NCBI RefSeq assembly: GCF_011089875.1
Contig: NZ_JAANAS010000040.1
Coordinates: forward strand, 1 to 51,614
Source of the DNA: Psychroflexus maritimus
GTDB taxonomy: Bacteria; Bacteroidota; Bacteroidia; Flavobacteriales; Flavobacteriaceae
Direction of reading: 5' to 3'
DNA: 51,614 bases
Part shown: positions 1-51,614 of the stretch, one piece after another
Layout of the letters: each line of letters opens with the position of its first letter
Position numbering within the stretch: the stretch's first letter is position 1
Translations under genes and position numbers: made by a program
The notes under the pieces: generated by a model
The model's input: only the letters and a program-made list of their open reading frames with translations
Told to the model about the DNA's origin: nothing
Databases searched by the model: none

Positions 1-48
1 TTAAGTAGTTGGGTTTTTTGTTTTGAAGGTAATTGGGCGAGAAGTTTA

Positions 49-73
49 CCCTGAGCGCGCAGCAGTCGAAGGG
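49..73. repeat. REP-like palindromic intergenic element
   Basis: The element starts CCCTGAG and ends TCGAAGGG, so its outer arms CCCT/AGGG are complementary. The same CTGAG...TCGAAG signature occurs twice in tandem at 14380-14419. I know similar CTGAGCG...GTCGAAG palindromes as dispersed intergenic repeats in Flavobacteriia; that they are one family here is an inference from the shared core. Confidence 0.6.
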
Positions 74-96
74 AGCCCAGGTGGGACCACAAATTT

Positions 97-134
97 AAAC
101 CCAATTACTTGATTTTTAAGTAGTTGGGTTTTTT
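97..134 (+). terminator. Hairpin with T-run, terminator-like
   Basis: AAACCCAATTACTT (97-110) pairs with AAGTAGTTGGGTTT (118-131) through 14 positions, one of them G-T, around a 7-nt loop, and is followed by further T residues. This is a good intrinsic terminator shape on the plus strand. The gene it would serve is either left of the window or absent. Confidence 0.6.
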
Positions 135-163
135 GTTTTGAAGGTAATTGGGCGAAAAGTTTA

Positions 164-587
164 TCCCGTGATAGATTTTAAGGGAATAAAATGACCGTAG
201 AAAATACCAACGGGAAGCACAAATAGTAAATAAGGGTTGTTTTTTTTATTTAATCATTGCCCTGTGAATTACTTCTATTGAAATGTTTTAAAACACGAAC
301 ACCATTCGTGCTTTTCTAATCATATCCTTAAAAAAAATTGATAAATAAGCTAATAATATCAAGTAACTTTGATAATTAAATTGCCTTTAAACTGATTAAC
401 AAAAGAGTTTTTTGTTGATAAATTTATGCCTAAAGGATTTGACTTTATTTCTCATTTATCTTTATCAATGATTGTTTATTAAATCAGCTTTACTTTAAGT
501 AGAGTTCATACTCATTACTATGTTTTAGTGCTTGTTTTTAAATGCAAACAAAAGAAACTTATGAATGATTTTCAGGATTAACTTAGC
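164..587. other. AT-rich non-coding stretch
   Basis: I see no credible coding frame, RNA gene or strong hairpin here. It lies downstream of the minus-strand aldehyde dehydrogenase and no obvious terminator for that gene could be identified. Confidence 0.5.
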
Positions 588-2195
588 TTACAAGATGTAA
601 TCGGTACTTATAAAACTTGAGTTATTAGCTTTTAAAATTTCCTCCAAAATACTTAAATTTTCTTCATTATCTTTTAAAGCTACAAATGTTCTTATGGAAA
701 ACGAACGAAGGGCATCGTGAACGCTTAATGTTGCTTTAGCAGAATCTTTTCGTCCAGTAAATGGATATACATCCGGTCCACGTTGGCATGAACTATTCAG
801 GTTTACGCGGCAAACCAAATTTGCAAGGGCATCAATTAAAGGAGATAATTCCTTTATATCCTTTCCAAATAAACTTACTTGTTGTCCATAATTAGAATCT
901 GCCATATCGTTTAGCGGGGTGTTTATATCGGTAAAAGAACGTATAGGAATTGCTGGTCCAAATTGTTCTTCTTCATAAATCCGCATATCCTTTGTAACAG
1001 GGTAGAGTACCGGTGGCCAGATATAATTGTCCATAAGCCTTCCTCCTTTTTTATTAATAATTTTCCCTCCTTTTGCTAAGGCATCATCTATTAATTCTTG
1101 AATGTATTGCGGCTTGTTAGGTTCTGGAAGTGGAGTTAAAAAAGCTCCTTCGTCCCAAGGATTACCAAATTTCAGTGCATCTACAGCAGCTGTAAATTTT
1201 TCTAAAAAAGCTGTTCGTATAGCTTCGTGTACATAAATAATTTTAAGAGCAGTGCATCGCTGACCATTAAAGGATAAACTTCCAGCAATACACTCTTTAA
1301 CGGCTAAGTCTAAATCGGCATGAGGAAGAATAATTGCAGGATTTTTAGCTTCTAAGCCTAAAATTAATCGCAGCCTATTACTTTTTGGATGTTGGTCAAT
1401 AAGTGCATTGGCCGATTTGCTATTTCCAATTAGGGCAAGTACGTCAACTTTTCCGGTTTTCATCATAGGAGAAGCCAAAACTCGTCCTCTTCCAAAAACT
1501 ATATTTACCACTCCCTTAGGAAAACTCTCTTGAAAAGCTTCTAATAGTGGAGTAATTAACAATACGCCAAATTTTGCGGGCTTAAACACCGCTGTATTTC
1601 CCATAATTAAAGCGGGAATTAGCAGTGCAAAAGTTTCATTAAGCGGATAATTATAAGGGCCTAAGCAAAGTACGACTCCTAAAGGACCTCTTCTAATATG
1701 CGCAACTACTCCTTCATTTTTTTCAAATTTAGCAGCATCTCTATCTAAATTTTTGTAATCTTCTATGGTGTCATAAATGTACTGTACTGTTCTGTCAAAT
1801 TCTTTTTCTGCGTCGGGTAAGTTTTTGCCAATTTCCCACATAATTAGCTTGACGGTTAATTCGCGTTTGGCTTCCATTAATTTCACAAACTTTTGCATGC
1901 AGGCTATGCGTTCCTTTACTCGCATTGTTGGCCATTTTCCTTTCCCTTGGTCATAGGCCTCAAGTGCTGCTTCAAGCGAATCATTGGCTTGTTGTTCTTC
2001 AAGTTCAGGAACACTCCCTAAATAGGTAGGTTGATAGGAGTCTGTGCTTGATATGCTAGAATAAACCTTAGCCATTTTTCCTTTCCACGAAAGTAATTCA
2101 CCATTAATTAAATACCGATTGGATTCAATAGGTTGATTTAATTTAAATTTTTGGGGTAATTGAATTTTAGTACTCATCATTTTTTTATCAAACAA
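588..2195 (-). CDS. gapN: NADP-dependent glyceraldehyde-3-phosphate dehydrogenase-like aldehyde dehydrogenase (GapN type)
   Basis: A 535-residue aldehyde dehydrogenase, within the usual family size. Visible landmarks are the PYNYP stretch with oxyanion-hole Asn182, the cofactor segment FKPAK (204-208), the general-base Glu282 in LGLEAKNP, catalytic Cys314 in FNGQRCTA, and EEEQFGP (408-414). The GLEAKNP and SFNGQRCTA wording is that of the non-phosphorylating GapN branch, which oxidises glyceraldehyde-3-phosphate to 3-phosphoglycerate and makes NADPH in the cytosol. The family is certain; the exact substrate is inferred. Met7 (MSTKIQ) is an alternative start. It is transcribed divergently from the large outer-membrane protein gene across a 283-bp gap. 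Confidence 0.85.
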
Positions 2196-2478
2196 AAGAA
2201 AATTATTATTGAAATGAAGTATATGTTGTTTAATTAATTATTATTTAACAAGAGTAATGCTATTATCTCGTAAGATTAAAAAAACAGCTCCTTACCAAAT
2301 TATAAAAAAACAGAGTAATTCTATGAAAACCGAATTTGGTGAATCTATTTTTATTAAAATTTAAAATGCGAAAATAGAATCGATTCAAGTGTTTTCTGAT
2401 TTCAAAAGTGAAAAACCTGATAAATACGCTAATTTAGCACCGTATAAAATATTTTAGCTTAGCTTTAGTTTTAACCTT

Positions 2479-5400
2479 ATGAAGTCTATATTCTGCTGCT
2501 TGTTTTTATTGATTGCTTCTGGTTTTGCGCACGCGCAAGAAGACCTCATGCTCACTAAAACCATTGCTACACAAGACAGTATTTTTTTAGAAGACGTTAG
2601 TATTAGCTCGGCAGATTTTAAGCTTCAAACATTGCAAAATCAAACAGTTGATACTTCTTCATTCACAATTAATTATGGCAAAGCTTTGCTTGTGATGAAT
2701 CAAAAAATTCAGCAAGAAAATGATTCTTTGCAAGTTACTTATCGAAATTTTCCTGGTTTTCTAACCAAGACCTACCAAGCTTTAGATGAAGCTATTATTG
2801 TTGATGAAACATCAGGCAACACGCCTCTTTATGAAGTTAAACGTCAAGACCAAAGTCAGGATTTTGTACCTTTTGACGGACTAAACACCAGCGGAAGTAT
2901 TTCTAGGGGAGTGCGTGTTGGAAACAACCAAAATGCGGTTGTTGATTCTGAATTAGACCTCCAAATTTCTGGAAAACTCTCTGAAGATGTTACACTTAGA
3001 GCTTCTATTCAAGATGCTAATACACCGCTTCAACAAGGTGGTTATTCGCAACGTTTAAATGAATTTGATCAGGTTTTTATTGAATTACAAGGGAAAAATT
3101 GGGGCATAAGAGCTGGAGATATCGACTTAGTTGAGGATAAGTATTTTTTTGCTTCGTATAACAAAAAAATTCAGGGACTTTTAGTTTCTACTCAGCTTCA
3201 GCAAGACACCAATCCTATTGAAGCTTATGCCGCTGGTGCTTTAGTCCGTGGTGTGTGGACAAGAAGTGAACTCGTTGGGCAGGAGGGAAATCAAGGACCT
3301 TACAAATTAACAGGACCAAATGGCGAATTACTAGTTTTGATTATTTCTGGAAGTGAATCGGTTTTTGTGAATGGAAGGCGACTAAAACGTGGGGAAAATG
3401 AAGATTACTTGATCGATTACAATGCAGGCGAAATTATTTTCAATGCCAATTTCCCCATTACTTCTGAAATGCGAATTGTGATTGAATACCAATACGCCGA
3501 TCAAAATTATTCGCGGGTTTTAGGTACTGCCGGTGGTAGCTACCAAACTGAAAAATTTCAGATTAGTAGTTTTGTTTACACAGAAACCGATTTAAGAAAT
3601 CAACCTATACAACAAGCTTTAAGCGATGAACAAGTAGGTGTGCTTCGTGAAGCAGGGAACGACCAAAGCCAGATGATTGCCCCAAGTGCTGTTCCTACTG
3701 ATTTTTCTGAAAACAGGATTCTCTATCGAAAAGAGATTCTTAATGGAGAGGAGATTTTTGTGTTTTCAAATGATCCTGAAGATGAACTTTTTAGTGTTCG
3801 TTTTACTAATGTTGGAGCCAATCAAGGAAATTATGTGGTAAGTACAGATAATGCTATTTCACGAATTTTTGAATATGTACCTCCACAAAACGGAGTTCCA
3901 CAAGGCGAATTTGAACCTGTAATTCAGTTGTTTGCTCCCGAAAGACTGCAAGTTGGGGTAGTGCAATCAACCTATAAAAATGGAGAACATTCTTATGTAA
4001 GTTCAGAATTAGCGGTAAGTGATCAGGATAAAAATTTGTTTTCAAATTTAGATAACGATGATAATCAGGGATTGGCGTACAAAGTAGAAACTCGACAACG
4101 TGTGGTGAATAACCAAAACAATTGGAATGTAGATGTCTTTGGAAACCTAGATTATATTCACCGCAATTATACCTCCATAGAACGTCTGTATAATGTAGAG
4201 TTTCAGCGGGACTGGAATTTATTTAACCCTGATGGAAATCAACGATTGATAGATCTAGGAACAAACGTTAATCATCTTGAAAAAGGAAATCTTCAATACC
4301 AATTTCAGCATTTAGATTTTTCTGAAAGTTTTACTGGAAACCGACAAGTATTCAATGCTAATTTCAATTTTGAAAAGCTCACTCTTGTTGCTAATGCCAG
4401 TTATTTAAAAACGGATGGAAGTGTGTTGGATTCCGAATTTTCTAGAGCTAATTTTTTTAGCGTTTATGATTTAGGAAAACCTTGGGTAGGAGCAAAATTT
4501 AATTATGAAGACAACGAGGAATTAAATTTAGCTGAAAATCAGCTTACGATTAACACTCAACGTTTTAAAAGTTACGAGGTTTTTACCGGAGTAGGAGATA
4601 GTACCGATGTTTTTGTTGAAGTAGGCTACCGATTTAGAGAAAATGATAGTTTACGTAGTAATCAACTTGAACGGGTAAATCGTTCTAACAATATTTACCT
4701 GAAATCTACTACTATCAACACGCAAAGCACAAGGTTAGATGTTTTTGCAAGTTACAGGAATTTACAAAATAGCGACCCTAATTTAGAAGATGAGAATGTA
4801 ATTAATTCAAGAATTACCTTTAGTCAAACTTTGCTTGATCGAATGCTTAGCTTAAATACCGCTTATGAAACCAATAGCGGAAGTATTGCACAGCAAGAAT
4901 TTACCTATGTTGAAGTCAACCCTGGCGAAGGTCAATATGTTTGGATTGATTATAATGAAAATGGTGTACAGGAGCTGGATGAATTTGAATTGGCTCAGTT
5001 TCCAGCTGAAGCTGATTTTATTCGAATTTTATTACCCAATCAAATTTTTATACGAACGAATCAAACTAGGTTTAGTCAGCAGATGAACCTTAATTTTAAG
5101 GCATGGAGTAACGAAGAGGGATTTAAAAAGTTACTCTCAAAATTTAGTAATCAAGTTTCTTTTGTTGTTGACAGAAAGCTGAGGCGGGATGGTAATTTAA
5201 TTAACCTCAATCCCTTTAGTGCTAACGGGCAAGAAGAGTTAGGACGCAATACCAACATTAGAAATGCCTTGTTTTTTAATCGAGGAAAACAGCGTTATAC
5301 CACCTCTTATAATTTCATCCAAACCCAGTCCAGGAATTTGTCAACCATTGGTTTGCAAGACAATAATACCCAAGCGCATCAGCTAAATTTTGTGCATAAA

Positions 5401-5889
5401 TTATACGACACATGGTTGCTTACTTTTCAAAATGAATTAACCAACTCCGAGAGTATTTCAGAAAATTTTGAAAACCGAAACTTTCAATTAGATGGCTTTA
5501 GTATAAATCCTAAAATTTCCTACTTATTAGGAAACAATGCTCGGTTTGATGCCTTTGCAGAATTTGGAAAAAAGGAAAATCAGATAGCTGAACAAGAACT
5601 CTTAGAACAGCAAATTTTAGGCGCTTCATTTACTTTAAATCAAGGACAGAAATACGCTATTACAGGCGAATTTAACTACATTAAAAACGACTTTTCAGGA
5701 AGTGCATTTACCCCAGTAGCTTACCAAATGATGGAAGGCTTGCAACCCGATAATAATTTTACTTGGTCGGTTTTTTTACAGAAAAAAATCACCGATTTCT
5801 TAGACCTAAACCTAACTTACTTCGGAAGAAAAAGCGAAAATACAAGTACCGTTCACACTGGTAATGTTCAGTTAAGAGCCTATTTTTAG
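2479..5889 (+). CDS. Large secreted beta-rich outer-membrane-type protein, unknown function
   Basis: 1136 residues with a clear Sec signal peptide (hydrophobic stretch ending AHA, cleavage near residue 19). The body is rich in alternating polar/aromatic beta strands and ends in Phe (LRAYF), as outer-membrane barrels usually do. Residues about 312-350 (DYNAGEIIF ... YADQNYSR) and the segment IDYNENGVQELDEFE resemble modules of Bacteroidota SprA-like giant barrels. The latter is a canonical EF-hand-type calcium loop: D824, N826, N828, G829, E835. No enzyme motif is visible. It stands alone, followed by the accessory island. The outer-membrane location is inferred from the signal peptide and strand pattern; a function cannot be assigned. 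Confidence 0.75.
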   Translation: MKSIFCCLFLLIASGFAHAQEDLMLTKTIATQDSIFLEDVSISSADFKLQTLQNQTVDTSSFTINYGKALLVMNQKIQQENDSLQVTYRNFPGFLTKTYQALDEAIIVDETSGNTPLYEVKRQDQSQDFVPFDGLNTSGSISRGVRVGNNQNAVVDSELDLQISGKLSEDVTLRASIQDANTPLQQGGYSQRLNEFDQVFIELQGKNWGIRAGDIDLVEDKYFFASYNKKIQGLLVSTQLQQDTNPIEAYAAGALVRGVWTRSELVGQEGNQGPYKLTGPNGELLVLIISGSESVFVNGRRLKRGENEDYLIDYNAGEIIFNANFPITSEMRIVIEYQYADQNYSRVLGTAGGSYQTEKFQISSFVYTETDLRNQPIQQALSDEQVGVLREAGNDQSQMIAPSAVPTDFSENRILYRKEILNGEEIFVFSNDPEDELFSVRFTNVGANQGNYVVSTDNAISRIFEYVPPQNGVPQGEFEPVIQLFAPERLQVGVVQSTYKNGEHSYVSSELAVSDQDKNLFSNLDNDDNQGLAYKVETRQRVVNNQNNWNVDVFGNLDYIHRNYTSIERLYNVEFQRDWNLFNPDGNQRLIDLGTNVNHLEKGNLQYQFQHLDFSESFTGNRQVFNANFNFEKLTLVANASYLKTDGSVLDSEFSRANFFSVYDLGKPWVGAKFNYEDNEELNLAENQLTINTQRFKSYEVFTGVGDSTDVFVEVGYRFRENDSLRSNQLERVNRSNNIYLKSTTINTQSTRLDVFASYRNLQNSDPNLEDENVINSRITFSQTLLDRMLSLNTAYETNSGSIAQQEFTYVEVNPGEGQYVWIDYNENGVQELDEFELAQFPAEADFIRILLPNQIFIRTNQTRFSQQMNLNFKAWSNEEGFKKLLSKFSNQVSFVVDRKLRRDGNLINLNPFSANGQEELGRNTNIRNALFFNRGKQRYTTSYNFIQTQSRNLSTIGLQDNNTQAHQLNFVHKLYDTWLLTFQNELTNSESISENFENRNFQLDGFSINPKISYLLGNNARFDAFAEFGKKENQIAEQELLEQQILGASFTLNQGQKYAITGEFNYIKNDFSGSAFTPVAYQMMEGLQPDNNFTWSVFLQKKITDFLDLNLTYFGRKSENTSTVHTGNVQLRAYF

Positions 5890-6027
5890 AATTTGCTAAA
5901 ACTGAATTGAAATAATAGATGTATTTGAGACTCATCAACAACCTGAAAAGATAAAGCGAACGAAATAAGTCAGTTATGCATCATTCAAATTGAAACTACA
6001 AACAAATTAGAACTGATAAAATATCCT

Positions 6028-6035
6028 TATATTTG
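6028..6035 (+). promoter_or_regulatory. Candidate -7 element for the antitoxin-toxin operon
   Basis: TATATTTG matches the Bacteroidota consensus TAnnTTTG and ends 23 bases before the antitoxin ATG. No clear TTG is seen at the -33 position. Confidence 0.45.
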
Positions 6036-6058
6036 TAAGGTTTCAAAAAGCAAAAAAT

Positions 6059-6280
6059 ATGTATAACTCAATAGAAATTGACCGAAAAAAACTTACGATA
6101 ATGGGCGTCAAGTTTTCAGATTTAAAGACATTGGAAAACACTGCAAGTGCTATTGGAAGCAATATGTTTGAAGGCTTTAGACCAACGCAAAGAAGTATTG
6201 AAATCATAAGAGATTATATAATAGGTAAAATATCTCTAGATGATTTAATAATTTATACGAAGAAAAAGACCTATGTCTAA
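6059..6280 (+). CDS. VbhA-like antitoxin of a Fic toxin module
   Basis: A 73-residue protein with the helix SNMFEG (residues 34-39). This is the (S/T)xxxE(G/N) inhibitory motif by which VbhA-type antitoxins place a glutamate into the ATP pocket of class I Fic AMP-transferases. The following helices (RPTQRSIEIIRDYIIGKISLDD) match the VbhA pattern of an amphipathic repeat ending in a GxISLDE-like segment. Its last 8 bases overlap the Fic gene start, implying translational coupling. The motif appears intact although the partner toxin is interrupted. The name follows from motif and position; no homologue search was possible. Confidence 0.8.
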   Translation: MYNSIEIDRKKLTIMGVKFSDLKTLENTASAIGSNMFEGFRPTQRSIEIIRDYIIGKISLDDLIIYTKKKTYV

Positions 6281-6935
6281 TTCTTACAGATATGTTGATC
6301 CTGATTATACTTATATCGACCCAAAATCAGGAGTGCTAAAAAACTTAGCTGCTATTACTGACTCAGAAGATTTACTTTTTTTTGAGAGTGTTAAAGTAAC
6401 AAAACGAATTAATGAATTACATAACAATCCAATCAAAATAAATGGAATTGAAAGCTTATTTTCGATTCATCAACATTTATTTCAAGATATTTACGGTTGG
6501 GCAGGCAAGAAAAGACTTGTTGAAATAAGTAAAGATGGAAAATAATTTTTCCTAACATCTCATTTCGAAAATGCTTTTAATTTTATAGATACTTTGATAG
6601 AAAGTTTCAAGAAAACTAAAAGAGATGATAGAAATGAAATTGCCGAAAAACTAGCTGAAATATTAGACAACGTTAATTATTTACATCCATTCAGAGATGG
6701 TAATGGAAGAGCTCAGAGAGAATTCTTAAGAATGTTGGCTCTTGAGAAAGGGATATCTTTGAACTTAAACAAGGTAGATGTCGTAGGTACGCCCGAAGGT
6801 TTTAAACTTGAGAAAGGGATATCTTTGAACTTAAACCCACCTGACGATAAAAATGTTTATGAAAGATATATGCAAGGAACGGTAAATAGTGATGTTAAAA
6901 TATTGAAAGAATTGATTTTTGAATTAATCAGTTGA
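6273..6935 (+). pseudogene. Fic-domain AMP-transferase toxin (VbhT-like), interrupted by an in-frame stop
   Basis: One frame of 220 codons is broken by TAA at 6543-6545 (codon 91), after LVEISKDGK, and continues in the same frame as FFLTSHFENAFNF. A CAA Gln codon there (one C-to-T change) would restore the gene. The second part carries the complete Fic motif HPFRDGNGR (H138-R146) with the catalytic His, so the active site lies wholly beyond the stop. Restart at the TTG at 6594 could yield a 113-residue fragment. A 66-bp in-frame insertion also lies just after the Fic motif (see the repeat at 6741-6836). Intact relatives AMPylate target proteins such as topoisomerase subunits; this copy is probably inactive unless the stop is read through. 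Confidence 0.85.
6741..6836 (+). repeat. 30-bp direct repeat inside fic, creating a 22-codon insertion
   Basis: The 30 bases encoding LEKGISLNLN occur at 6741-6770 and identically at 6807-6836, 66 bp apart. The 36 bp between encode KVDVVGTPEGFK. The insertion keeps the frame. In Fic proteins the single sequence LEKGISLNLN would be expected to run straight into PPDDKNVYERYM. Confidence 0.9.
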
Positions 6936-7031
6936 ATTAAGAACGATGCATAAAAGCGCATAACAAAAATAGCGAGATTTGCGGTTGAAACTAGAGTTTA
7001 GTGTAGTTTATAAATAAACAATTTAATTGAG

Positions 7032-7152
7032 AAAACCATCCATTTTTGCTCGTCTAAAAGCACATGTGAGAGATGTTCTCTGCAAGCTGAATCCAGCCGC
7101 ACAAAAGCACATTTGGTTTTTGTCAAGGCTAAGCCCCAACGGTGAAAAACCG
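7032..7152. other. Structured, relatively GC-rich non-coding spacer between fic and the restriction operon
   Basis: The gap 6936-7242 has no gene. Within it AAAACCA (7032-7038) and TGGTTTT (7114-7120) are inverted. Between and beside them the direct repeat AAAAGCACATnTG occurs at 7056-7068 and 7103-7115. CGGT/ACCG (7140-7143, 7149-7152) forms a small hairpin. The composition is richer in G+C than the flanks. It may be a conserved junction sequence of the island or an RNA element; neither is established. Confidence 0.4.
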
Positions 7153-7211
7153 AAAAAATAACCCTATCACATCATACGCAAAATCCTAATGATGATATTT
7201 ACACTAATTTA

Positions 7212-7242
7212 TTGAGGTAATCGAAAAACTTTATTATTTTAG
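7212..7242 (+). promoter_or_regulatory. Candidate promoter of the restriction-modification operon
   Basis: TTG at 7212-7214, 20 bases, then TATTTTAG at 7235-7242, one base off the TAnnTTTG consensus. If used, transcription would start very close to the out-of-frame ATG at 7247, giving a nearly leaderless mRNA. Weak evidence. Confidence 0.3.
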
Positions 7243-7246
7243 TCCA

Positions 7247-7458
7247 ATGAATTAAACAATTCAAAAATAAACCGAATAAAAGAAGTTTTAAAAGACAAAG
7301 GAATTTCGCAGACTTGGCTTGCCGAAAAAACAGGCAAAAGTTACAACAGCATAAACGAGTATGCACGAAACGTAAGACAACCAAGTATTGAATGCCTTTA
7401 TAAAATTGCTGGTATATTAAATATCAGTGTAAAAGAATTATTAGTTGAAAATGAGTGA
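7247..7458 (+). pseudogene. XRE-family helix-turn-helix regulator, start codon out of frame (apparent 1-nt deletion)
   Basis: Reading from 7252 gives a typical small XRE protein: RIKEVLKDKGISQTWLAEK, then a recognition-helix region KSYNSINEYARN, then IECLYKIAGILNISVKELL, ending at TGA 7456-7458. The only ATG (7247) reads ATG AAT TAA. Adding one T after AAT would give a 70-residue protein beginning MNLNNSKINR. In the open frame there is no ATG, GTG or TTG after the stop at 7240-7242. Either the gene is frameshifted at codon 3, or it uses an unusual start such as ATA, or the base is a sequencing error. It overlaps the methyltransferase start by 8 bp (ATGAGTGA). Small XRE regulators in this place usually control expression of restriction-modification operons. 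Confidence 0.75.
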
Positions 7459-9649
7459 AAAATTAAAAGTATATGGTCTGTTTACAGGTGGGGGAGGTTT
7501 AGATATTGGTTTCAAAGAAGCGGGATTTGAAATCATAGGGGCTTCTGATATTTGGAAGGAAAGTGAAAACACAATGAATTTGAACTATCCAGATATTCCA
7601 TTTATCTGCAAAGACATTACAACTCTCACTTCACATGATATATTAGAAAGCACAAACGGAGTTAAGCCAGATGTAATAATTGGCGGTCCTCCTTGTCAAG
7701 GTTTTTCTGTAATGGGCGATAAAAATTCCGCTGACCCAAGAAATGTATTGTTTGAAGCATACGCTAGAATTGTTGATGATTTGGAGCCTAAATGTTTTGT
7801 TTTTGAAAATGTGAAAGGAATTAAATCCATGTTCAAAGGGAGATATTTAAATATGGTAGCCAACAGTTTTTCAAAAATTGGATATGATATATATCTAAAA
7901 GTATTGAATTCTAAAGATTATGGTGTTCCGCAAAAAAGAGAGCGAGTGATAATAGTGGGCACTAAGGTAAATAGGCTTTTTAATTACCCACCACCTAGCA
8001 ATGATTCTATTGGTATCTTAAAAGCGAAAAAGAATGTACAAGAAGCTATTGGTGATTTAGTTAAAAAAGATGAAAAGTTCCCCAATCACTTGGCACTTAC
8101 ACATGGTGAAATAGTTCTTAAGCGATATAAACTTATCCCTGAGGGAGGCAAGCTTCCACCACCAGAGGAATTACCGATTGAAATTAGACGGAAAAATTTC
8201 GGAAATACATATGTCAGACTTCATAGAAAGGAATTAGCTCCCACTATGGTTCCTGGTAATAATGCCTTTCCAGTACATCCTACTTTGGATAGAAGTTTAA
8301 CACCTAGAGAAGCAGCTAGAATCCAAACTTTCCCTGATACACACATTTTTACTGGAGCGAGAAAAGAACAATGTATCCTAGTTGGTAATGCAGTTCCACC
8401 TCTAATGGGTGCTCATATTGCAAGAGAACTTAAAAAACATATCCTCGATAAAGATTATATAGGCTCAGAGGAGAATTTGCTGTTAAAAAGAAATAGTTTG
8501 ATTGAAAAAGATGTAATTAATAAAGTCGAAAGTAAACTTAGCTTCATTGATTTATTCTCTGGAGCAGGGGGTATTGGGATAGGATACGAACAAGCTGGAT
8601 ATCAACACGTACTTAGTGCGGACTTTGATCCTGGTGTAGCAAAAACTTTCAGACATAATCACAAGAACGTCCCTTTTATCGAAGGTGATTTATCTGATGA
8701 ATCAATTTTTGAAAGTGTAAAACATGTAGTAGGTAATAAAGAAATTGATGTTATAGTAGGTGGACCACCATGTCAAGGCTTTTCAATGTTTGGCAAAAGA
8801 AGATTTGTTAAATCGCAATCTCACAACCCGCATGATGACATAAGAAATGACTTAATATTTACCTACTTAAAATACGTTGAAGAGTTTAATCCAAAATGGT
8901 TTATGATGGAAAATGTTGCTGGTTTAGTCAACTTAGCAGATGGATATTTTCTGGAGAATTTCATAGAAAGAGTAAAGGAATTAGGTTACAACAACTATGA
9001 TTACAAAATCATTAATACAGCTGATTATGGAGTGCCACAAAAAAGAAAACGTTTTATTTTTCTAGCGAACAGAACTGGAAATATTATTCCATGGCCTAAA
9101 CCTAAGTTTTATTCTGATCCTGAAGATTGGGAAAAACCTTATAGGAATATAAATCAAGTGATAACTGGGCTAGAAACTGACAAGTCGCAAACCAAATATA
9201 AAAATCACATCCCAATGAATCATTCTCCAGAAGTTGTTGAGCGATTTTCTTATATAAAAGAAGGTCATAAAATAAACCCGGATGATTTGCCTGAACATTT
9301 AAAGTACAGTAGAACAGGTAAGCTTATAAAGAGTTTTAGCAAAGTTTTATTTAGATTAGACCGCAATCATCCTAGTCACACCCTTGTACCTGGACATAGT
9401 GCTTTTCCAATACATCCTTGGCTTGACAGACAACTTACTGTCAGAGAAGCTGCAAGAATTCAAACATTTCCTGATTCAATTGAATTTTTAGGCAATCATG
9501 GCCAGCAATGCAAACAAGTTGGTAATGCATTTCCTCCTATGGCAGCTGAAGTTTTTGCTAATGCTATCAAAAAAGCTATTGTCAATGACTGGAGGAAGGA
9601 GAATTTAAGTGGATTAGTTCATTACTCGTTAATAGAAAAAACTAAATAA
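7451..9649 (+). CDS. Double-headed DNA (cytosine-5) methyltransferase, two complete catalytic domains (LlaJI M1-M2-like fusion)
   Basis: 732 residues, about twice a normal small C5 methyltransferase. Domain 1 (about 5-335): SAM motif FTGGGGLDIG (11-20), catalytic Cys82 in GGPPCQGFS, FEN (118-120), QKRER (161-165), REAARIQTFP (286-295), VGNAVPP (311-317). Domain 2 (about 362-712): DLFSGAGG (367-374), Cys441 in GGPPCQGFS, MEN (486-488), QKRKR (530-534), REAARIQTFP (665-674), VGNAFPP (690-696). Neither active site is damaged. The target-recognition segments (about 175-262 and 545-645) differ, so the halves probably read different sequences or opposite strands of an asymmetric site. ATG at 7451 is preferred over TTG at 7445. 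The stop overlaps the next ATG by one base. Confidence 0.92.
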   Translation: MSEKLKVYGLFTGGGGLDIGFKEAGFEIIGASDIWKESENTMNLNYPDIPFICKDITTLTSHDILESTNGVKPDVIIGGPPCQGFSVMGDKNSADPRNVLFEAYARIVDDLEPKCFVFENVKGIKSMFKGRYLNMVANSFSKIGYDIYLKVLNSKDYGVPQKRERVIIVGTKVNRLFNYPPPSNDSIGILKAKKNVQEAIGDLVKKDEKFPNHLALTHGEIVLKRYKLIPEGGKLPPPEELPIEIRRKNFGNTYVRLHRKELAPTMVPGNNAFPVHPTLDRSLTPREAARIQTFPDTHIFTGARKEQCILVGNAVPPLMGAHIARELKKHILDKDYIGSEENLLLKRNSLIEKDVINKVESKLSFIDLFSGAGGIGIGYEQAGYQHVLSADFDPGVAKTFRHNHKNVPFIEGDLSDESIFESVKHVVGNKEIDVIVGGPPCQGFSMFGKRRFVKSQSHNPHDDIRNDLIFTYLKYVEEFNPKWFMMENVAGLVNLADGYFLENFIERVKELGYNNYDYKIINTADYGVPQKRKRFIFLANRTGNIIPWPKPKFYSDPEDWEKPYRNINQVITGLETDKSQTKYKNHIPMNHSPEVVERFSYIKEGHKINPDDLPEHLKYSRTGKLIKSFSKVLFRLDRNHPSHTLVPGHSAFPIHPWLDRQLTVREAARIQTFPDSIEFLGNHGQQCKQVGNAFPPMAAEVFANAIKKAIVNDWRKENLSGLVHYSLIEKTK

Positions 9650-11883
9650 TGAAAGAACAATTTATTTCCTGGCTTGAAAGGGAGAAACCTAAAAGCATTA
9701 GACATTATACATCTGGTTATAATACTATTGAAAAAATTCTAAGCGATAACAAATTACCATCTATTAATACCTGGACTCTTTCAAATTTTGAAAGTGCTTT
9801 GGATAATATCAAATCGCTTGAAAATTTCAGTAATCTTAATAGTTCAGGTAATAATATTTTAACAGCTACCCTTTCAAATTATAAAAAATTTATGGAAGAA
9901 AAAGAAGAAACAGCCCAATTCAACATACCACCAATTAAACCATTTGAAAATTTCAAATGGAGATGGGCAGTAACTACTCCTAGTGAAGGAATAAATACGC
10001 CTGAAATATTAATCGGTGTATTACAAGTGCTCTTAAAGCATAATGGTCAAAAGCACGCTACACAAGAATTTCAAGATGACCTTTTAGCACTGCAAACCAA
10101 ACTTAACACTAGAATTGATTTAGCAAAAGTTGATAGAGGGCTAAATAAAAATATAATTGAAAATTCTGGTCAATATTGGAAAGCACTTGGACTTCTTGAA
10201 AATTCAACAGGAGGAATAATCAATCTTACTCCTTTAGGAAATTCAATAGCTGAGGGCCGAACTAATTATGATGAATTTATTAAGCATTTATATTTAAACT
10301 TCAAATTACCGAATATTCATATTGAGTCGAACGATATTACTCAAGAATGGCGTGATAAAAATATTGAAATTTTACCCATAAAATTAATTTTTAATATTCT
10401 ATTTCAGCTTAAAAGGCAATCCAAATCTCCGTCTGACTGGTATATAACGCCAGAAGAACTCAAAGATATAGTTGTACCTCTTTCGGCATATACAATGCTA
10501 CCCATGGCTGAATATACCAAACAAATAATTGGCTATAGAAGAAACACGAAACCATACGAATCATGGCCAAACTGTACACCAGGTGACAACGATTTTCGAA
10601 TGGTAAAAGAGTATTTACTATTCCTTTGGAATTTTGGCTTTCTTGATTTTTTAGAACTAAGAGATAAATCCAAGCGGTATTATTTGAATGAAAAAAGTAT
10701 AAATATTCTTGAAGAATATTATAAGCCAGATGTTAGAGAAATAAATGTCATTACTGACTTAACAGAACAATCCGAGTTTGACATCAAAAAATTTCAAGAT
10801 TCTTGTAAAAATGTAGGTCTAGTCTACACTGACAAACTCATTACTCGTTTTGTAAGTTCCCTTTTAACTAAACCCTTTGTTATATTAACTGGGCTTTCAG
10901 GCTCTGGCAAAACCAAACTTGCTCAAGCCTTTGTAGAATGGGTCTGTCAAGAAGTAAGCCAATACCGCATTATTCCAGTTGGCGCAGATTGGACCAATCG
11001 AGAACCATTACTCGGTTATCCAAATGCATTAAAACCTGAAGAGTATGTAAAGCCAGATAGTGGTGTGATAGACTTGATTTTACAAGCGCTCGCTAATCCT
11101 GACTTACCTCACTTTTTGATTTTAGACGAAATGAACCTAAGCCATGTGGAACGCTATTTCGCAGACTTTTTGAGCGTAATCGAATCAAATGAAGAAATAC
11201 CCTTATATGCCGAAGGAACGGTTGAAAATGGTGTGCCTGCAAAATTAAAAGTGCCTTCAAATTTGTTTATCATAGGTACAGTTAACATTGATGAAACCAC
11301 CAATATGTTTAGTCCAAAAGTATTAGATAGGGCTAACACCATTGAATTTAGAGTATCGAAAAATGAAATGAAATTCTTTCTAGAAAATATTAAAGACATC
11401 AACATGGATGCTTTAATGAGTAAAGGAGCAACTATGTCTAAAGCCTTTTTGGACATGGCTGCAAAAAAATCTTTTGCTACTGTAGATATTGAAGAAATTA
11501 ACCAAACACTCATTAAGTTTTTTGGAGAATTAACCAAAACTGGGGCTGAATTTGGTTACAGAAGTGCAACTGAGATATTAAGACTCATTCATCAACTTTC
11601 AGAAATAGACACTGGATTAACAACCAATGAGAAAATAGATATTGGTATTATGCAAAAACTATTACCAAAACTACACGGCTCGAGAAGAAAGTTAACTCCA
11701 ATTCTTGAAACATTGGGGTCTTTTTGTGTTTCAAAAGATTTGAAAATTGTAAAAGACGTTTTTGAAAAACAAGACTTTGATTTTAAAACGGCAGAAGTAT
11801 TATATCCCCTTTCACTTGAAAAAATAACACGCATGTACAAAGGTGCAATAGATAATGGATTTGCAAGCTATGCAGAAGCTTAA
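9649..11883 (+). CDS. McrB-like AAA+ GTPase restriction subunit (LlaJI R1-like)
   Basis: 744 residues. The C-terminal half is the McrB-type AAA+ motor: Walker A GLSGSGKT (415-422), Walker B ILDEMN (491-496), signature GTVNIDET (543-550) in place of the classical MNTADR-type motif, and Arg561 in VLDRA. This motor hydrolyses GTP and drives DNA translocation. The N-terminal half has a helical segment (1-85), a linker, and a mixed domain (95-360) with winged-helix-like stretches (for example WKALGLLENSTGGIINLTPLGNSI). By analogy with LlaJI R1 this half should read the DNA site. Ordinary 5mC-reading McrB has a different, shorter N-terminus. Overlaps the methyltransferase stop by one base and lies 3 bp before the nuclease gene. 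Confidence 0.85.
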   Translation: MKEQFISWLEREKPKSIRHYTSGYNTIEKILSDNKLPSINTWTLSNFESALDNIKSLENFSNLNSSGNNILTATLSNYKKFMEEKEETAQFNIPPIKPFENFKWRWAVTTPSEGINTPEILIGVLQVLLKHNGQKHATQEFQDDLLALQTKLNTRIDLAKVDRGLNKNIIENSGQYWKALGLLENSTGGIINLTPLGNSIAEGRTNYDEFIKHLYLNFKLPNIHIESNDITQEWRDKNIEILPIKLIFNILFQLKRQSKSPSDWYITPEELKDIVVPLSAYTMLPMAEYTKQIIGYRRNTKPYESWPNCTPGDNDFRMVKEYLLFLWNFGFLDFLELRDKSKRYYLNEKSINILEEYYKPDVREINVITDLTEQSEFDIKKFQDSCKNVGLVYTDKLITRFVSSLLTKPFVILTGLSGSGKTKLAQAFVEWVCQEVSQYRIIPVGADWTNREPLLGYPNALKPEEYVKPDSGVIDLILQALANPDLPHFLILDEMNLSHVERYFADFLSVIESNEEIPLYAEGTVENGVPAKLKVPSNLFIIGTVNIDETTNMFSPKVLDRANTIEFRVSKNEMKFFLENIKDINMDALMSKGATMSKAFLDMAAKKSFATVDIEEINQTLIKFFGELTKTGAEFGYRSATEILRLIHQLSEIDTGLTTNEKIDIGIMQKLLPKLHGSRRKLTPILETLGSFCVSKDLKIVKDVFEKQDFDFKTAEVLYPLSLEKITRMYKGAIDNGFASYAEA

Positions 11884-11886
11884 AAA

Positions 11887-14190
11887 ATGAAAGCAGTATC
11901 AAACATAGAAATCAGCCTTGATTCCATTCAAGAAGGTTTACGGCTTTGGATTGATGCCCGAAGACCTGATTCGCTATTTGATGCAGAAGAAAACGCGATA
12001 GAACATAATGAAGCAAGGTTTCAACTTGTAGAAGGGTGTTATTATGATTATCAATTGAGTGACTCTGATTATATACTAAGTGACATTGGGGAGAATATCA
12101 TTCAACAACATAAAAGAACAACAAATCTTGGCACAATAGCACCTAATATTTTTGTTGGAACGCTTTCTATACCAATACTCAAAAAATCAAATTCAGAGGT
12201 TTGTAAAAACATTGATTTAGAGGTACAGTCTATTAAATCTGGATATCGTGATGATTACCGAGACATGCTGGAACTAATCACAGAAAAGTGTACAGACTTA
12301 CTGCTACAGGCGAATTCACCAGTTTCTCAACATTTTGAAATTGATTATACCAAAGATAGCCAAACCTTATATCAGAAGTTTTCATTTATCAAATCGGTAA
12401 TTGGAACCAATGAATTTACAGAGGCAATTCATAGAATTATAACCGCTCCCGTAACTAAATGGGCAGAAACTTCTGAGGAAAAAGATATTAGAAATGCTAA
12501 ACGATTTTCTAATAGAAATATCAAAGAAATTCTTAAAGCTGGTAATAGAACAAAAATACCGAAGTCTCATTACTTAAGGAATTATGGCATTGAAACATTA
12601 CCAGAACGTATTACCACAATTCGCAAAATAGATTCGGTAGACACACCGGAAAATCGTTTCATTAAACATGCTTTAGAAAACTTTTTAAAATTCTGCACCG
12701 ATATCCATAGAAAGGCAAAAGATTTTAGTCATCAGAAAATGGAAACGGAATCCATTTTATTGTTTCAAGACTTGGAAAGTCAACTACAACATGGCATTTT
12801 TAAAGAAATTTCACGGCCTACAACCTTAAAATTAAACAGCCCTGTTTTACAGAGAAAAGAAGGCTATCGCGAAATACTTAGAGTTTGGCTTATGTTTGAT
12901 CTTGCCGCTAAACTTATATGGGAAGGTGGCAATGATATATACAGTGGTGGGAAAAAAGATATTGCTACACTCTATGAATATTGGCTATTTTTCAAATTGT
13001 TAGACTTATTTAAGTCCATTTTTGAAATTGAGCCTAAAGACATTTCAGAATTAATTAAGGAAACGAAAGATGGATTAAACCTTCAAATTAAGCAAGGAAA
13101 GTTTACTGCATTAAAAGGTACATTCAATTCTGGAAGCCGAAAATTGAATATCCGATTTAATTACAATCGCTCTTTTAGTGGTAAAAAAGCTTATCCCGAT
13201 TCAGGAAGTTGGACAACTACTTTGAGACCAGATTATACATTGTCCTTTTGGCCTTTTGGTGTTTCAGAACAAGAAGCAGAAAAACAAGAACTCATAGTGC
13301 ATGTTCATTTTGATGCAAAGTATAAAATTGCCAATTTGAATGATTTTTTTAAACAAAATGCTGAGAGTAATTTAGATATAGAGAAGACAGAAAATAGAAA
13401 CGGTATCTACAAAAATGCAGATCTCCTAAAGATGCACGCTTATAAAGATGCTATTAGAAGAACAGGTGGTGCTTATGTTTTATATCCTGGAGATAAATCC
13501 ATTAATCAGAAAGGGTTTCATGAAATTATTCCAGGACTTGGAGCATTTCCTGTAAAACCCTCTAAAACTGACAGTGGAATTGGGGAGCTTAAAGCGTTTA
13601 TTTTGGAAATAATCGAACACTTTGTAAACAGAGCCTCTCAACGTGAGAAAATCGCTTTCAGAACGTTTGATGTTTATAAAAATCCTCCTGATTCAAATAA
13701 CTCTGTAAATGAATCACTTCCAGAGCCATATAACATGAATAGAGATTTAATTCCTGACGACACTTATGTATTGGTAGGTTATTATAACTCTATTGAACAA
13801 TATGAATGGATTAAACGAACCAAACTTTATAACTTTAGAATGGGTTCAGGTAATGGTTCATTAATTCTTGATAAAGAAACGGTAAGTTCAAAATACCTTT
13901 TACTTCATACATTGGGTGAATCAAAGTCTGGTGATTTGTGGCGAATTATTAGTAAAGGACCGAAAGTTTTTTCTAGACAAAATTTAGAACAAAAAGGATA
14001 TCCAGAGGCAAAAAAATCAAAGGATTATAAAAAAAACTATTTAGTTATTGAGTTAGAAAAGGTTACAGACCCTGAATTTGAGAATATATATTGGGATTTT
14101 AAAGAATTAGAAAATTATTCTTCTGGCAGAGCTTCTGCTTTTCCTTTCACAACCAACTTGACAGAATTAATGAAAAAAATAAGTAAATAA
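11887..14190 (+). CDS. McrC-like PD-(D/E)XK nuclease subunit with DUF2357-like N-terminus (LlaJI R2-like)
   Basis: 767 residues. The N-terminal half is DUF2357-like, with the conserved TPENRFIKHALENFL (253-267). The nuclease core shows Glu364 in YEYWLFFKLL, Asp449 in RPDYTL and the DxK pair Asp476/Lys478 in HFDAKYK, followed by KMHAYKDAIR (515-524) and GAYVLYPG. These are the PDDEXK_7/McrC-type catalytic features. A separate C-terminal region (about 615-767; TYVLVGYY ... LWRIISKGPKVF ... NYLVIELEKV) looks like an added small beta-rich domain, perhaps PUA/EVE-like; that is a guess. It would cut DNA when activated by the upstream GTPase. Third gene of the operon. Confidence 0.82.
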   Translation: MKAVSNIEISLDSIQEGLRLWIDARRPDSLFDAEENAIEHNEARFQLVEGCYYDYQLSDSDYILSDIGENIIQQHKRTTNLGTIAPNIFVGTLSIPILKKSNSEVCKNIDLEVQSIKSGYRDDYRDMLELITEKCTDLLLQANSPVSQHFEIDYTKDSQTLYQKFSFIKSVIGTNEFTEAIHRIITAPVTKWAETSEEKDIRNAKRFSNRNIKEILKAGNRTKIPKSHYLRNYGIETLPERITTIRKIDSVDTPENRFIKHALENFLKFCTDIHRKAKDFSHQKMETESILLFQDLESQLQHGIFKEISRPTTLKLNSPVLQRKEGYREILRVWLMFDLAAKLIWEGGNDIYSGGKKDIATLYEYWLFFKLLDLFKSIFEIEPKDISELIKETKDGLNLQIKQGKFTALKGTFNSGSRKLNIRFNYNRSFSGKKAYPDSGSWTTTLRPDYTLSFWPFGVSEQEAEKQELIVHVHFDAKYKIANLNDFFKQNAESNLDIEKTENRNGIYKNADLLKMHAYKDAIRRTGGAYVLYPGDKSINQKGFHEIIPGLGAFPVKPSKTDSGIGELKAFILEIIEHFVNRASQREKIAFRTFDVYKNPPDSNNSVNESLPEPYNMNRDLIPDDTYVLVGYYNSIEQYEWIKRTKLYNFRMGSGNGSLILDKETVSSKYLLLHTLGESKSGDLWRIISKGPKVFSRQNLEQKGYPEAKKSKDYKKNYLVIELEKVTDPEFENIYWDFKELENYSSGRASAFPFTTNLTELMKKISK

Positions 14191-14257
14191 TATGCGGATG
14201 CTAAAAGCCATACGCAACTAACTTTTCCATCAGGCTGTTAGCTAGATTTGGTGCTGG

Positions 14258-14282
14258 ACCTGCCTTACTACCACAGGCAGGT
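14258..14282. repeat. Inverted repeat ACCTGCCT/AGGCAGGT
   Basis: Perfect 8-bp arms (14258-14265, 14275-14282) around a 9-bp loop, 68 bp after the nuclease stop. It lacks a following T-run, so it is more likely a dispersed palindrome than a terminator. The surrounding 14191-14523 holds no credible gene. Confidence 0.6.
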
Positions 14283-14376
14283 AGGCATGCATGCAAAACG
14301 AAAAGTTTTATCTATTTTTAGAAACCTAAACTTTATCCTACCTTTGCCTTATCTTTTAAGCTTAGCCAAAGCTTTT

Positions 14377-14422
14377 ACACTGAGTATAATCGAAGCGTTT
14401 ACGCTGAGTATAATCGAAGTGT
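14377..14422. repeat. Tandem REP-like palindromic element
   Basis: CTGAGTATAATCGAAG occurs at 14380-14395 and 14404-14419 (period 24). The whole is bounded by ACACT (14377-14381) and AGTGT (14418-14422), which are complementary. GCG-TTTA-CGC lies at the centre. It shares the CTGAG...TCGAAG core with the element at 49-73. It marks the right end of the accessory island. Confidence 0.7.
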
Positions 14423-14523
14423 CGAAATTACAGACAGAACAAAAGGCAAACGCTTATTTACTTAGCTAATAAATTAGCACATAAATCTTAATGTATCAGG
14501 CCATGCAAAAAGCAAATAATAAC

Positions 14524-15603
14524 ATGTCAATTTTTAATTCAGATTTACCACTTAAAATAATCGATTTGTCAACTGTTTTGGCGGGGCCTTCAGTAGGTAC
14601 ATTTTTTGCTGAATTAGGTGCTGAGGTAATTAAAATAGAGCATCCTAATCATCAAGATGTAACTCGTTCCTGGAAACTTGCTTCAGAAAATCAAGACAAT
14701 GCTATTAGTGCTTATTTTTCAAGTGTTAATTACCAAAAAAAATATACTTTTCTCGATTTAAAAGCCTCTTCCGATTATCAGAAGTTTACTGCTCAAGTAA
14801 AAGAAGCACAAGTGGTTTTGATGAATTTTAAAACTGAAAGTCAGAAGAAACTGAAAGTCACCGAAGATGATTTATGGCGCATAAATCCAAATTTAATTAT
14901 AGGTAAAATAAGCGGTTTTGGCACAGACTCTAATCGCGTAGCTTATGATTTAATTTTGCAAGCAGAAACTGGATTTATGTCGATGAACGGAACACCAGAA
15001 AGTGGTCCTGTTAAAATGCCAGTAGCTTTAATAGATGTGTTGGCAGCTCATCAATTAAAAGAAGGGATTTTGTTGGCCTTGCTTCAACAAGCTCACCAGC
15101 CTCTAAAGAAAGGGAAATTGGTAGAAATTTCACTTTATCAATCAGCTATTTCAGCTTTAGCTAACCAAGCGTCTAATTTTTTAATGGCTTCTCATGTTCC
15201 AAAAAGAATAGGTTCTTTACATCCAAATATAGCACCTTATGGAGAAATTTTTAAAACCCAAGACCAAAAGTTAATCACTTTTGCCATAGGCACAAACCTG
15301 CACTTTAAAAAGCTAACAAATTATTTAGGTTTAATGCAATTAGCCTCAGACCATCGGTTTTCAACTAGTCAGTTACGTGTTGAAAACAGAGCCGATTTAG
15401 CCACATATATACAAGAAAAAATTGAACAGCTTCAGGCTAAAGAAGTTTTGTTAGCTATGGAGGAGCTTCAAGTTCCTTGCGCAAAAATTAAAAATTTGAG
15501 CGAAGTTTTTGAAAATAAACAGGCACAATTAATGATACAAACGGAAAGTATAGGAAAGCAGGAAACCAAACGTGTTAGTCAATTGGCATTTTCTATAAAA
15601 TAG
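14524..15603 (+). CDS. Family III CoA-transferase (CaiB/BaiF type)
   Basis: About 359 residues from the chosen ATG (an upstream ATG at 14491 would add 11 residues, MYQAMQKANNN, that fit the family poorly). The N-terminus IIDLSTVLAGPSVGTFFAELGAEVIKIEHP is the family III hallmark. The catalytic Asp is in AYDLILQAETG (Asp142 by this start), followed by PVALIDVLAAHQLKEGILLAL. Such enzymes move CoA between carboxylic acids through an aspartyl-CoA intermediate; the substrate cannot be told. It stands alone as the first core gene after the island. Confidence 0.88.
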   Translation: MSIFNSDLPLKIIDLSTVLAGPSVGTFFAELGAEVIKIEHPNHQDVTRSWKLASENQDNAISAYFSSVNYQKKYTFLDLKASSDYQKFTAQVKEAQVVLMNFKTESQKKLKVTEDDLWRINPNLIIGKISGFGTDSNRVAYDLILQAETGFMSMNGTPESGPVKMPVALIDVLAAHQLKEGILLALLQQAHQPLKKGKLVEISLYQSAISALANQASNFLMASHVPKRIGSLHPNIAPYGEIFKTQDQKLITFAIGTNLHFKKLTNYLGLMQLASDHRFSTSQLRVENRADLATYIQEKIEQLQAKEVLLAMEELQVPCAKIKNLSEVFENKQAQLMIQTESIGKQETKRVSQLAFSIK

Positions 15604-15662
15604 CATTGAGATAACTGGTATTAAACTTTAGTTCCAAGGGGTTTTCATTCAACAAAAAATCA

Positions 15663-15670
15663 TACTTTTG
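15663..15670 (+). promoter_or_regulatory. Candidate -7 element for the porin gene
   Basis: TACTTTTG fits TAnnTTTG exactly, ending only 10 bases before the first ATG of the porin gene. If real, the leader is very short, which would favour the second ATG (15687). Confidence 0.45.
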
Positions 15671-15680
15671 CCCTGATTTT

Positions 15681-17663
15681 ATGCGCATGAATAAATCGGT
15701 AGTTACATTAGTGTTTGTTTTAATAAGTTTCATAGGTTTTGCCCAAAGAGACCTAGATACTGGCTCTTTACGTAAAAGTGGGCAAGGTCAAGGTCAAGAC
15801 CAGAGACCAGATACACAAACCACTAAAGCCAAGGATGATATGCCACCGGCAACCGATTATAAATTAATTGGTATAGAACGAGACACTACCTTTGTAGATA
15901 CTTCGCTTTCCATCCACAAGCAGTATAAGATGAATTATTTACGGCAAGATAATTTTGAACTTCTTAAATTTCATAATGTGGCTATGCCCTTCAATAAATT
16001 AGGATATGACTTTAGTAATTCTACCTTAAATCCTAGTTTAGGAGCTTCAGCAAAACATTTTAATTATTTAGATGCTGAGCAAATTAACTATTATGAAACA
16101 CCCACGCCACTCACAGAAATGTGGTTAAGGACAGTGTTAGAGCAAGGGCAAAATTTAAAAACTTTATTTGCTAATAATATCACTCCAAGATTAAATTTTT
16201 CAGTTGGTTATGAAGGACTTCGATCGTTAGGACATTACGTACAATCAAGAAGTGATGCTGCCAATTTTTTTGGTACGCTAAATTACAGAACAACCAATGA
16301 TCGTTATTTTTTGCGCTTACACGTGACCAAACAAGATTTTGAAAATCAACAAAACGGTGGTTTTACTGATGATGCTATTGAAGGTTTTGTTAATCAAATT
16401 CCTGAGTTTGATAATCGGGTTACAATAGAACCTCAGTTTAGAGACGCTAATACTAGACTTTTAGGAAGGCGCCTTTATTTGGACCAAGATTATATTTTAC
16501 TAACTGGCAAAGATTCAACAGCAAATAATCAGGTAAGATTATCTCATTCTTTGAAGTATGAGTATAAAAACTACTTTTACAATCAGTCTGAAAACTCGAG
16601 TATTTTTGGCCCTGCTTACGAAACTTCCAACATTAATGATCGGGTTAATTTAGAGGAATTAACCAATCAAGCTTCGGTTTCTTACTTTAGAAACGATATA
16701 GGTAAGCTTGCCTTTAAAGCAAGTCATACGGGTTTTAATTATGGATATAATTCAATAGTAATTACAGAAGATCAAGTAATTCCTAACTTGATTAATGGAG
16801 ACCTTGTTGCTGTTGGAGCAAGTTATAAAAACAAAATAGGCTTAGTTGACCTTGAAGGGGAAACGATGCACAACATTATAGGTGATTTTAATGGCAGCTA
16901 CATCAAAGGTCTAGCTGGTGCTCAATTTAACAAAGACCTAAGACTAGATGCTAAACTAAATATTAGCAGTGTGGCTCCCGATTTTAATTATCAACTTTTT
17001 CAAAGTAGTTACATCAATTACAATTGGAATAATGATTTTTCTAACATTCAAACCCAGTTTTTAGGTGGAAAATTGAATCATCAAAAATGGGGCTATGTAG
17101 AAGGTTCGTTTACACAAATTCAGAATTACACTTTTTTTGGTGCTGAAATTGAAGAGTTTACAAGCATTGATGATTTATATACCAATGTGAGTCCGCAGCA
17201 GGCTGATAGTGATGTGAGTTATTTTAAATTACGTGCGGGAGGCGATTATAACCTAGGTTGGTTTGGAATGGCTCACACCCTACAGTATCAAAATGTGTTA
17301 AGTGGAGCAGATGTTTTGCCTGTTCCAGAACTTATTACTAGAAATTCTTTCTTTTATCAAGATTATTGGTTTCAAAAAGCCACGTTTGTTCAAACAGGTT
17401 TTACTTTTAAGTACTTTACAGATTTTAATGCCCAATCCTTCAACCCAATTCTAAACGAATTTGTTGTTCAGAATGCAGTTGCACTTGATGGGTTTTATAC
17501 TTTTGATGTATTTTTTAATGCCAAAATTAGAACAGCAAGGGTTTTTTTCAATCTTGAAAATGTTACTGAAATCTTTACAGGAAACAAAAACTTTTCAGCG
17601 CCTGGGTATCCCTTTAGAGATTTTACCTTTAGATTTGGTGTAGTTTGGAATTTATTCTTATAA
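15681..17663 (+). CDS. Putative outer-membrane porin (Porin_10-like)
   Basis: 660 residues with a signal peptide ending GFA-Q, a Q/G-rich linker (SGQGQGQDQRPDTQ) and a long beta-barrel-like body. The segment DYKLIGIERDTTFVDTSLSIHKQYKMNYLRQDNFELLKFHNV is typical of the Bacteroidota putative-porin family. The C-terminus RFGVVWNLFL looks like a last barrel strand. Met3 (15687) may be the real start. The role, solute passage through the outer membrane, comes from the family only. Confidence 0.8.
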   Translation: MRMNKSVVTLVFVLISFIGFAQRDLDTGSLRKSGQGQGQDQRPDTQTTKAKDDMPPATDYKLIGIERDTTFVDTSLSIHKQYKMNYLRQDNFELLKFHNVAMPFNKLGYDFSNSTLNPSLGASAKHFNYLDAEQINYYETPTPLTEMWLRTVLEQGQNLKTLFANNITPRLNFSVGYEGLRSLGHYVQSRSDAANFFGTLNYRTTNDRYFLRLHVTKQDFENQQNGGFTDDAIEGFVNQIPEFDNRVTIEPQFRDANTRLLGRRLYLDQDYILLTGKDSTANNQVRLSHSLKYEYKNYFYNQSENSSIFGPAYETSNINDRVNLEELTNQASVSYFRNDIGKLAFKASHTGFNYGYNSIVITEDQVIPNLINGDLVAVGASYKNKIGLVDLEGETMHNIIGDFNGSYIKGLAGAQFNKDLRLDAKLNISSVAPDFNYQLFQSSYINYNWNNDFSNIQTQFLGGKLNHQKWGYVEGSFTQIQNYTFFGAEIEEFTSIDDLYTNVSPQQADSDVSYFKLRAGGDYNLGWFGMAHTLQYQNVLSGADVLPVPELITRNSFFYQDYWFQKATFVQTGFTFKYFTDFNAQSFNPILNEFVVQNAVALDGFYTFDVFFNAKIRTARVFFNLENVTEIFTGNKNFSAPGYPFRDFTFRFGVVWNLFL

Positions 17664-17771
17664 TGCACCAAGGTGCTTTTCTGGCCTCAATTTATTCAAA
17701 AGAAAACGTATTTATTCATTGAATAAATTGAAGAGAGAAACAGTTTTTTATTCAATTCAAATAAAAAATAC

Positions 17772-19010
17772 ATGCAAAAACAACTATTAGTCATTGGTTA
17801 TGTTTGGCCAGAGCCACAATCTTCTGCTGCCGGCTGGCGAATGCTTCAATTATTAGCGCTTTTTTTAGACCATGGTTACCAAGTTTGTTTTGCTAGCCCT
17901 GCTCAAAAGACTGAGTATTCCTCAAATTTAGAAGCTTTAGGCATTCAAGAAAAAAAAATAGCAATCAATGATTCTTCAGTAGATGTTTTTTTGGAAATGC
18001 TTTCGCCTAGTGTTGTTTTGTTTGATCGATTTATGATGGAAGAACAACTGGGCTGGCGTATTAGAGAACAATGCCCCCATGCATTAACCATTTTAGATAC
18101 AGAGGATTTGCATTTTTTAAGAAAAGCAAGAGAAAAAGCCTTTAAGCAATCTAATGCCTCTCGAGATTTGAATCTTTATACCGATGAAACCAAGCGAGAG
18201 TTAGCGGCTATTTTGAGGTGTGATTTATCGCTTATCATTTCTGAAGTTGAAATGCAACTCCTACAGCGTAAGTTTGGCATTAAAGAATCTGCGTTGTTTT
18301 ATCTTCCTTTTTTGTTTTCCAATCCTTTAGAAGAAGCACAAGACCTTCCAGGTTTTAATGAACGAGAAGGGTTTATGAGTATAGGTAATTTTTTACATGC
18401 CCCAAATTGGGACCAAGCGCTTTATCTAAAAGAAGAAATTTGGCCATTAATTAGAGAGCAATTACCTGAAGCCACTATTGAAATTTATGGTGCCTATACC
18501 TCAGAAAAAGTCAATCAACTGCATCAGCCTAAAACAGGATTTATAGTACAAGGAAGAGCAAAAAACCTAAAGGAGGTAATGAGTAGAAAACGAGTACTTT
18601 TAGCTCCCCTGCGTTTTGGCGCAGGTTTAAAAGGAAAGCTAGTTGATGCTATGCGCTTTGGTTTACCTAGTGTAACTACTAGTGTTGGAGCTGAAGCTAT
18701 TGGCGGAAAATATCCTTGGTCTGGTGAAATAGCAAACAATGCAACAACAATAGCTTTAAAAGCAGTGCATTATTACAATCGGCAAAAACCTTGGGAAAAA
18801 GCACAGAAAAATGGTTTTCAAATTTTGGCTAAGCGATTTAATAGAAGTGAGTTTGAAGGCAACCTAATTTTTACCATTAACCATTTGCTTGAAAATTTAG
18901 AGCTAGTTAGAAATCAAAACTTTTTAGGTCTGATTTTAAATCATCAGCACCTAAAATCTACCAAATATATGTCGCTTTGGATTGAAGAAAAAAATAAAAA
19001 CAAGACTTAA
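17772..19010 (+). CDS. Glycosyltransferase, GT4-like
   Basis: 412 residues. The N-terminal domain begins LLVIGYVWPEPQSSAAGWR and runs through SPSVVLFDRFMMEE and ILDTEDLHFLR. The C-terminal domain has the GT-B nucleotide-sugar site: MSIGNFLHAPNWDQA, then GRAKNLKEVMSRKRVLLAPLRFGAGLKGKLVDAMRFGLPSVTT. This resembles Glyco_trans_1_4 proteins; acceptor and sugar are unknown. No signal peptide, so cytosolic or membrane-associated. It is not in an obvious polysaccharide cluster. Confidence 0.8.
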   Translation: MQKQLLVIGYVWPEPQSSAAGWRMLQLLALFLDHGYQVCFASPAQKTEYSSNLEALGIQEKKIAINDSSVDVFLEMLSPSVVLFDRFMMEEQLGWRIREQCPHALTILDTEDLHFLRKAREKAFKQSNASRDLNLYTDETKRELAAILRCDLSLIISEVEMQLLQRKFGIKESALFYLPFLFSNPLEEAQDLPGFNEREGFMSIGNFLHAPNWDQALYLKEEIWPLIREQLPEATIEIYGAYTSEKVNQLHQPKTGFIVQGRAKNLKEVMSRKRVLLAPLRFGAGLKGKLVDAMRFGLPSVTTSVGAEAIGGKYPWSGEIANNATTIALKAVHYYNRQKPWEKAQKNGFQILAKRFNRSEFEGNLIFTINHLLENLELVRNQNFLGLILNHQHLKSTKYMSLWIEEKNKNKT

Positions 19011-19099
19011 GTAATAGATTAAAGCTTTGTTTTCTTGATAAATTGAAAAACCTTATACCTAAATTAAGATTTCGAATTTACAAGTGACTTATTAAATTG

Positions 19100-19107
19100 T
19101 ATCTTTG
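19100..19107 (+). promoter_or_regulatory. Candidate -7 element for the bacilliredoxin gene
   Basis: TATCTTTG matches TAnnTTTG, ending 37 bases before the ATG at 19145. No clear TTG at -33. Confidence 0.5.
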
Positions 19108-19144
19108 TAATCTAAATTAAGTTTAAATAAAAATATATATAGAT

Positions 19145-19555
19145 ATGTATCCACCAGAATTAGTTCAACCCATGAAAGATGAGTTAACCAGCGTTGGTTT
19201 TGAAGAATTAACTTCTGCATCTGAAGTAGAAGGTGCTTTAAAAAGAGAAGGAACAACTTTAGTTCTTGTAAATTCGGTTTGTGGTTGTGCAGCAGCTAAT
19301 GCAAGACCAGGTGCAAAGATGTCTTTGGCTAACGAAAAAAAACCAACTCACTTAGTAACAGTATTTGCAGGAGTTGATCGTGAGGCAACCGACAAAGCAC
19401 GTGCAGAAATGCTTCCTTTTCCTCCAAGCTCACCATCAATGGCTTTGTTCAAGGACGGAGAACTTGTACACATGTTAGAGCGACATCACATTGAGGGGAG
19501 ACCAGCAGAGATGATTTCAGAAAACTTGAAAGGTGCTTATAACGAACATTGCTAG
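19145..19555 (+). CDS. Bacilliredoxin, BrxA/BrxB (YphP/YqiW) family
   Basis: 136 residues, the normal family length, with the N-terminus MYPPELVQPMKDEL and the CGC active site (Cys46-Gly47-Cys48). These thioredoxin-fold proteins remove bacillithiol from S-bacillithiolated proteins in the cytosol. Other landmarks are PFPPSSPSMALFKDGELVHMLERHHIEGR and the terminal Cys. Single-gene unit with its own candidate promoter and terminator. Assignment is strong; the presence of bacillithiol in this organism is implied, not shown. Confidence 0.93.
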   Translation: MYPPELVQPMKDELTSVGFEELTSASEVEGALKREGTTLVLVNSVCGCAAANARPGAKMSLANEKKPTHLVTVFAGVDREATDKARAEMLPFPPSSPSMALFKDGELVHMLERHHIEGRPAEMISENLKGAYNEHC

Positions 19556-19585
19556 GAAAGAGAGAAAACACACTTTTAGTGACTG

Positions 19586-19612
19586 AACCACTTCAATTGA
19601 AGTGGTTTTTTT
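19586..19612 (+). terminator. Intrinsic terminator after the bacilliredoxin gene
   Basis: AACCACTTCAATTGAAGTGGTT is a perfect palindrome followed by T residues, 30 bp past the stop codon. Confidence 0.85.
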
Positions 19613-19689
19613 ATTATGCACGCATACTTAATCTTTAGGATTTATGATATATTATTCTATGGATATAGTATTTTTACATAATTTTAAAT

Positions 19690-20445
19690 ATGAAGTTAGT
19701 ATTATCGTATATTTTAAGTGCCTTTTATTACTTGTTCTTTGGTTTAGTTTTAGTCGTTTTTCATGGTATTCAATGGATCTGTCATAGAGTTTTTGGTTAT
19801 CAAGCGCATAAAAAAAGTGTTGATGTACTTAATTTGTTTCTTTTAAGATGTCTGCATTTTTTAGGAGGGCGCGTTAGTTTTGAAAATGAGTATAAAAGTG
19901 AACTAACAAAAAATCAGCCTCATATTATTGTTGCCAACCACCAAAGTATGTACGACATCCCGCCTCTAATTTGGAATTTTAGAGAGTTGCATCCCAAGTT
20001 TATAAGTAAGATAGAATTAGGAAAAGGTATTCCTTCCATCTCTTATAACTTAAGACACGGAGGTTCGGTTTTGATTGATCGTAAAAACCCAAGGCAATCA
20101 CTTCCAGCCATCAAAAAGTTTACACATTATTTGAATGAAACGAATAATGCAGCAGTAATTTTTCCTGAAGGAACACGGAGTAGAACAGGACAACCAAAGC
20201 GTTTTTCAGCCAACGGCTTATTAATGCTTTTTAAAAACTGCCCTGAGGCTAAAATTATACCTGTAAGTATAAATAATTCATGGAAACTTCAAAAAAAAGG
20301 CAGCTTTCCCTTAGGAGTAGGAGTTCATATTAAAATGAAGGTGCAAAAACCTATCTTGGTTAAGGATTTTACCCCCCAAGAACTGGTTGAAAAAGTAGAA
20401 AATAGTATCATTAAAGATATCAAAGTAATAGCAAAAAATAAATAA
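19690..20445 (+). CDS. plsC: 1-acyl-sn-glycerol-3-phosphate acyltransferase (PlsC)
   Basis: 251 residues, with an N-terminal membrane segment (about 5-28). It carries the acyltransferase motifs NHQSMYD (83-89; H84 and D89 form the HX4D site) and FPEGTRSRTG (158-167). It would add the second acyl chain to lysophosphatidic acid at the inner membrane. It is followed 3 bp later by the acyl-ACP desaturase gene, so lipid assembly and chain unsaturation are likely co-expressed. Confidence 0.9.
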   Translation: MKLVLSYILSAFYYLFFGLVLVVFHGIQWICHRVFGYQAHKKSVDVLNLFLLRCLHFLGGRVSFENEYKSELTKNQPHIIVANHQSMYDIPPLIWNFRELHPKFISKIELGKGIPSISYNLRHGGSVLIDRKNPRQSLPAIKKFTHYLNETNNAAVIFPEGTRSRTGQPKRFSANGLLMLFKNCPEAKIIPVSINNSWKLQKKGSFPLGVGVHIKMKVQKPILVKDFTPQELVEKVENSIIKDIKVIAKNK

Positions 20446-20448
20446 TTT

Positions 20449-21453
20449 ATGTCAGCATTTAATATTCGATTAGAAGTAATGAATCAACTGGAAAGTAAAG
20501 TAGATTCGCTTATTGATCAGTTTTTAATTCCTGTTGAAAAAATATGGCAACCCACCGATTTTTTACCTAATTCACAAAATGAAACTTTTTTTGATGAAGT
20601 TCACGAATTGCGAGAATTAGCCAAGGAATTACCTTACGATTTTTGGGTTGTTTTGGTTGGAGACACCATAACAGAGGAGGCATTACCTACCTATGAATCT
20701 TGGTTAATGGATGTGGAAGGGGTTAATCAGCATAAAAAAGACGGCAAGGCTTCTTCTTGGAGTAAATGGGTTAGGCAGTGGACTGGCGAAGAAAATAGAC
20801 ACGGTGATGTGCTTAATAAATACCTCTATCTCTCCGGGCGTGTAGATATGAGAGAAATTGAAATCACCACTCAACATTTAATTAATGACGGTTTTGAAAT
20901 AGGCACAGACAGAGATCCTTACAAAAACTTTGTTTATACAAGTTTTCAGGAATTAGCTACCTATATTTCGCACAATAGGGTAGCCAAATTAGCCAAAGAT
21001 TACGGTAACAAATCCTTAGCTAAAATGTGTAAGATTATTTCGGGTGATGAAATGCGACACCACAAAGCATACAGCACTTTTGTAGATGAAATTTTTAAGT
21101 TAGACCCTTCAGAAATGATGATTGCTTTTAAAGAAATGATGGTGAATAAAATAGTTATGCCAGCTCATTTTTTAAGAGAGTCTGGTAAACAAATAGGAAG
21201 CGCTTTTGAAGATTTTTCAAATTCTGCTCAACGTATTGGGGTTTATACAGGTCAAGACTATATAGATATCATGAAAAAGTTAATTACTCAATGGGATATT
21301 GCCAATGTAAATGGCTTAAATGACCAAGGAGAGAAAGCAAGAGACTACTTAATGAAGTTGCCCGATAGAATGCAACGTATTAATCAACGTATAAGAATTC
21401 CGCAGGAGCAAACAACCTTTTCTTGGGTGAATCCCGCTGTGGTTAATTCTTAG
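20449..21453 (+). CDS. Acyl-[acyl-carrier-protein] desaturase
   Basis: 334 residues, ferritin-like fold. All six di-iron ligands of the stearoyl-ACP desaturase family are visible: Glu77, Glu115 and His118 (EENRHG), Glu168, and Glu201 with His204 (DEMRHH). It introduces a double bond in ACP-bound acyl chains using O2, relevant to membrane fluidity. Second gene of a pair with plsC, ended by the terminator at 21482-21515. Confidence 0.92.
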   Translation: MSAFNIRLEVMNQLESKVDSLIDQFLIPVEKIWQPTDFLPNSQNETFFDEVHELRELAKELPYDFWVVLVGDTITEEALPTYESWLMDVEGVNQHKKDGKASSWSKWVRQWTGEENRHGDVLNKYLYLSGRVDMREIEITTQHLINDGFEIGTDRDPYKNFVYTSFQELATYISHNRVAKLAKDYGNKSLAKMCKIISGDEMRHHKAYSTFVDEIFKLDPSEMMIAFKEMMVNKIVMPAHFLRESGKQIGSAFEDFSNSAQRIGVYTGQDYIDIMKKLITQWDIANVNGLNDQGEKARDYLMKLPDRMQRINQRIRIPQEQTTFSWVNPAVVNS

Positions 21454-21481
21454 ATTTTGTTTGTTTTAGTTTGTTAGTTTG

Positions 21482-21515
21482 AAAAGCCTTCAGTTACTTT
21501 GCTGAAGGCTTTTTT
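21482..21515 (+). terminator. Intrinsic terminator after the desaturase gene
   Basis: GCCTTCAG and CTGAAGGC form a stem around an 8-nt loop, with A-run before and T-run after. It precedes the ATG at 21529 by 13 bp. Confidence 0.88.
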
Positions 21516-21528
21516 ATATCAATATACA

Positions 21529-22239
21529 ATGAATACTTTAACAGCTTCCGAAACACAAATTATTCAATCAGTTAAAGAACAGCTACGTAAAGAATTTCTT
21601 TTAGCTGAATCCTCTCATAACTGGCAACATGTTTTGCGTGTAGAAAAAAACGCTCTAGATTTACTTCAGCAAACTCCGCAAGCAAATACGTTTATTGTTT
21701 TGTTAGGCGTTTATTTGCATGATATAGCCGATGCTAAATTCCATGACGGCAATGAGGAAATTGGTCCTCAAAAAACCTTCAATTTATTATCGAATTACCC
21801 CATTTCAAAATCAATAATTGACGAAGTAGTTTTTATTGTGAAATACATGTCATTTCGCTCTTCATTTCAACAAGTAGAGAAAAACTTAAACTTTCAATTG
21901 GTTCAAGATGCAGATCGATTAGATGCTATGGGAGCGATTGGAATTGCTAGGGCTTTTCAATATGGGGGCTATAAAAACAGAAAATTGTATTCAAATCTTC
22001 CACCTAAAAACCATCAATCAAAATCTGAGTATAAAAAATCTGAATCGGCTACCTTGCAGCATTTTTTTGAAAAGTTACTCAAGCTTAAAGATTTGATGAA
22101 TACTCAGGCAGCCCAAGTTGAAGCTCAAAAAAGACATCAGTTTATGCTTCTTTTTTTAAATCAATTTAGTCAAGAAATACAAGCTACAGATTGGCTTAAA
22201 GAAGCACTTTTTGAAGTGGAAGAAAAAAACATTAATTAG
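21529..22239 (+). CDS. HD-domain phosphohydrolase, unknown substrate
   Basis: About 236 residues from ATG 21529; a frame-compatible ATG at 21499 lies inside the preceding terminator hairpin and was not chosen. HD motifs: His in SSHNWQHVLRV, the HD pair in YLHDIADAKFHDG, and a distal Asp in LVQDADRLDAMGAIGIARAF. This resembles the YedJ-like group of soluble HD hydrolases. It converges with the MMPL exporter gene, the two stops overlapping by 4 bp. Confidence 0.8.
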   Translation: MNTLTASETQIIQSVKEQLRKEFLLAESSHNWQHVLRVEKNALDLLQQTPQANTFIVLLGVYLHDIADAKFHDGNEEIGPQKTFNLLSNYPISKSIIDEVVFIVKYMSFRSSFQQVEKNLNFQLVQDADRLDAMGAIGIARAFQYGGYKNRKLYSNLPPKNHQSKSEYKKSESATLQHFFEKLLKLKDLMNTQAAQVEAQKRHQFMLLFLNQFSQEIQATDWLKEALFEVEEKNIN

Positions 22240-24650
22240 TTTTCGTTTTTTTCTTGCTCTTCTTTTAAGTCCTGGTCTGAAGTAATTAACTTCATTTGAG
22301 GCTCTTTTAACGTATTTTTATTCGCAATACTTCGCTCTAAAGAAAGCAAGAGCGAGGGAAGAAGTAATAAATTAGCCAGCATTGCAAATAGAAGCGTAGC
22401 AGAAACTAAGCCTCCTAAAGCCACTGTTCCACCAAAACTTGAAATCATAAATACGGAAAAACCGAAAAACAGCACGATAGAAGTATAAAACATACTCACT
22501 GCAGTTTCGCGTAAAGAAAGATATACAGAGCGTTTTATTTTCCAATGATTTTCTTTGAGTTCTTGTCTATACTTAGCTAAAAAGTGAATGGTATCATCAA
22601 CGCTTATTCCAAAGGCTATACTAAAGACTAAAATGGTAGAGGGTTTTATAGGAATGCCTAAAAAACCCATCATGCCTGCTGTCATGAGCAAGGGTAATAA
22701 ATTAGGGACCAAGGAGATAACAATCATTCTAAACGAGCGAAACATCCAGGCCATAAAAAGTGCTATCAGCAAAATAGCTAAGCCTAAGGATAGAATCAAG
22801 TTTTTTACTAAATACCTAGTTCCTTTTTGAAAAATTAAGGCCTTACCGGTCATAATTACCTCAAATTGCTCAGGAGGAAATATTTTTTCAATTTCAGGTT
22901 TTAATTTGGCTTCAATACGTTCCATTTCTTCAGTTCCTACATCCTTCATAAAAGTAGTAAGTCTAGCATATTGCCCCGTAGAATCAACAAAAGTTCCCGT
23001 ACCTTCTTGTAACTCATCTAAACTTTTGATGTAAGGCATGATAAAATTTGTTTCTTGCCTAGTTGGTAAATCAAAGTATTTAGGGTTGCTGTTGTAATAG
23101 GTTTGCTTTGCATATTTTGCTAAATCAACTACAGAAAGCGGACTAGAAAGTTCAGGTATTTCTTCAATTTGAAGTGCTAATTGTTCAATTTTTTTGAGGT
23201 TAGTTAACTTAGTTACTCCGTTTTTTCGTTGGGTATTAATCATGAACTCTAAAGGCATAATGCCTTCAAATTCTTCTTCAAAAAATTGTATATCTTTGAA
23301 GAAATCGGCTTTTTTAGGCATATCTTCTAAGAGACTTCCAGAGATTTTTATGTTGTAGATGCCAATTATACTTACAGCTAAAACAGTTACAGAAACTATA
23401 TAAATACTAACTCTTCTTTGCTTAACGGTAGTTACCATCCAATTCACAAAACTTTCTATCCATCTATTTCCTAGATGTTTTAAGTGTTTTTCTTTTGGGG
23501 GAGGCATGTAGCTGTAAATAACAGGAATAATAAGTAAACTAAGTAAAAATATAGCCACAATATTTAGAGAAGCTACAATTCCAAACTCAGAAAGTAATTC
23601 GCTTTGCGTAAAAATAAAAGTAGCAAAACCAGACGCTGTGGTTAAATTGGTCATAAGAGTGGCATTACCAATTTTTGTAATAACTCGTTGAAGCGATTTA
23701 GCTTGGTTGCCATGTTTTTTTATTTCTTGTTGGTATTTATTGATTAAGAAAACACAATTAGGAATACCAATGACAATAATTAATGGTGGAATAATTGCTG
23801 TTAATACAGTAATTTCATAGCCCAATGCACCAAGTGTTCCAAAGGCCCACATTACGCCAATTACAACGGTAACCATTGCAATTAGCGTAGCTCGAAAGCT
23901 TCTAAAGAAGAAAAAGAAAATTAAAGAAGTTACTCCTAAAGCGGCTAAGACAAACCACTGAATTTCATCTACAATGTTTTGTGAATTGAGTGTCCTAATG
24001 TAAGGCATACCAGAAACTTTAACTTCAATGCCAGTTTCTTTTTGAAATTCATTCATTAATGGCCTAAGATTGTTTAGTACAAAGTTTTTTCTTTCTTTTT
24101 CATTAACAATTTCTTTCTTTATGTAAACAGCAGTTTGAATGGTATAATTTTTTTTGCTAAAGGCAATACCTTGGTAGAAGGGTAGTTCTTCAAAAAGAAG
24201 TTGTTGATATTCTTGAAGTGCTTTTGCATTATTTTTTTGCGATAAGTCAAAAGCGTTAACAATTTCGAAGCGTTTTTCTTCAGCATTTTTTTCAAGAATT
24301 TTAAGGTTGGGCAATCCAATGCTGTATTCAACTTCATCAAAAGTTTGTAAGGTGTCTGTAAGTTGTACCCAATGCTTAAATTTTTGTGGAGTAAAGATTT
24401 CTTGGTCTGTAGTAGCAATAACAATTAAGTTTCCTTCATCGCCAAATTTATCTAAGAAGTTTCTGTATTGCACATTGATGAAGTGGTCGTCTGGAAGCAG
24501 GTTAGCTTCAGTATAAGAAAAACGCATGTATTTCCATTGTGAAGCAAAAAAGATAGTAGCCAAAATAACCAAAGAAATAACACTAATTCTATTTCTTAAA
24601 ATCCACCCTGCTAAGGCGTTCCAAAAACCTAAACTCAATAATTTGTTCAT
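22236..24650 (-). CDS. RND-superfamily exporter of the MMPL type
   Basis: 804 residues. Two repeated halves, each with one N-terminal transmembrane helix, a large periplasmic loop and a bundle of five helices. The helix before the second bundle is followed by the Asp-containing segment FGISVDDTIHFLAKYR, as is usual for proton-coupled members. It has a charged C-terminal tail rich in Lys/Glu. These proteins export lipids or hydrophobic compounds across the inner membrane. No adaptor or outer-membrane partner is adjacent, so the substrate is open. Confidence 0.85.
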   Translation of the reverse strand: MNKLLSLGFWNALAGWILRNRISVISLVILATIFFASQWKYMRFSYTEANLLPDDHFINVQYRNFLDKFGDEGNLIVIATTDQEIFTPQKFKHWVQLTDTLQTFDEVEYSIGLPNLKILEKNAEEKRFEIVNAFDLSQKNNAKALQEYQQLLFEELPFYQGIAFSKKNYTIQTAVYIKKEIVNEKERKNFVLNNLRPLMNEFQKETGIEVKVSGMPYIRTLNSQNIVDEIQWFVLAALGVTSLIFFFFFRSFRATLIAMVTVVIGVMWAFGTLGALGYEITVLTAIIPPLIIVIGIPNCVFLINKYQQEIKKHGNQAKSLQRVITKIGNATLMTNLTTASGFATFIFTQSELLSEFGIVASLNIVAIFLLSLLIIPVIYSYMPPPKEKHLKHLGNRWIESFVNWMVTTVKQRRVSIYIVSVTVLAVSIIGIYNIKISGSLLEDMPKKADFFKDIQFFEEEFEGIMPLEFMINTQRKNGVTKLTNLKKIEQLALQIEEIPELSSPLSVVDLAKYAKQTYYNSNPKYFDLPTRQETNFIMPYIKSLDELQEGTGTFVDSTGQYARLTTFMKDVGTEEMERIEAKLKPEIEKIFPPEQFEVIMTGKALIFQKGTRYLVKNLILSLGLAILLIALFMAWMFRSFRMIVISLVPNLLPLLMTAGMMGFLGIPIKPSTILVFSIAFGISVDDTIHFLAKYRQELKENHWKIKRSVYLSLRETAVSMFYTSIVLFFGFSVFMISSFGGTVALGGLVSATLLFAMLANLLLLPSLLLSLERSIANKNTLKEPQMKLITSDQDLKEEQEKNEN

Positions 24651-24696
24651 AAATTAAATTCCAACTTTGCTTATTATAAGCAAGCTCATTTATAAA

Positions 24697-24729
24697 ACTA
24701 AAAACGCTTCTGATTGAAGCGTTTTTAGT
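24697..24729 (-). terminator. Intrinsic terminator for frr-pyrH, shaped for both strands
   Basis: ACTAAAAACGCTTC and GAAGCGTTTTTAGT form a perfect 14-bp stem with a 5-nt loop. It lies 25 bp past the frr stop and 47 bp before the start of the exporter gene. Confidence 0.85.
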
Positions 24730-24754
24730 TAAGCTATTGTATTAGTATATATAG

Positions 24755-25309
24755 TTAGACGCTCATAATTTCAACATCTTTAGCCTCGTATATTTTATCA
24801 ATTTGGCTAATGTATTTGTTTGTTAATTCTTGTACTTCTTCTTCAGCAGACTTTAATAAATCTTCAGAAATATCTAAGTTTTTTAGTTCAGAATTAGCAT
24901 TTCTACGATCGTTTCTTACGCCAATTTTTGCTTCTTCAGCTTCAGCTTTAGCTTGTTTACTAAGTTCTTTTCTTCGTTCTTCCGTTAACGGCGGTACATT
25001 AATAATAACGCTTTCTCCGTTGTTGGTTGGGTTAAAACCTAGGTTAGCGTTCATGATGGCCTTTTCTATTTCAACAATCATTTGCTTTTCGTAAGGCTGA
25101 ATAGAGATTGTTCTGGCGTCTGGTATGTTAATATTACTTACTTGGCTAAGCGGAGTCATGCTACCGTAATATTCTACCTGAACATTAGTTAACATATTAG
25201 GGCTAGCTTTTCCTGCTCTAATGTTTAATAGCTGTTTTTTTAGGTGACTAATAGCCCCTTTCATATCATCTTCTGTAGCTTCAATAATTAAATCAACTTC
25301 TTCACTCAT
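24755..25309 (-). CDS. frr: Ribosome recycling factor
   Basis: 184 residues, the standard length. Characteristic stretches are LLNIRAGKASPNMLTNVQVEYYGSMTPLSQVSNI, RTISIQPYEK and PPLTEERRKELSKQAKAEAEEAKIGVRNDRR. It splits post-termination ribosomes together with EF-G. It follows pyrH by 19 bp on the same strand, the usual arrangement. Confidence 0.97.
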   Translation of the reverse strand: MSEEVDLIIEATEDDMKGAISHLKKQLLNIRAGKASPNMLTNVQVEYYGSMTPLSQVSNINIPDARTISIQPYEKQMIVEIEKAIMNANLGFNPTNNGESVIINVPPLTEERRKELSKQAKAEAEEAKIGVRNDRRNANSELKNLDISEDLLKSAEEEVQELTNKYISQIDKIYEAKDVEIMSV

Positions 25310-25328
25310 GATTTGTGATGTATTTTGT

Positions 25329-26036
25329 TTATAAATTTACTTTAGTTCCTATTTTTTCACCAGAAACTACTTTTTCAAGGTTTCCAGTTGTGTTCATGTC
25401 AAAAACTATGATTGGTAATTCGTTTTCTTGACTTAAGGTAAATGCGGTTGTATCCATTACTTTAAGTCCTTTTCTTAAGACGTCATCAAAGGAGATAAAA
25501 TCAAACTTTGTAGCCTCTGAATTACTCTCAGGGTCGGCGGTATAAATACCGTCCACGCGCGTTCCTTTTAGGATTACATCAGCCTCAATTTCAATAGCTC
25601 TTAAAACCGCAGCCGAATCTGTTGTAAAGTAAGGATTACCTGTACCACCTCCAAAAATAACGACCCTGCCTTTTTCCAGATGACGCATCGCTTTTCTTCT
25701 TATAAAAGGTTCGGCTACTTCGTTGATTTTTATAGCCGATTGTAAACGAGTTTCAATACCTGCATCTTCAAGTGCGCTTTGAAGTGCCAGGCCATTAATT
25801 ACGGTAGCTAACATTCCCATGTGGTCACCTTGTACCCGATCCATTCCTTTACTAGCTCCTGCAATACCTCTAAAAATATTTCCACCTCCAATTACAATGG
25901 CTACTTCAACACCTTTGTCTGTTACATTTTTGATTTCTGAGGCATATTCGGCTAAGCGTTCAGGGTCTATTCCGTAACTGCGTTCCCCCATCAATGCTTC
26001 TCCAGATAATTTTAGAAGAATTCGTTTATAGTGCAT
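25329..26036 (-). CDS. pyrH: Uridylate kinase
   Basis: 235 residues, the normal size for bacterial hexameric UMP kinase. Motifs: [13 protein letters not shown] at the N-terminus, [48 protein letters not shown] and VDGIYTADP. It phosphorylates UMP to UDP with ATP. First gene of the pyrH-frr pair. Confidence 0.97.
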
Positions 26037-26391
26037 AGCTTAATTTTTTGGTTGTGCAAATATATAGATTAATGATGAATTATAAGGAAAAAAATAAAGC
26101 TCTCGTTTACATTAATTTTTACTTGATTTTATGCCTGTAAAAAATAAATAAAACTCCAGAGTTTTTCAATCTCAAGCACACCTTTAAAAATAAAACATCA
26201 TCTATCTAATTAATAACAAAGACCTTCCAACACACAAACTTTATAATAGTTGAAAGCACTTGCTGTATGCCGCACAACTACTATTAGGCTTTCGATATAC
26301 AGAAGCAAAATAGTGGTTAAAAATGGATTTTTTTAATCCAGACTGAATTAAAGAGACATCAATTAAATAATCAAACTTTTTAATACCCATT
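26037..26391. other. Non-coding gap upstream of pyrH
   Basis: AT-rich, no recognisable gene, RNA or strong hairpin. A frame covering part of it also overlaps the 3' end of the isoaspartyl peptidase gene and codes for nothing recognisable. The pyrH promoter must lie here. Confidence 0.5.
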
Positions 26392-27459
26392 TTATTTTTT
26401 AAATAAATTAACTTGCTTATTTCCTTCAGCATCCATTTGAGCTCTAAACATTCCTTCAGTGTTAAATTCAATAGAGATATTCCCATCAGAATCAATAGCA
26501 ATAACACCACCATCACCCCCTTGGTTTTTTAGCTTTTCATGAATTACAATGTGTGTTGCTTGTTCAAGACTAAAGTCGCCGTACTCCATCATTGCTGAAA
26601 TATCATGAGCAACTACATTTCTTATAAAATATTCGCCATGACCAGTAGCTGAGATAGCACAAGTAGAATTATTGGCATAATTCCCCGCTCCAATAATAGG
26701 TGAATCACCAATTCTGCCGTATTTTTTATTAGTCATTCCGCCTGTAGAGGTGCCGGCTACCAAGTTTCCCTCTTGGTCTAAAGCTACGCAACCAACCGTT
26801 CCATATTTATGATTTTGAATGAGTTCTTCGTAATTTTGTTGGTGATAACTGCTCTTGTTTTGTGCATTTTGTAGAGATTTTTTAGCTTTATCAGTAGAGA
26901 AATAAGAATTTTCAACTTTTTTTAAATCATAAAGAACAGCAAAATCTTCTGCACCATTTCCAGAAAGTAATACATGATTAGACTCATTCATTACTTTTTG
27001 AGCCAACAAAATAGGGCTTTTAATTGTTCTGATTCCGGCTACAGCACCAGCTTCAAGATTCTTTCCATGCATGATTGAGGCGTCAAGTTCATGAACTCCA
27101 TCAGCATTTAAAACTGCGCCTACTCCAGCGTTAAATAGAGGAGAGGCTTCAAGTAGTTGAATTACTTCTACCACAGCTTTTTCGGCACCTTCACCAGCAG
27201 CAAGGAGTTGATACCCAACTTCAATCGCTTCAGAAAGTTGATTTTCATATACCTTGGTAATGGAATCATTCAGCATTTCAGCTTTAATAAAACCGGCACC
27301 CCCATGTAAAGCTATACCAAAGGAAGGTGATTTATCTGGCTTAGTTTCTTTATGTGTTTCAATAGCTTGCTTTTGATTTTTAAGCCCTAGGTTTTCATTG
27401 TCAATACAGCCAAATAAAACCAGTAGAAAGGCTAAACAAAACAACTTTAAGTAATTCAT
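26392..27459 (-). CDS. Isoaspartyl peptidase/L-asparaginase, lipoprotein
   Basis: About 355 residues from the ATG at 27459, chosen because it puts a lipoprotein signal (MNYLKLFCLAFLLVLFGC, Cys18) at the start; an upstream ATG would add 12 residues. The Ntn-hydrolase features are GIALHGGAGF, LFNAGVGAVLNADG, ELDASIM, and the self-cleavage point before the nucleophile Thr in HKYGTVGCVA. TSTGGMTNKKYGRIGDSPIIGAG follows. It should remove isoaspartyl dipeptides or asparagine in the periplasm, tethered by lipid; the location is inferred from the lipobox. Confidence 0.9.
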   Translation of the reverse strand: MNYLKLFCLAFLLVLFGCIDNENLGLKNQKQAIETHKETKPDKSPSFGIALHGGAGFIKAEMLNDSITKVYENQLSEAIEVGYQLLAAGEGAEKAVVEVIQLLEASPLFNAGVGAVLNADGVHELDASIMHGKNLEAGAVAGIRTIKSPILLAQKVMNESNHVLLSGNGAEDFAVLYDLKKVENSYFSTDKAKKSLQNAQNKSSYHQQNYEELIQNHKYGTVGCVALDQEGNLVAGTSTGGMTNKKYGRIGDSPIIGAGNYANNSTCAISATGHGEYFIRNVVAHDISAMMEYGDFSLEQATHIVIHEKLKNQGGDGGVIAIDSDGNISIEFNTEGMFRAQMDAEGNKQVNLFKK

Positions 27460-27709
27460 AATGGAAAAATATTTTATAAGTTGATAAAAGTACATTTTTT
27501 AAAATTTTGTATCAAGTTTAATGTCATTTTTTTGCCCTACAACTTCTCACGGAAGAATATTCAATAATTCTGAGTTCAAAAAAATAATAAACGCAAAATT
27601 TTGTCTTAACAACATCAAAATAAAATTTCGTAGTAAAATAAATATGCTCATTTTTGTAACAAATTTATTTATTTAATACTAATCAAGTAATAATTTAAAC
27701 ACAATAAAA

Positions 27710-29029
27710 ATGACAAAGAAATTAAACCTTACAATTTGTGCTTTGTTGATGGCTTTTGTTGGTTTTGCTCAACAAGTAGATTTTGAGCAATACACACTAG
27801 ACAATGGCTTAGATGTAGTTTTGCATCAAGATAAAAGTGCACCACTTGTAAAAGTTGAGGTAATGTACAATGTAGGATCTAAGGATGATCCAGAAGGGAA
27901 AACAGGTATGGCTCACTTTTTTGAGCACCTTTTGTTTGAAGGTACAAAAAACATTGACCGTGGTGAGTGGTTTAAAATGGTAACCGATCATGGAGGAGCT
28001 AATAACGCCAACACTAGTTGGGATAGAACCACTTATTTTGAGATTTTACCTTCCAACAATCTTCAAATTGGCTTATGGATGGAATCTGAAAGAATGCGTC
28101 ATCCTAAAATTGATACGGTAGGAGTAAACACCCAACGTGGTGTTATTAAAGAAGAACGAAAGCAAACGCAAGACAATCAACCTTACGGAAACTTGATTTC
28201 TCAAATCACTCAAAATATTTTTCCTACAACAGGGTATCGTCATGCAATCATAGGAACCCTTGAAGATTTAAATAATCCTGAGCTTGAAGATTTTAATGCG
28301 TTTTTTAATAAGTTCTACGCTCCTAATAATGCCGTTCTTGTAGTAGCAGGAGATATTGATGTTGAGCAGACTAAAGAATGGATTGATGCTTACTTTAGCT
28401 CTATTCCAATGGGTGAAAAAATTGAAAGAAAACCTTTTGAAGAAGCTCCTATTGAAGAAACAATCTATGCAACTTTTCATGATTCTAACATTCAGATTCC
28501 TGCACTAGCTATGGCCTACAGAACTGTTCCAGACGGAACAAAAGAAGCCAAGGCTTTAGATATGATTTCTCAAGTTTTGAGTTCTGGTAAAAGCTCACGA
28601 TTAACTAGAAAACTTGTTGAAGATAAAAAAATGGCGCTAGCTGTTCAAGCCGGTAATTTTGCTTTGCGTAATGGAGGAATGTACTTTGTTTTTGCCTTAC
28701 CAATGGATGATTATTCACTTGAAGACCTGAAAACAGAAATCGACGAAGAGATTGTTCGTATGCAAAATGAATTAATTTCTGAAAACGAGTACCAAAAATT
28801 AATTAATCAATTAGAAACTCGTTTTGTTAATGCAAATGCAAGTGTAGAAGGTATAGGAAGTAGTTTAGCCGAATTTCAAACTAAATTTGGGGATGCTAGT
28901 TTAATTAACAAGCAACTTGAAGAGTATAGAGCAGTTTCTCGTGAAGATATTAGAAATGCAGCTAAAAAATATTTAAATCCTAATCAACGTCTTGTCTTAG
29001 ATTATCTGCCAGCTGAAGACGAACAATAA
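27710..29029 (+). CDS. M16-family zinc peptidase, catalytically complete
   Basis: 439 residues with a signal peptide ending GFA-Q. The inverted zinc motif HFFEH (His69, Glu72, His73) and the distal ligand Glu149, 76 residues further, are all present. It is a half-size M16 protein; such proteins usually work as a dimer with an inactive partner, which the next gene appears to encode. Likely periplasmic peptide degradation. The 3' end carries the first copy of a 28-bp tandem duplication. Confidence 0.9.
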   Translation: MTKKLNLTICALLMAFVGFAQQVDFEQYTLDNGLDVVLHQDKSAPLVKVEVMYNVGSKDDPEGKTGMAHFFEHLLFEGTKNIDRGEWFKMVTDHGGANNANTSWDRTTYFEILPSNNLQIGLWMESERMRHPKIDTVGVNTQRGVIKEERKQTQDNQPYGNLISQITQNIFPTTGYRHAIIGTLEDLNNPELEDFNAFFNKFYAPNNAVLVVAGDIDVEQTKEWIDAYFSSIPMGEKIERKPFEEAPIEETIYATFHDSNIQIPALAMAYRTVPDGTKEAKALDMISQVLSSGKSSRLTRKLVEDKKMALAVQAGNFALRNGGMYFVFALPMDDYSLEDLKTEIDEEIVRMQNELISENEYQKLINQLETRFVNANASVEGIGSSLAEFQTKFGDASLINKQLEEYRAVSREDIRNAAKKYLNPNQRLVLDYLPAEDEQ

Positions 29030-29067
29030 AAAAGTAAAAGCTGAAGACGAACAATAAAAAAGTAAAA
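29012..29067 (+). repeat. 28-bp tandem duplication spanning the end of one M16 gene and the spacer
   Basis: Bases 29012-29039 and 29040-29067 are identical. The unit contains the last codons and TAA stop of the upstream gene plus the A-rich leader of the next, so the second copy forms the intergenic spacer and ends two bases before the downstream ATG at 29069. It looks like a recent slippage duplication. Confidence 0.93.
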
Positions 29068-29068
29068 A

Positions 29069-31120
29069 ATGAAGAAAAAAATTAATTATATTGTAATTGC
29101 TTTACTGTTTATATCTGGGTTGACTTATGCGCAAATTGACATTGATCAAATGCCCAAGTCAGGTCCTGCACCAGCAGTAAACTTAGGTAAACCACAAACG
29201 TTTAAGTTGAAAAATGGACTTCAAGTTTTGGTGGTTGAAGATAAGAAATTACCTCGTGTATTATTCAATTTAACAATTGATAATGACCCTTATGCTGAAG
29301 GTGATAAACTAGGAACTTCTGCTTTGTTCTCAGACATGATGGGAACCGGAACAGAAAAAACTTCTAAAGAAGATTTTGAAAACGAAGTTGAATTTATGGG
29401 AGCTACATTAGAAGTTTATGGTTCTGGTGCCTATGCTTCTGGCTTATCAAAATATAGCGACCGTCTTATTGAATTGATGGCAGAAGCTGTTATAAAACCT
29501 AAATTTGACCAAGAACAGCTTGATAAGTTTAGAGATCAAAATATTGAAGGTTTAAAAGCGAATGAAAAAAGTGCTTCAAGTATTGCCAATAAAGTTAGAA
29601 ATGCACTAGCTTATGGCAAAGACCATCCGTTTGGTGAGTTTGAAACCATTGAAGATTTTGAAAATGTAAATCTTGAAGATATTCAAAAACACTACGAAAC
29701 ATTTTTTGTCCCTGGCAACGCCTATTTAATTGTTTCGGGTGATGTAAAATTCAAGAAAGTGAGAAGGAAAATTAAAAAACTTTTCAAAAAATGGGAAGGA
29801 GGGCAAGCACCTTCTGAAACTTATCCTGTTGCTGATAATGTAGCTCAAACTGAAATTAATTTTGTTGATGTCCCCAATGCCGTTCAGGCTGAAGTTCAAT
29901 TGGTGAATACAACCAATTTAAAAATGACCGACGAAGATTACTTCCCTGTTTTAATGGCTAATCAAATTGTAGGTGGTAGTTTTGAGAGCTACTTAAATAA
30001 AACCCTTAGAGAAGATAAAGCCTGGACTTATGGCGCTAGAACGAGTCTTCCTGCTAGAAAAGAAGTAACCTCTTTTAGAGCTAGTACCTCTGGAAAAATG
30101 GTAGTTACTGATAGTATTGCTTTAGAAATGATTAAGCAAATTAATAGAATTAGAAATGAAAAAGTTGATGAAGCATTACTAGCTAATGCCAAAGCTACTT
30201 ATGCAGGAAATTTTATTAGAGAGGCCTCTAAGCCTAGAAATATATCTAACTTTGCTTTGCGAATTCAAACGCAAGACCTCCCTGAAAACTTTTACGAGAA
30301 ATACCTTGAAAATATAGAAAAAGTTAGTATTGATGACGTCTATAGAGTAGCTAATAAATACTTTCTAACCGACCAAGCAAGAATAGTAATAGCTGCAAAA
30401 GGAAGCGAAGTTGCCAATGCCTTAGAAGCTACAGGTATTCCTGTAAAGTATTTTGATAAAGATGCTAACCAAGTAGAAAAGCCTGAGTTTAGTAAACCAA
30501 TTCCAGAAGGAGTTACTTTAGAAACTGTGTATAATAATTATATTGAAGCTATTGGAGGAAAAGAAACTCTTGAAAATGTGAAAAATGTAGTTATGACCGG
30601 AAGTGCTTCAATTCAAGGAATGGCTTTAAGTATGAATATGAAAATGACCAAAGAAGGAAAATCTGTTCAAGAAGTTAAAATGGGCGGTAATGTTCTTCAG
30701 AAAATGGTTTTTGATGGCGAAAAAGGATACAATATGGCGCAGGGTCAAAAAATGGATTATTCTGAAGAGGAAATTGAAGCTGCAAAAAAATCGGCTGGTC
30801 TTTTCTCTGAATTAAATGTGCCTGAAGATGCCGTATTGAAAAATATTCAAGACTTTGAAGGAGAAGATGCTTATGTGGTTCAATTAACCGATGAGGTTCG
30901 TGAATTCTATTCGGTAGAAAGTGGCTTGAAACTGTTTAAAGAAACAAAGGTTGATCAAAATGGTCAAGAGTTTACAACTACTGAAAAGTATGAAGATTAT
31001 ACAGCCGTAGATGGAGTTAAGTTTCCTTTTGTGATTGTTAACAATATTGGGCAAGAATTTACAATTGAATTTGAAGAAATCAAGCTGAATCAAAAGCTTT
31101 CTGATGAAGACTTCAAGTAA
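29069..31120 (+). CDS. M16-family inactive partner with LolA-like C-terminal domain
   Basis: 683 residues with a signal peptide ending TYAQ. Residues about 40-480 are M16-like, but the place of HxxEH reads TSALFSDMM, so the zinc site is missing. The other conserved stretch, with NKTLREDKAWTYGARTSL, is kept. Residues about 490-683 form an extra domain (NYIEAIGGKETLENVKNVVMTGSASIQGMALSMNM ...) like the lipoprotein-binding LolA/outer-membrane-lipoprotein-sorting fold. It probably completes the chamber with the upstream active subunit and may add substrate binding. Ended by the terminator at 31156-31196. Confidence 0.85.
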   Translation: MKKKINYIVIALLFISGLTYAQIDIDQMPKSGPAPAVNLGKPQTFKLKNGLQVLVVEDKKLPRVLFNLTIDNDPYAEGDKLGTSALFSDMMGTGTEKTSKEDFENEVEFMGATLEVYGSGAYASGLSKYSDRLIELMAEAVIKPKFDQEQLDKFRDQNIEGLKANEKSASSIANKVRNALAYGKDHPFGEFETIEDFENVNLEDIQKHYETFFVPGNAYLIVSGDVKFKKVRRKIKKLFKKWEGGQAPSETYPVADNVAQTEINFVDVPNAVQAEVQLVNTTNLKMTDEDYFPVLMANQIVGGSFESYLNKTLREDKAWTYGARTSLPARKEVTSFRASTSGKMVVTDSIALEMIKQINRIRNEKVDEALLANAKATYAGNFIREASKPRNISNFALRIQTQDLPENFYEKYLENIEKVSIDDVYRVANKYFLTDQARIVIAAKGSEVANALEATGIPVKYFDKDANQVEKPEFSKPIPEGVTLETVYNNYIEAIGGKETLENVKNVVMTGSASIQGMALSMNMKMTKEGKSVQEVKMGGNVLQKMVFDGEKGYNMAQGQKMDYSEEEIEAAKKSAGLFSELNVPEDAVLKNIQDFEGEDAYVVQLTDEVREFYSVESGLKLFKETKVDQNGQEFTTTEKYEDYTAVDGVKFPFVIVNNIGQEFTIEFEEIKLNQKLSDEDFK

Positions 31121-31155
31121 AACTCAATCTTCAAACTAATTTAGTTTGAAATCAT

Positions 31156-31196
31156 AAAAAAACCTCGGATTTAAATTTTAAATCCGAGGTTTTTTT
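31156..31196. terminator. Bidirectional terminator between convergent genes
   Basis: A long stem centred on AACCTCGGATTT and AAATCCGAGGTT with A-run and T-run flanks, so it serves both the M16 pair (plus) and aminopeptidase P (minus). Confidence 0.92.
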
Positions 31197-31214
31197 ATTT
31201 TAGAAATTAAGGAA

Positions 31215-32507
31215 TTATTTATTCATTAATTCTTCAATTTCTTCAATTTCAATAGGAATGTCTCCCATTAAGTTCACTGGTTCGCCTTTTTCTTGAATCA
31301 CTACATCATCTTCTAACCGAATTCCTAAATTTTCTTCAGGTATATAAATTCCTGGTTCAACTGTAAATACTTGGTTAGCCTGCATTGGCTCATGAAGTAA
31401 GCCGTAATCATGCGTGTCTAAGCCAATGTGATGAGAAGTTCCGTGCATGAAATACTTTTTATAAGCTGGCCATTTAGGATCTTCATTTTGAACATCAGCT
31501 TTATCTAGTAATTTTAAATCTAGTAATTCAGAAGTCATCATTTTCCCTACTTCTTTGTGATATTCAGTCCAATCTGTTCCAGGAACAAGAAGCTTGGTGG
31601 CTTCTTTTTTTACTTTATTTACTGAATTGTAAATCTGTTTTTGTCGCTCTGAAAACTTTCCGTTTACAGGAATAGTCCTGGACATATCGCTACAATAATT
31701 AGCGTATTCAGCTCCGAAATCAAACAAAATTAAATCACCTTCCTTACATTGATGTTTGTTTTCAATATAGTGAAGTACCGTAGCATTAATTCCCGAAGCA
31801 ATAATTGGTGTATAAGCAAAACCACGAGAACGATTAATCAAAAATTCGTGCATCACTTCTGCTTCAATTTCATATTCCCAGACGCCAGGTTTCATGAATT
31901 CCAAAACTCTTCTAAAAGCTTTGTTTGTGATATTACATGCTTTTTGCATGACTTCTAATTCTAGTTCATGCTTAATTGAACGTAATTTTTGTAAAATAGG
32001 GTTGGATTTTGCTACTTGGTGGGCAGGATATTTTTCTCTTAGCCATTTATTAAAACGCATTTCACGGGTTTCTGTTTCAGCGTTAGCGCGGTAATGCTCG
32101 TTGGTGTTAATGTAAACGGTTTCGCATTGCGCCATTAATTCATGAAAGATTTTTTGAAAATCCTTTAGCCAGTAAACAGTCTTTATGCCAGTTAATGCCA
32201 AAGCTTTTTCTTCATCTATTTTTTCTCCTTCCCAAACCGCAATATGAGCGTTGGTTTCTTTAAGAAATAAAATCTCTCTGTGTTCTTTTTTTGGAGCATC
32301 AGGAAATATGACCAATATGCTTTCTTCTTGATCAACACCACTTAAATAATAGATATTTCTATCTTGCTGAAAAGGAATTGTGCTATCGGCTCCAATGGGG
32401 TAAATGTCATTAGAATTAAAAACAGCTAATGAATTAGGTTTCATTTGAGCTACAAAATTTTTTCTATGATGAATAAATAAATCTCTCGAAATGGGTTCGT
32501 ATCGCAT
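31215..32507 (-). CDS. pepP: Xaa-Pro aminopeptidase (aminopeptidase P, M24B)
   Basis: 430 residues: an N-terminal domain (1-170) and a pita-bread C-terminal domain. All five dimetal ligands are visible: Asp263 (FDFGAEY), Asp274 (SDMSRT), His359 (HGTSHHIGLDTHD), Glu384 (TVEPGIYI) and Glu399 (GIRLEDD). It removes an N-terminal residue that precedes proline, in the cytosol. No signal peptide. A single-gene unit. Confidence 0.95.
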   Translation of the reverse strand: MRYEPISRDLFIHHRKNFVAQMKPNSLAVFNSNDIYPIGADSTIPFQQDRNIYYLSGVDQEESILVIFPDAPKKEHREILFLKETNAHIAVWEGEKIDEEKALALTGIKTVYWLKDFQKIFHELMAQCETVYINTNEHYRANAETETREMRFNKWLREKYPAHQVAKSNPILQKLRSIKHELELEVMQKACNITNKAFRRVLEFMKPGVWEYEIEAEVMHEFLINRSRGFAYTPIIASGINATVLHYIENKHQCKEGDLILFDFGAEYANYCSDMSRTIPVNGKFSERQKQIYNSVNKVKKEATKLLVPGTDWTEYHKEVGKMMTSELLDLKLLDKADVQNEDPKWPAYKKYFMHGTSHHIGLDTHDYGLLHEPMQANQVFTVEPGIYIPEENLGIRLEDDVVIQEKGEPVNLMGDIPIEIEEIEELMNK

Positions 32508-32650
32508 AAAATCAAATTTTTGAATTCAAAAGTAAGGAATCTTTAATTCTTCAGCTACTATATTTCTTCTAAATTAAGAATCTTCTAATTTGACTATTGC
32601 ACAACATCACTTAAATCTATTCTAAATAATATTTTATAGTGAATGATTGT

Positions 32651-32681
32651 TTGTATTTAAGTTTATTCTGTGGTATTTTTG
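32651..32681 (+). promoter_or_regulatory. Promoter of the sdhCAB operon
   Basis: TTG at 32651-32653, 20 bases, then TATTTTTG at 32674-32681, a full match to the Bacteroidota TTG-N19/20-TAnnTTTG promoter, ending 25 bases before the sdhC ATG. Confidence 0.7.
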
Positions 32682-32706
32682 ACAAAATTTTTAAAAAAAT
32701 AAATCA

Positions 32707-33381
32707 ATGGGAGGAATAAAGACTTCTATAGCGAGAAAAGTAGCCATGGCTCTTTCAGGACTTTTTTTAGTTCTTTTTTTACTACAACATTTTACCATCA
32801 ACTTTACTTCAGTGGTTAGCCCAGATACATTTAACGAGATTTCTCATTTTATGGGGACTAACTTTTTAGTGCAAGCTATATTGCAGCCCATATTGATTTT
32901 CGGTGTAATTTTTCACTTTGTTATGGGTTTTATTCTTGAAGCCAAAAACAGAAGCGCTAGAAGTGTAAAGTATGGTGTTTTTAAAGGTAATGCAAATTCT
33001 AGCTGGTTGTCTAGAAATATGCTGATTTCTGGTGCAGTTGTTTTGGCTTTTTTAGGATTGCATTTTTACGATTTTTGGGTACACGAAATGCAAGTAAAGT
33101 ACCTTGAAGGTGATTTGTCTGGATTGAACCAAGCTGGCGAGTTTCGTTACTACGAAGAAACTGTAGCTAAGTTTGCTGGACAACCTATTCGCGTAGGTTT
33201 ATATGTGTTAGCCTTTGTTTTTTTAATGATGCACTTACTTCACGGATTTGCTTCTTCCTTCCAAACTATGGGAGTTAACAATAAATATAGCCCAGCAATC
33301 AAAAAGTTTACAAAAGCTTTTGCAATTGTAATACCCTTAGGTTTCGTGTTTATTGCTATATTTCACTTCATTAATAATTAA
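32707..33381 (+). CDS. sdhC: Succinate dehydrogenase cytochrome b subunit
   Basis: 224 residues with five hydrophobic helices and several helix His residues suited to bind two hemes (for example FLLQHFTINF, FHFVMGFILEAKNR, FLGLHFYDFW, MHLLHGFASSF). This is the single fused membrane subunit of the B-type enzyme used in Bacteroidota. It passes electrons from SdhB to menaquinone. First gene of sdhCAB, 12 bp before sdhA. Confidence 0.93.
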   Translation: MGGIKTSIARKVAMALSGLFLVLFLLQHFTINFTSVVSPDTFNEISHFMGTNFLVQAILQPILIFGVIFHFVMGFILEAKNRSARSVKYGVFKGNANSSWLSRNMLISGAVVLAFLGLHFYDFWVHEMQVKYLEGDLSGLNQAGEFRYYEETVAKFAGQPIRVGLYVLAFVFLMMHLLHGFASSFQTMGVNNKYSPAIKKFTKAFAIVIPLGFVFIAIFHFINN

Positions 33382-33393
33382 TACGAATAGAAT

Positions 33394-35397
33394 ATGTCTG
33401 TATTAGAATCAAAAATACCAAATGGACCACTTGCCGATAAGTGGACTAAACATAAAAACGAAATTAATTTAGTTAATCCTGCCAATAAGCGTAATATTGA
33501 TATTATTGTTGTTGGTACAGGACTTGCAGGGGCTAGTGCTTCTGCAACTTTAGCTGAATTAGGGTACAACGTAAAAACTTTTTGTTTTCAGGATTCGCCT
33601 AGACGTGCACATTCTATTGCAGCGCAGGGAGGAATCAACGCAGCTAAAAATTACCAAGGTGATGGTGATTCTGATTACCGCTTGTTTTACGATACCGTAA
33701 AAGGAGGTGATTACCGCTCTCGTGAAGCTAATGTATATCGCTTAGCTGAAGTGTCAAGCAATATTATAGACCAATGCGTTGCTCAAGGAGTTCCTTTTGC
33801 GCGTGAATATGGTGGGTTACTAGATAACCGATCGTTTGGAGGTGTATTGGTTTCAAGAACTTTCTACGCTAAAGGACAAACAGGGCAACAACTTTTATTA
33901 GGTGCCTATTCAGCAATGAATAGACAAATTAATCGTGGTAAAATCCAATCGCATACAAGGCACGAAATGATGGATTTAGTTCTTGTTGATGGAAAAGCAA
34001 GAGGTATTATTGCTAGAAACTTAGTTACAGGTGAAATTGAAAGACACGCAGCTCATGCTGTTGTACTTGCCTCTGGTGGCTACGGAAATGTCTTTTTCCT
34101 TTCTACAAATGCGATGGGAAGTAATGTGACCGCAGCTTGGCGTGCTCACCGCAAAGGAGCCTATTTTGCTAACCCTTGCTTTACGCAAATTCACCCTACT
34201 TGTATTCCTGTTTCTGGAGACTTACAAGCTAAATTAACCTTGATGTCTGAATCTTTAAGAAACGACGGTAGGATTTGGGTGCCAGCTAAAAAAGAAGATG
34301 CAGAAGCTATTCGTACAGGTAAATTGAAGCCAACTGATTTAAAAGAAGAAGATAGAGATTATTACTTAGAAAGAAGATATCCAGCATTCGGTAACCTAGT
34401 TCCGCGTGATGTAGCTTCTAGAGCTGCTAAAGAACGTTGTGATGCAGGTTATGGTGTAAATAAAACCGGACAAGCTGTTTACCTTGATTTTGCTAGCGCA
34501 ATTGAACGTTATGGAAAGGAAAAGGCATTTAGCTCAGGCAAAAAAGATGCTACACACGAAGAAATAATTAAACTTGGTAAAGAAGTAGTAGAGGCAAAGT
34601 ATGGGAACTTATTTGATATGTATGAAAAAATTACCGATCAAAACCCTTACGAAACTCCAATGATGATTTTCCCTGCTGTACACTACACCATGGGCGGACT
34701 TTGGGTAGATTACAATTTAATGACTACTATTCCTGGTTGTTACGCTGCTGGTGAAGCTAATTTTTCAGACCACGGCGCTAACCGATTAGGTGCTTCCGCC
34801 TTAATGCAAGGCTTAGCAGATGGTTATTTTGTATTACCTTACACTATTGGAGATTATTTAGCTGATGATATTAGAACAGGGCCAATTTCAACCGATTCAA
34901 AAGAGTTTGAAGAAGCAGAAAACGCTGTAAATCGTCAAATTGAAAAATTGATGAACGCTAAAGGAGATCAGCCCGTTGATCACTTCCATAGAAAATTAGG
35001 CTTAATTATGTGGAACAAATGCGGAATGTCAAGAAACGAAAAAGAACTTAAAGAAGCCATTGAAGAAATTAGAACGCTTAGAGAAGACTTCTATAAAAAT
35101 GTACGCGTTACAGGAAAACCTGATAGCAAAAATCAAGAACTTGAAAAAGCCATGCGTGTTGCAGATTTTTTAGAACTCGGAGAATTGTTTGCCAAAGATG
35201 CTTTACAAAGAAATGAATCTTGTGGTGGTCACTTTAGAGAGGAATATCAAACAGAAGAAGGGGAAGCTTTAAGAGATGATGAGAACTTTAGGTATGTAGC
35301 TGCTTGGGAATACAAGGGCGAACCTAAAGATGCTGTTCTGCACAAAGAACAATTAGAGTATGAAAATATTGAACTGAAGACTAGAAGCTATAAATAA
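33394..35397 (+). CDS. sdhA: Succinate dehydrogenase flavoprotein subunit
   Basis: 667 residues, with the dinucleotide fold [21 protein letters not shown] (from residue 37) and His73 in [10 protein letters not shown], the expected site of covalent FAD. Active-site stretches include [22 protein letters not shown] and [12 protein letters not shown]. It oxidises succinate to fumarate on the cytosolic side of the inner membrane. Middle gene of sdhCAB, 9 bp before sdhB. Confidence 0.96.
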
Positions 35398-35406
35398 GAC
35401 TGAATT

Positions 35407-36153
35407 ATGAAGCTTAATTTAAAAGTTTGGCGTCAAGAAAATAAAGACGCAAAAGGAAAATTTGAGAATTATACCATAGATGAAATTCATGGAGACATGT
35501 CTTTTCTGGAAATGATGGATGTGCTCAATAATGAATTAGTTGAAAAAGGTATTGAACCTGTTGAATTTGACCACGATTGTAGAGAAGGAATATGTGGAAT
35601 GTGTTCAATGCAAATCAATGGTGAACCTCATGGTCCAGACCGAAGAATTACCACTTGCCAACTTCACATGCGTAAATTTAAAAATGGTGATACTATTACA
35701 ATAGAACCCTTCAGAGCCAACGCATTTCCTGTAGTTAAAGACTTAACAGTTGACCGCTCAGCATTTGATAGAATTCAACAAGCTGGTGGGTATATTTCAG
35801 TAAACACTTCAGGAAATACGCAAGATGCCAATAGTTTACCTATTGAAAAGGAAAGTGCAGACATGGCCTTTAATGCCGCCACTTGTATAGGTTGTGGAGC
35901 TTGTGTTGCTGCTTGTAAGAACGCTTCAGCTATGTTGTTTACTTCGGCTAAAGTATCTCAATATGCATTACTTCCACAAGGTAAAGTAGAAGCTACAGAA
36001 CGTGTATTAAACATGGTTGACCAAATGGACAAGGAAGGTTTTGGAAATTGTACAAATACGGGCGCTTGTGAAATAGAATGTCCAAAAGGTATTTCCTTAG
36101 AAAATATTGCTCGTTTAAATAGAGAGTATTTAGCGGCAAGTTTAAAAGGATAA
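35407..36153 (+). CDS. sdhB: Succinate dehydrogenase iron-sulfur subunit
   Basis: 248 residues with ligands for three clusters: [2Fe-2S] Cys58, Cys63, Cys66, Cys84; then [11 protein letters not shown] (Cys160, 163, 166, 170) and [14 protein letters not shown] (Cys215, 221, 225). Together these carry the [4Fe-4S] and [3Fe-4S] clusters. It wires SdhA to the cytochrome b subunit. Last gene of the operon, followed by a terminator. Confidence 0.96.
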
Positions 36154-36176
36154 ATTTCTTATAATCATACACATAT

Positions 36177-36210
36177 AAAGGCTGTTTTTGAAATCAAAAC
36201 AGCCTTTTTT
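36177..36210 (+). terminator. Intrinsic terminator after sdhB
   Basis: AAAGGCTGTTTTGA-type arms: AAAGGCTGTTTT pairs with AAAACAGCCTTT, followed by T residues, 24 bp past the stop. Confidence 0.9.
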
Positions 36211-36534
36211 GTATTTATTATTAGCTTGATGTCTAGAAAATTATACTTTTAGTTGAATTACTTTTGGAGTAATACCAATTTTACGATTAAATGTCGTTAA
36301 GAGAGCGAAATTGCTTTTTTCATATATAAGGCTGTGAATAATTTGCATCCCGTACGTATGGGATGGAAATTGTGAACAAGGAAATATATGGGAAAATGAA
36401 TGAGCTAACTAGCGTCATTTTATGGTTAAATTGGTATAAACTCTCTGTTAAAGACTTTGTTCAATTCCAAACAAATAATAAGTTTATAGTTTCAATAACT
36501 TTAATTACTTTTGTTCACTTAAATATTAGTTTTA
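36211..36534. other. Non-coding gap between sdhB and metG
   Basis: No recognisable gene. Contains two TACTTTTG sequences (36259-36266 and 36506-36513) that fit the -7 consensus; the second is the likely metG promoter. A 73-codon frame running into metG in another phase resembles no protein I know. Confidence 0.5.
36506..36513 (+). promoter_or_regulatory. Candidate -7 element for metG
   Basis: TACTTTTG ending 21 bases before the metG ATG; the -33 TTG is not clear. Confidence 0.45.
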
Positions 36535-38601
36535 ATGAATCAACCCAAAAGATATACAATTACAGCTGCCTTGCCTTATACTAATGGTCCCATTCATATA
36601 GGTCATTTAGCTGGGGTTTATATTCCTGCCGATATTTATACGCGCTACCTTAAACTGAAAGGAGAAGATGTGCTTTTTGTATGTGGAAGTGATGAGCATG
36701 GCGTACCAATTACCATCAAAGCAAAAAAAGAAGGGGTTAGTCCTCAAGATGTGGTTGACAAATATCACAAAATTATCAAAGATTCATTTGAAGAATTTGG
36801 TGTTCAATTTGATAATTACTCAAGGACATCTGCTCAGGTTCATCATGAAACAGCTTCTAGTTTTTTTAAATCCATGCATAAAAAAGCTAAGTTTATTGAA
36901 GAAGTGAGTGAGCAACTCTATGATGTACAAGCCAATCAGTTTTTAGCCGATCGTTTTGTTACAGGAACTTGTCCTAAATGTGGCCACGAAGAAGCCTATG
37001 GAGACCAATGTGAAAAATGTGGAACTTCTTTAAGTGCTAATGATTTAATTAACCCAGTTTCTGCAATTACAGGCAATAAACCTGAAAAAAAGGAAACTAA
37101 ACACTGGTATTTGCCCCTAAATGAATATGATTCTTGGTTGAAAGAATGGATTGTTAAAGGACATAAAAAGGACTGGAAACCCAACGTATATGGACAATGT
37201 AAATCCTGGATAGATGAAGGATTAAGGGCTAGAGCTGTAACCCGTGATTTAGATTGGGGGATTCCGGTTCCTGTTGAAGGAGCAGAAGGCAAAGTGCTCT
37301 ATGTTTGGTTTGATGCGCCTATTGGTTACATTTCTGCAACTAAAGAATGGGCTGCACAAAATAATAAGGATTGGGAACCCTACTGGAAAGGCGAAAACAC
37401 AAAATTGGTTCACTTTATAGGCAAAGATAATATCGTTTTTCATTGCATCATTTTTCCTGCTATGCTGAAGGCTGAAGGGAGCTACATTTTGCCCGATAAT
37501 ATTCCAGCTAACGAGTTTTTAAACTTGGAAGGAAAAAAACTATCCACTTCAAAAAACTGGGCCGTTTGGCTACCCGACTATTTGAAAGATTTTCCAAATC
37601 AGCAAGATGTTTTGCGCTATGTATTAACCGCCAATGCACCTGAAACTAAGGATAACGATTTTACATGGAAAGATTTTCAGACCCGTAATAATTCCGAATT
37701 GGTAGGAATCTTTGGAAATTTTGTGAATCGTGTAGTTGTGCTTACCAATAAGTATTATAAAGGAATCGTTCCTAATAAAAATAATATCGAAGCTGTTGAT
37801 GTAAATATTCTTCAGGAAGTTAAAAAAATAACAGTCACCATCTCAAATTCACTAGAGAAATACAGATTTAGAGAAGCTCAAGCTGAAATGATGAATTTAG
37901 CAAGATGGGGCAATAAGTACTTAGCTGATGAAGAGCCTTGGAAAAAAGTAAAAATAGATGAAAAACGCACTGAAACAATTATGTATGTAGCTATTCAAGT
38001 AGTTGCTGCACTTGCTATTGTTGCTGAACCTTTTTTACCTTTCACCGCTGCTAAATTGAGAAAAATAATCAATGAGGATCAACTCGTTTCTAAAATTTTA
38101 TGGAATGACCTGGCCAATGTTGAAGAACTTATGCCAAGTGGGCATCAAATTAATCAGGCCCAATTACTTTTTTCTAAAATTGAAGATGAGGCAATTGAGC
38201 ATCAATTAAAGCAACTAGAAGCAACTAAAACGGCTAACGAAAAAGAAAATCAGGCCTTAGACCCTCAAAAGGAGTTGATTGCTTTTGAAGATTTTACAAA
38301 ATTAGACCTAAGAACAGGAACTATTTTAGAAGCCGAAAAAATGCCGAAAGCCAAAAAGCTACTTGTTTTAAAAGTTGATACAGGTATTGACGTAAGAACT
38401 GTAGTTTCTGGTATAGCTGAAGATTATAAACCTGAAGAGGTAGTTGGTAGAAAAGTAATTATAGTTGTTAACTTAAAGCCTTCTAAACTTCGAGGTGTGT
38501 TAAGTGAAGGTATGGTTTTAATGACTAAAGATGTGTCTGGAAAATTAATTTTCGCAACACCTGATTCATCCGATACATATAATGGAACGCCAGTAGTATA
38601 G
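36535..38601 (+). CDS. metG: Methionyl-tRNA synthetase
   Basis: 688 residues. Class I signatures HIGH (21-24) and KLSTS (335-339, for KMSKS). One zinc knuckle with Cys146, Cys149, Cys159, Cys162 (MetRS1 type). The C-terminal 100 residues (from about 585; [32 protein letters not shown]) are the EMAP-II-like tRNA-binding dimerisation domain. It charges tRNA-Met in the cytosol. It may be co-transcribed with the channel gene 50 bp downstream. Confidence 0.96.
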
Positions 38602-38651
38602 ATAGTAAATAAAGATTAGAAGCAATAAATAATTTAAATTAAAAATTCATT

Positions 38652-39485
38652 ATGGAAGAAATTAATATCAATTACATTACCGAGACCATAGAACATTTTG
38701 GTCGTCAAATTATCACCTTTTTACCAGGTGTAGTGGCAGCTATAGTTACCTTAATTGTTGGTTTGTGGTTAGCTAATGTTTTAACTAAACGAGTAAGAGT
38801 TATATTAGAAAGGAGAAAAGTTGATCCAACCATTAGAGGTTTTGTAATTAACTTAATTAGTGTTGTATTAAAAGTTCTTGTTTTTGTGATTGTGATTACC
38901 GAATTAGGGGTTGAAACTACTTCTTTAGCCGCTTTAATTGGAGCTGCAGGTTTGGCAATCGGGCTGTCTCTACAAGGTTCTTTATCTAACTTTGCGGGAG
39001 GTGTTTTAATTTTGTTAATGAAACCATTTAGGGTTGATGATTTTATTGAAGCCCAAGGTGTCTCAGGAACAATTAAGGAAATAAGTATTTTTTACACCCA
39101 TTTAATCACAATAAACAACCAAAGAATTGTAATTCCAAATGGACAACTATCCAATAACAAAGTAATCAATTTTTCTTCTGAAGATACTAGAAGAAACAAC
39201 ATGATTATTGGTATTTCTTACGATAGCAACATTGGTGTTGCTAGAGAAACTTTGTTGAAAATTGTTAACGAACATGATAAAATTTTATCCGAACCAGCTC
39301 CTGAAGTATTCGTTAATGAATTAGCAGATAGCTCGGTTAATTTATCCTTGCGTTTTTGGACAAAAACAGATGATTTTTGGCCAACTCATTTCTTCGTTCT
39401 AGAACAGGCTAAGTTACAACTTGAACAAGCTGGTTGTTCAATTCCTTTTCCACAGCGAGATGTACATTTGTATAAAACGGAATAG
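38652..39485 (+). CDS. Small-conductance mechanosensitive channel (MscS family)
   Basis: 277 residues, with three predicted transmembrane helices. The Gly/Ala-rich pore helix is followed by the family hallmark GLAIGLSLQGSLSNFAGGVLILLMKPFRVDDFIEAQGVSGTIKEI and the cytosolic cage with IPNGQLSNNKVINFS. It opens under membrane tension to release solutes on osmotic downshock. Converges with tsaB over a shared terminator. Confidence 0.92.
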   Translation: MEEININYITETIEHFGRQIITFLPGVVAAIVTLIVGLWLANVLTKRVRVILERRKVDPTIRGFVINLISVVLKVLVFVIVITELGVETTSLAALIGAAGLAIGLSLQGSLSNFAGGVLILLMKPFRVDDFIEAQGVSGTIKEISIFYTHLITINNQRIVIPNGQLSNNKVINFSSEDTRRNNMIIGISYDSNIGVARETLLKIVNEHDKILSEPAPEVFVNELADSSVNLSLRFWTKTDDFWPTHFFVLEQAKLQLEQAGCSIPFPQRDVHLYKTE

Positions 39486-39507
39486 TTTAATTGTTAAGAT
39501 GCCTCAT

Positions 39508-39540
39508 AAAAAAAGCCCAGACAAAAATCTGGGTTTTTTT
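39508..39540. terminator. Bidirectional terminator between the MscS-type gene and tsaB
   Basis: CCCAGA (39516-39521) and TCTGGG (39528-39533) with A-run before and T-run after. The tsaB stop codon is embedded in the T-run. Confidence 0.85.
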
Positions 39541-40234
39541 ATTGAAATCTTTTTTTTGGTTTTCCAGCTATAAAATCTTTTAAGTAAAAAGGCTCAAAGT
39601 AAGCTACATCTTCAAATTCATTATTTTGAAATTTTTTAAAAGCAATCTTTCCCATTTCATTAGCCGAAGGAATTTCTTGTGTATAAAAATGTACATTCTT
39701 TAAGTTCGATATCTTCTTAAATTTTTCAACTCCATTACCTATGAAGTGTAAATGAGTAGCTTCTAAATCTTCAAAACTATCTTCTTCTAACACTTTGGCT
39801 TCAGTTTTACTAATAGCCGTTAAATTAGACTTATAAGTTTGTGTATAAACTTCCATTCTTCTTGCATCTAACATGGGTAAAATTAAATCTCCTTGACTAA
39901 GCCTCTCTGTGGGAATTTGATGTGCTAAGCTTTCTAATGTTGGTATGCTAATCAAAGGGAGATTACAAGCAAAACACAATCCCTTTGCACTTGATACACC
40001 AATTCTTAAACCCGTGTAAGAGCCAGGTCCTTTGCTTACCGCAACAGCATCTAAATCATTTACCTTAAGCTTAGATTGTTTTAATACCTCATCAATAAAT
40101 ACGTTAAGTTTTTCTGCGTGACTGTAATTTTTTGAATTTTCTTCTTTTATAACTTCAGTCCTTCCATTAATTGAAAGCGCTACAGAACAGTTAGTGGTTG
40201 AGGTTTCTAGGCCTAGAATTTTAATTGCTCTCAT
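39539..40234 (-). CDS. tsaB: tRNA N6-threonylcarbamoyladenosine biosynthesis protein TsaB
   Basis: 231 residues, ASKHA-like fold. N-terminus ILGLETSTTNCSVAL, with the conserved NYSHAEKL and VSKGPGSYTGLRIGVSSAKGL stretches. It is the non-catalytic scaffold partner of TsaD in making t6A on tRNAs that read ANN codons. It is the last gene of the export operon, 3 bp after the TolC-like gene, an arrangement without evident functional link. Confidence 0.94.
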   Translation of the reverse strand: MRAIKILGLETSTTNCSVALSINGRTEVIKEENSKNYSHAEKLNVFIDEVLKQSKLKVNDLDAVAVSKGPGSYTGLRIGVSSAKGLCFACNLPLISIPTLESLAHQIPTERLSQGDLILPMLDARRMEVYTQTYKSNLTAISKTEAKVLEEDSFEDLEATHLHFIGNGVEKFKKISNLKNVHFYTQEIPSANEMGKIAFKKFQNNEFEDVAYFEPFYLKDFIAGKPKKRFQ

Positions 40235-40237
40235 CGT

Positions 40238-41713
40238 TTAGTATTCTACAGGTCGTATTCCAAAGAATAATTCTAATACTTTTATTCTGAATATATAATT
40301 ATACTTAGCTTGAATTAAATTGTTTTCTGCATTTACCAATCTAAATTTTGATTGAGTTAAATCAACTGAATTGCTCATTCCTACGTCAAATCTACTTTCT
40401 GCATAGTTGTAAGCTAATTGTTGAGCTTCAACCGACTTAAGTGCGGCTTCATAAGTTCGTGCAGCTCCTCTTGCATCTAAATAAGCTTGATATACACTAG
40501 ATTCTAATTCCAATTCGGTTTGTTCCAATTGATATTCAGCCCGCATTATATTTACTTTAGAACGTTGTACTTGATTTCTAACAGAAAAACCGTTAAAAAC
40601 AGGAATGTTCATTTGAATACCTATAGTATAACCATCATTGTTTCTCAATTGATCAAAAAATGGATCGGCACTAATGGTTTCTAACAAGAAGTTAGGTGAA
40701 AGTACTGACTCGCCAGAATTGGCTACGATTAGACCTGATTCAACAAAAGGATTGTCAGGGTCTAAGGTGTTGGTTTGTGTTATTCTTTCTCTATCAGATT
40801 CTCTTGTATTATAATTGAAAAATCCGCTTATGCTCGGATAATATTGGCTTTTAGAAAGTTGTAAATCTTTTTTTGCAAGTTCTACATCTTGTTCGGCCAC
40901 CAATACTTCATACCGTTCTTCTTTTGCTCGCTGAAGAATTTCTTTGGGGTCACGTTCAATAATGTCTGTAATAGGAATATCGTAGTCTTCATCAGCAATG
41001 TCAAATTCCTCATAGTCTTTAATTAAGAGTAGTTGTGCCAACGCAATTAAAGCAACTTGAACATCATTTTCAGCAACAGTAATTTGTTGCTGTTCATCTG
41101 CACTCTGTGCTTTTATTTCAAGCAGGTCTCCTTCAGGAACAACTCCCGAATCAACTAGCTCTTGAGTTAAATCTATCTGTTCTTCAGTTACTTCGTTTTG
41201 TTCTTTCAATAACTCTAGTGTCTGCTTAGAAACCAAAATTTGAAGGTAAGAATTAGCTACATTTAAGGAGATGTTGTCTTTAATCTGATTTACATTATAT
41301 TGTGCGGCTAGTTTTTCAATTTTAGCCCTTTGAAATTCTCTCAAATTAGCTAAACCTTGAAAAATTGTTACACCTGAAGTTCCATTGAACGAAAAGTTTC
41401 GGGTTATTTGTTGTTCAAGAATCCCTGAAGTTACGTTCTGCGTTAAACCGCGTACCCATTGGTTGTTCGTATTAAAGTTAAGGCTTGGCAAATAATTTCC
41501 ATAAGCGTCTTTCTTGCTAATATCAGCTAAATCTAGATCGAGTTCTGAAAGCTTCACCGTAATGTTATTTTCTAAAGCATAAGAAATACATTCCTCTAAA
41601 GTCCATTTTTTTTGTTCAGTGTTAGTAATAGGTTTCTCTAATTCTTGAGCTATCAAATTAAAAGAAAAAAATAGTTGAACTAAAGCAATTATGTAATATT
41701 TGTTATTTTTCAT
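40238..41713 (-). CDS. TolC-family outer-membrane efflux protein
   Basis: 491 residues with a signal peptide ending LIAQ. The two repeated OEP units are visible through the long coiled-coil stretches, for example RAKEERYEVLVAEQDVELAKKDLQLSKSQYYPSISGFF and YNYAESRFDVGMSNSVDLTQSKFRLVNAENNLIQAKYNY. It forms the outer-membrane duct for the pump encoded by the four genes upstream on this strand. Confidence 0.93.
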   Translation of the reverse strand: MKNNKYYIIALVQLFFSFNLIAQELEKPITNTEQKKWTLEECISYALENNITVKLSELDLDLADISKKDAYGNYLPSLNFNTNNQWVRGLTQNVTSGILEQQITRNFSFNGTSGVTIFQGLANLREFQRAKIEKLAAQYNVNQIKDNISLNVANSYLQILVSKQTLELLKEQNEVTEEQIDLTQELVDSGVVPEGDLLEIKAQSADEQQQITVAENDVQVALIALAQLLLIKDYEEFDIADEDYDIPITDIIERDPKEILQRAKEERYEVLVAEQDVELAKKDLQLSKSQYYPSISGFFNYNTRESDRERITQTNTLDPDNPFVESGLIVANSGESVLSPNFLLETISADPFFDQLRNNDGYTIGIQMNIPVFNGFSVRNQVQRSKVNIMRAEYQLEQTELELESSVYQAYLDARGAARTYEAALKSVEAQQLAYNYAESRFDVGMSNSVDLTQSKFRLVNAENNLIQAKYNYIFRIKVLELFFGIRPVEY

Positions 41714-41724
41714 AAGATGATATT

Positions 41725-42852
41725 TTAACCTCTTCTACCTCTTTTAGGTTTCTCATTCTGTTCTACTTTGTTCCAGACTTTAATTTTATCGTCTTTAGCG
41801 ATTCCTTTTTTAATTTCTACATGAACGCCATTGCTTAGGCCTAATTCTACCTCCCTACGCTCAAATTTCTGGTCTTCAACTTCAACTTCAACATAAGGTT
41901 TTTTGGTTTCTTTATCAAACTGAAGTAAACCTTCTTTAATAGCCAGAACATTTTCTGCTTTTTCTAAAATAATGGAGGCATTTGCGCTTAATCCAGCGCG
42001 TATAAAAACACTTTCGTGATTGATTAAAGTTCCTTCAATTTCAAATTGAACGGCACTATTTTCTTCAACTCCTTGTGGAGAAATATAGTCTAGGATAGCT
42101 TCAAATTTCTGACCTTGTAAGGCACCAATAGTAATTTCTAACGGAAGACCTTCAGAAATTTTACCTACTTCAGATTCGTCTATTTTTCCATCAAATATTA
42201 AATCATCTACTTTAGCAATGGTGGCTAAGGTAGTACCTTCATTAAAATTGTTAGCCTCAATTACTTGCGTGCCTATTTTTACAGGAACGCTTAATACCAT
42301 TCCAGAAATAGTCGCTTTAATTTGAGTCGTAGCTGCATTGCCTACATCATCTGTTGTTCCCGTTTGAATAATCTCGTAGTTCTCTTCGGCAGCAACTAAA
42401 TTCTGCTTGGCATTATCAAACTGATTTTTCGCTAAGTCGTAGTCATTAGCAGAAATAACTTTTTTATCAAAAAGCTCCTTTTGACGTTCAAAAACCCTTC
42501 GTTCGTTATCCAAATTAATTTTAGCTTGTCTTACTTGGTTTTTAGCTGAATTTAAATTAGTAATATTGGGTACAACCTTTAATTCTGCCACCATATCACC
42601 AGCTTTAATACTGTCTCCTGGTTTAACAAACATTTTGTCAATAATTCCAGAAATATTAGGTTTAACTTCTACCTCTTCTCTAGGTATAATAGTTCCCGTA
42701 GCCACTGTTTTTCTAATAATAGTTTCTTCGGTAGGTTCTTCGGTTGTAAATACTTCTGGACTTTCATTATTTTTTTGATATAAATAATACAGTGAGCCGC
42801 CAAATAAGGCAACAATTAGCAGAAGAATAAAAATGGTAACTCCTTTTTTCAT
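41725..42852 (-). CDS. Periplasmic adaptor (HlyD/MacA-type membrane fusion protein)
   Basis: 375 residues: N-terminal membrane anchor (about 5-25), a biotinyl-lipoyl-like half (EVEVKPNISGIIDKMFVKPGDSIKAGDMVAEL), an alpha hairpin (about 90-150), then the second lipoyl half and beta-barrel domains, and a basic tail (KPKRGRRG). It bridges the inner-membrane permeases and the TolC-like duct. It lies 11 bp before the TolC-like gene and 12 bp after the second permease gene. Confidence 0.92.
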   Translation of the reverse strand: MKKGVTIFILLLIVALFGGSLYYLYQKNNESPEVFTTEEPTEETIIRKTVATGTIIPREEVEVKPNISGIIDKMFVKPGDSIKAGDMVAELKVVPNITNLNSAKNQVRQAKINLDNERRVFERQKELFDKKVISANDYDLAKNQFDNAKQNLVAAEENYEIIQTGTTDDVGNAATTQIKATISGMVLSVPVKIGTQVIEANNFNEGTTLATIAKVDDLIFDGKIDESEVGKISEGLPLEITIGALQGQKFEAILDYISPQGVEENSAVQFEIEGTLINHESVFIRAGLSANASIILEKAENVLAIKEGLLQFDKETKKPYVEVEVEDQKFERREVELGLSNGVHVEIKKGIAKDDKIKVWNKVEQNEKPKRGRRG

Positions 42853-42864
42853 TTTGATTTTTGT

Positions 42865-44124
42865 TTATTCTGTTCTTAAAGCATCTACAGGTCTAATTTT
42901 AATAGCATTTTGCGCAGGAATTAAACCTGCTAGTAAGCCTGAGATTATTAATATGATTAATGCAATTACAATTGAATTTAAATCTACACTTGGGTTAACA
43001 AACATAAGGTCTGCATTTTGGGGTAAAAATTTATTGACTAAAATTAAAACTCCAGTAGCAAACACAATTCCTGTCATGCCGGCAATTATGGTCAAGGTAA
43101 TAGATTCCATTAAAATTTGCCCTTTTATTTGCCATGGAGTTGCTCCCAGAGCTCTTCTTACTCCAATTTCGTTTGTTCGTTCTTTTACTACAATTAGCAT
43201 GATATTTGAAATTCCAATTACACCAGAAATTAAAACCATAATACCAACAAAATAGGCTACAGCATTTAAGGCCAAGAATAAACCTGTTATTTTATTGTAT
43301 TGTTCAAATAAATCAAAGTGACCGATGGCTCGGTCATCTTTTGGTGCAATTGTATGCCTTTGTTTAACCACTTCAAATACCTCTTTCTTCAATTCAGAGA
43401 TAGATTCACCATCTTTTGCAGTAACGGCCATCCAACCTACGTTTTCTCCTTGATTGAAAGCTTGAGAGTAGGCGGTAAAAGGCGTATAAATTTGTTTGGA
43501 AGCCTCTTCATTATCGCCCGGGCCAAAACCTTTTTTCTTAAAGATTCCAATCACCATAAAGTTAACGCCTTGTATTTTTATGTAAGTACCAAGTGGATCT
43601 TCATCAAAATCATATAATTCCTGAAGTACTCCTTCACCAATCACAGCTACTTTTCTCCGTTCATTAATGTCATTTTGATTGATAAACCTACCTTGTAAAA
43701 TAGTAGTGGGTTCTTGATTAATGATGTCTGGGTAATCACCATATACATTAAATGCGCCAGATTTTAATCCTCGAGTTACGTTATTTGCTCCTCCAAAACC
43801 TCCTAGTTGATTTCTTGGCGAAACATACTTTAAGCCATTTACTTCATCTTTAATAGCTTCTATGTCGTCTAATTTAAAATTATATCTTCTTCCCTTTGGT
43901 AAGCCTTTGTAGGCTTGTGAAGCAGTTTGCGCCCACATAAACATAGAGTTAGTAGCAACACCAGAAAAGCCTTTTTTTACTCCGTTTTCAAGCCCTGTTC
44001 CAGAGGCTAACAGAATGACAAGTATAAAGATACCCCAAAACACGCCAAAAGCCGTGAGTATAGTCCTGAACATATTGGATGTTAAGGATTCTAATATTTC
44101 ACTCCATTTATCTCTACTAAACAT
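42865..44124 (-). CDS. ABC exporter permease, MacB/FtsX type (second of two)
   Basis: 419 residues with the MacB topology: one N-terminal transmembrane helix, a large periplasmic domain (about 40-280) and three C-terminal helices (FtsX domain, with VKERTNEIGVRRALGATPWQI). It is homologous to the gene immediately upstream in the operon (1-bp gap), suggesting a duplication that gives a heterodimeric permease. No ATPase domain is fused, unlike Escherichia coli MacB. Confidence 0.92.
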   Translation of the reverse strand: MFSRDKWSEILESLTSNMFRTILTAFGVFWGIFILVILLASGTGLENGVKKGFSGVATNSMFMWAQTASQAYKGLPKGRRYNFKLDDIEAIKDEVNGLKYVSPRNQLGGFGGANNVTRGLKSGAFNVYGDYPDIINQEPTTILQGRFINQNDINERRKVAVIGEGVLQELYDFDEDPLGTYIKIQGVNFMVIGIFKKKGFGPGDNEEASKQIYTPFTAYSQAFNQGENVGWMAVTAKDGESISELKKEVFEVVKQRHTIAPKDDRAIGHFDLFEQYNKITGLFLALNAVAYFVGIMVLISGVIGISNIMLIVVKERTNEIGVRRALGATPWQIKGQILMESITLTIIAGMTGIVFATGVLILVNKFLPQNADLMFVNPSVDLNSIVIALIILIISGLLAGLIPAQNAIKIRPVDALRTE

Positions 44125-44125
44125 A

Positions 44126-45370
44126 CTATTCGTCTCTTAATGCGTCAATGGGTTTGATTCTTGCTCCACGCCAAGCGGGAAAAAATCCAGCTATTGCTCC
44201 TGCAATGATAAGTATTATAACTGTAGAAACAGCTACGTTAAAATTTACTTCAGGGTTTACAATAAATTCTGTATCAATAAAAGGTCCAACCGATTCTAAT
44301 AAAAGTAAACCTAAAATTAAACCAAACATTCCAGATAAAGCCGTTACAAAAATAGATTCGTGTAATACCATACCTACAATAGACATGGGCACGGCTCCTA
44401 AGGCTTTCCTAATTCCTATTTCTTTGGTTCGTTCCTTAACAATAATAAGCATAATATTACTCACTCCTATTATTCCTGCAAACAATGTAGCTATCCCAAC
44501 TCCCCAAAAAAACAACTTCATGGTACTTAAAATGGTATAAATTTCTTTGGTGCTTTCTATGTTGTTGCTCAAATATAAGGCACTTGTATCAACGGGAGAA
44601 ATATTGTATTTAGAGCGTAACTGACGTTCAATTTTTTTAAGAAAGGCTTGTGATTGGTACAAAGCCAAATCATAATCGCTTACTTTGGGTAGGGTAAAGC
44701 TAATTGTTCTAATATCTTCACCATTACCAAAAATGCGTTGAGCTGTTTTTAAAGGCATAAAAATTCGTGCTTCAGAACGTTCTCCACCGGGGTCTGTATA
44801 TACGCCAACAACTTTAAATTTAACTCCAGAAACTGTAATAAACTCACCAATGGGGTCTTTTTCTTTAAATAAGTCTTTCTTAACACGGTTTCCTATCACC
44901 ACGTTCTTGGTACCTAAATCTTGGTCTAAAGGATTAATAAACCTACCATTAATAATACTTGCTTTTTCTAAAAACTGATAATCGGCATGTACGCCCTCTA
45001 AACGGTAGGAGCCACTTTCACTTCCGTTAGAAGCTAAGCCTGACCATACGCGGTACAGAGGTGATTGAAATTCGATATCAAAATCTGAAGTTTGTACTGC
45101 CGTGTAAAAATCATCAAGTACCAATTGAATATCTCTTCCAGGGTTGAGACCACCATACCCCAAAGAAGTAACTCCGCCAGTAACACTTACTTTATTTTCT
45201 GCATCACGTTGAAATTGAATTTCAACTCCGTTTTGCATTCCTTCACCAATTCCTAGAAGAACAACTAAAATAAAAATCCCTGAGGCCACAGATACTCCAG
45301 TTAAGAAAGTTCTTAACTTGTTTTTACTTATGGTTTCAAATATTTCCTGCCAGCGTTCTAGACTAAACAT
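44126..45370 (-). CDS. ABC exporter permease, MacB/FtsX type (first of two)
   Basis: 414 residues, same layout as the next gene: N-terminal helix (LRTFLTGVSVASGIFILVVLLGIGEG), periplasmic MacB core, three C-terminal helices with VKERTKEIGIRKALGAVPMSI. Its start overlaps the end of the ATPase gene by 8 bp, so the two are probably translationally coupled. Substrate unknown; MacB-type pumps use a mechanotransmission mechanism to expel periplasmic peptides or antibiotics. Confidence 0.92.
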   Translation of the reverse strand: MFSLERWQEIFETISKNKLRTFLTGVSVASGIFILVVLLGIGEGMQNGVEIQFQRDAENKVSVTGGVTSLGYGGLNPGRDIQLVLDDFYTAVQTSDFDIEFQSPLYRVWSGLASNGSESGSYRLEGVHADYQFLEKASIINGRFINPLDQDLGTKNVVIGNRVKKDLFKEKDPIGEFITVSGVKFKVVGVYTDPGGERSEARIFMPLKTAQRIFGNGEDIRTISFTLPKVSDYDLALYQSQAFLKKIERQLRSKYNISPVDTSALYLSNNIESTKEIYTILSTMKLFFWGVGIATLFAGIIGVSNIMLIIVKERTKEIGIRKALGAVPMSIVGMVLHESIFVTALSGMFGLILGLLLLESVGPFIDTEFIVNPEVNFNVAVSTVIILIIAGAIAGFFPAWRGARIKPIDALRDE

Positions 45371-46064
45371 GGGCTGAAGCTCTTATTGGTTCAACTTTTT
45401 TATCGTCTATGATTACACCGTCTTTTAAATTCACAATACGTTTGGTCATTTGGGCAATATCTTCTTCGTGAGTAACAACCAAGATGGTTTTTCCTTCGTC
45501 GTTAATTTGCTGCACTAAATCCATAATTTCATACGAAGTCTTAGTGTCTAATGCACCTGTTAATTCATCGGCTAATAATACTTTAGGATGACTAGCTAAA
45601 GCTCTAGCAATAGCAACACGTTGTTTTTGACCACCAGATAGTTCATTGGGTAAGTGGGTTGCCCAATCTGCTAAACCAACTTTTTCTAGATAACTCATAG
45701 CTCTATCCATGCGTTCACCTCTTGGTAAGCCTTGGTAATAAAGGGGCAAGGCAACATTGTCTAAAGCAGTTTTGTAATTAATTAAGTTAAATGATTGAAA
45801 TATAAATCCTAAAAACTTATTTCTATATTGTGCGGCTAGTTTTTCATTTAAATTTTTGATGGGTACTCCGTCTAGGTTATAACTTCCTTGGTCGGCTTCA
45901 TCCAGCATTCCTAAAATGTTTAACAAGGTAGATTTTCCAGAACCAGACGAACCCATGATTGAAACTAATTCTCCTTCTTTTACTGAAAAGTTGATTCCTT
46001 TTAAGACATGAAGTGAGTTTTTACCAACTTTGTAGGATTTGTGTAAATCTTTAATTTCAATCAT
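45363..46064 (-). CDS. ABC transporter ATP-binding protein (MacB/LolD type)
   Basis: 233 residues. Walker A GSSGSGKST (39-47), signature LSGGQKQRVAIARAL, Walker B LLADELTGALD (Leu replaces the usual Pro in ADEPT), and an H-loop VVTHEED. It powers the two permeases that follow. First gene of the operon ATPase, permease, permease, adaptor, TolC-like protein, tsaB. The 203-bp gap upstream should hold the promoter. Confidence 0.93.
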   Translation of the reverse strand: MIEIKDLHKSYKVGKNSLHVLKGINFSVKEGELVSIMGSSGSGKSTLLNILGMLDEADQGSYNLDGVPIKNLNEKLAAQYRNKFLGFIFQSFNLINYKTALDNVALPLYYQGLPRGERMDRAMSYLEKVGLADWATHLPNELSGGQKQRVAIARALASHPKVLLADELTGALDTKTSYEIMDLVQQINDEGKTILVVTHEEDIAQMTKRIVNLKDGVIIDDKKVEPIRASAHV

Positions 46065-46267
46065 TCTGATGATGTTTATTTGTTAGACTTCAGTTTTTAT
46101 CTAAAGTTACATGATTGATTGTTATTACTGTGTTAAATTTAACTGATTGTTAGCGTAAACAAAAGTAAGTTTAAAGTAATAAAGCTTGCTTTTTCATAAC
46201 AAATTTTGATTAATGATGAAACCCTAAATCTGATTAAATAGATGTTGTTAGCTTACTTAAATGCTGC

Positions 46268-46951
46268 TTAAAAGTTGGGACTTAAGTCGTATTGGTTGTA
46301 GAATTGATCAAGTAATTCAATCACTTCATCTTCGGTATCTACTACAGCAATTAAATCTAAATCTCCTGGACTTACAGTTTTAAATTGCTCTGATAAGGTA
46401 GATTTAATCCAATTTATTAATCCAGACCAAAACTCTTTACCCACTAATATAATAGGGAATTTATCAATTTTATGCGTTTGAATTAAAGTGATGGCTTCAA
46501 ATAATTCATCTAAAGTGCCAAAACCTCCTGGCATGACAACAAAACCTTGCGAGTATTTTACAAACATTACTTTACGCACAAAAAAGTAATCGAAATTCAA
46601 ATTTTTGTCTGAATCTATGTAGGGGTTGAAATGCTGCTCAAAAGGTAAATCTATGTTTAAACCTACCGAAGTTCCACCTCCTAAATGAGCTCCTTTGTTG
46701 CCCGCTTCCATGATACCAGGACCACCGCCTGTAATTACACCATAACCTTGTTCAACAATTTTGTTAGCTACTTTCACTGCTAATTCATAGTATTTATCGC
46801 CCGGTTTTAATCTTGCCGAACCAAAAACAGAAACACACGGCCCAATCTGACTCATGCGTTCGTAACCTTGAACAAATTCACTCATTATTTTAAATAAAGC
46901 CCATGAGTCATTGGTCTTTATTTCATTCCAATTTTTATTGTGTTTATTCAT
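46268..46951 (-). CDS. LOG-family protein (Rossmann nucleotide hydrolase)
   Basis: 227 residues with the two LOG motifs GGGPGIMEAGNKGA and PGGFGTLDELFE. Members of this family act as nucleoside 5'-monophosphate phosphoribohydrolases (cytokinin-activating LOG or PpnN-like). Which nucleotide is used here cannot be told. Single gene between the ABC operon and uvrA. Confidence 0.88.
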   Translation of the reverse strand: MNKHNKNWNEIKTNDSWALFKIMSEFVQGYERMSQIGPCVSVFGSARLKPGDKYYELAVKVANKIVEQGYGVITGGGPGIMEAGNKGAHLGGGTSVGLNIDLPFEQHFNPYIDSDKNLNFDYFFVRKVMFVKYSQGFVVMPGGFGTLDELFEAITLIQTHKIDKFPIILVGKEFWSGLINWIKSTLSEQFKTVSPGDLDLIAVVDTEDEVIELLDQFYNQYDLSPNF

Positions 46952-47091
46952 TTGATTTCGTTTTTAAAGTTAGTAGTCGTTCAATTTTATAAAATAAATA
47001 AAATCTTATTCCTTCTTATCCAGTGAAAACAAAATAAATTTCTACGGGATAGAGAGAGGTAAAACCGATTTTCTATAAACAAAATTGCGAC

Positions 47092-49914
47092 TTACAAATT
47101 TAATTCTTTTTTTAAGAATTTGGCAGTATGACTTTTTTTATCTTTAGCAACTTTTTCAGGAGTCCCCTTAGCTACCAATTCACCCCCATTTTTACCCCCT
47201 TCATAACCAATGTCAAAAATATAATCAGTCATTTTAATCACATCTAAGTTGTGTTCAATAATCAAAATTGTATTTCCTTTATCTACTAATTTATTTAAGA
47301 CTTCCATTAAAATTCTTATGTCTTCAAAATGTAGGCCTGTAGTAGGTTCATCTAAAATATAAAAGGTATTTCCTGTATCTCTTTTAGCTAATTCGGTAGC
47401 CAATTTAATTCGCTGAGCTTCACCTCCAGAGAGGGTGGTACTTTGTTGACCTAGCGAAATATAACCTAAACCAACTTCCTTTATTGTTTTTAGTTTTCTG
47501 TAAATCTTCGGAATAGGCTCAAAGAAATCGGCAGCTTCATTAATGGTCATTTCTAAAATATCGCTTATCGATTTTCCTTTGTATCTTATTTCAAGCGTTT
47601 CTCTGTTGAAGCGTTTCCCTTGGCATGTTTCGCACTCTACATACACATCGGGCAGGAAGTTCATTTCAATCACTCGAAGTCCCGAGCCTCTACAGGTTTC
47701 ACATCTTCCGCCTTTTACATTAAAACTAAACCTTCCTGGTTTGTAACCACGAATTAAAGCTTCTGGGGTTTTGGTAAACAACTTTCTAATTTCGTCAAAA
47801 ACGCCCGTATATGTCGCTGGATTAGACCGTGGGGTTCTTCCAATAGGACTTTGATTGATGTCAATCACCTTATCTAAGTGTTTCAGTCCCCGAATACTTT
47901 TATAAGGTTGAGGTTCTTTAACTCCATTGAAGTAATAATTATTCAGAATAGGGTAGAGGGTTTCGTTGATTAAAGTCGATTTTCCGCTTCCTGAAACTCC
48001 GGTAACTCCAATCATTTTTCCCAGTGGAATTTTAATGGATACATTTTTCAAATTATTACCACTCGCTCCCGTTAAATGAAGGTGTTTTCCGTTGCCTTTT
48101 CTTCGCTTCTTCGGAACTTCAATTCTTCGTTTTCCACTCAAATAATCTGCAGTAAGCGTAGAGGTTTTCTTAATTTCTGAAGGGGTTCCCTGACTAATAA
48201 TTTCACCTCCGTTTTTTCCTGCAAAAGGCCCTATATCAATCACGTGATCGGCGCTTTCAATCATATCTTGGTCATGTTCAACCACAATAATAGAATTCCC
48301 TACATCTCGTAATGATATTAGTGAATCAATTAACTTCTGATTATCTCTTTGATGAAGTCCAATACTGGGTTCATCCAAAATGTACAACACACCAACCAAC
48401 TGAGAACCAATTTGTGTAGCCAAACGTATCCGCTGTGCTTCACCACCCGATAAAGTATTAGCACCGCGATTTAGATTTAAATAAGTTAAACCAACATCAA
48501 TCAAAAATTGAATTCGCGTACTAATTTCCTTAATAATTTCGCTGGCAATTTTGTTCTCATTATCACTTAATTGATCGGGAAGCGACTTGAAGAATTCAGC
48601 CAACTCTTCAATGTCCATTTCAATTAAATCGGCTATGTTCTTTTCGTTGATTTTGTAGTAAAGCGATTCTTTCTTTAAGCGTGTGCCCTCGCAGGTTCCG
48701 CACGGAAGTTTATCCATGTATTTCTTTGCCCAACGCTTCAACGAAGCCGAACTTTCTCTTTGATGAAAGGTGTTTTCAATGAAGTTTGAAACGCCTTCGT
48801 AATTATAAGATTTACTTTCTGAAACTTTGGCATTTTTCTTAAAGACTTTAAAGTTTTCTTTTCCTCCTCTTAAAATCACTTCCAAGGCTTCATTCGGAAT
48901 ATCTTTGATGGGTGTTTTTAAGTCGAAATCAAATTTTAAAGCAATATTTTCAATTTGTCTAAACGCCCAATTGCTTTTCTTTTTTCCCAGAGGTTCAATC
49001 CCTCCCGCATGTATCGAAATTTCATTATCAGGAATAATTTTATCTATATTCACTTTCCAAACTTCGCCAATTCCGTTGCAAGTAGGACATGCTCCTTTTG
49101 GACTATTAAACGAAAAATTATTGGGTTCAGGTACAGGATAAGAAATCCCTGTGGTTGGACACATCAAATTCCGACTAAAAAAGCGAGGTTTTTTTGCGCC
49201 ATGTTCCAAAATAAGTAGAGTATCTTTCCCTTGTTTCATGGCTGTCTTAATACTTTCATCCAAGCGTTTTTTAGATTTTTCATCCACTTTAATTCGGTCA
49301 ACCACCACCTCAATATCGTGAATTTTATAGCGGTCCAGCTTCATCCCTTTTTCAATGTCTCTCACTTCGCCATCCACTCTAACTTTTACAAATCCCTTTT
49401 TAGCAATCTGCTCAAACAATTCGCGGTAATGTCCTTTTCTAGAGCGAATTAAAGGCGCTAGAATATTTATTTTCTTTCCTTCAAACTCCTCAATAATTTG
49501 TAGCTTGATTTGTTGATCGGTATAGCTTACCATTTTTTCGCCCGTTTCAAACGAATAAGCCGTCCCTGCTCTGGCAAACAAAAGACGCATAAAATCGTAG
49601 ATTTCGGTAATGGTTCCCACTGTACTTCTTGGACTTCTACTCGTAGTTTTTTGCTCAATGGCAATCACCGGCGAAAGGCCTTCAATTTTATCTACATCAG
49701 GGCGCTCCATTCCCCCTAAAAATTGGCGTGCATAGGCCGAAAAAGTTTCAATATAGCGGCGTTGACCTTCCGCGTAAATCGTATCAAACGCCAACGAAGA
49801 CTTTCCTGAACCAGACAAACCAGTAATTACAACTAGTTTTTCTCTAGGAATGTTGATATCAATATTCTTAAGATTATGCGCCCTAGCACCTAAAATTTCA
49901 ATTTGGTCTTCCAT
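47092..49914 (-). CDS. uvrA: Excinuclease ABC subunit UvrA
   Basis: 940 residues, normal length. First ATPase: Walker A GLSGSGKSS (32-40), LSGGEAQRIRLATQIGSQL. Second: GVSGSGKSTLINETL, LSGGEAQRIKLATEL. The C-terminal zinc finger is intact (CETCRGSG ... CETCQGKR). The N-terminal zinc finger is CPTT ... CPTC: Cys252, Cys276 and Cys279 are present, but Thr255 stands where the fourth Cys is expected. It finds bulky DNA lesions and loads UvrB. Single-gene unit. Confidence 0.96.
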   Translation of the reverse strand: MEDQIEILGARAHNLKNIDINIPREKLVVITGLSGSGKSSLAFDTIYAEGQRRYIETFSAYARQFLGGMERPDVDKIEGLSPVIAIEQKTTSRSPRSTVGTITEIYDFMRLLFARAGTAYSFETGEKMVSYTDQQIKLQIIEEFEGKKINILAPLIRSRKGHYRELFEQIAKKGFVKVRVDGEVRDIEKGMKLDRYKIHDIEVVVDRIKVDEKSKKRLDESIKTAMKQGKDTLLILEHGAKKPRFFSRNLMCPTTGISYPVPEPNNFSFNSPKGACPTCNGIGEVWKVNIDKIIPDNEISIHAGGIEPLGKKKSNWAFRQIENIALKFDFDLKTPIKDIPNEALEVILRGGKENFKVFKKNAKVSESKSYNYEGVSNFIENTFHQRESSASLKRWAKKYMDKLPCGTCEGTRLKKESLYYKINEKNIADLIEMDIEELAEFFKSLPDQLSDNENKIASEIIKEISTRIQFLIDVGLTYLNLNRGANTLSGGEAQRIRLATQIGSQLVGVLYILDEPSIGLHQRDNQKLIDSLISLRDVGNSIIVVEHDQDMIESADHVIDIGPFAGKNGGEIISQGTPSEIKKTSTLTADYLSGKRRIEVPKKRRKGNGKHLHLTGASGNNLKNVSIKIPLGKMIGVTGVSGSGKSTLINETLYPILNNYYFNGVKEPQPYKSIRGLKHLDKVIDINQSPIGRTPRSNPATYTGVFDEIRKLFTKTPEALIRGYKPGRFSFNVKGGRCETCRGSGLRVIEMNFLPDVYVECETCQGKRFNRETLEIRYKGKSISDILEMTINEAADFFEPIPKIYRKLKTIKEVGLGYISLGQQSTTLSGGEAQRIKLATELAKRDTGNTFYILDEPTTGLHFEDIRILMEVLNKLVDKGNTILIIEHNLDVIKMTDYIFDIGYEGGKNGGELVAKGTPEKVAKDKKSHTAKFLKKELNL

Positions 49915-50309
49915 AGCTGAATTAAAAGAGGCGAATTTAAATAAATTAAAGAGGCAAATGCACTTTGTTAACCCGATTTTATCAAAGCATCAACAAGATT
50001 GAAATAGATGTCCATTTTTTATTTCAGAAAGCCTATTTTAATAGGAAGCCAAGAACCTGCTTTTCGTTTCAAGTCCGCAATTGTAAGCTAAGTTTTTTAG
50101 GCATTTTCAAGAGCTTCCTGTCGGTCGCTTTTCAAAAGCAAAAAACCAAAAGCTTTCTATTTTACGGGCTCATATCTTTGTATTTTTAAACAGTTAAATC
50201 ATTAAAGCTAGGGTAGCAAATTGTTTGCGGGCTAGTTACAATCATTGATTGATAATGCTGATAAAGGCAAATCTATCCTAGTCTTTTTCTTAAAGATTCA
50301 ATAGTACCT
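49915..50309. other. Non-coding gap between uvrA and the insertion sequence
   Basis: It must hold the uvrA promoter (minus strand). A near-direct repeat of ATTAAA(A)GAGGCnAAT lies at 49921-49936 and 49945-49959. GCAAA-TTG-TTTGC (50216-50228) forms a small hairpin nested between two GCTAG sequences (50207-50211, 50231-50235). No protein gene recognised. Part of it may be the left non-coding end of the insertion sequence if that starts earlier than 50310. Confidence 0.45.
50301..50309 (+). repeat. Left copy of the 9-bp repeat bounding the IS110 element
   Basis: ATAGTACCT, repeated at 51606-51614. It also opens the small palindrome ATAGTA-CCTAAA-TACTAT (the right arm lies just inside the element). 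Confidence 0.55.
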
Positions 50310-50400
50310 AAATACTATAATTTAGTTATAGATATTGTATTACATGAGCAAAGTCTTAGAGAAAAATTTTAATGATTATTACGCAAAAAATACTTTTATT

Positions 50401-51585
50401 ATGAATTTAAAATTTTCAGTAGGTCTTGATGTGTCAAGTAAAAAAGTAGATGCTTGTATAAGCACGATAGACTGTAATCAAAGCGTGAAGGTTAAGTCTT
50501 CTTGTAGTGTTTCTAATTCAAAAGCAGGCTTTTTAAAGCTAGTAAAATGGATTGATAAATGGACAAAAAAAGAGTCTATTCCAATAGTTGTTAGCTTAGA
50601 AGCTACTGGTGTTTATCACGAAGAACTTGCTTATTATCTAGATGATGCAGGGTATAGAGTTTCTATTATTTTACCAAACAAAGCAAAAAAGTATTTACAA
50701 TCTATTGGCTTAAAAAGTAAGAATGATAAAATAGACGCTAAAGGTTTGGCACAAATGGGGGCAGAACAAAATTTATCTCAATGGATTAGACCTAAAGATG
50801 TTTTTGTAAGCCTAAGGTCTTTAACACGACAGTATCAATCCATTCAGGAATCGATTACGGTAGAAAAGAATAAGCTACATGCAGAAGAACAATCAGCTTT
50901 ATCAAACAAGCATGTGATTAAGCAAATGAAAAGCCATATACGTTTCTTAGAAAAGCAAAAAACAAAGACAGAAATTGCTATCGAAGAAGTCATAAAAAGT
51001 GATGAGGAGCTAAAATTAAAAGTAGAGAATATTTGCACAGTTAGAGGATTATCAATACTTTCTGTAGCTACTGTTATAGCAGAAACAAATGGATTTAATC
51101 TGTTTAAAAATTACAAGCAACTAGTGAGTTATTCTGGGTATGATGTTGTAGAAAATCAATCAGGTTCTCATAAAGGCAAGACAAAAATATCGAAAAAGGG
51201 AAACTCAAGGATTAGACGAATTTTACACATGCCATCGTTAATAGCAATAGGTTCAGAAGGGACAGTTTTTAAGAACCTTTACCTTAGAGTTTATGAAAGA
51301 ACAGGCATCAAAATGAAAGGTATTGTCGCTGTTCAAAAAAAATTATTGTTAACAATTTATTACTTGTGGAAAAAAAACGAACCCTTTGATATTAATTATC
51401 AAAATAAAGGAAATAAAAATATCCAAGAGGAGGAGAAGGAGCTTTCCTCTCGGTACGCCTCTGAAAGAGGCGAAAAAAATAGCCAAACAAAAAGTTTGGC
51501 TATACAAGGTAAACATCCAGTGAGTGATCAAAGTATGCTTCCTCTCGGTAAAATCAAAGATAAAAAAATTATGGTTGAAAATTAA
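50401..51585 (+). CDS. IS110-family transposase (DEDD recombinase)
   Basis: 394 residues from ATG 50401, chosen because the RuvC-like fold starts at once (KFSVGLDVS); ATG 50344 or TTG 50335 would add 19-22 residues. DEDD residues: Asp10, Glu67 (SLEATG), Asp109 and Asp112 (NDKIDAKG). A coiled-coil stretch (about 140-205) is followed by the C-terminal Tnp domain with QSGSHKGKTKISKKGNSRIRRIL (251-274), holding the candidate catalytic Ser254 or Ser256. IS110 enzymes work with a structured bridge/seeker RNA that pairs with donor and target DNA. Residues from about 340 on are low-complexity and unlike the family; that DNA is strongly structured (see 51441-51550). Appears intact. Confidence 0.9.
   Translation: MNLKFSVGLDVSSKKVDACISTIDCNQSVKVKSSCSVSNSKAGFLKLVKWIDKWTKKESIPIVVSLEATGVYHEELAYYLDDAGYRVSIILPNKAKKYLQSIGLKSKNDKIDAKGLAQMGAEQNLSQWIRPKDVFVSLRSLTRQYQSIQESITVEKNKLHAEEQSALSNKHVIKQMKSHIRFLEKQKTKTEIAIEEVIKSDEELKLKVENICTVRGLSILSVATVIAETNGFNLFKNYKQLVSYSGYDVVENQSGSHKGKTKISKKGNSRIRRILHMPSLIAIGSEGTVFKNLYLRVYERTGIKMKGIVAVQKKLLLTIYYLWKKNEPFDINYQNKGNKNIQEEEKELSSRYASERGEKNSQTKSLAIQGKHPVSDQSMLPLGKIKDKKIMVEN
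51441..51550 (+). other. Hairpins and direct repeat inside the 3' end of the transposase frame; candidate structured RNA
   Basis: CCTCTCGGTA occurs at 51446-51455 and 51541-51550, preceded by GCTTT and GCTT. Between them are two perfect hairpins: CGCCTCT-GAA-AGAGGCG (51456-51472) and ATAGCCAAAC-AAAAA-GTTTGGCTAT (51479-51503). Read on the minus strand, the second is followed by seven T, so it could also stop antisense transcription. The protein encoded here has no domain character. In IS110 relatives the guide RNA lies beside the transposase, so an RNA overlapping the frame is possible. Confidence 0.45.
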
Positions 51586-51605
51586 AAAAATGTTTGGATT
51601 TAAAG

Positions 51606-51614
51606 ATAGTACCT
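51606..51614 (+). repeat. Right copy of the 9-bp repeat bounding the IS110 element
   Basis: ATAGTACCT at the last nine bases of the window, identical to 50301-50309. Confidence 0.55.

Follow-up and report, generated by a model that had tools for sequence, protein, structure and literature searches.

LlaJI, from the Lactococcus plasmid pNP40, is described as a self-protecting system with two C5 methyltransferases (MTases), a McrB-like R1 and a McrC-like R2 (PMC1459862, PMC12707154), and the H. pylori LlaJI is reported to contact DNA through a B3 domain (PMC7680126). In Clostridium cellulovorans, conjugation of a plasmid rose tenfold once both REase genes had been deleted from a LlaJI-like operon (PMC11779793). 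PcaI joins a MTase methylating CCNGG with AAA+ and DUF2357 proteins and restricts DNA that lacks the CCNGG mark (PMC8989522), while AlwI carries the two MTases for one asymmetric site (GGATC/GATCC) in one chain (PMC4081073). A census of McrBC systems mentions an NxD, MTase-associated group briefly and defers it to a later paper (PMC11090510).

Here we examine an operon of Psychroflexus maritimus lying in a window of 51,614 nucleotides (the whole stretch of DNA analysed), which is probably a complete self-protecting restriction-modification system in which a McrB motor bears a Type IIS-like reader and a constant chassis holds an exchangeable cassette. It has in common with LlaJI two C5 MTase units, a McrB-like R1 and a McrC-like PD-(D/E)XK R2, and apparently the self-protecting logic; unlike LlaJI, it has fused MTases, a predicted reader that is BpuJI-like and not B3, and an XRE gene in first place. 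AlwI resembles it in having two MTase units in a single chain, but the AlwI REase is Type IIS, unlike the motor plus R2 of the window, and to our knowledge works without a motor. The Type IIS enzymes BpuJI and N.BspD6I, which are predicted to share their recognition-domain fold with the R1 N-terminus, carry their own nuclease domain; in the window operon the reader is part of the motor protein and a separate protein supplies the nuclease. Motor and nuclease are of the same classes as in E. coli McrBC (Type IV), from which the operon differs in that a known 5mC reader was not found and that it has its own, presumably cognate, MTase. PcaI, the host of which we take to be Pectobacterium, likewise combines a MTase with an AAA+ GTPase and a DUF2357 nuclease. 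It differs in its one Dcm-like MTase, and its reader is described just as unrelated to that of McrB (PMC8989522). Clocel_4005-4008 of C. cellulovorans, a barrier to DNA uptake, also comprises two MTases and two restriction genes, but the MTases are separate (PMC11779793).

Gene content and layout of the operon

The features, in window coordinates, are these:

7249..7262, no strand: candidate operator, inverted repeat GAATT-AAAC-AATTC, read directly just 5' of the XRE frame
7267..7458, + strand: XRE/Cro-type regulator frame (HTH_3, E=2.2e-11)
7451..9649, + strand: fused double C5-cytosine MTase, 732 aa (PF00145, DNA_methylase, E=4e-140, two stretches)
7457..10779, + strand: exchangeable cassette, MTase plus R1 reader (junction alignments, module identities, AU tests)
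9649..10728, + strand: R1 N-terminal reader, predicted SAM-like helical part plus BpuJI/N.BspD6I-type winged-helix recognition domain
10729..11883, + strand: R1 McrB-like AAA+ motor (PDB and PADLOC matches, motifs)
11887..14190, + strand: R2 McrC-like nuclease (DUF2357, PF09823, E=2.3e-38; PDDEXK_7, PF04411, E=1.8e-27)

Domain searches and motifs confirm the gene content given in the preliminary description (XRE frame, double C5 MTase, McrB-like GTPase, McrC-like PD-(D/E)XK nuclease), and the tight packing claimed there is also borne out. With open reading frames from ATG at 7451-9649 (MTase), 9649-11883 (R1) and 11887-14190 (R2), the MTase ATG at 7451 gives an 8-bp overlap with the XRE frame (TGA at 7456-7458), the R1 ATG shares one base with the MTase TAA, and R2 starts 3 bp past the R1 stop. 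Both MTase halves (about aa 1-350 and 351-732) keep FxGxGG, GPPCQ, ENV, QKRxR and GNAxPP, which we take to have their usual roles as C5 MTase motifs. The motor has Walker A at 10891-10914, Walker B at 11116-11136 and GTVNIDE at 11275-11295, and matches an McrB chain in the PDB (6hz4, E 1.9e-4) and the PADLOC defence candidate PDC-M26A (E 2.1e-51). Its signature is NxD, not NxxD, as the census defines NxD; like the census's MTase-associated NxD branch it has NxD followed by E and a MTase in the operon, but the two-component genes frequent in that branch were not seen in the window operon (PMC11090510). Putative catalytic motifs of R2, assigned by eye, are RPDYTL (13225-13242) and FDAKYK (13309-13326).

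The regulator frame is read through without an ATG, GTG or TTG start. An ATG at 7247, where the span given in the preliminary description begins, lies outside the frame, and translation from it is full of stops. The first codon of the frame is ATA (7267-7269), aligned to the ATG of its counterparts in Psychroflexus salarius (L002; 97% aa identity) and in another genus (L026; 76%). Just upstream, window positions 7248-7267 are identical over 20 bp to the upstream region of L026, and the inverted repeat there is a candidate operator that may bind a regulator of the operon. The Fic frame adjoining the XRE gene is interrupted.

Loss of the XRE start codon (ATA for ATG) beside a broken Fic gene might be taken to indicate an inactive remnant. 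We consider this unlikely: MTase, R1 and R2 are unbroken and retain their motifs, and translation of XRE may begin at the ATA or at a start that escaped notice, or the operon may not need XRE.

The R1 N-terminal reader

The N-terminus of R1 appears to consist of a SAM-like helical part (about aa 1-90) and a winged-helix recognition domain (about aa 100-360). Pfam finds Phage_int_SAM_1 in the L026 reader homologue (E=3.6e-6), and BpuJI_N in the window reader at E=0.0065 (16.2 bits, under the cut-off of 25). An AlphaFold model from a 3-row alignment (pLDDT 64, pTM 0.46) returned BpuJI or N.BspD6I at Foldseek ranks 1-11, all with probability 1.00 (best E 6.6e-4; E<=0.001 in just one match), and at rank 12 an E of 0.074 with probability 0.15. 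The model superposes loosely on BpuJI (TM 0.36-0.51, rmsd 6.8-9.8), and sequence searches of the PDB with the reader did not retrieve BpuJI. The fold match suggests, provisionally, a BpuJI-type recognition domain.

Prediction of a 5mC-flipping domain at this position had been set beforehand as grounds for refuting a self-protecting system. No such domain of the known families was predicted, as far as a model of pLDDT 64 can show: MrcB_N, SRA, YTH and EVE have no Pfam match in the R1 N-terminus at E<=0.1, the modified-base readers MrcB_N, YTH and EVE are absent among the best 50 fold matches listed, and Type IIS recognition domains head that list.

B3 likewise has no Pfam match there at E<=0.1, which bears on the suggestion that the operon is LlaJI-like. 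With LlaJI known by description, the suggestion holds for organisation and self-protecting logic; kinship is not supported, no B3 match having turned up at that threshold. That this is LlaJI proper, an orthologue with LlaJI's site (GACGC/GCGTC) and a B3-type reader, is quite improbable. Gene classes and order are alike and there are two C5 MTase units (PMC1459862), but the reader matches BpuJI/N.BspD6I instead of B3, the MTases are fused, and Lactococcus is absent among the 11 plasmid records matching R2 (20.9-27.0% identity).

Further homologues of the reader were absent from viral contigs, plasmids and 345 genomes of the class besides its own genome, a sample that evidently did not include G251 and G1152, both of which carry the reader. 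A search of genome contigs with R1 returned L002 alone, matched from residue 361 onward.

The cassette and its chassis

Compared with P. salarius L002, the flanks are nearly the same (XRE 97%, motor 95%, R2 94% aa); between them the MTase halves are 34% and 31% identical and the readers have no match, homology in R1 returning near 10780 (about residue 378 of R1) in the junction alignment. L026 has the window's order, XRE-MTase-reader-motor, with a MTase 96%, reader 68%, motor 79% and R2 70% identical. Identity to L026 at four-fold sites is 150/252 in the MTase against 96/259 in motor plus R2 (p=4e-7). Silent-site identity of the reader (0.49) does not differ significantly from that of the MTase (0.60; p=0.14) or of the chassis (p=0.06).

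AU tests reject both the window with L026 (p=2.9e-5) and L002 with L027 and L055 (p=1e-84) as chassis clades; on these trees cassette and chassis were not co-inherited. Six loci with motor identity of 27-37% (L039, L040, L049, L050, L057, L058) had been left out before the trees, as had L042, on the same contig as L002; L059 and L038, with motors truncated by contig ends, were omitted from the careful trees. The window's fused MTase and reader (cassette A) occur together in 3/3 loci (window, L026, L059), and the L002 type (cassette B) is present in three genomes. Cassette B includes a 214-aa protein with a B3 Pfam match under the cut-off (E=0.013), a model of pLDDT 33.5 and no useful PDB match.

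As the window genome is a draft of 126 contigs, the difference from L002 could reflect an assembly chimera or annotation artefact and not exchange, but we regard this as highly improbable: frames run uninterrupted across both junctions, another genus has the same gene order, and three genomes carry cassette B. At the level of sequence, then, the operon is a constant chassis (XRE; motor plus R2) around an exchangeable MTase-plus-reader cassette, which suggests one engine re-aimed in nature via module exchange.

Aiming of the motor-nuclease engine

The near chassis relatives L028, L046, L047 and L029 have MrcB_N and lack a MTase in the stretches examined, so that one motor-nuclease pair is found in both a Type II-like and a Type IV-like version. 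Such relatives also lend some colour to a Type IV (modification-dependent) system with the MTase merely a neighbour, as do L043, L052, L053, L074 and L075, where MTases of neighbouring or self-sufficient systems adjoin the chassis. This, too, is a reading of low probability for the window: its MTase overlaps both neighbour genes with no separate REase gene between, the modelled reader matches Type IIS domains, and MTase and reader of cassette A co-occur in three genomes.

With phylogeny ignored, a MTase is present in 2/11 MrcB_N rows and 14/19 others (Fisher p=0.007), a same-strand MTase in 1/11 and 12/19 (p=0.007) and, when loci with their own REase-like gene are set aside, in 0/11 and 10/19 (p=0.004). 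A sign test on independent pairs (0 the same way, 4.2 opposite, 3.8 without difference) is not significant (p 0.0625-0.25). A strict rule that a MrcB_N reader means no MTase was rejected, given its exceptions and the lack of significance over phylogenetically independent pairs; the link between reader and MTase is a tendency with exceptions. Acinetobacter plasmids encode a homologue of the window MTase (51% identical, likewise fused), beside which lies a 418-aa protein that resembles neither the window reader nor that of L059; the tie between MTase and reader is therefore not a strict one. Record names of the MTase matches listed (15 plasmid, 15 phage) give no specificity, and the available part of the literature on strain NEB 394 yielded no C5 motif for pBspH11.

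For the self-protecting system that we favour, we infer the following course. The fused MTase would mark both strands of a presumably asymmetric site; the BpuJI-like winged-helix reader predicted in R1, behind its SAM-like helical domain, would bind that site when unmethylated; the NxD McrB-type motor would then translocate DNA, after which R2 would cut; and XRE may time expression of the operon.

The operon bears on how McrBC-type engines come to be aimed at modified or at unmodified DNA. LlaJI and E. coli McrBC lie far apart; nearly identical motor-nuclease pairs with different readers constitute a natural domain-swap experiment. The junctions, one located exactly and the other to within some tens of bases, mark cut points for chimeras; the natural swap also links reader to MTase and makes it testable whether the choice between self-protection and attack on methylated DNA lies with the reader alone. 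The window operon also offers what is predicted to be a translocating motor fitted with a Type IIS-like reader. About as likely as not is the broader proposal that XRE, NxD-McrB motor and McrC-like nuclease form a general chassis reprogrammed in bacteria through exchange of contiguous MTase-plus-reader cassettes, with Type II and Type IV restriction as interconvertible states of one mobile element.

The operon and its candidate reader

The operon lies in a draft genome (2,592,038 bases in 126 contigs) and comprises four plus-strand genes:

XRE/Cro-type frame, plus strand; HTH_3, E=2.2e-11
732-aa protein with two C5-methyltransferase (MTase) domains, plus strand; E=4e-140
R1, 744 aa, plus strand; the C-terminal half is a McrB-like AAA+ motor
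R2, 767 aa, plus strand; DUF2357 (E=2.3e-38) and PD-(D/E)XK_7 (E=1.8e-27)

Profile and PDB matches agree with the gene classes named in a preliminary description of this DNA (XRE regulator, double C5 MTase, McrB-like protein, McrC-like nuclease), and the overlaps between genes, read from the frames, are exactly those it stated. Only the XRE start differs: 7247, the first position that it gave for the operon, is an ATG outside the XRE reading frame, which begins with ATA at the place of the ATG in two homologous loci, L002 (Psychroflexus salarius DSM 25661) and L026. Both MTase halves contain the sought C5 MTase motifs, the R1 motor has Walker A, Walker B and the NxD signature GTVNIDE, and R2 carries PD...DAK, a catalytic assignment made by eye.

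Residues 1-360 of R1, the presumptive reader, match no Pfam family above its curated cut-off; at E<=0.1 there are two matches below cut-off, to BpuJI_N at E=0.0065 and to Mrr_N at E=0.046, and the L026 homologue matches Phage_int_SAM_1 (Pfam E=3.6e-6, residues 4-77). In an AlphaFold model built on a three-sequence alignment (mean pLDDT 64, pTM 0.46), a helical part (1-89) is well predicted, and two further, less well predicted parts look winged-helix-like by eye. In a Foldseek search of the PDB the top rank goes to the BpuJI binding domain, at prob 1.00 and E=6.6e-4 (TM 0.39 query/0.49 target), the one match of 762 with E<=0.001; ranks 1-11 are all BpuJI or N.BspD6I, and rank 12 falls to E=0.074, prob 0.15. 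Sequence searches of the PDB with the reader recovered neither enzyme. Both BpuJI and N.BspD6I belong to Type IIS and recognise asymmetric sites in unmodified form, CCCGT and GAGTC respectively. The fold match of a middling model, with the weak profile match, thus suggests a Type IIS-like reader, and nothing in these results points to a known 5mC reader.

Beyond gene content, motifs and the exchange of cassettes, which are observed, a working can be proposed from the families involved. The fused MTase would mark both strands of an asymmetric site, as two C5 enzymes do in LlaJI and two fused MTases in AlwI (available text of PMC1459862 and PMC4081073); the R1 reader would locate the unmarked site, the R1 motor would translocate, and R2 would cut. 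In this proposed logic the operon would work like the restriction-modification systems LlaJI and PcaI, without necessarily being LlaJI. According to the accessible portions of the sources, LlaJI reads its unmodified site through a B3 domain (PMC7680126, PMC12707154); the DUF2357 nuclease of PcaI, the nearest tested precedent found for such a nuclease acting on DNA without the mark, restricts DNA lacking it (PMC8989522); and in C. cellulovorans the uptake of DNA is impeded by a LlaJI-like operon (PMC11779793).

Cassette exchange and possible mobility

The window and L002 share a chassis, with amino-acid identities of 97% for XRE (60/62) and 95% for both the motor (347/367) and R2 (723/762). Everything between XRE and motor in L002 is foreign to the window: two separate MTases, 34% and 31% identical to the window MTase halves, a 214-aa protein with B3 as its best Pfam match, below cut-off at E=0.013, and an R1 N-terminus that does not match the window reader. 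DNA identity stops at 7456, within the XRE/MTase overlap, and returns near 10780, loosely at first; the exchanged block is about 3.3 kb in the window versus about 4.1 kb in L002.

The window's cassette recurs in L026, from another genus of the same family, with identities of 96% for the MTase (702/732), 68% for the reader (244/359), 79% for the motor (289/366) and 70% for R2 (534/758). Four-fold degenerate sites are identical at 150/252 positions in the MTase versus 96/259 in motor plus R2 (p=4e-7); the reader is intermediate (37/75), differing at 0.05 from neither. The L002 cassette is also found in L027 and L055, whose chassis both group with L026. On the chassis tree, AU tests reject the grouping of window with L026 (p-AU 2.9e-5) and of L002 with L027 and L055 (p-AU 1e-84), the groups having been set by cassette content and the test itself picked after the first tree was seen.

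Among the three genomes with the L002 cassette, L027 alone has an HNH protein inside it (7327-8034, minus strand; Pfam E=9.8e-8), between the second MTase and the 214-aa protein. The R1 proteins of L027 and of L059, a locus with the window's cassette, have different readers and seem by eye to share an extra N-terminal module in their first about 285-310 residues.

At locus L071 (genome G015), a homologue of the window gene at 2479-5894 (81% DNA identity) is followed by 630 bp and then by the start of the gene found at 14491 in the window, where the contig ends; the interval (3416-4137 region) holds a 163-aa frame. Set against window 5895-14505, this implies that the window's 8.6 kb (Fic remnant and operon) is extra at that place. 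L002 has a perfect 19-bp direct repeat around its whole operon (139-157 and 8005-8023), possibly the two ends of a mobile unit. The corresponding places in the window match it in part (right, 14 bp identical; left, 28 bp at 89%).

The operon's flanks hold further features. Window 6059-6935 encodes a VbhA-like antitoxin, matched in Pfam at E=2.8e-7, together with a VbhT/Fic-like frame that a stop splits into two pieces; imperfect 24-nt inverted repeats (5974-5997, 6930-6953) bracket this module, and the end of the Fic-like frame contains a 30-nt direct repeat (6741, 6807). Two tandem 24-bp repeats, 92% alike (14369-14416), lie upstream of the gene at 14491, which is CaiB-like by eye.

A candidate portable marking unit and published context

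A homologue of the fused MTase (51%, 376/731) is present on the Acinetobacter plasmids pAV1 and pBspH11, the latter belonging to strain NEB 394, previously named Bacillus species H. On both it adjoins a 418-aa protein, a putative REase with an EFKP-type PD-(D/E)XK motif by eye and, on sequence comparison, no similarity to the R1 reader. Since the fused MTase occurs beside R1/R2 and beside this putative REase, it looks like a portable marking unit that accompanies at least two kinds of cutter.

The high variety of McrB N-termini and the restriction of unmethylated DNA by some McrBC relatives are already published, as the available parts of PMC7680126, PMC12707154 and PMC1459862 indicate. In the open-licence literature searched we found no report of a BpuJI-type reader on a McrB motor or, as far as the accessible text extends, of cassette exchange between such McrBC-type systems. 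PMC11090510, in its available portion, mentions MTase-associated McrB branches and puts them off to a later paper, which was not found in that literature, so parts of the present findings may already be described.

Readers and methyltransferases across the chassis tree

Motor searches gave matches in 15/397 genomes of the family (E<=1e-20) and, at E<=1e-40, in 2/27 of the genus, 12/395 of the order, 12/395 of the class and 10/296 of the phylum, in overlapping draws that each include the window's own genome. The set retained comprises 36 chassis, those of the window, of L002 and of 34 more loci; 34 are in the last tree, which is without L038 and L059, and a Pfam scan of N-termini covered 27 of the 36. 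Readers of MrcB_N type, which we take to be the DUF3578 domain, occur in 14 of the 36, 11 above the Pfam cut-off and three (L038, L075, L078) by tblastn; L030, L032 and L035, which match the L028 query by its leading part in tblastn and have no MrcB_N in Pfam, were assigned to the other readers. DUF3578 is the domain with which McrB of E. coli binds methylcytosine (available text of PMC7680126).

The MrcB_N chassis include the window's closest relatives after L002 (L028, L046, L047) and L029, sister of the L026/L027/L055 group; in the fetched 14 kb of these four, neither a C5-methyltransferase nor, by a crude motif scan, an amino-methyltransferase was found. Chassis with 74-91% motor identity to the window therefore span MTase-bearing forms, with two readers lacking mutual similarity, and MTase-free forms with a McrB-family reader. 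In L041 (4101-5984, minus strand), XRE, MrcB_N reader and motor form one frame encoding a 628-aa protein, with no MTase between. The motor match of L053 (3869-5839, minus strand) is in two parts, as by an insertion of ~90 residues (size by eye) early in the motor.

With 30 rows labelled, the tree requires at least 8 changes of MTase presence, of which well-supported branches force 7, and the label is only weakly clustered (56 and 60 of 500 shuffles were equally low); L041, L044, L051 and L054 are in the tree without a label because a contig end lies too near upstream. A single clade of MTase-bearing chassis is rejected on an earlier 27-row tree (9 versus 14 rows, p-AU 8.6e-6). An MTase lies nearby in 2/11 labelled MrcB_N rows: L052, with a BsaWI-like protein in between (below cut-off at E=2.4e-4), and L075, in which the MTase gene is divergent and has other genes after it. 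Among the 19 rows with other readers, five are without one (L030, L031, L032, L035, L056); the MTases of L043 and L053 seem to serve their own restriction enzyme (NgoFVII-type B3 domain), and those of L074 and L076 are divergent. Reader type and MTase are associated by Fisher test (p 0.007; 0.004-0.007 under stricter counts). A simple rule linking the two has exceptions both ways, and over independent pairs the sign test is not significant (p 0.0625-0.25), which leaves a tendency. The changes may be gains or losses of the MTase; if MTase association is ancestral in McrB GTPases, as stated in the available part of PMC11090510, many of these changes would be losses.
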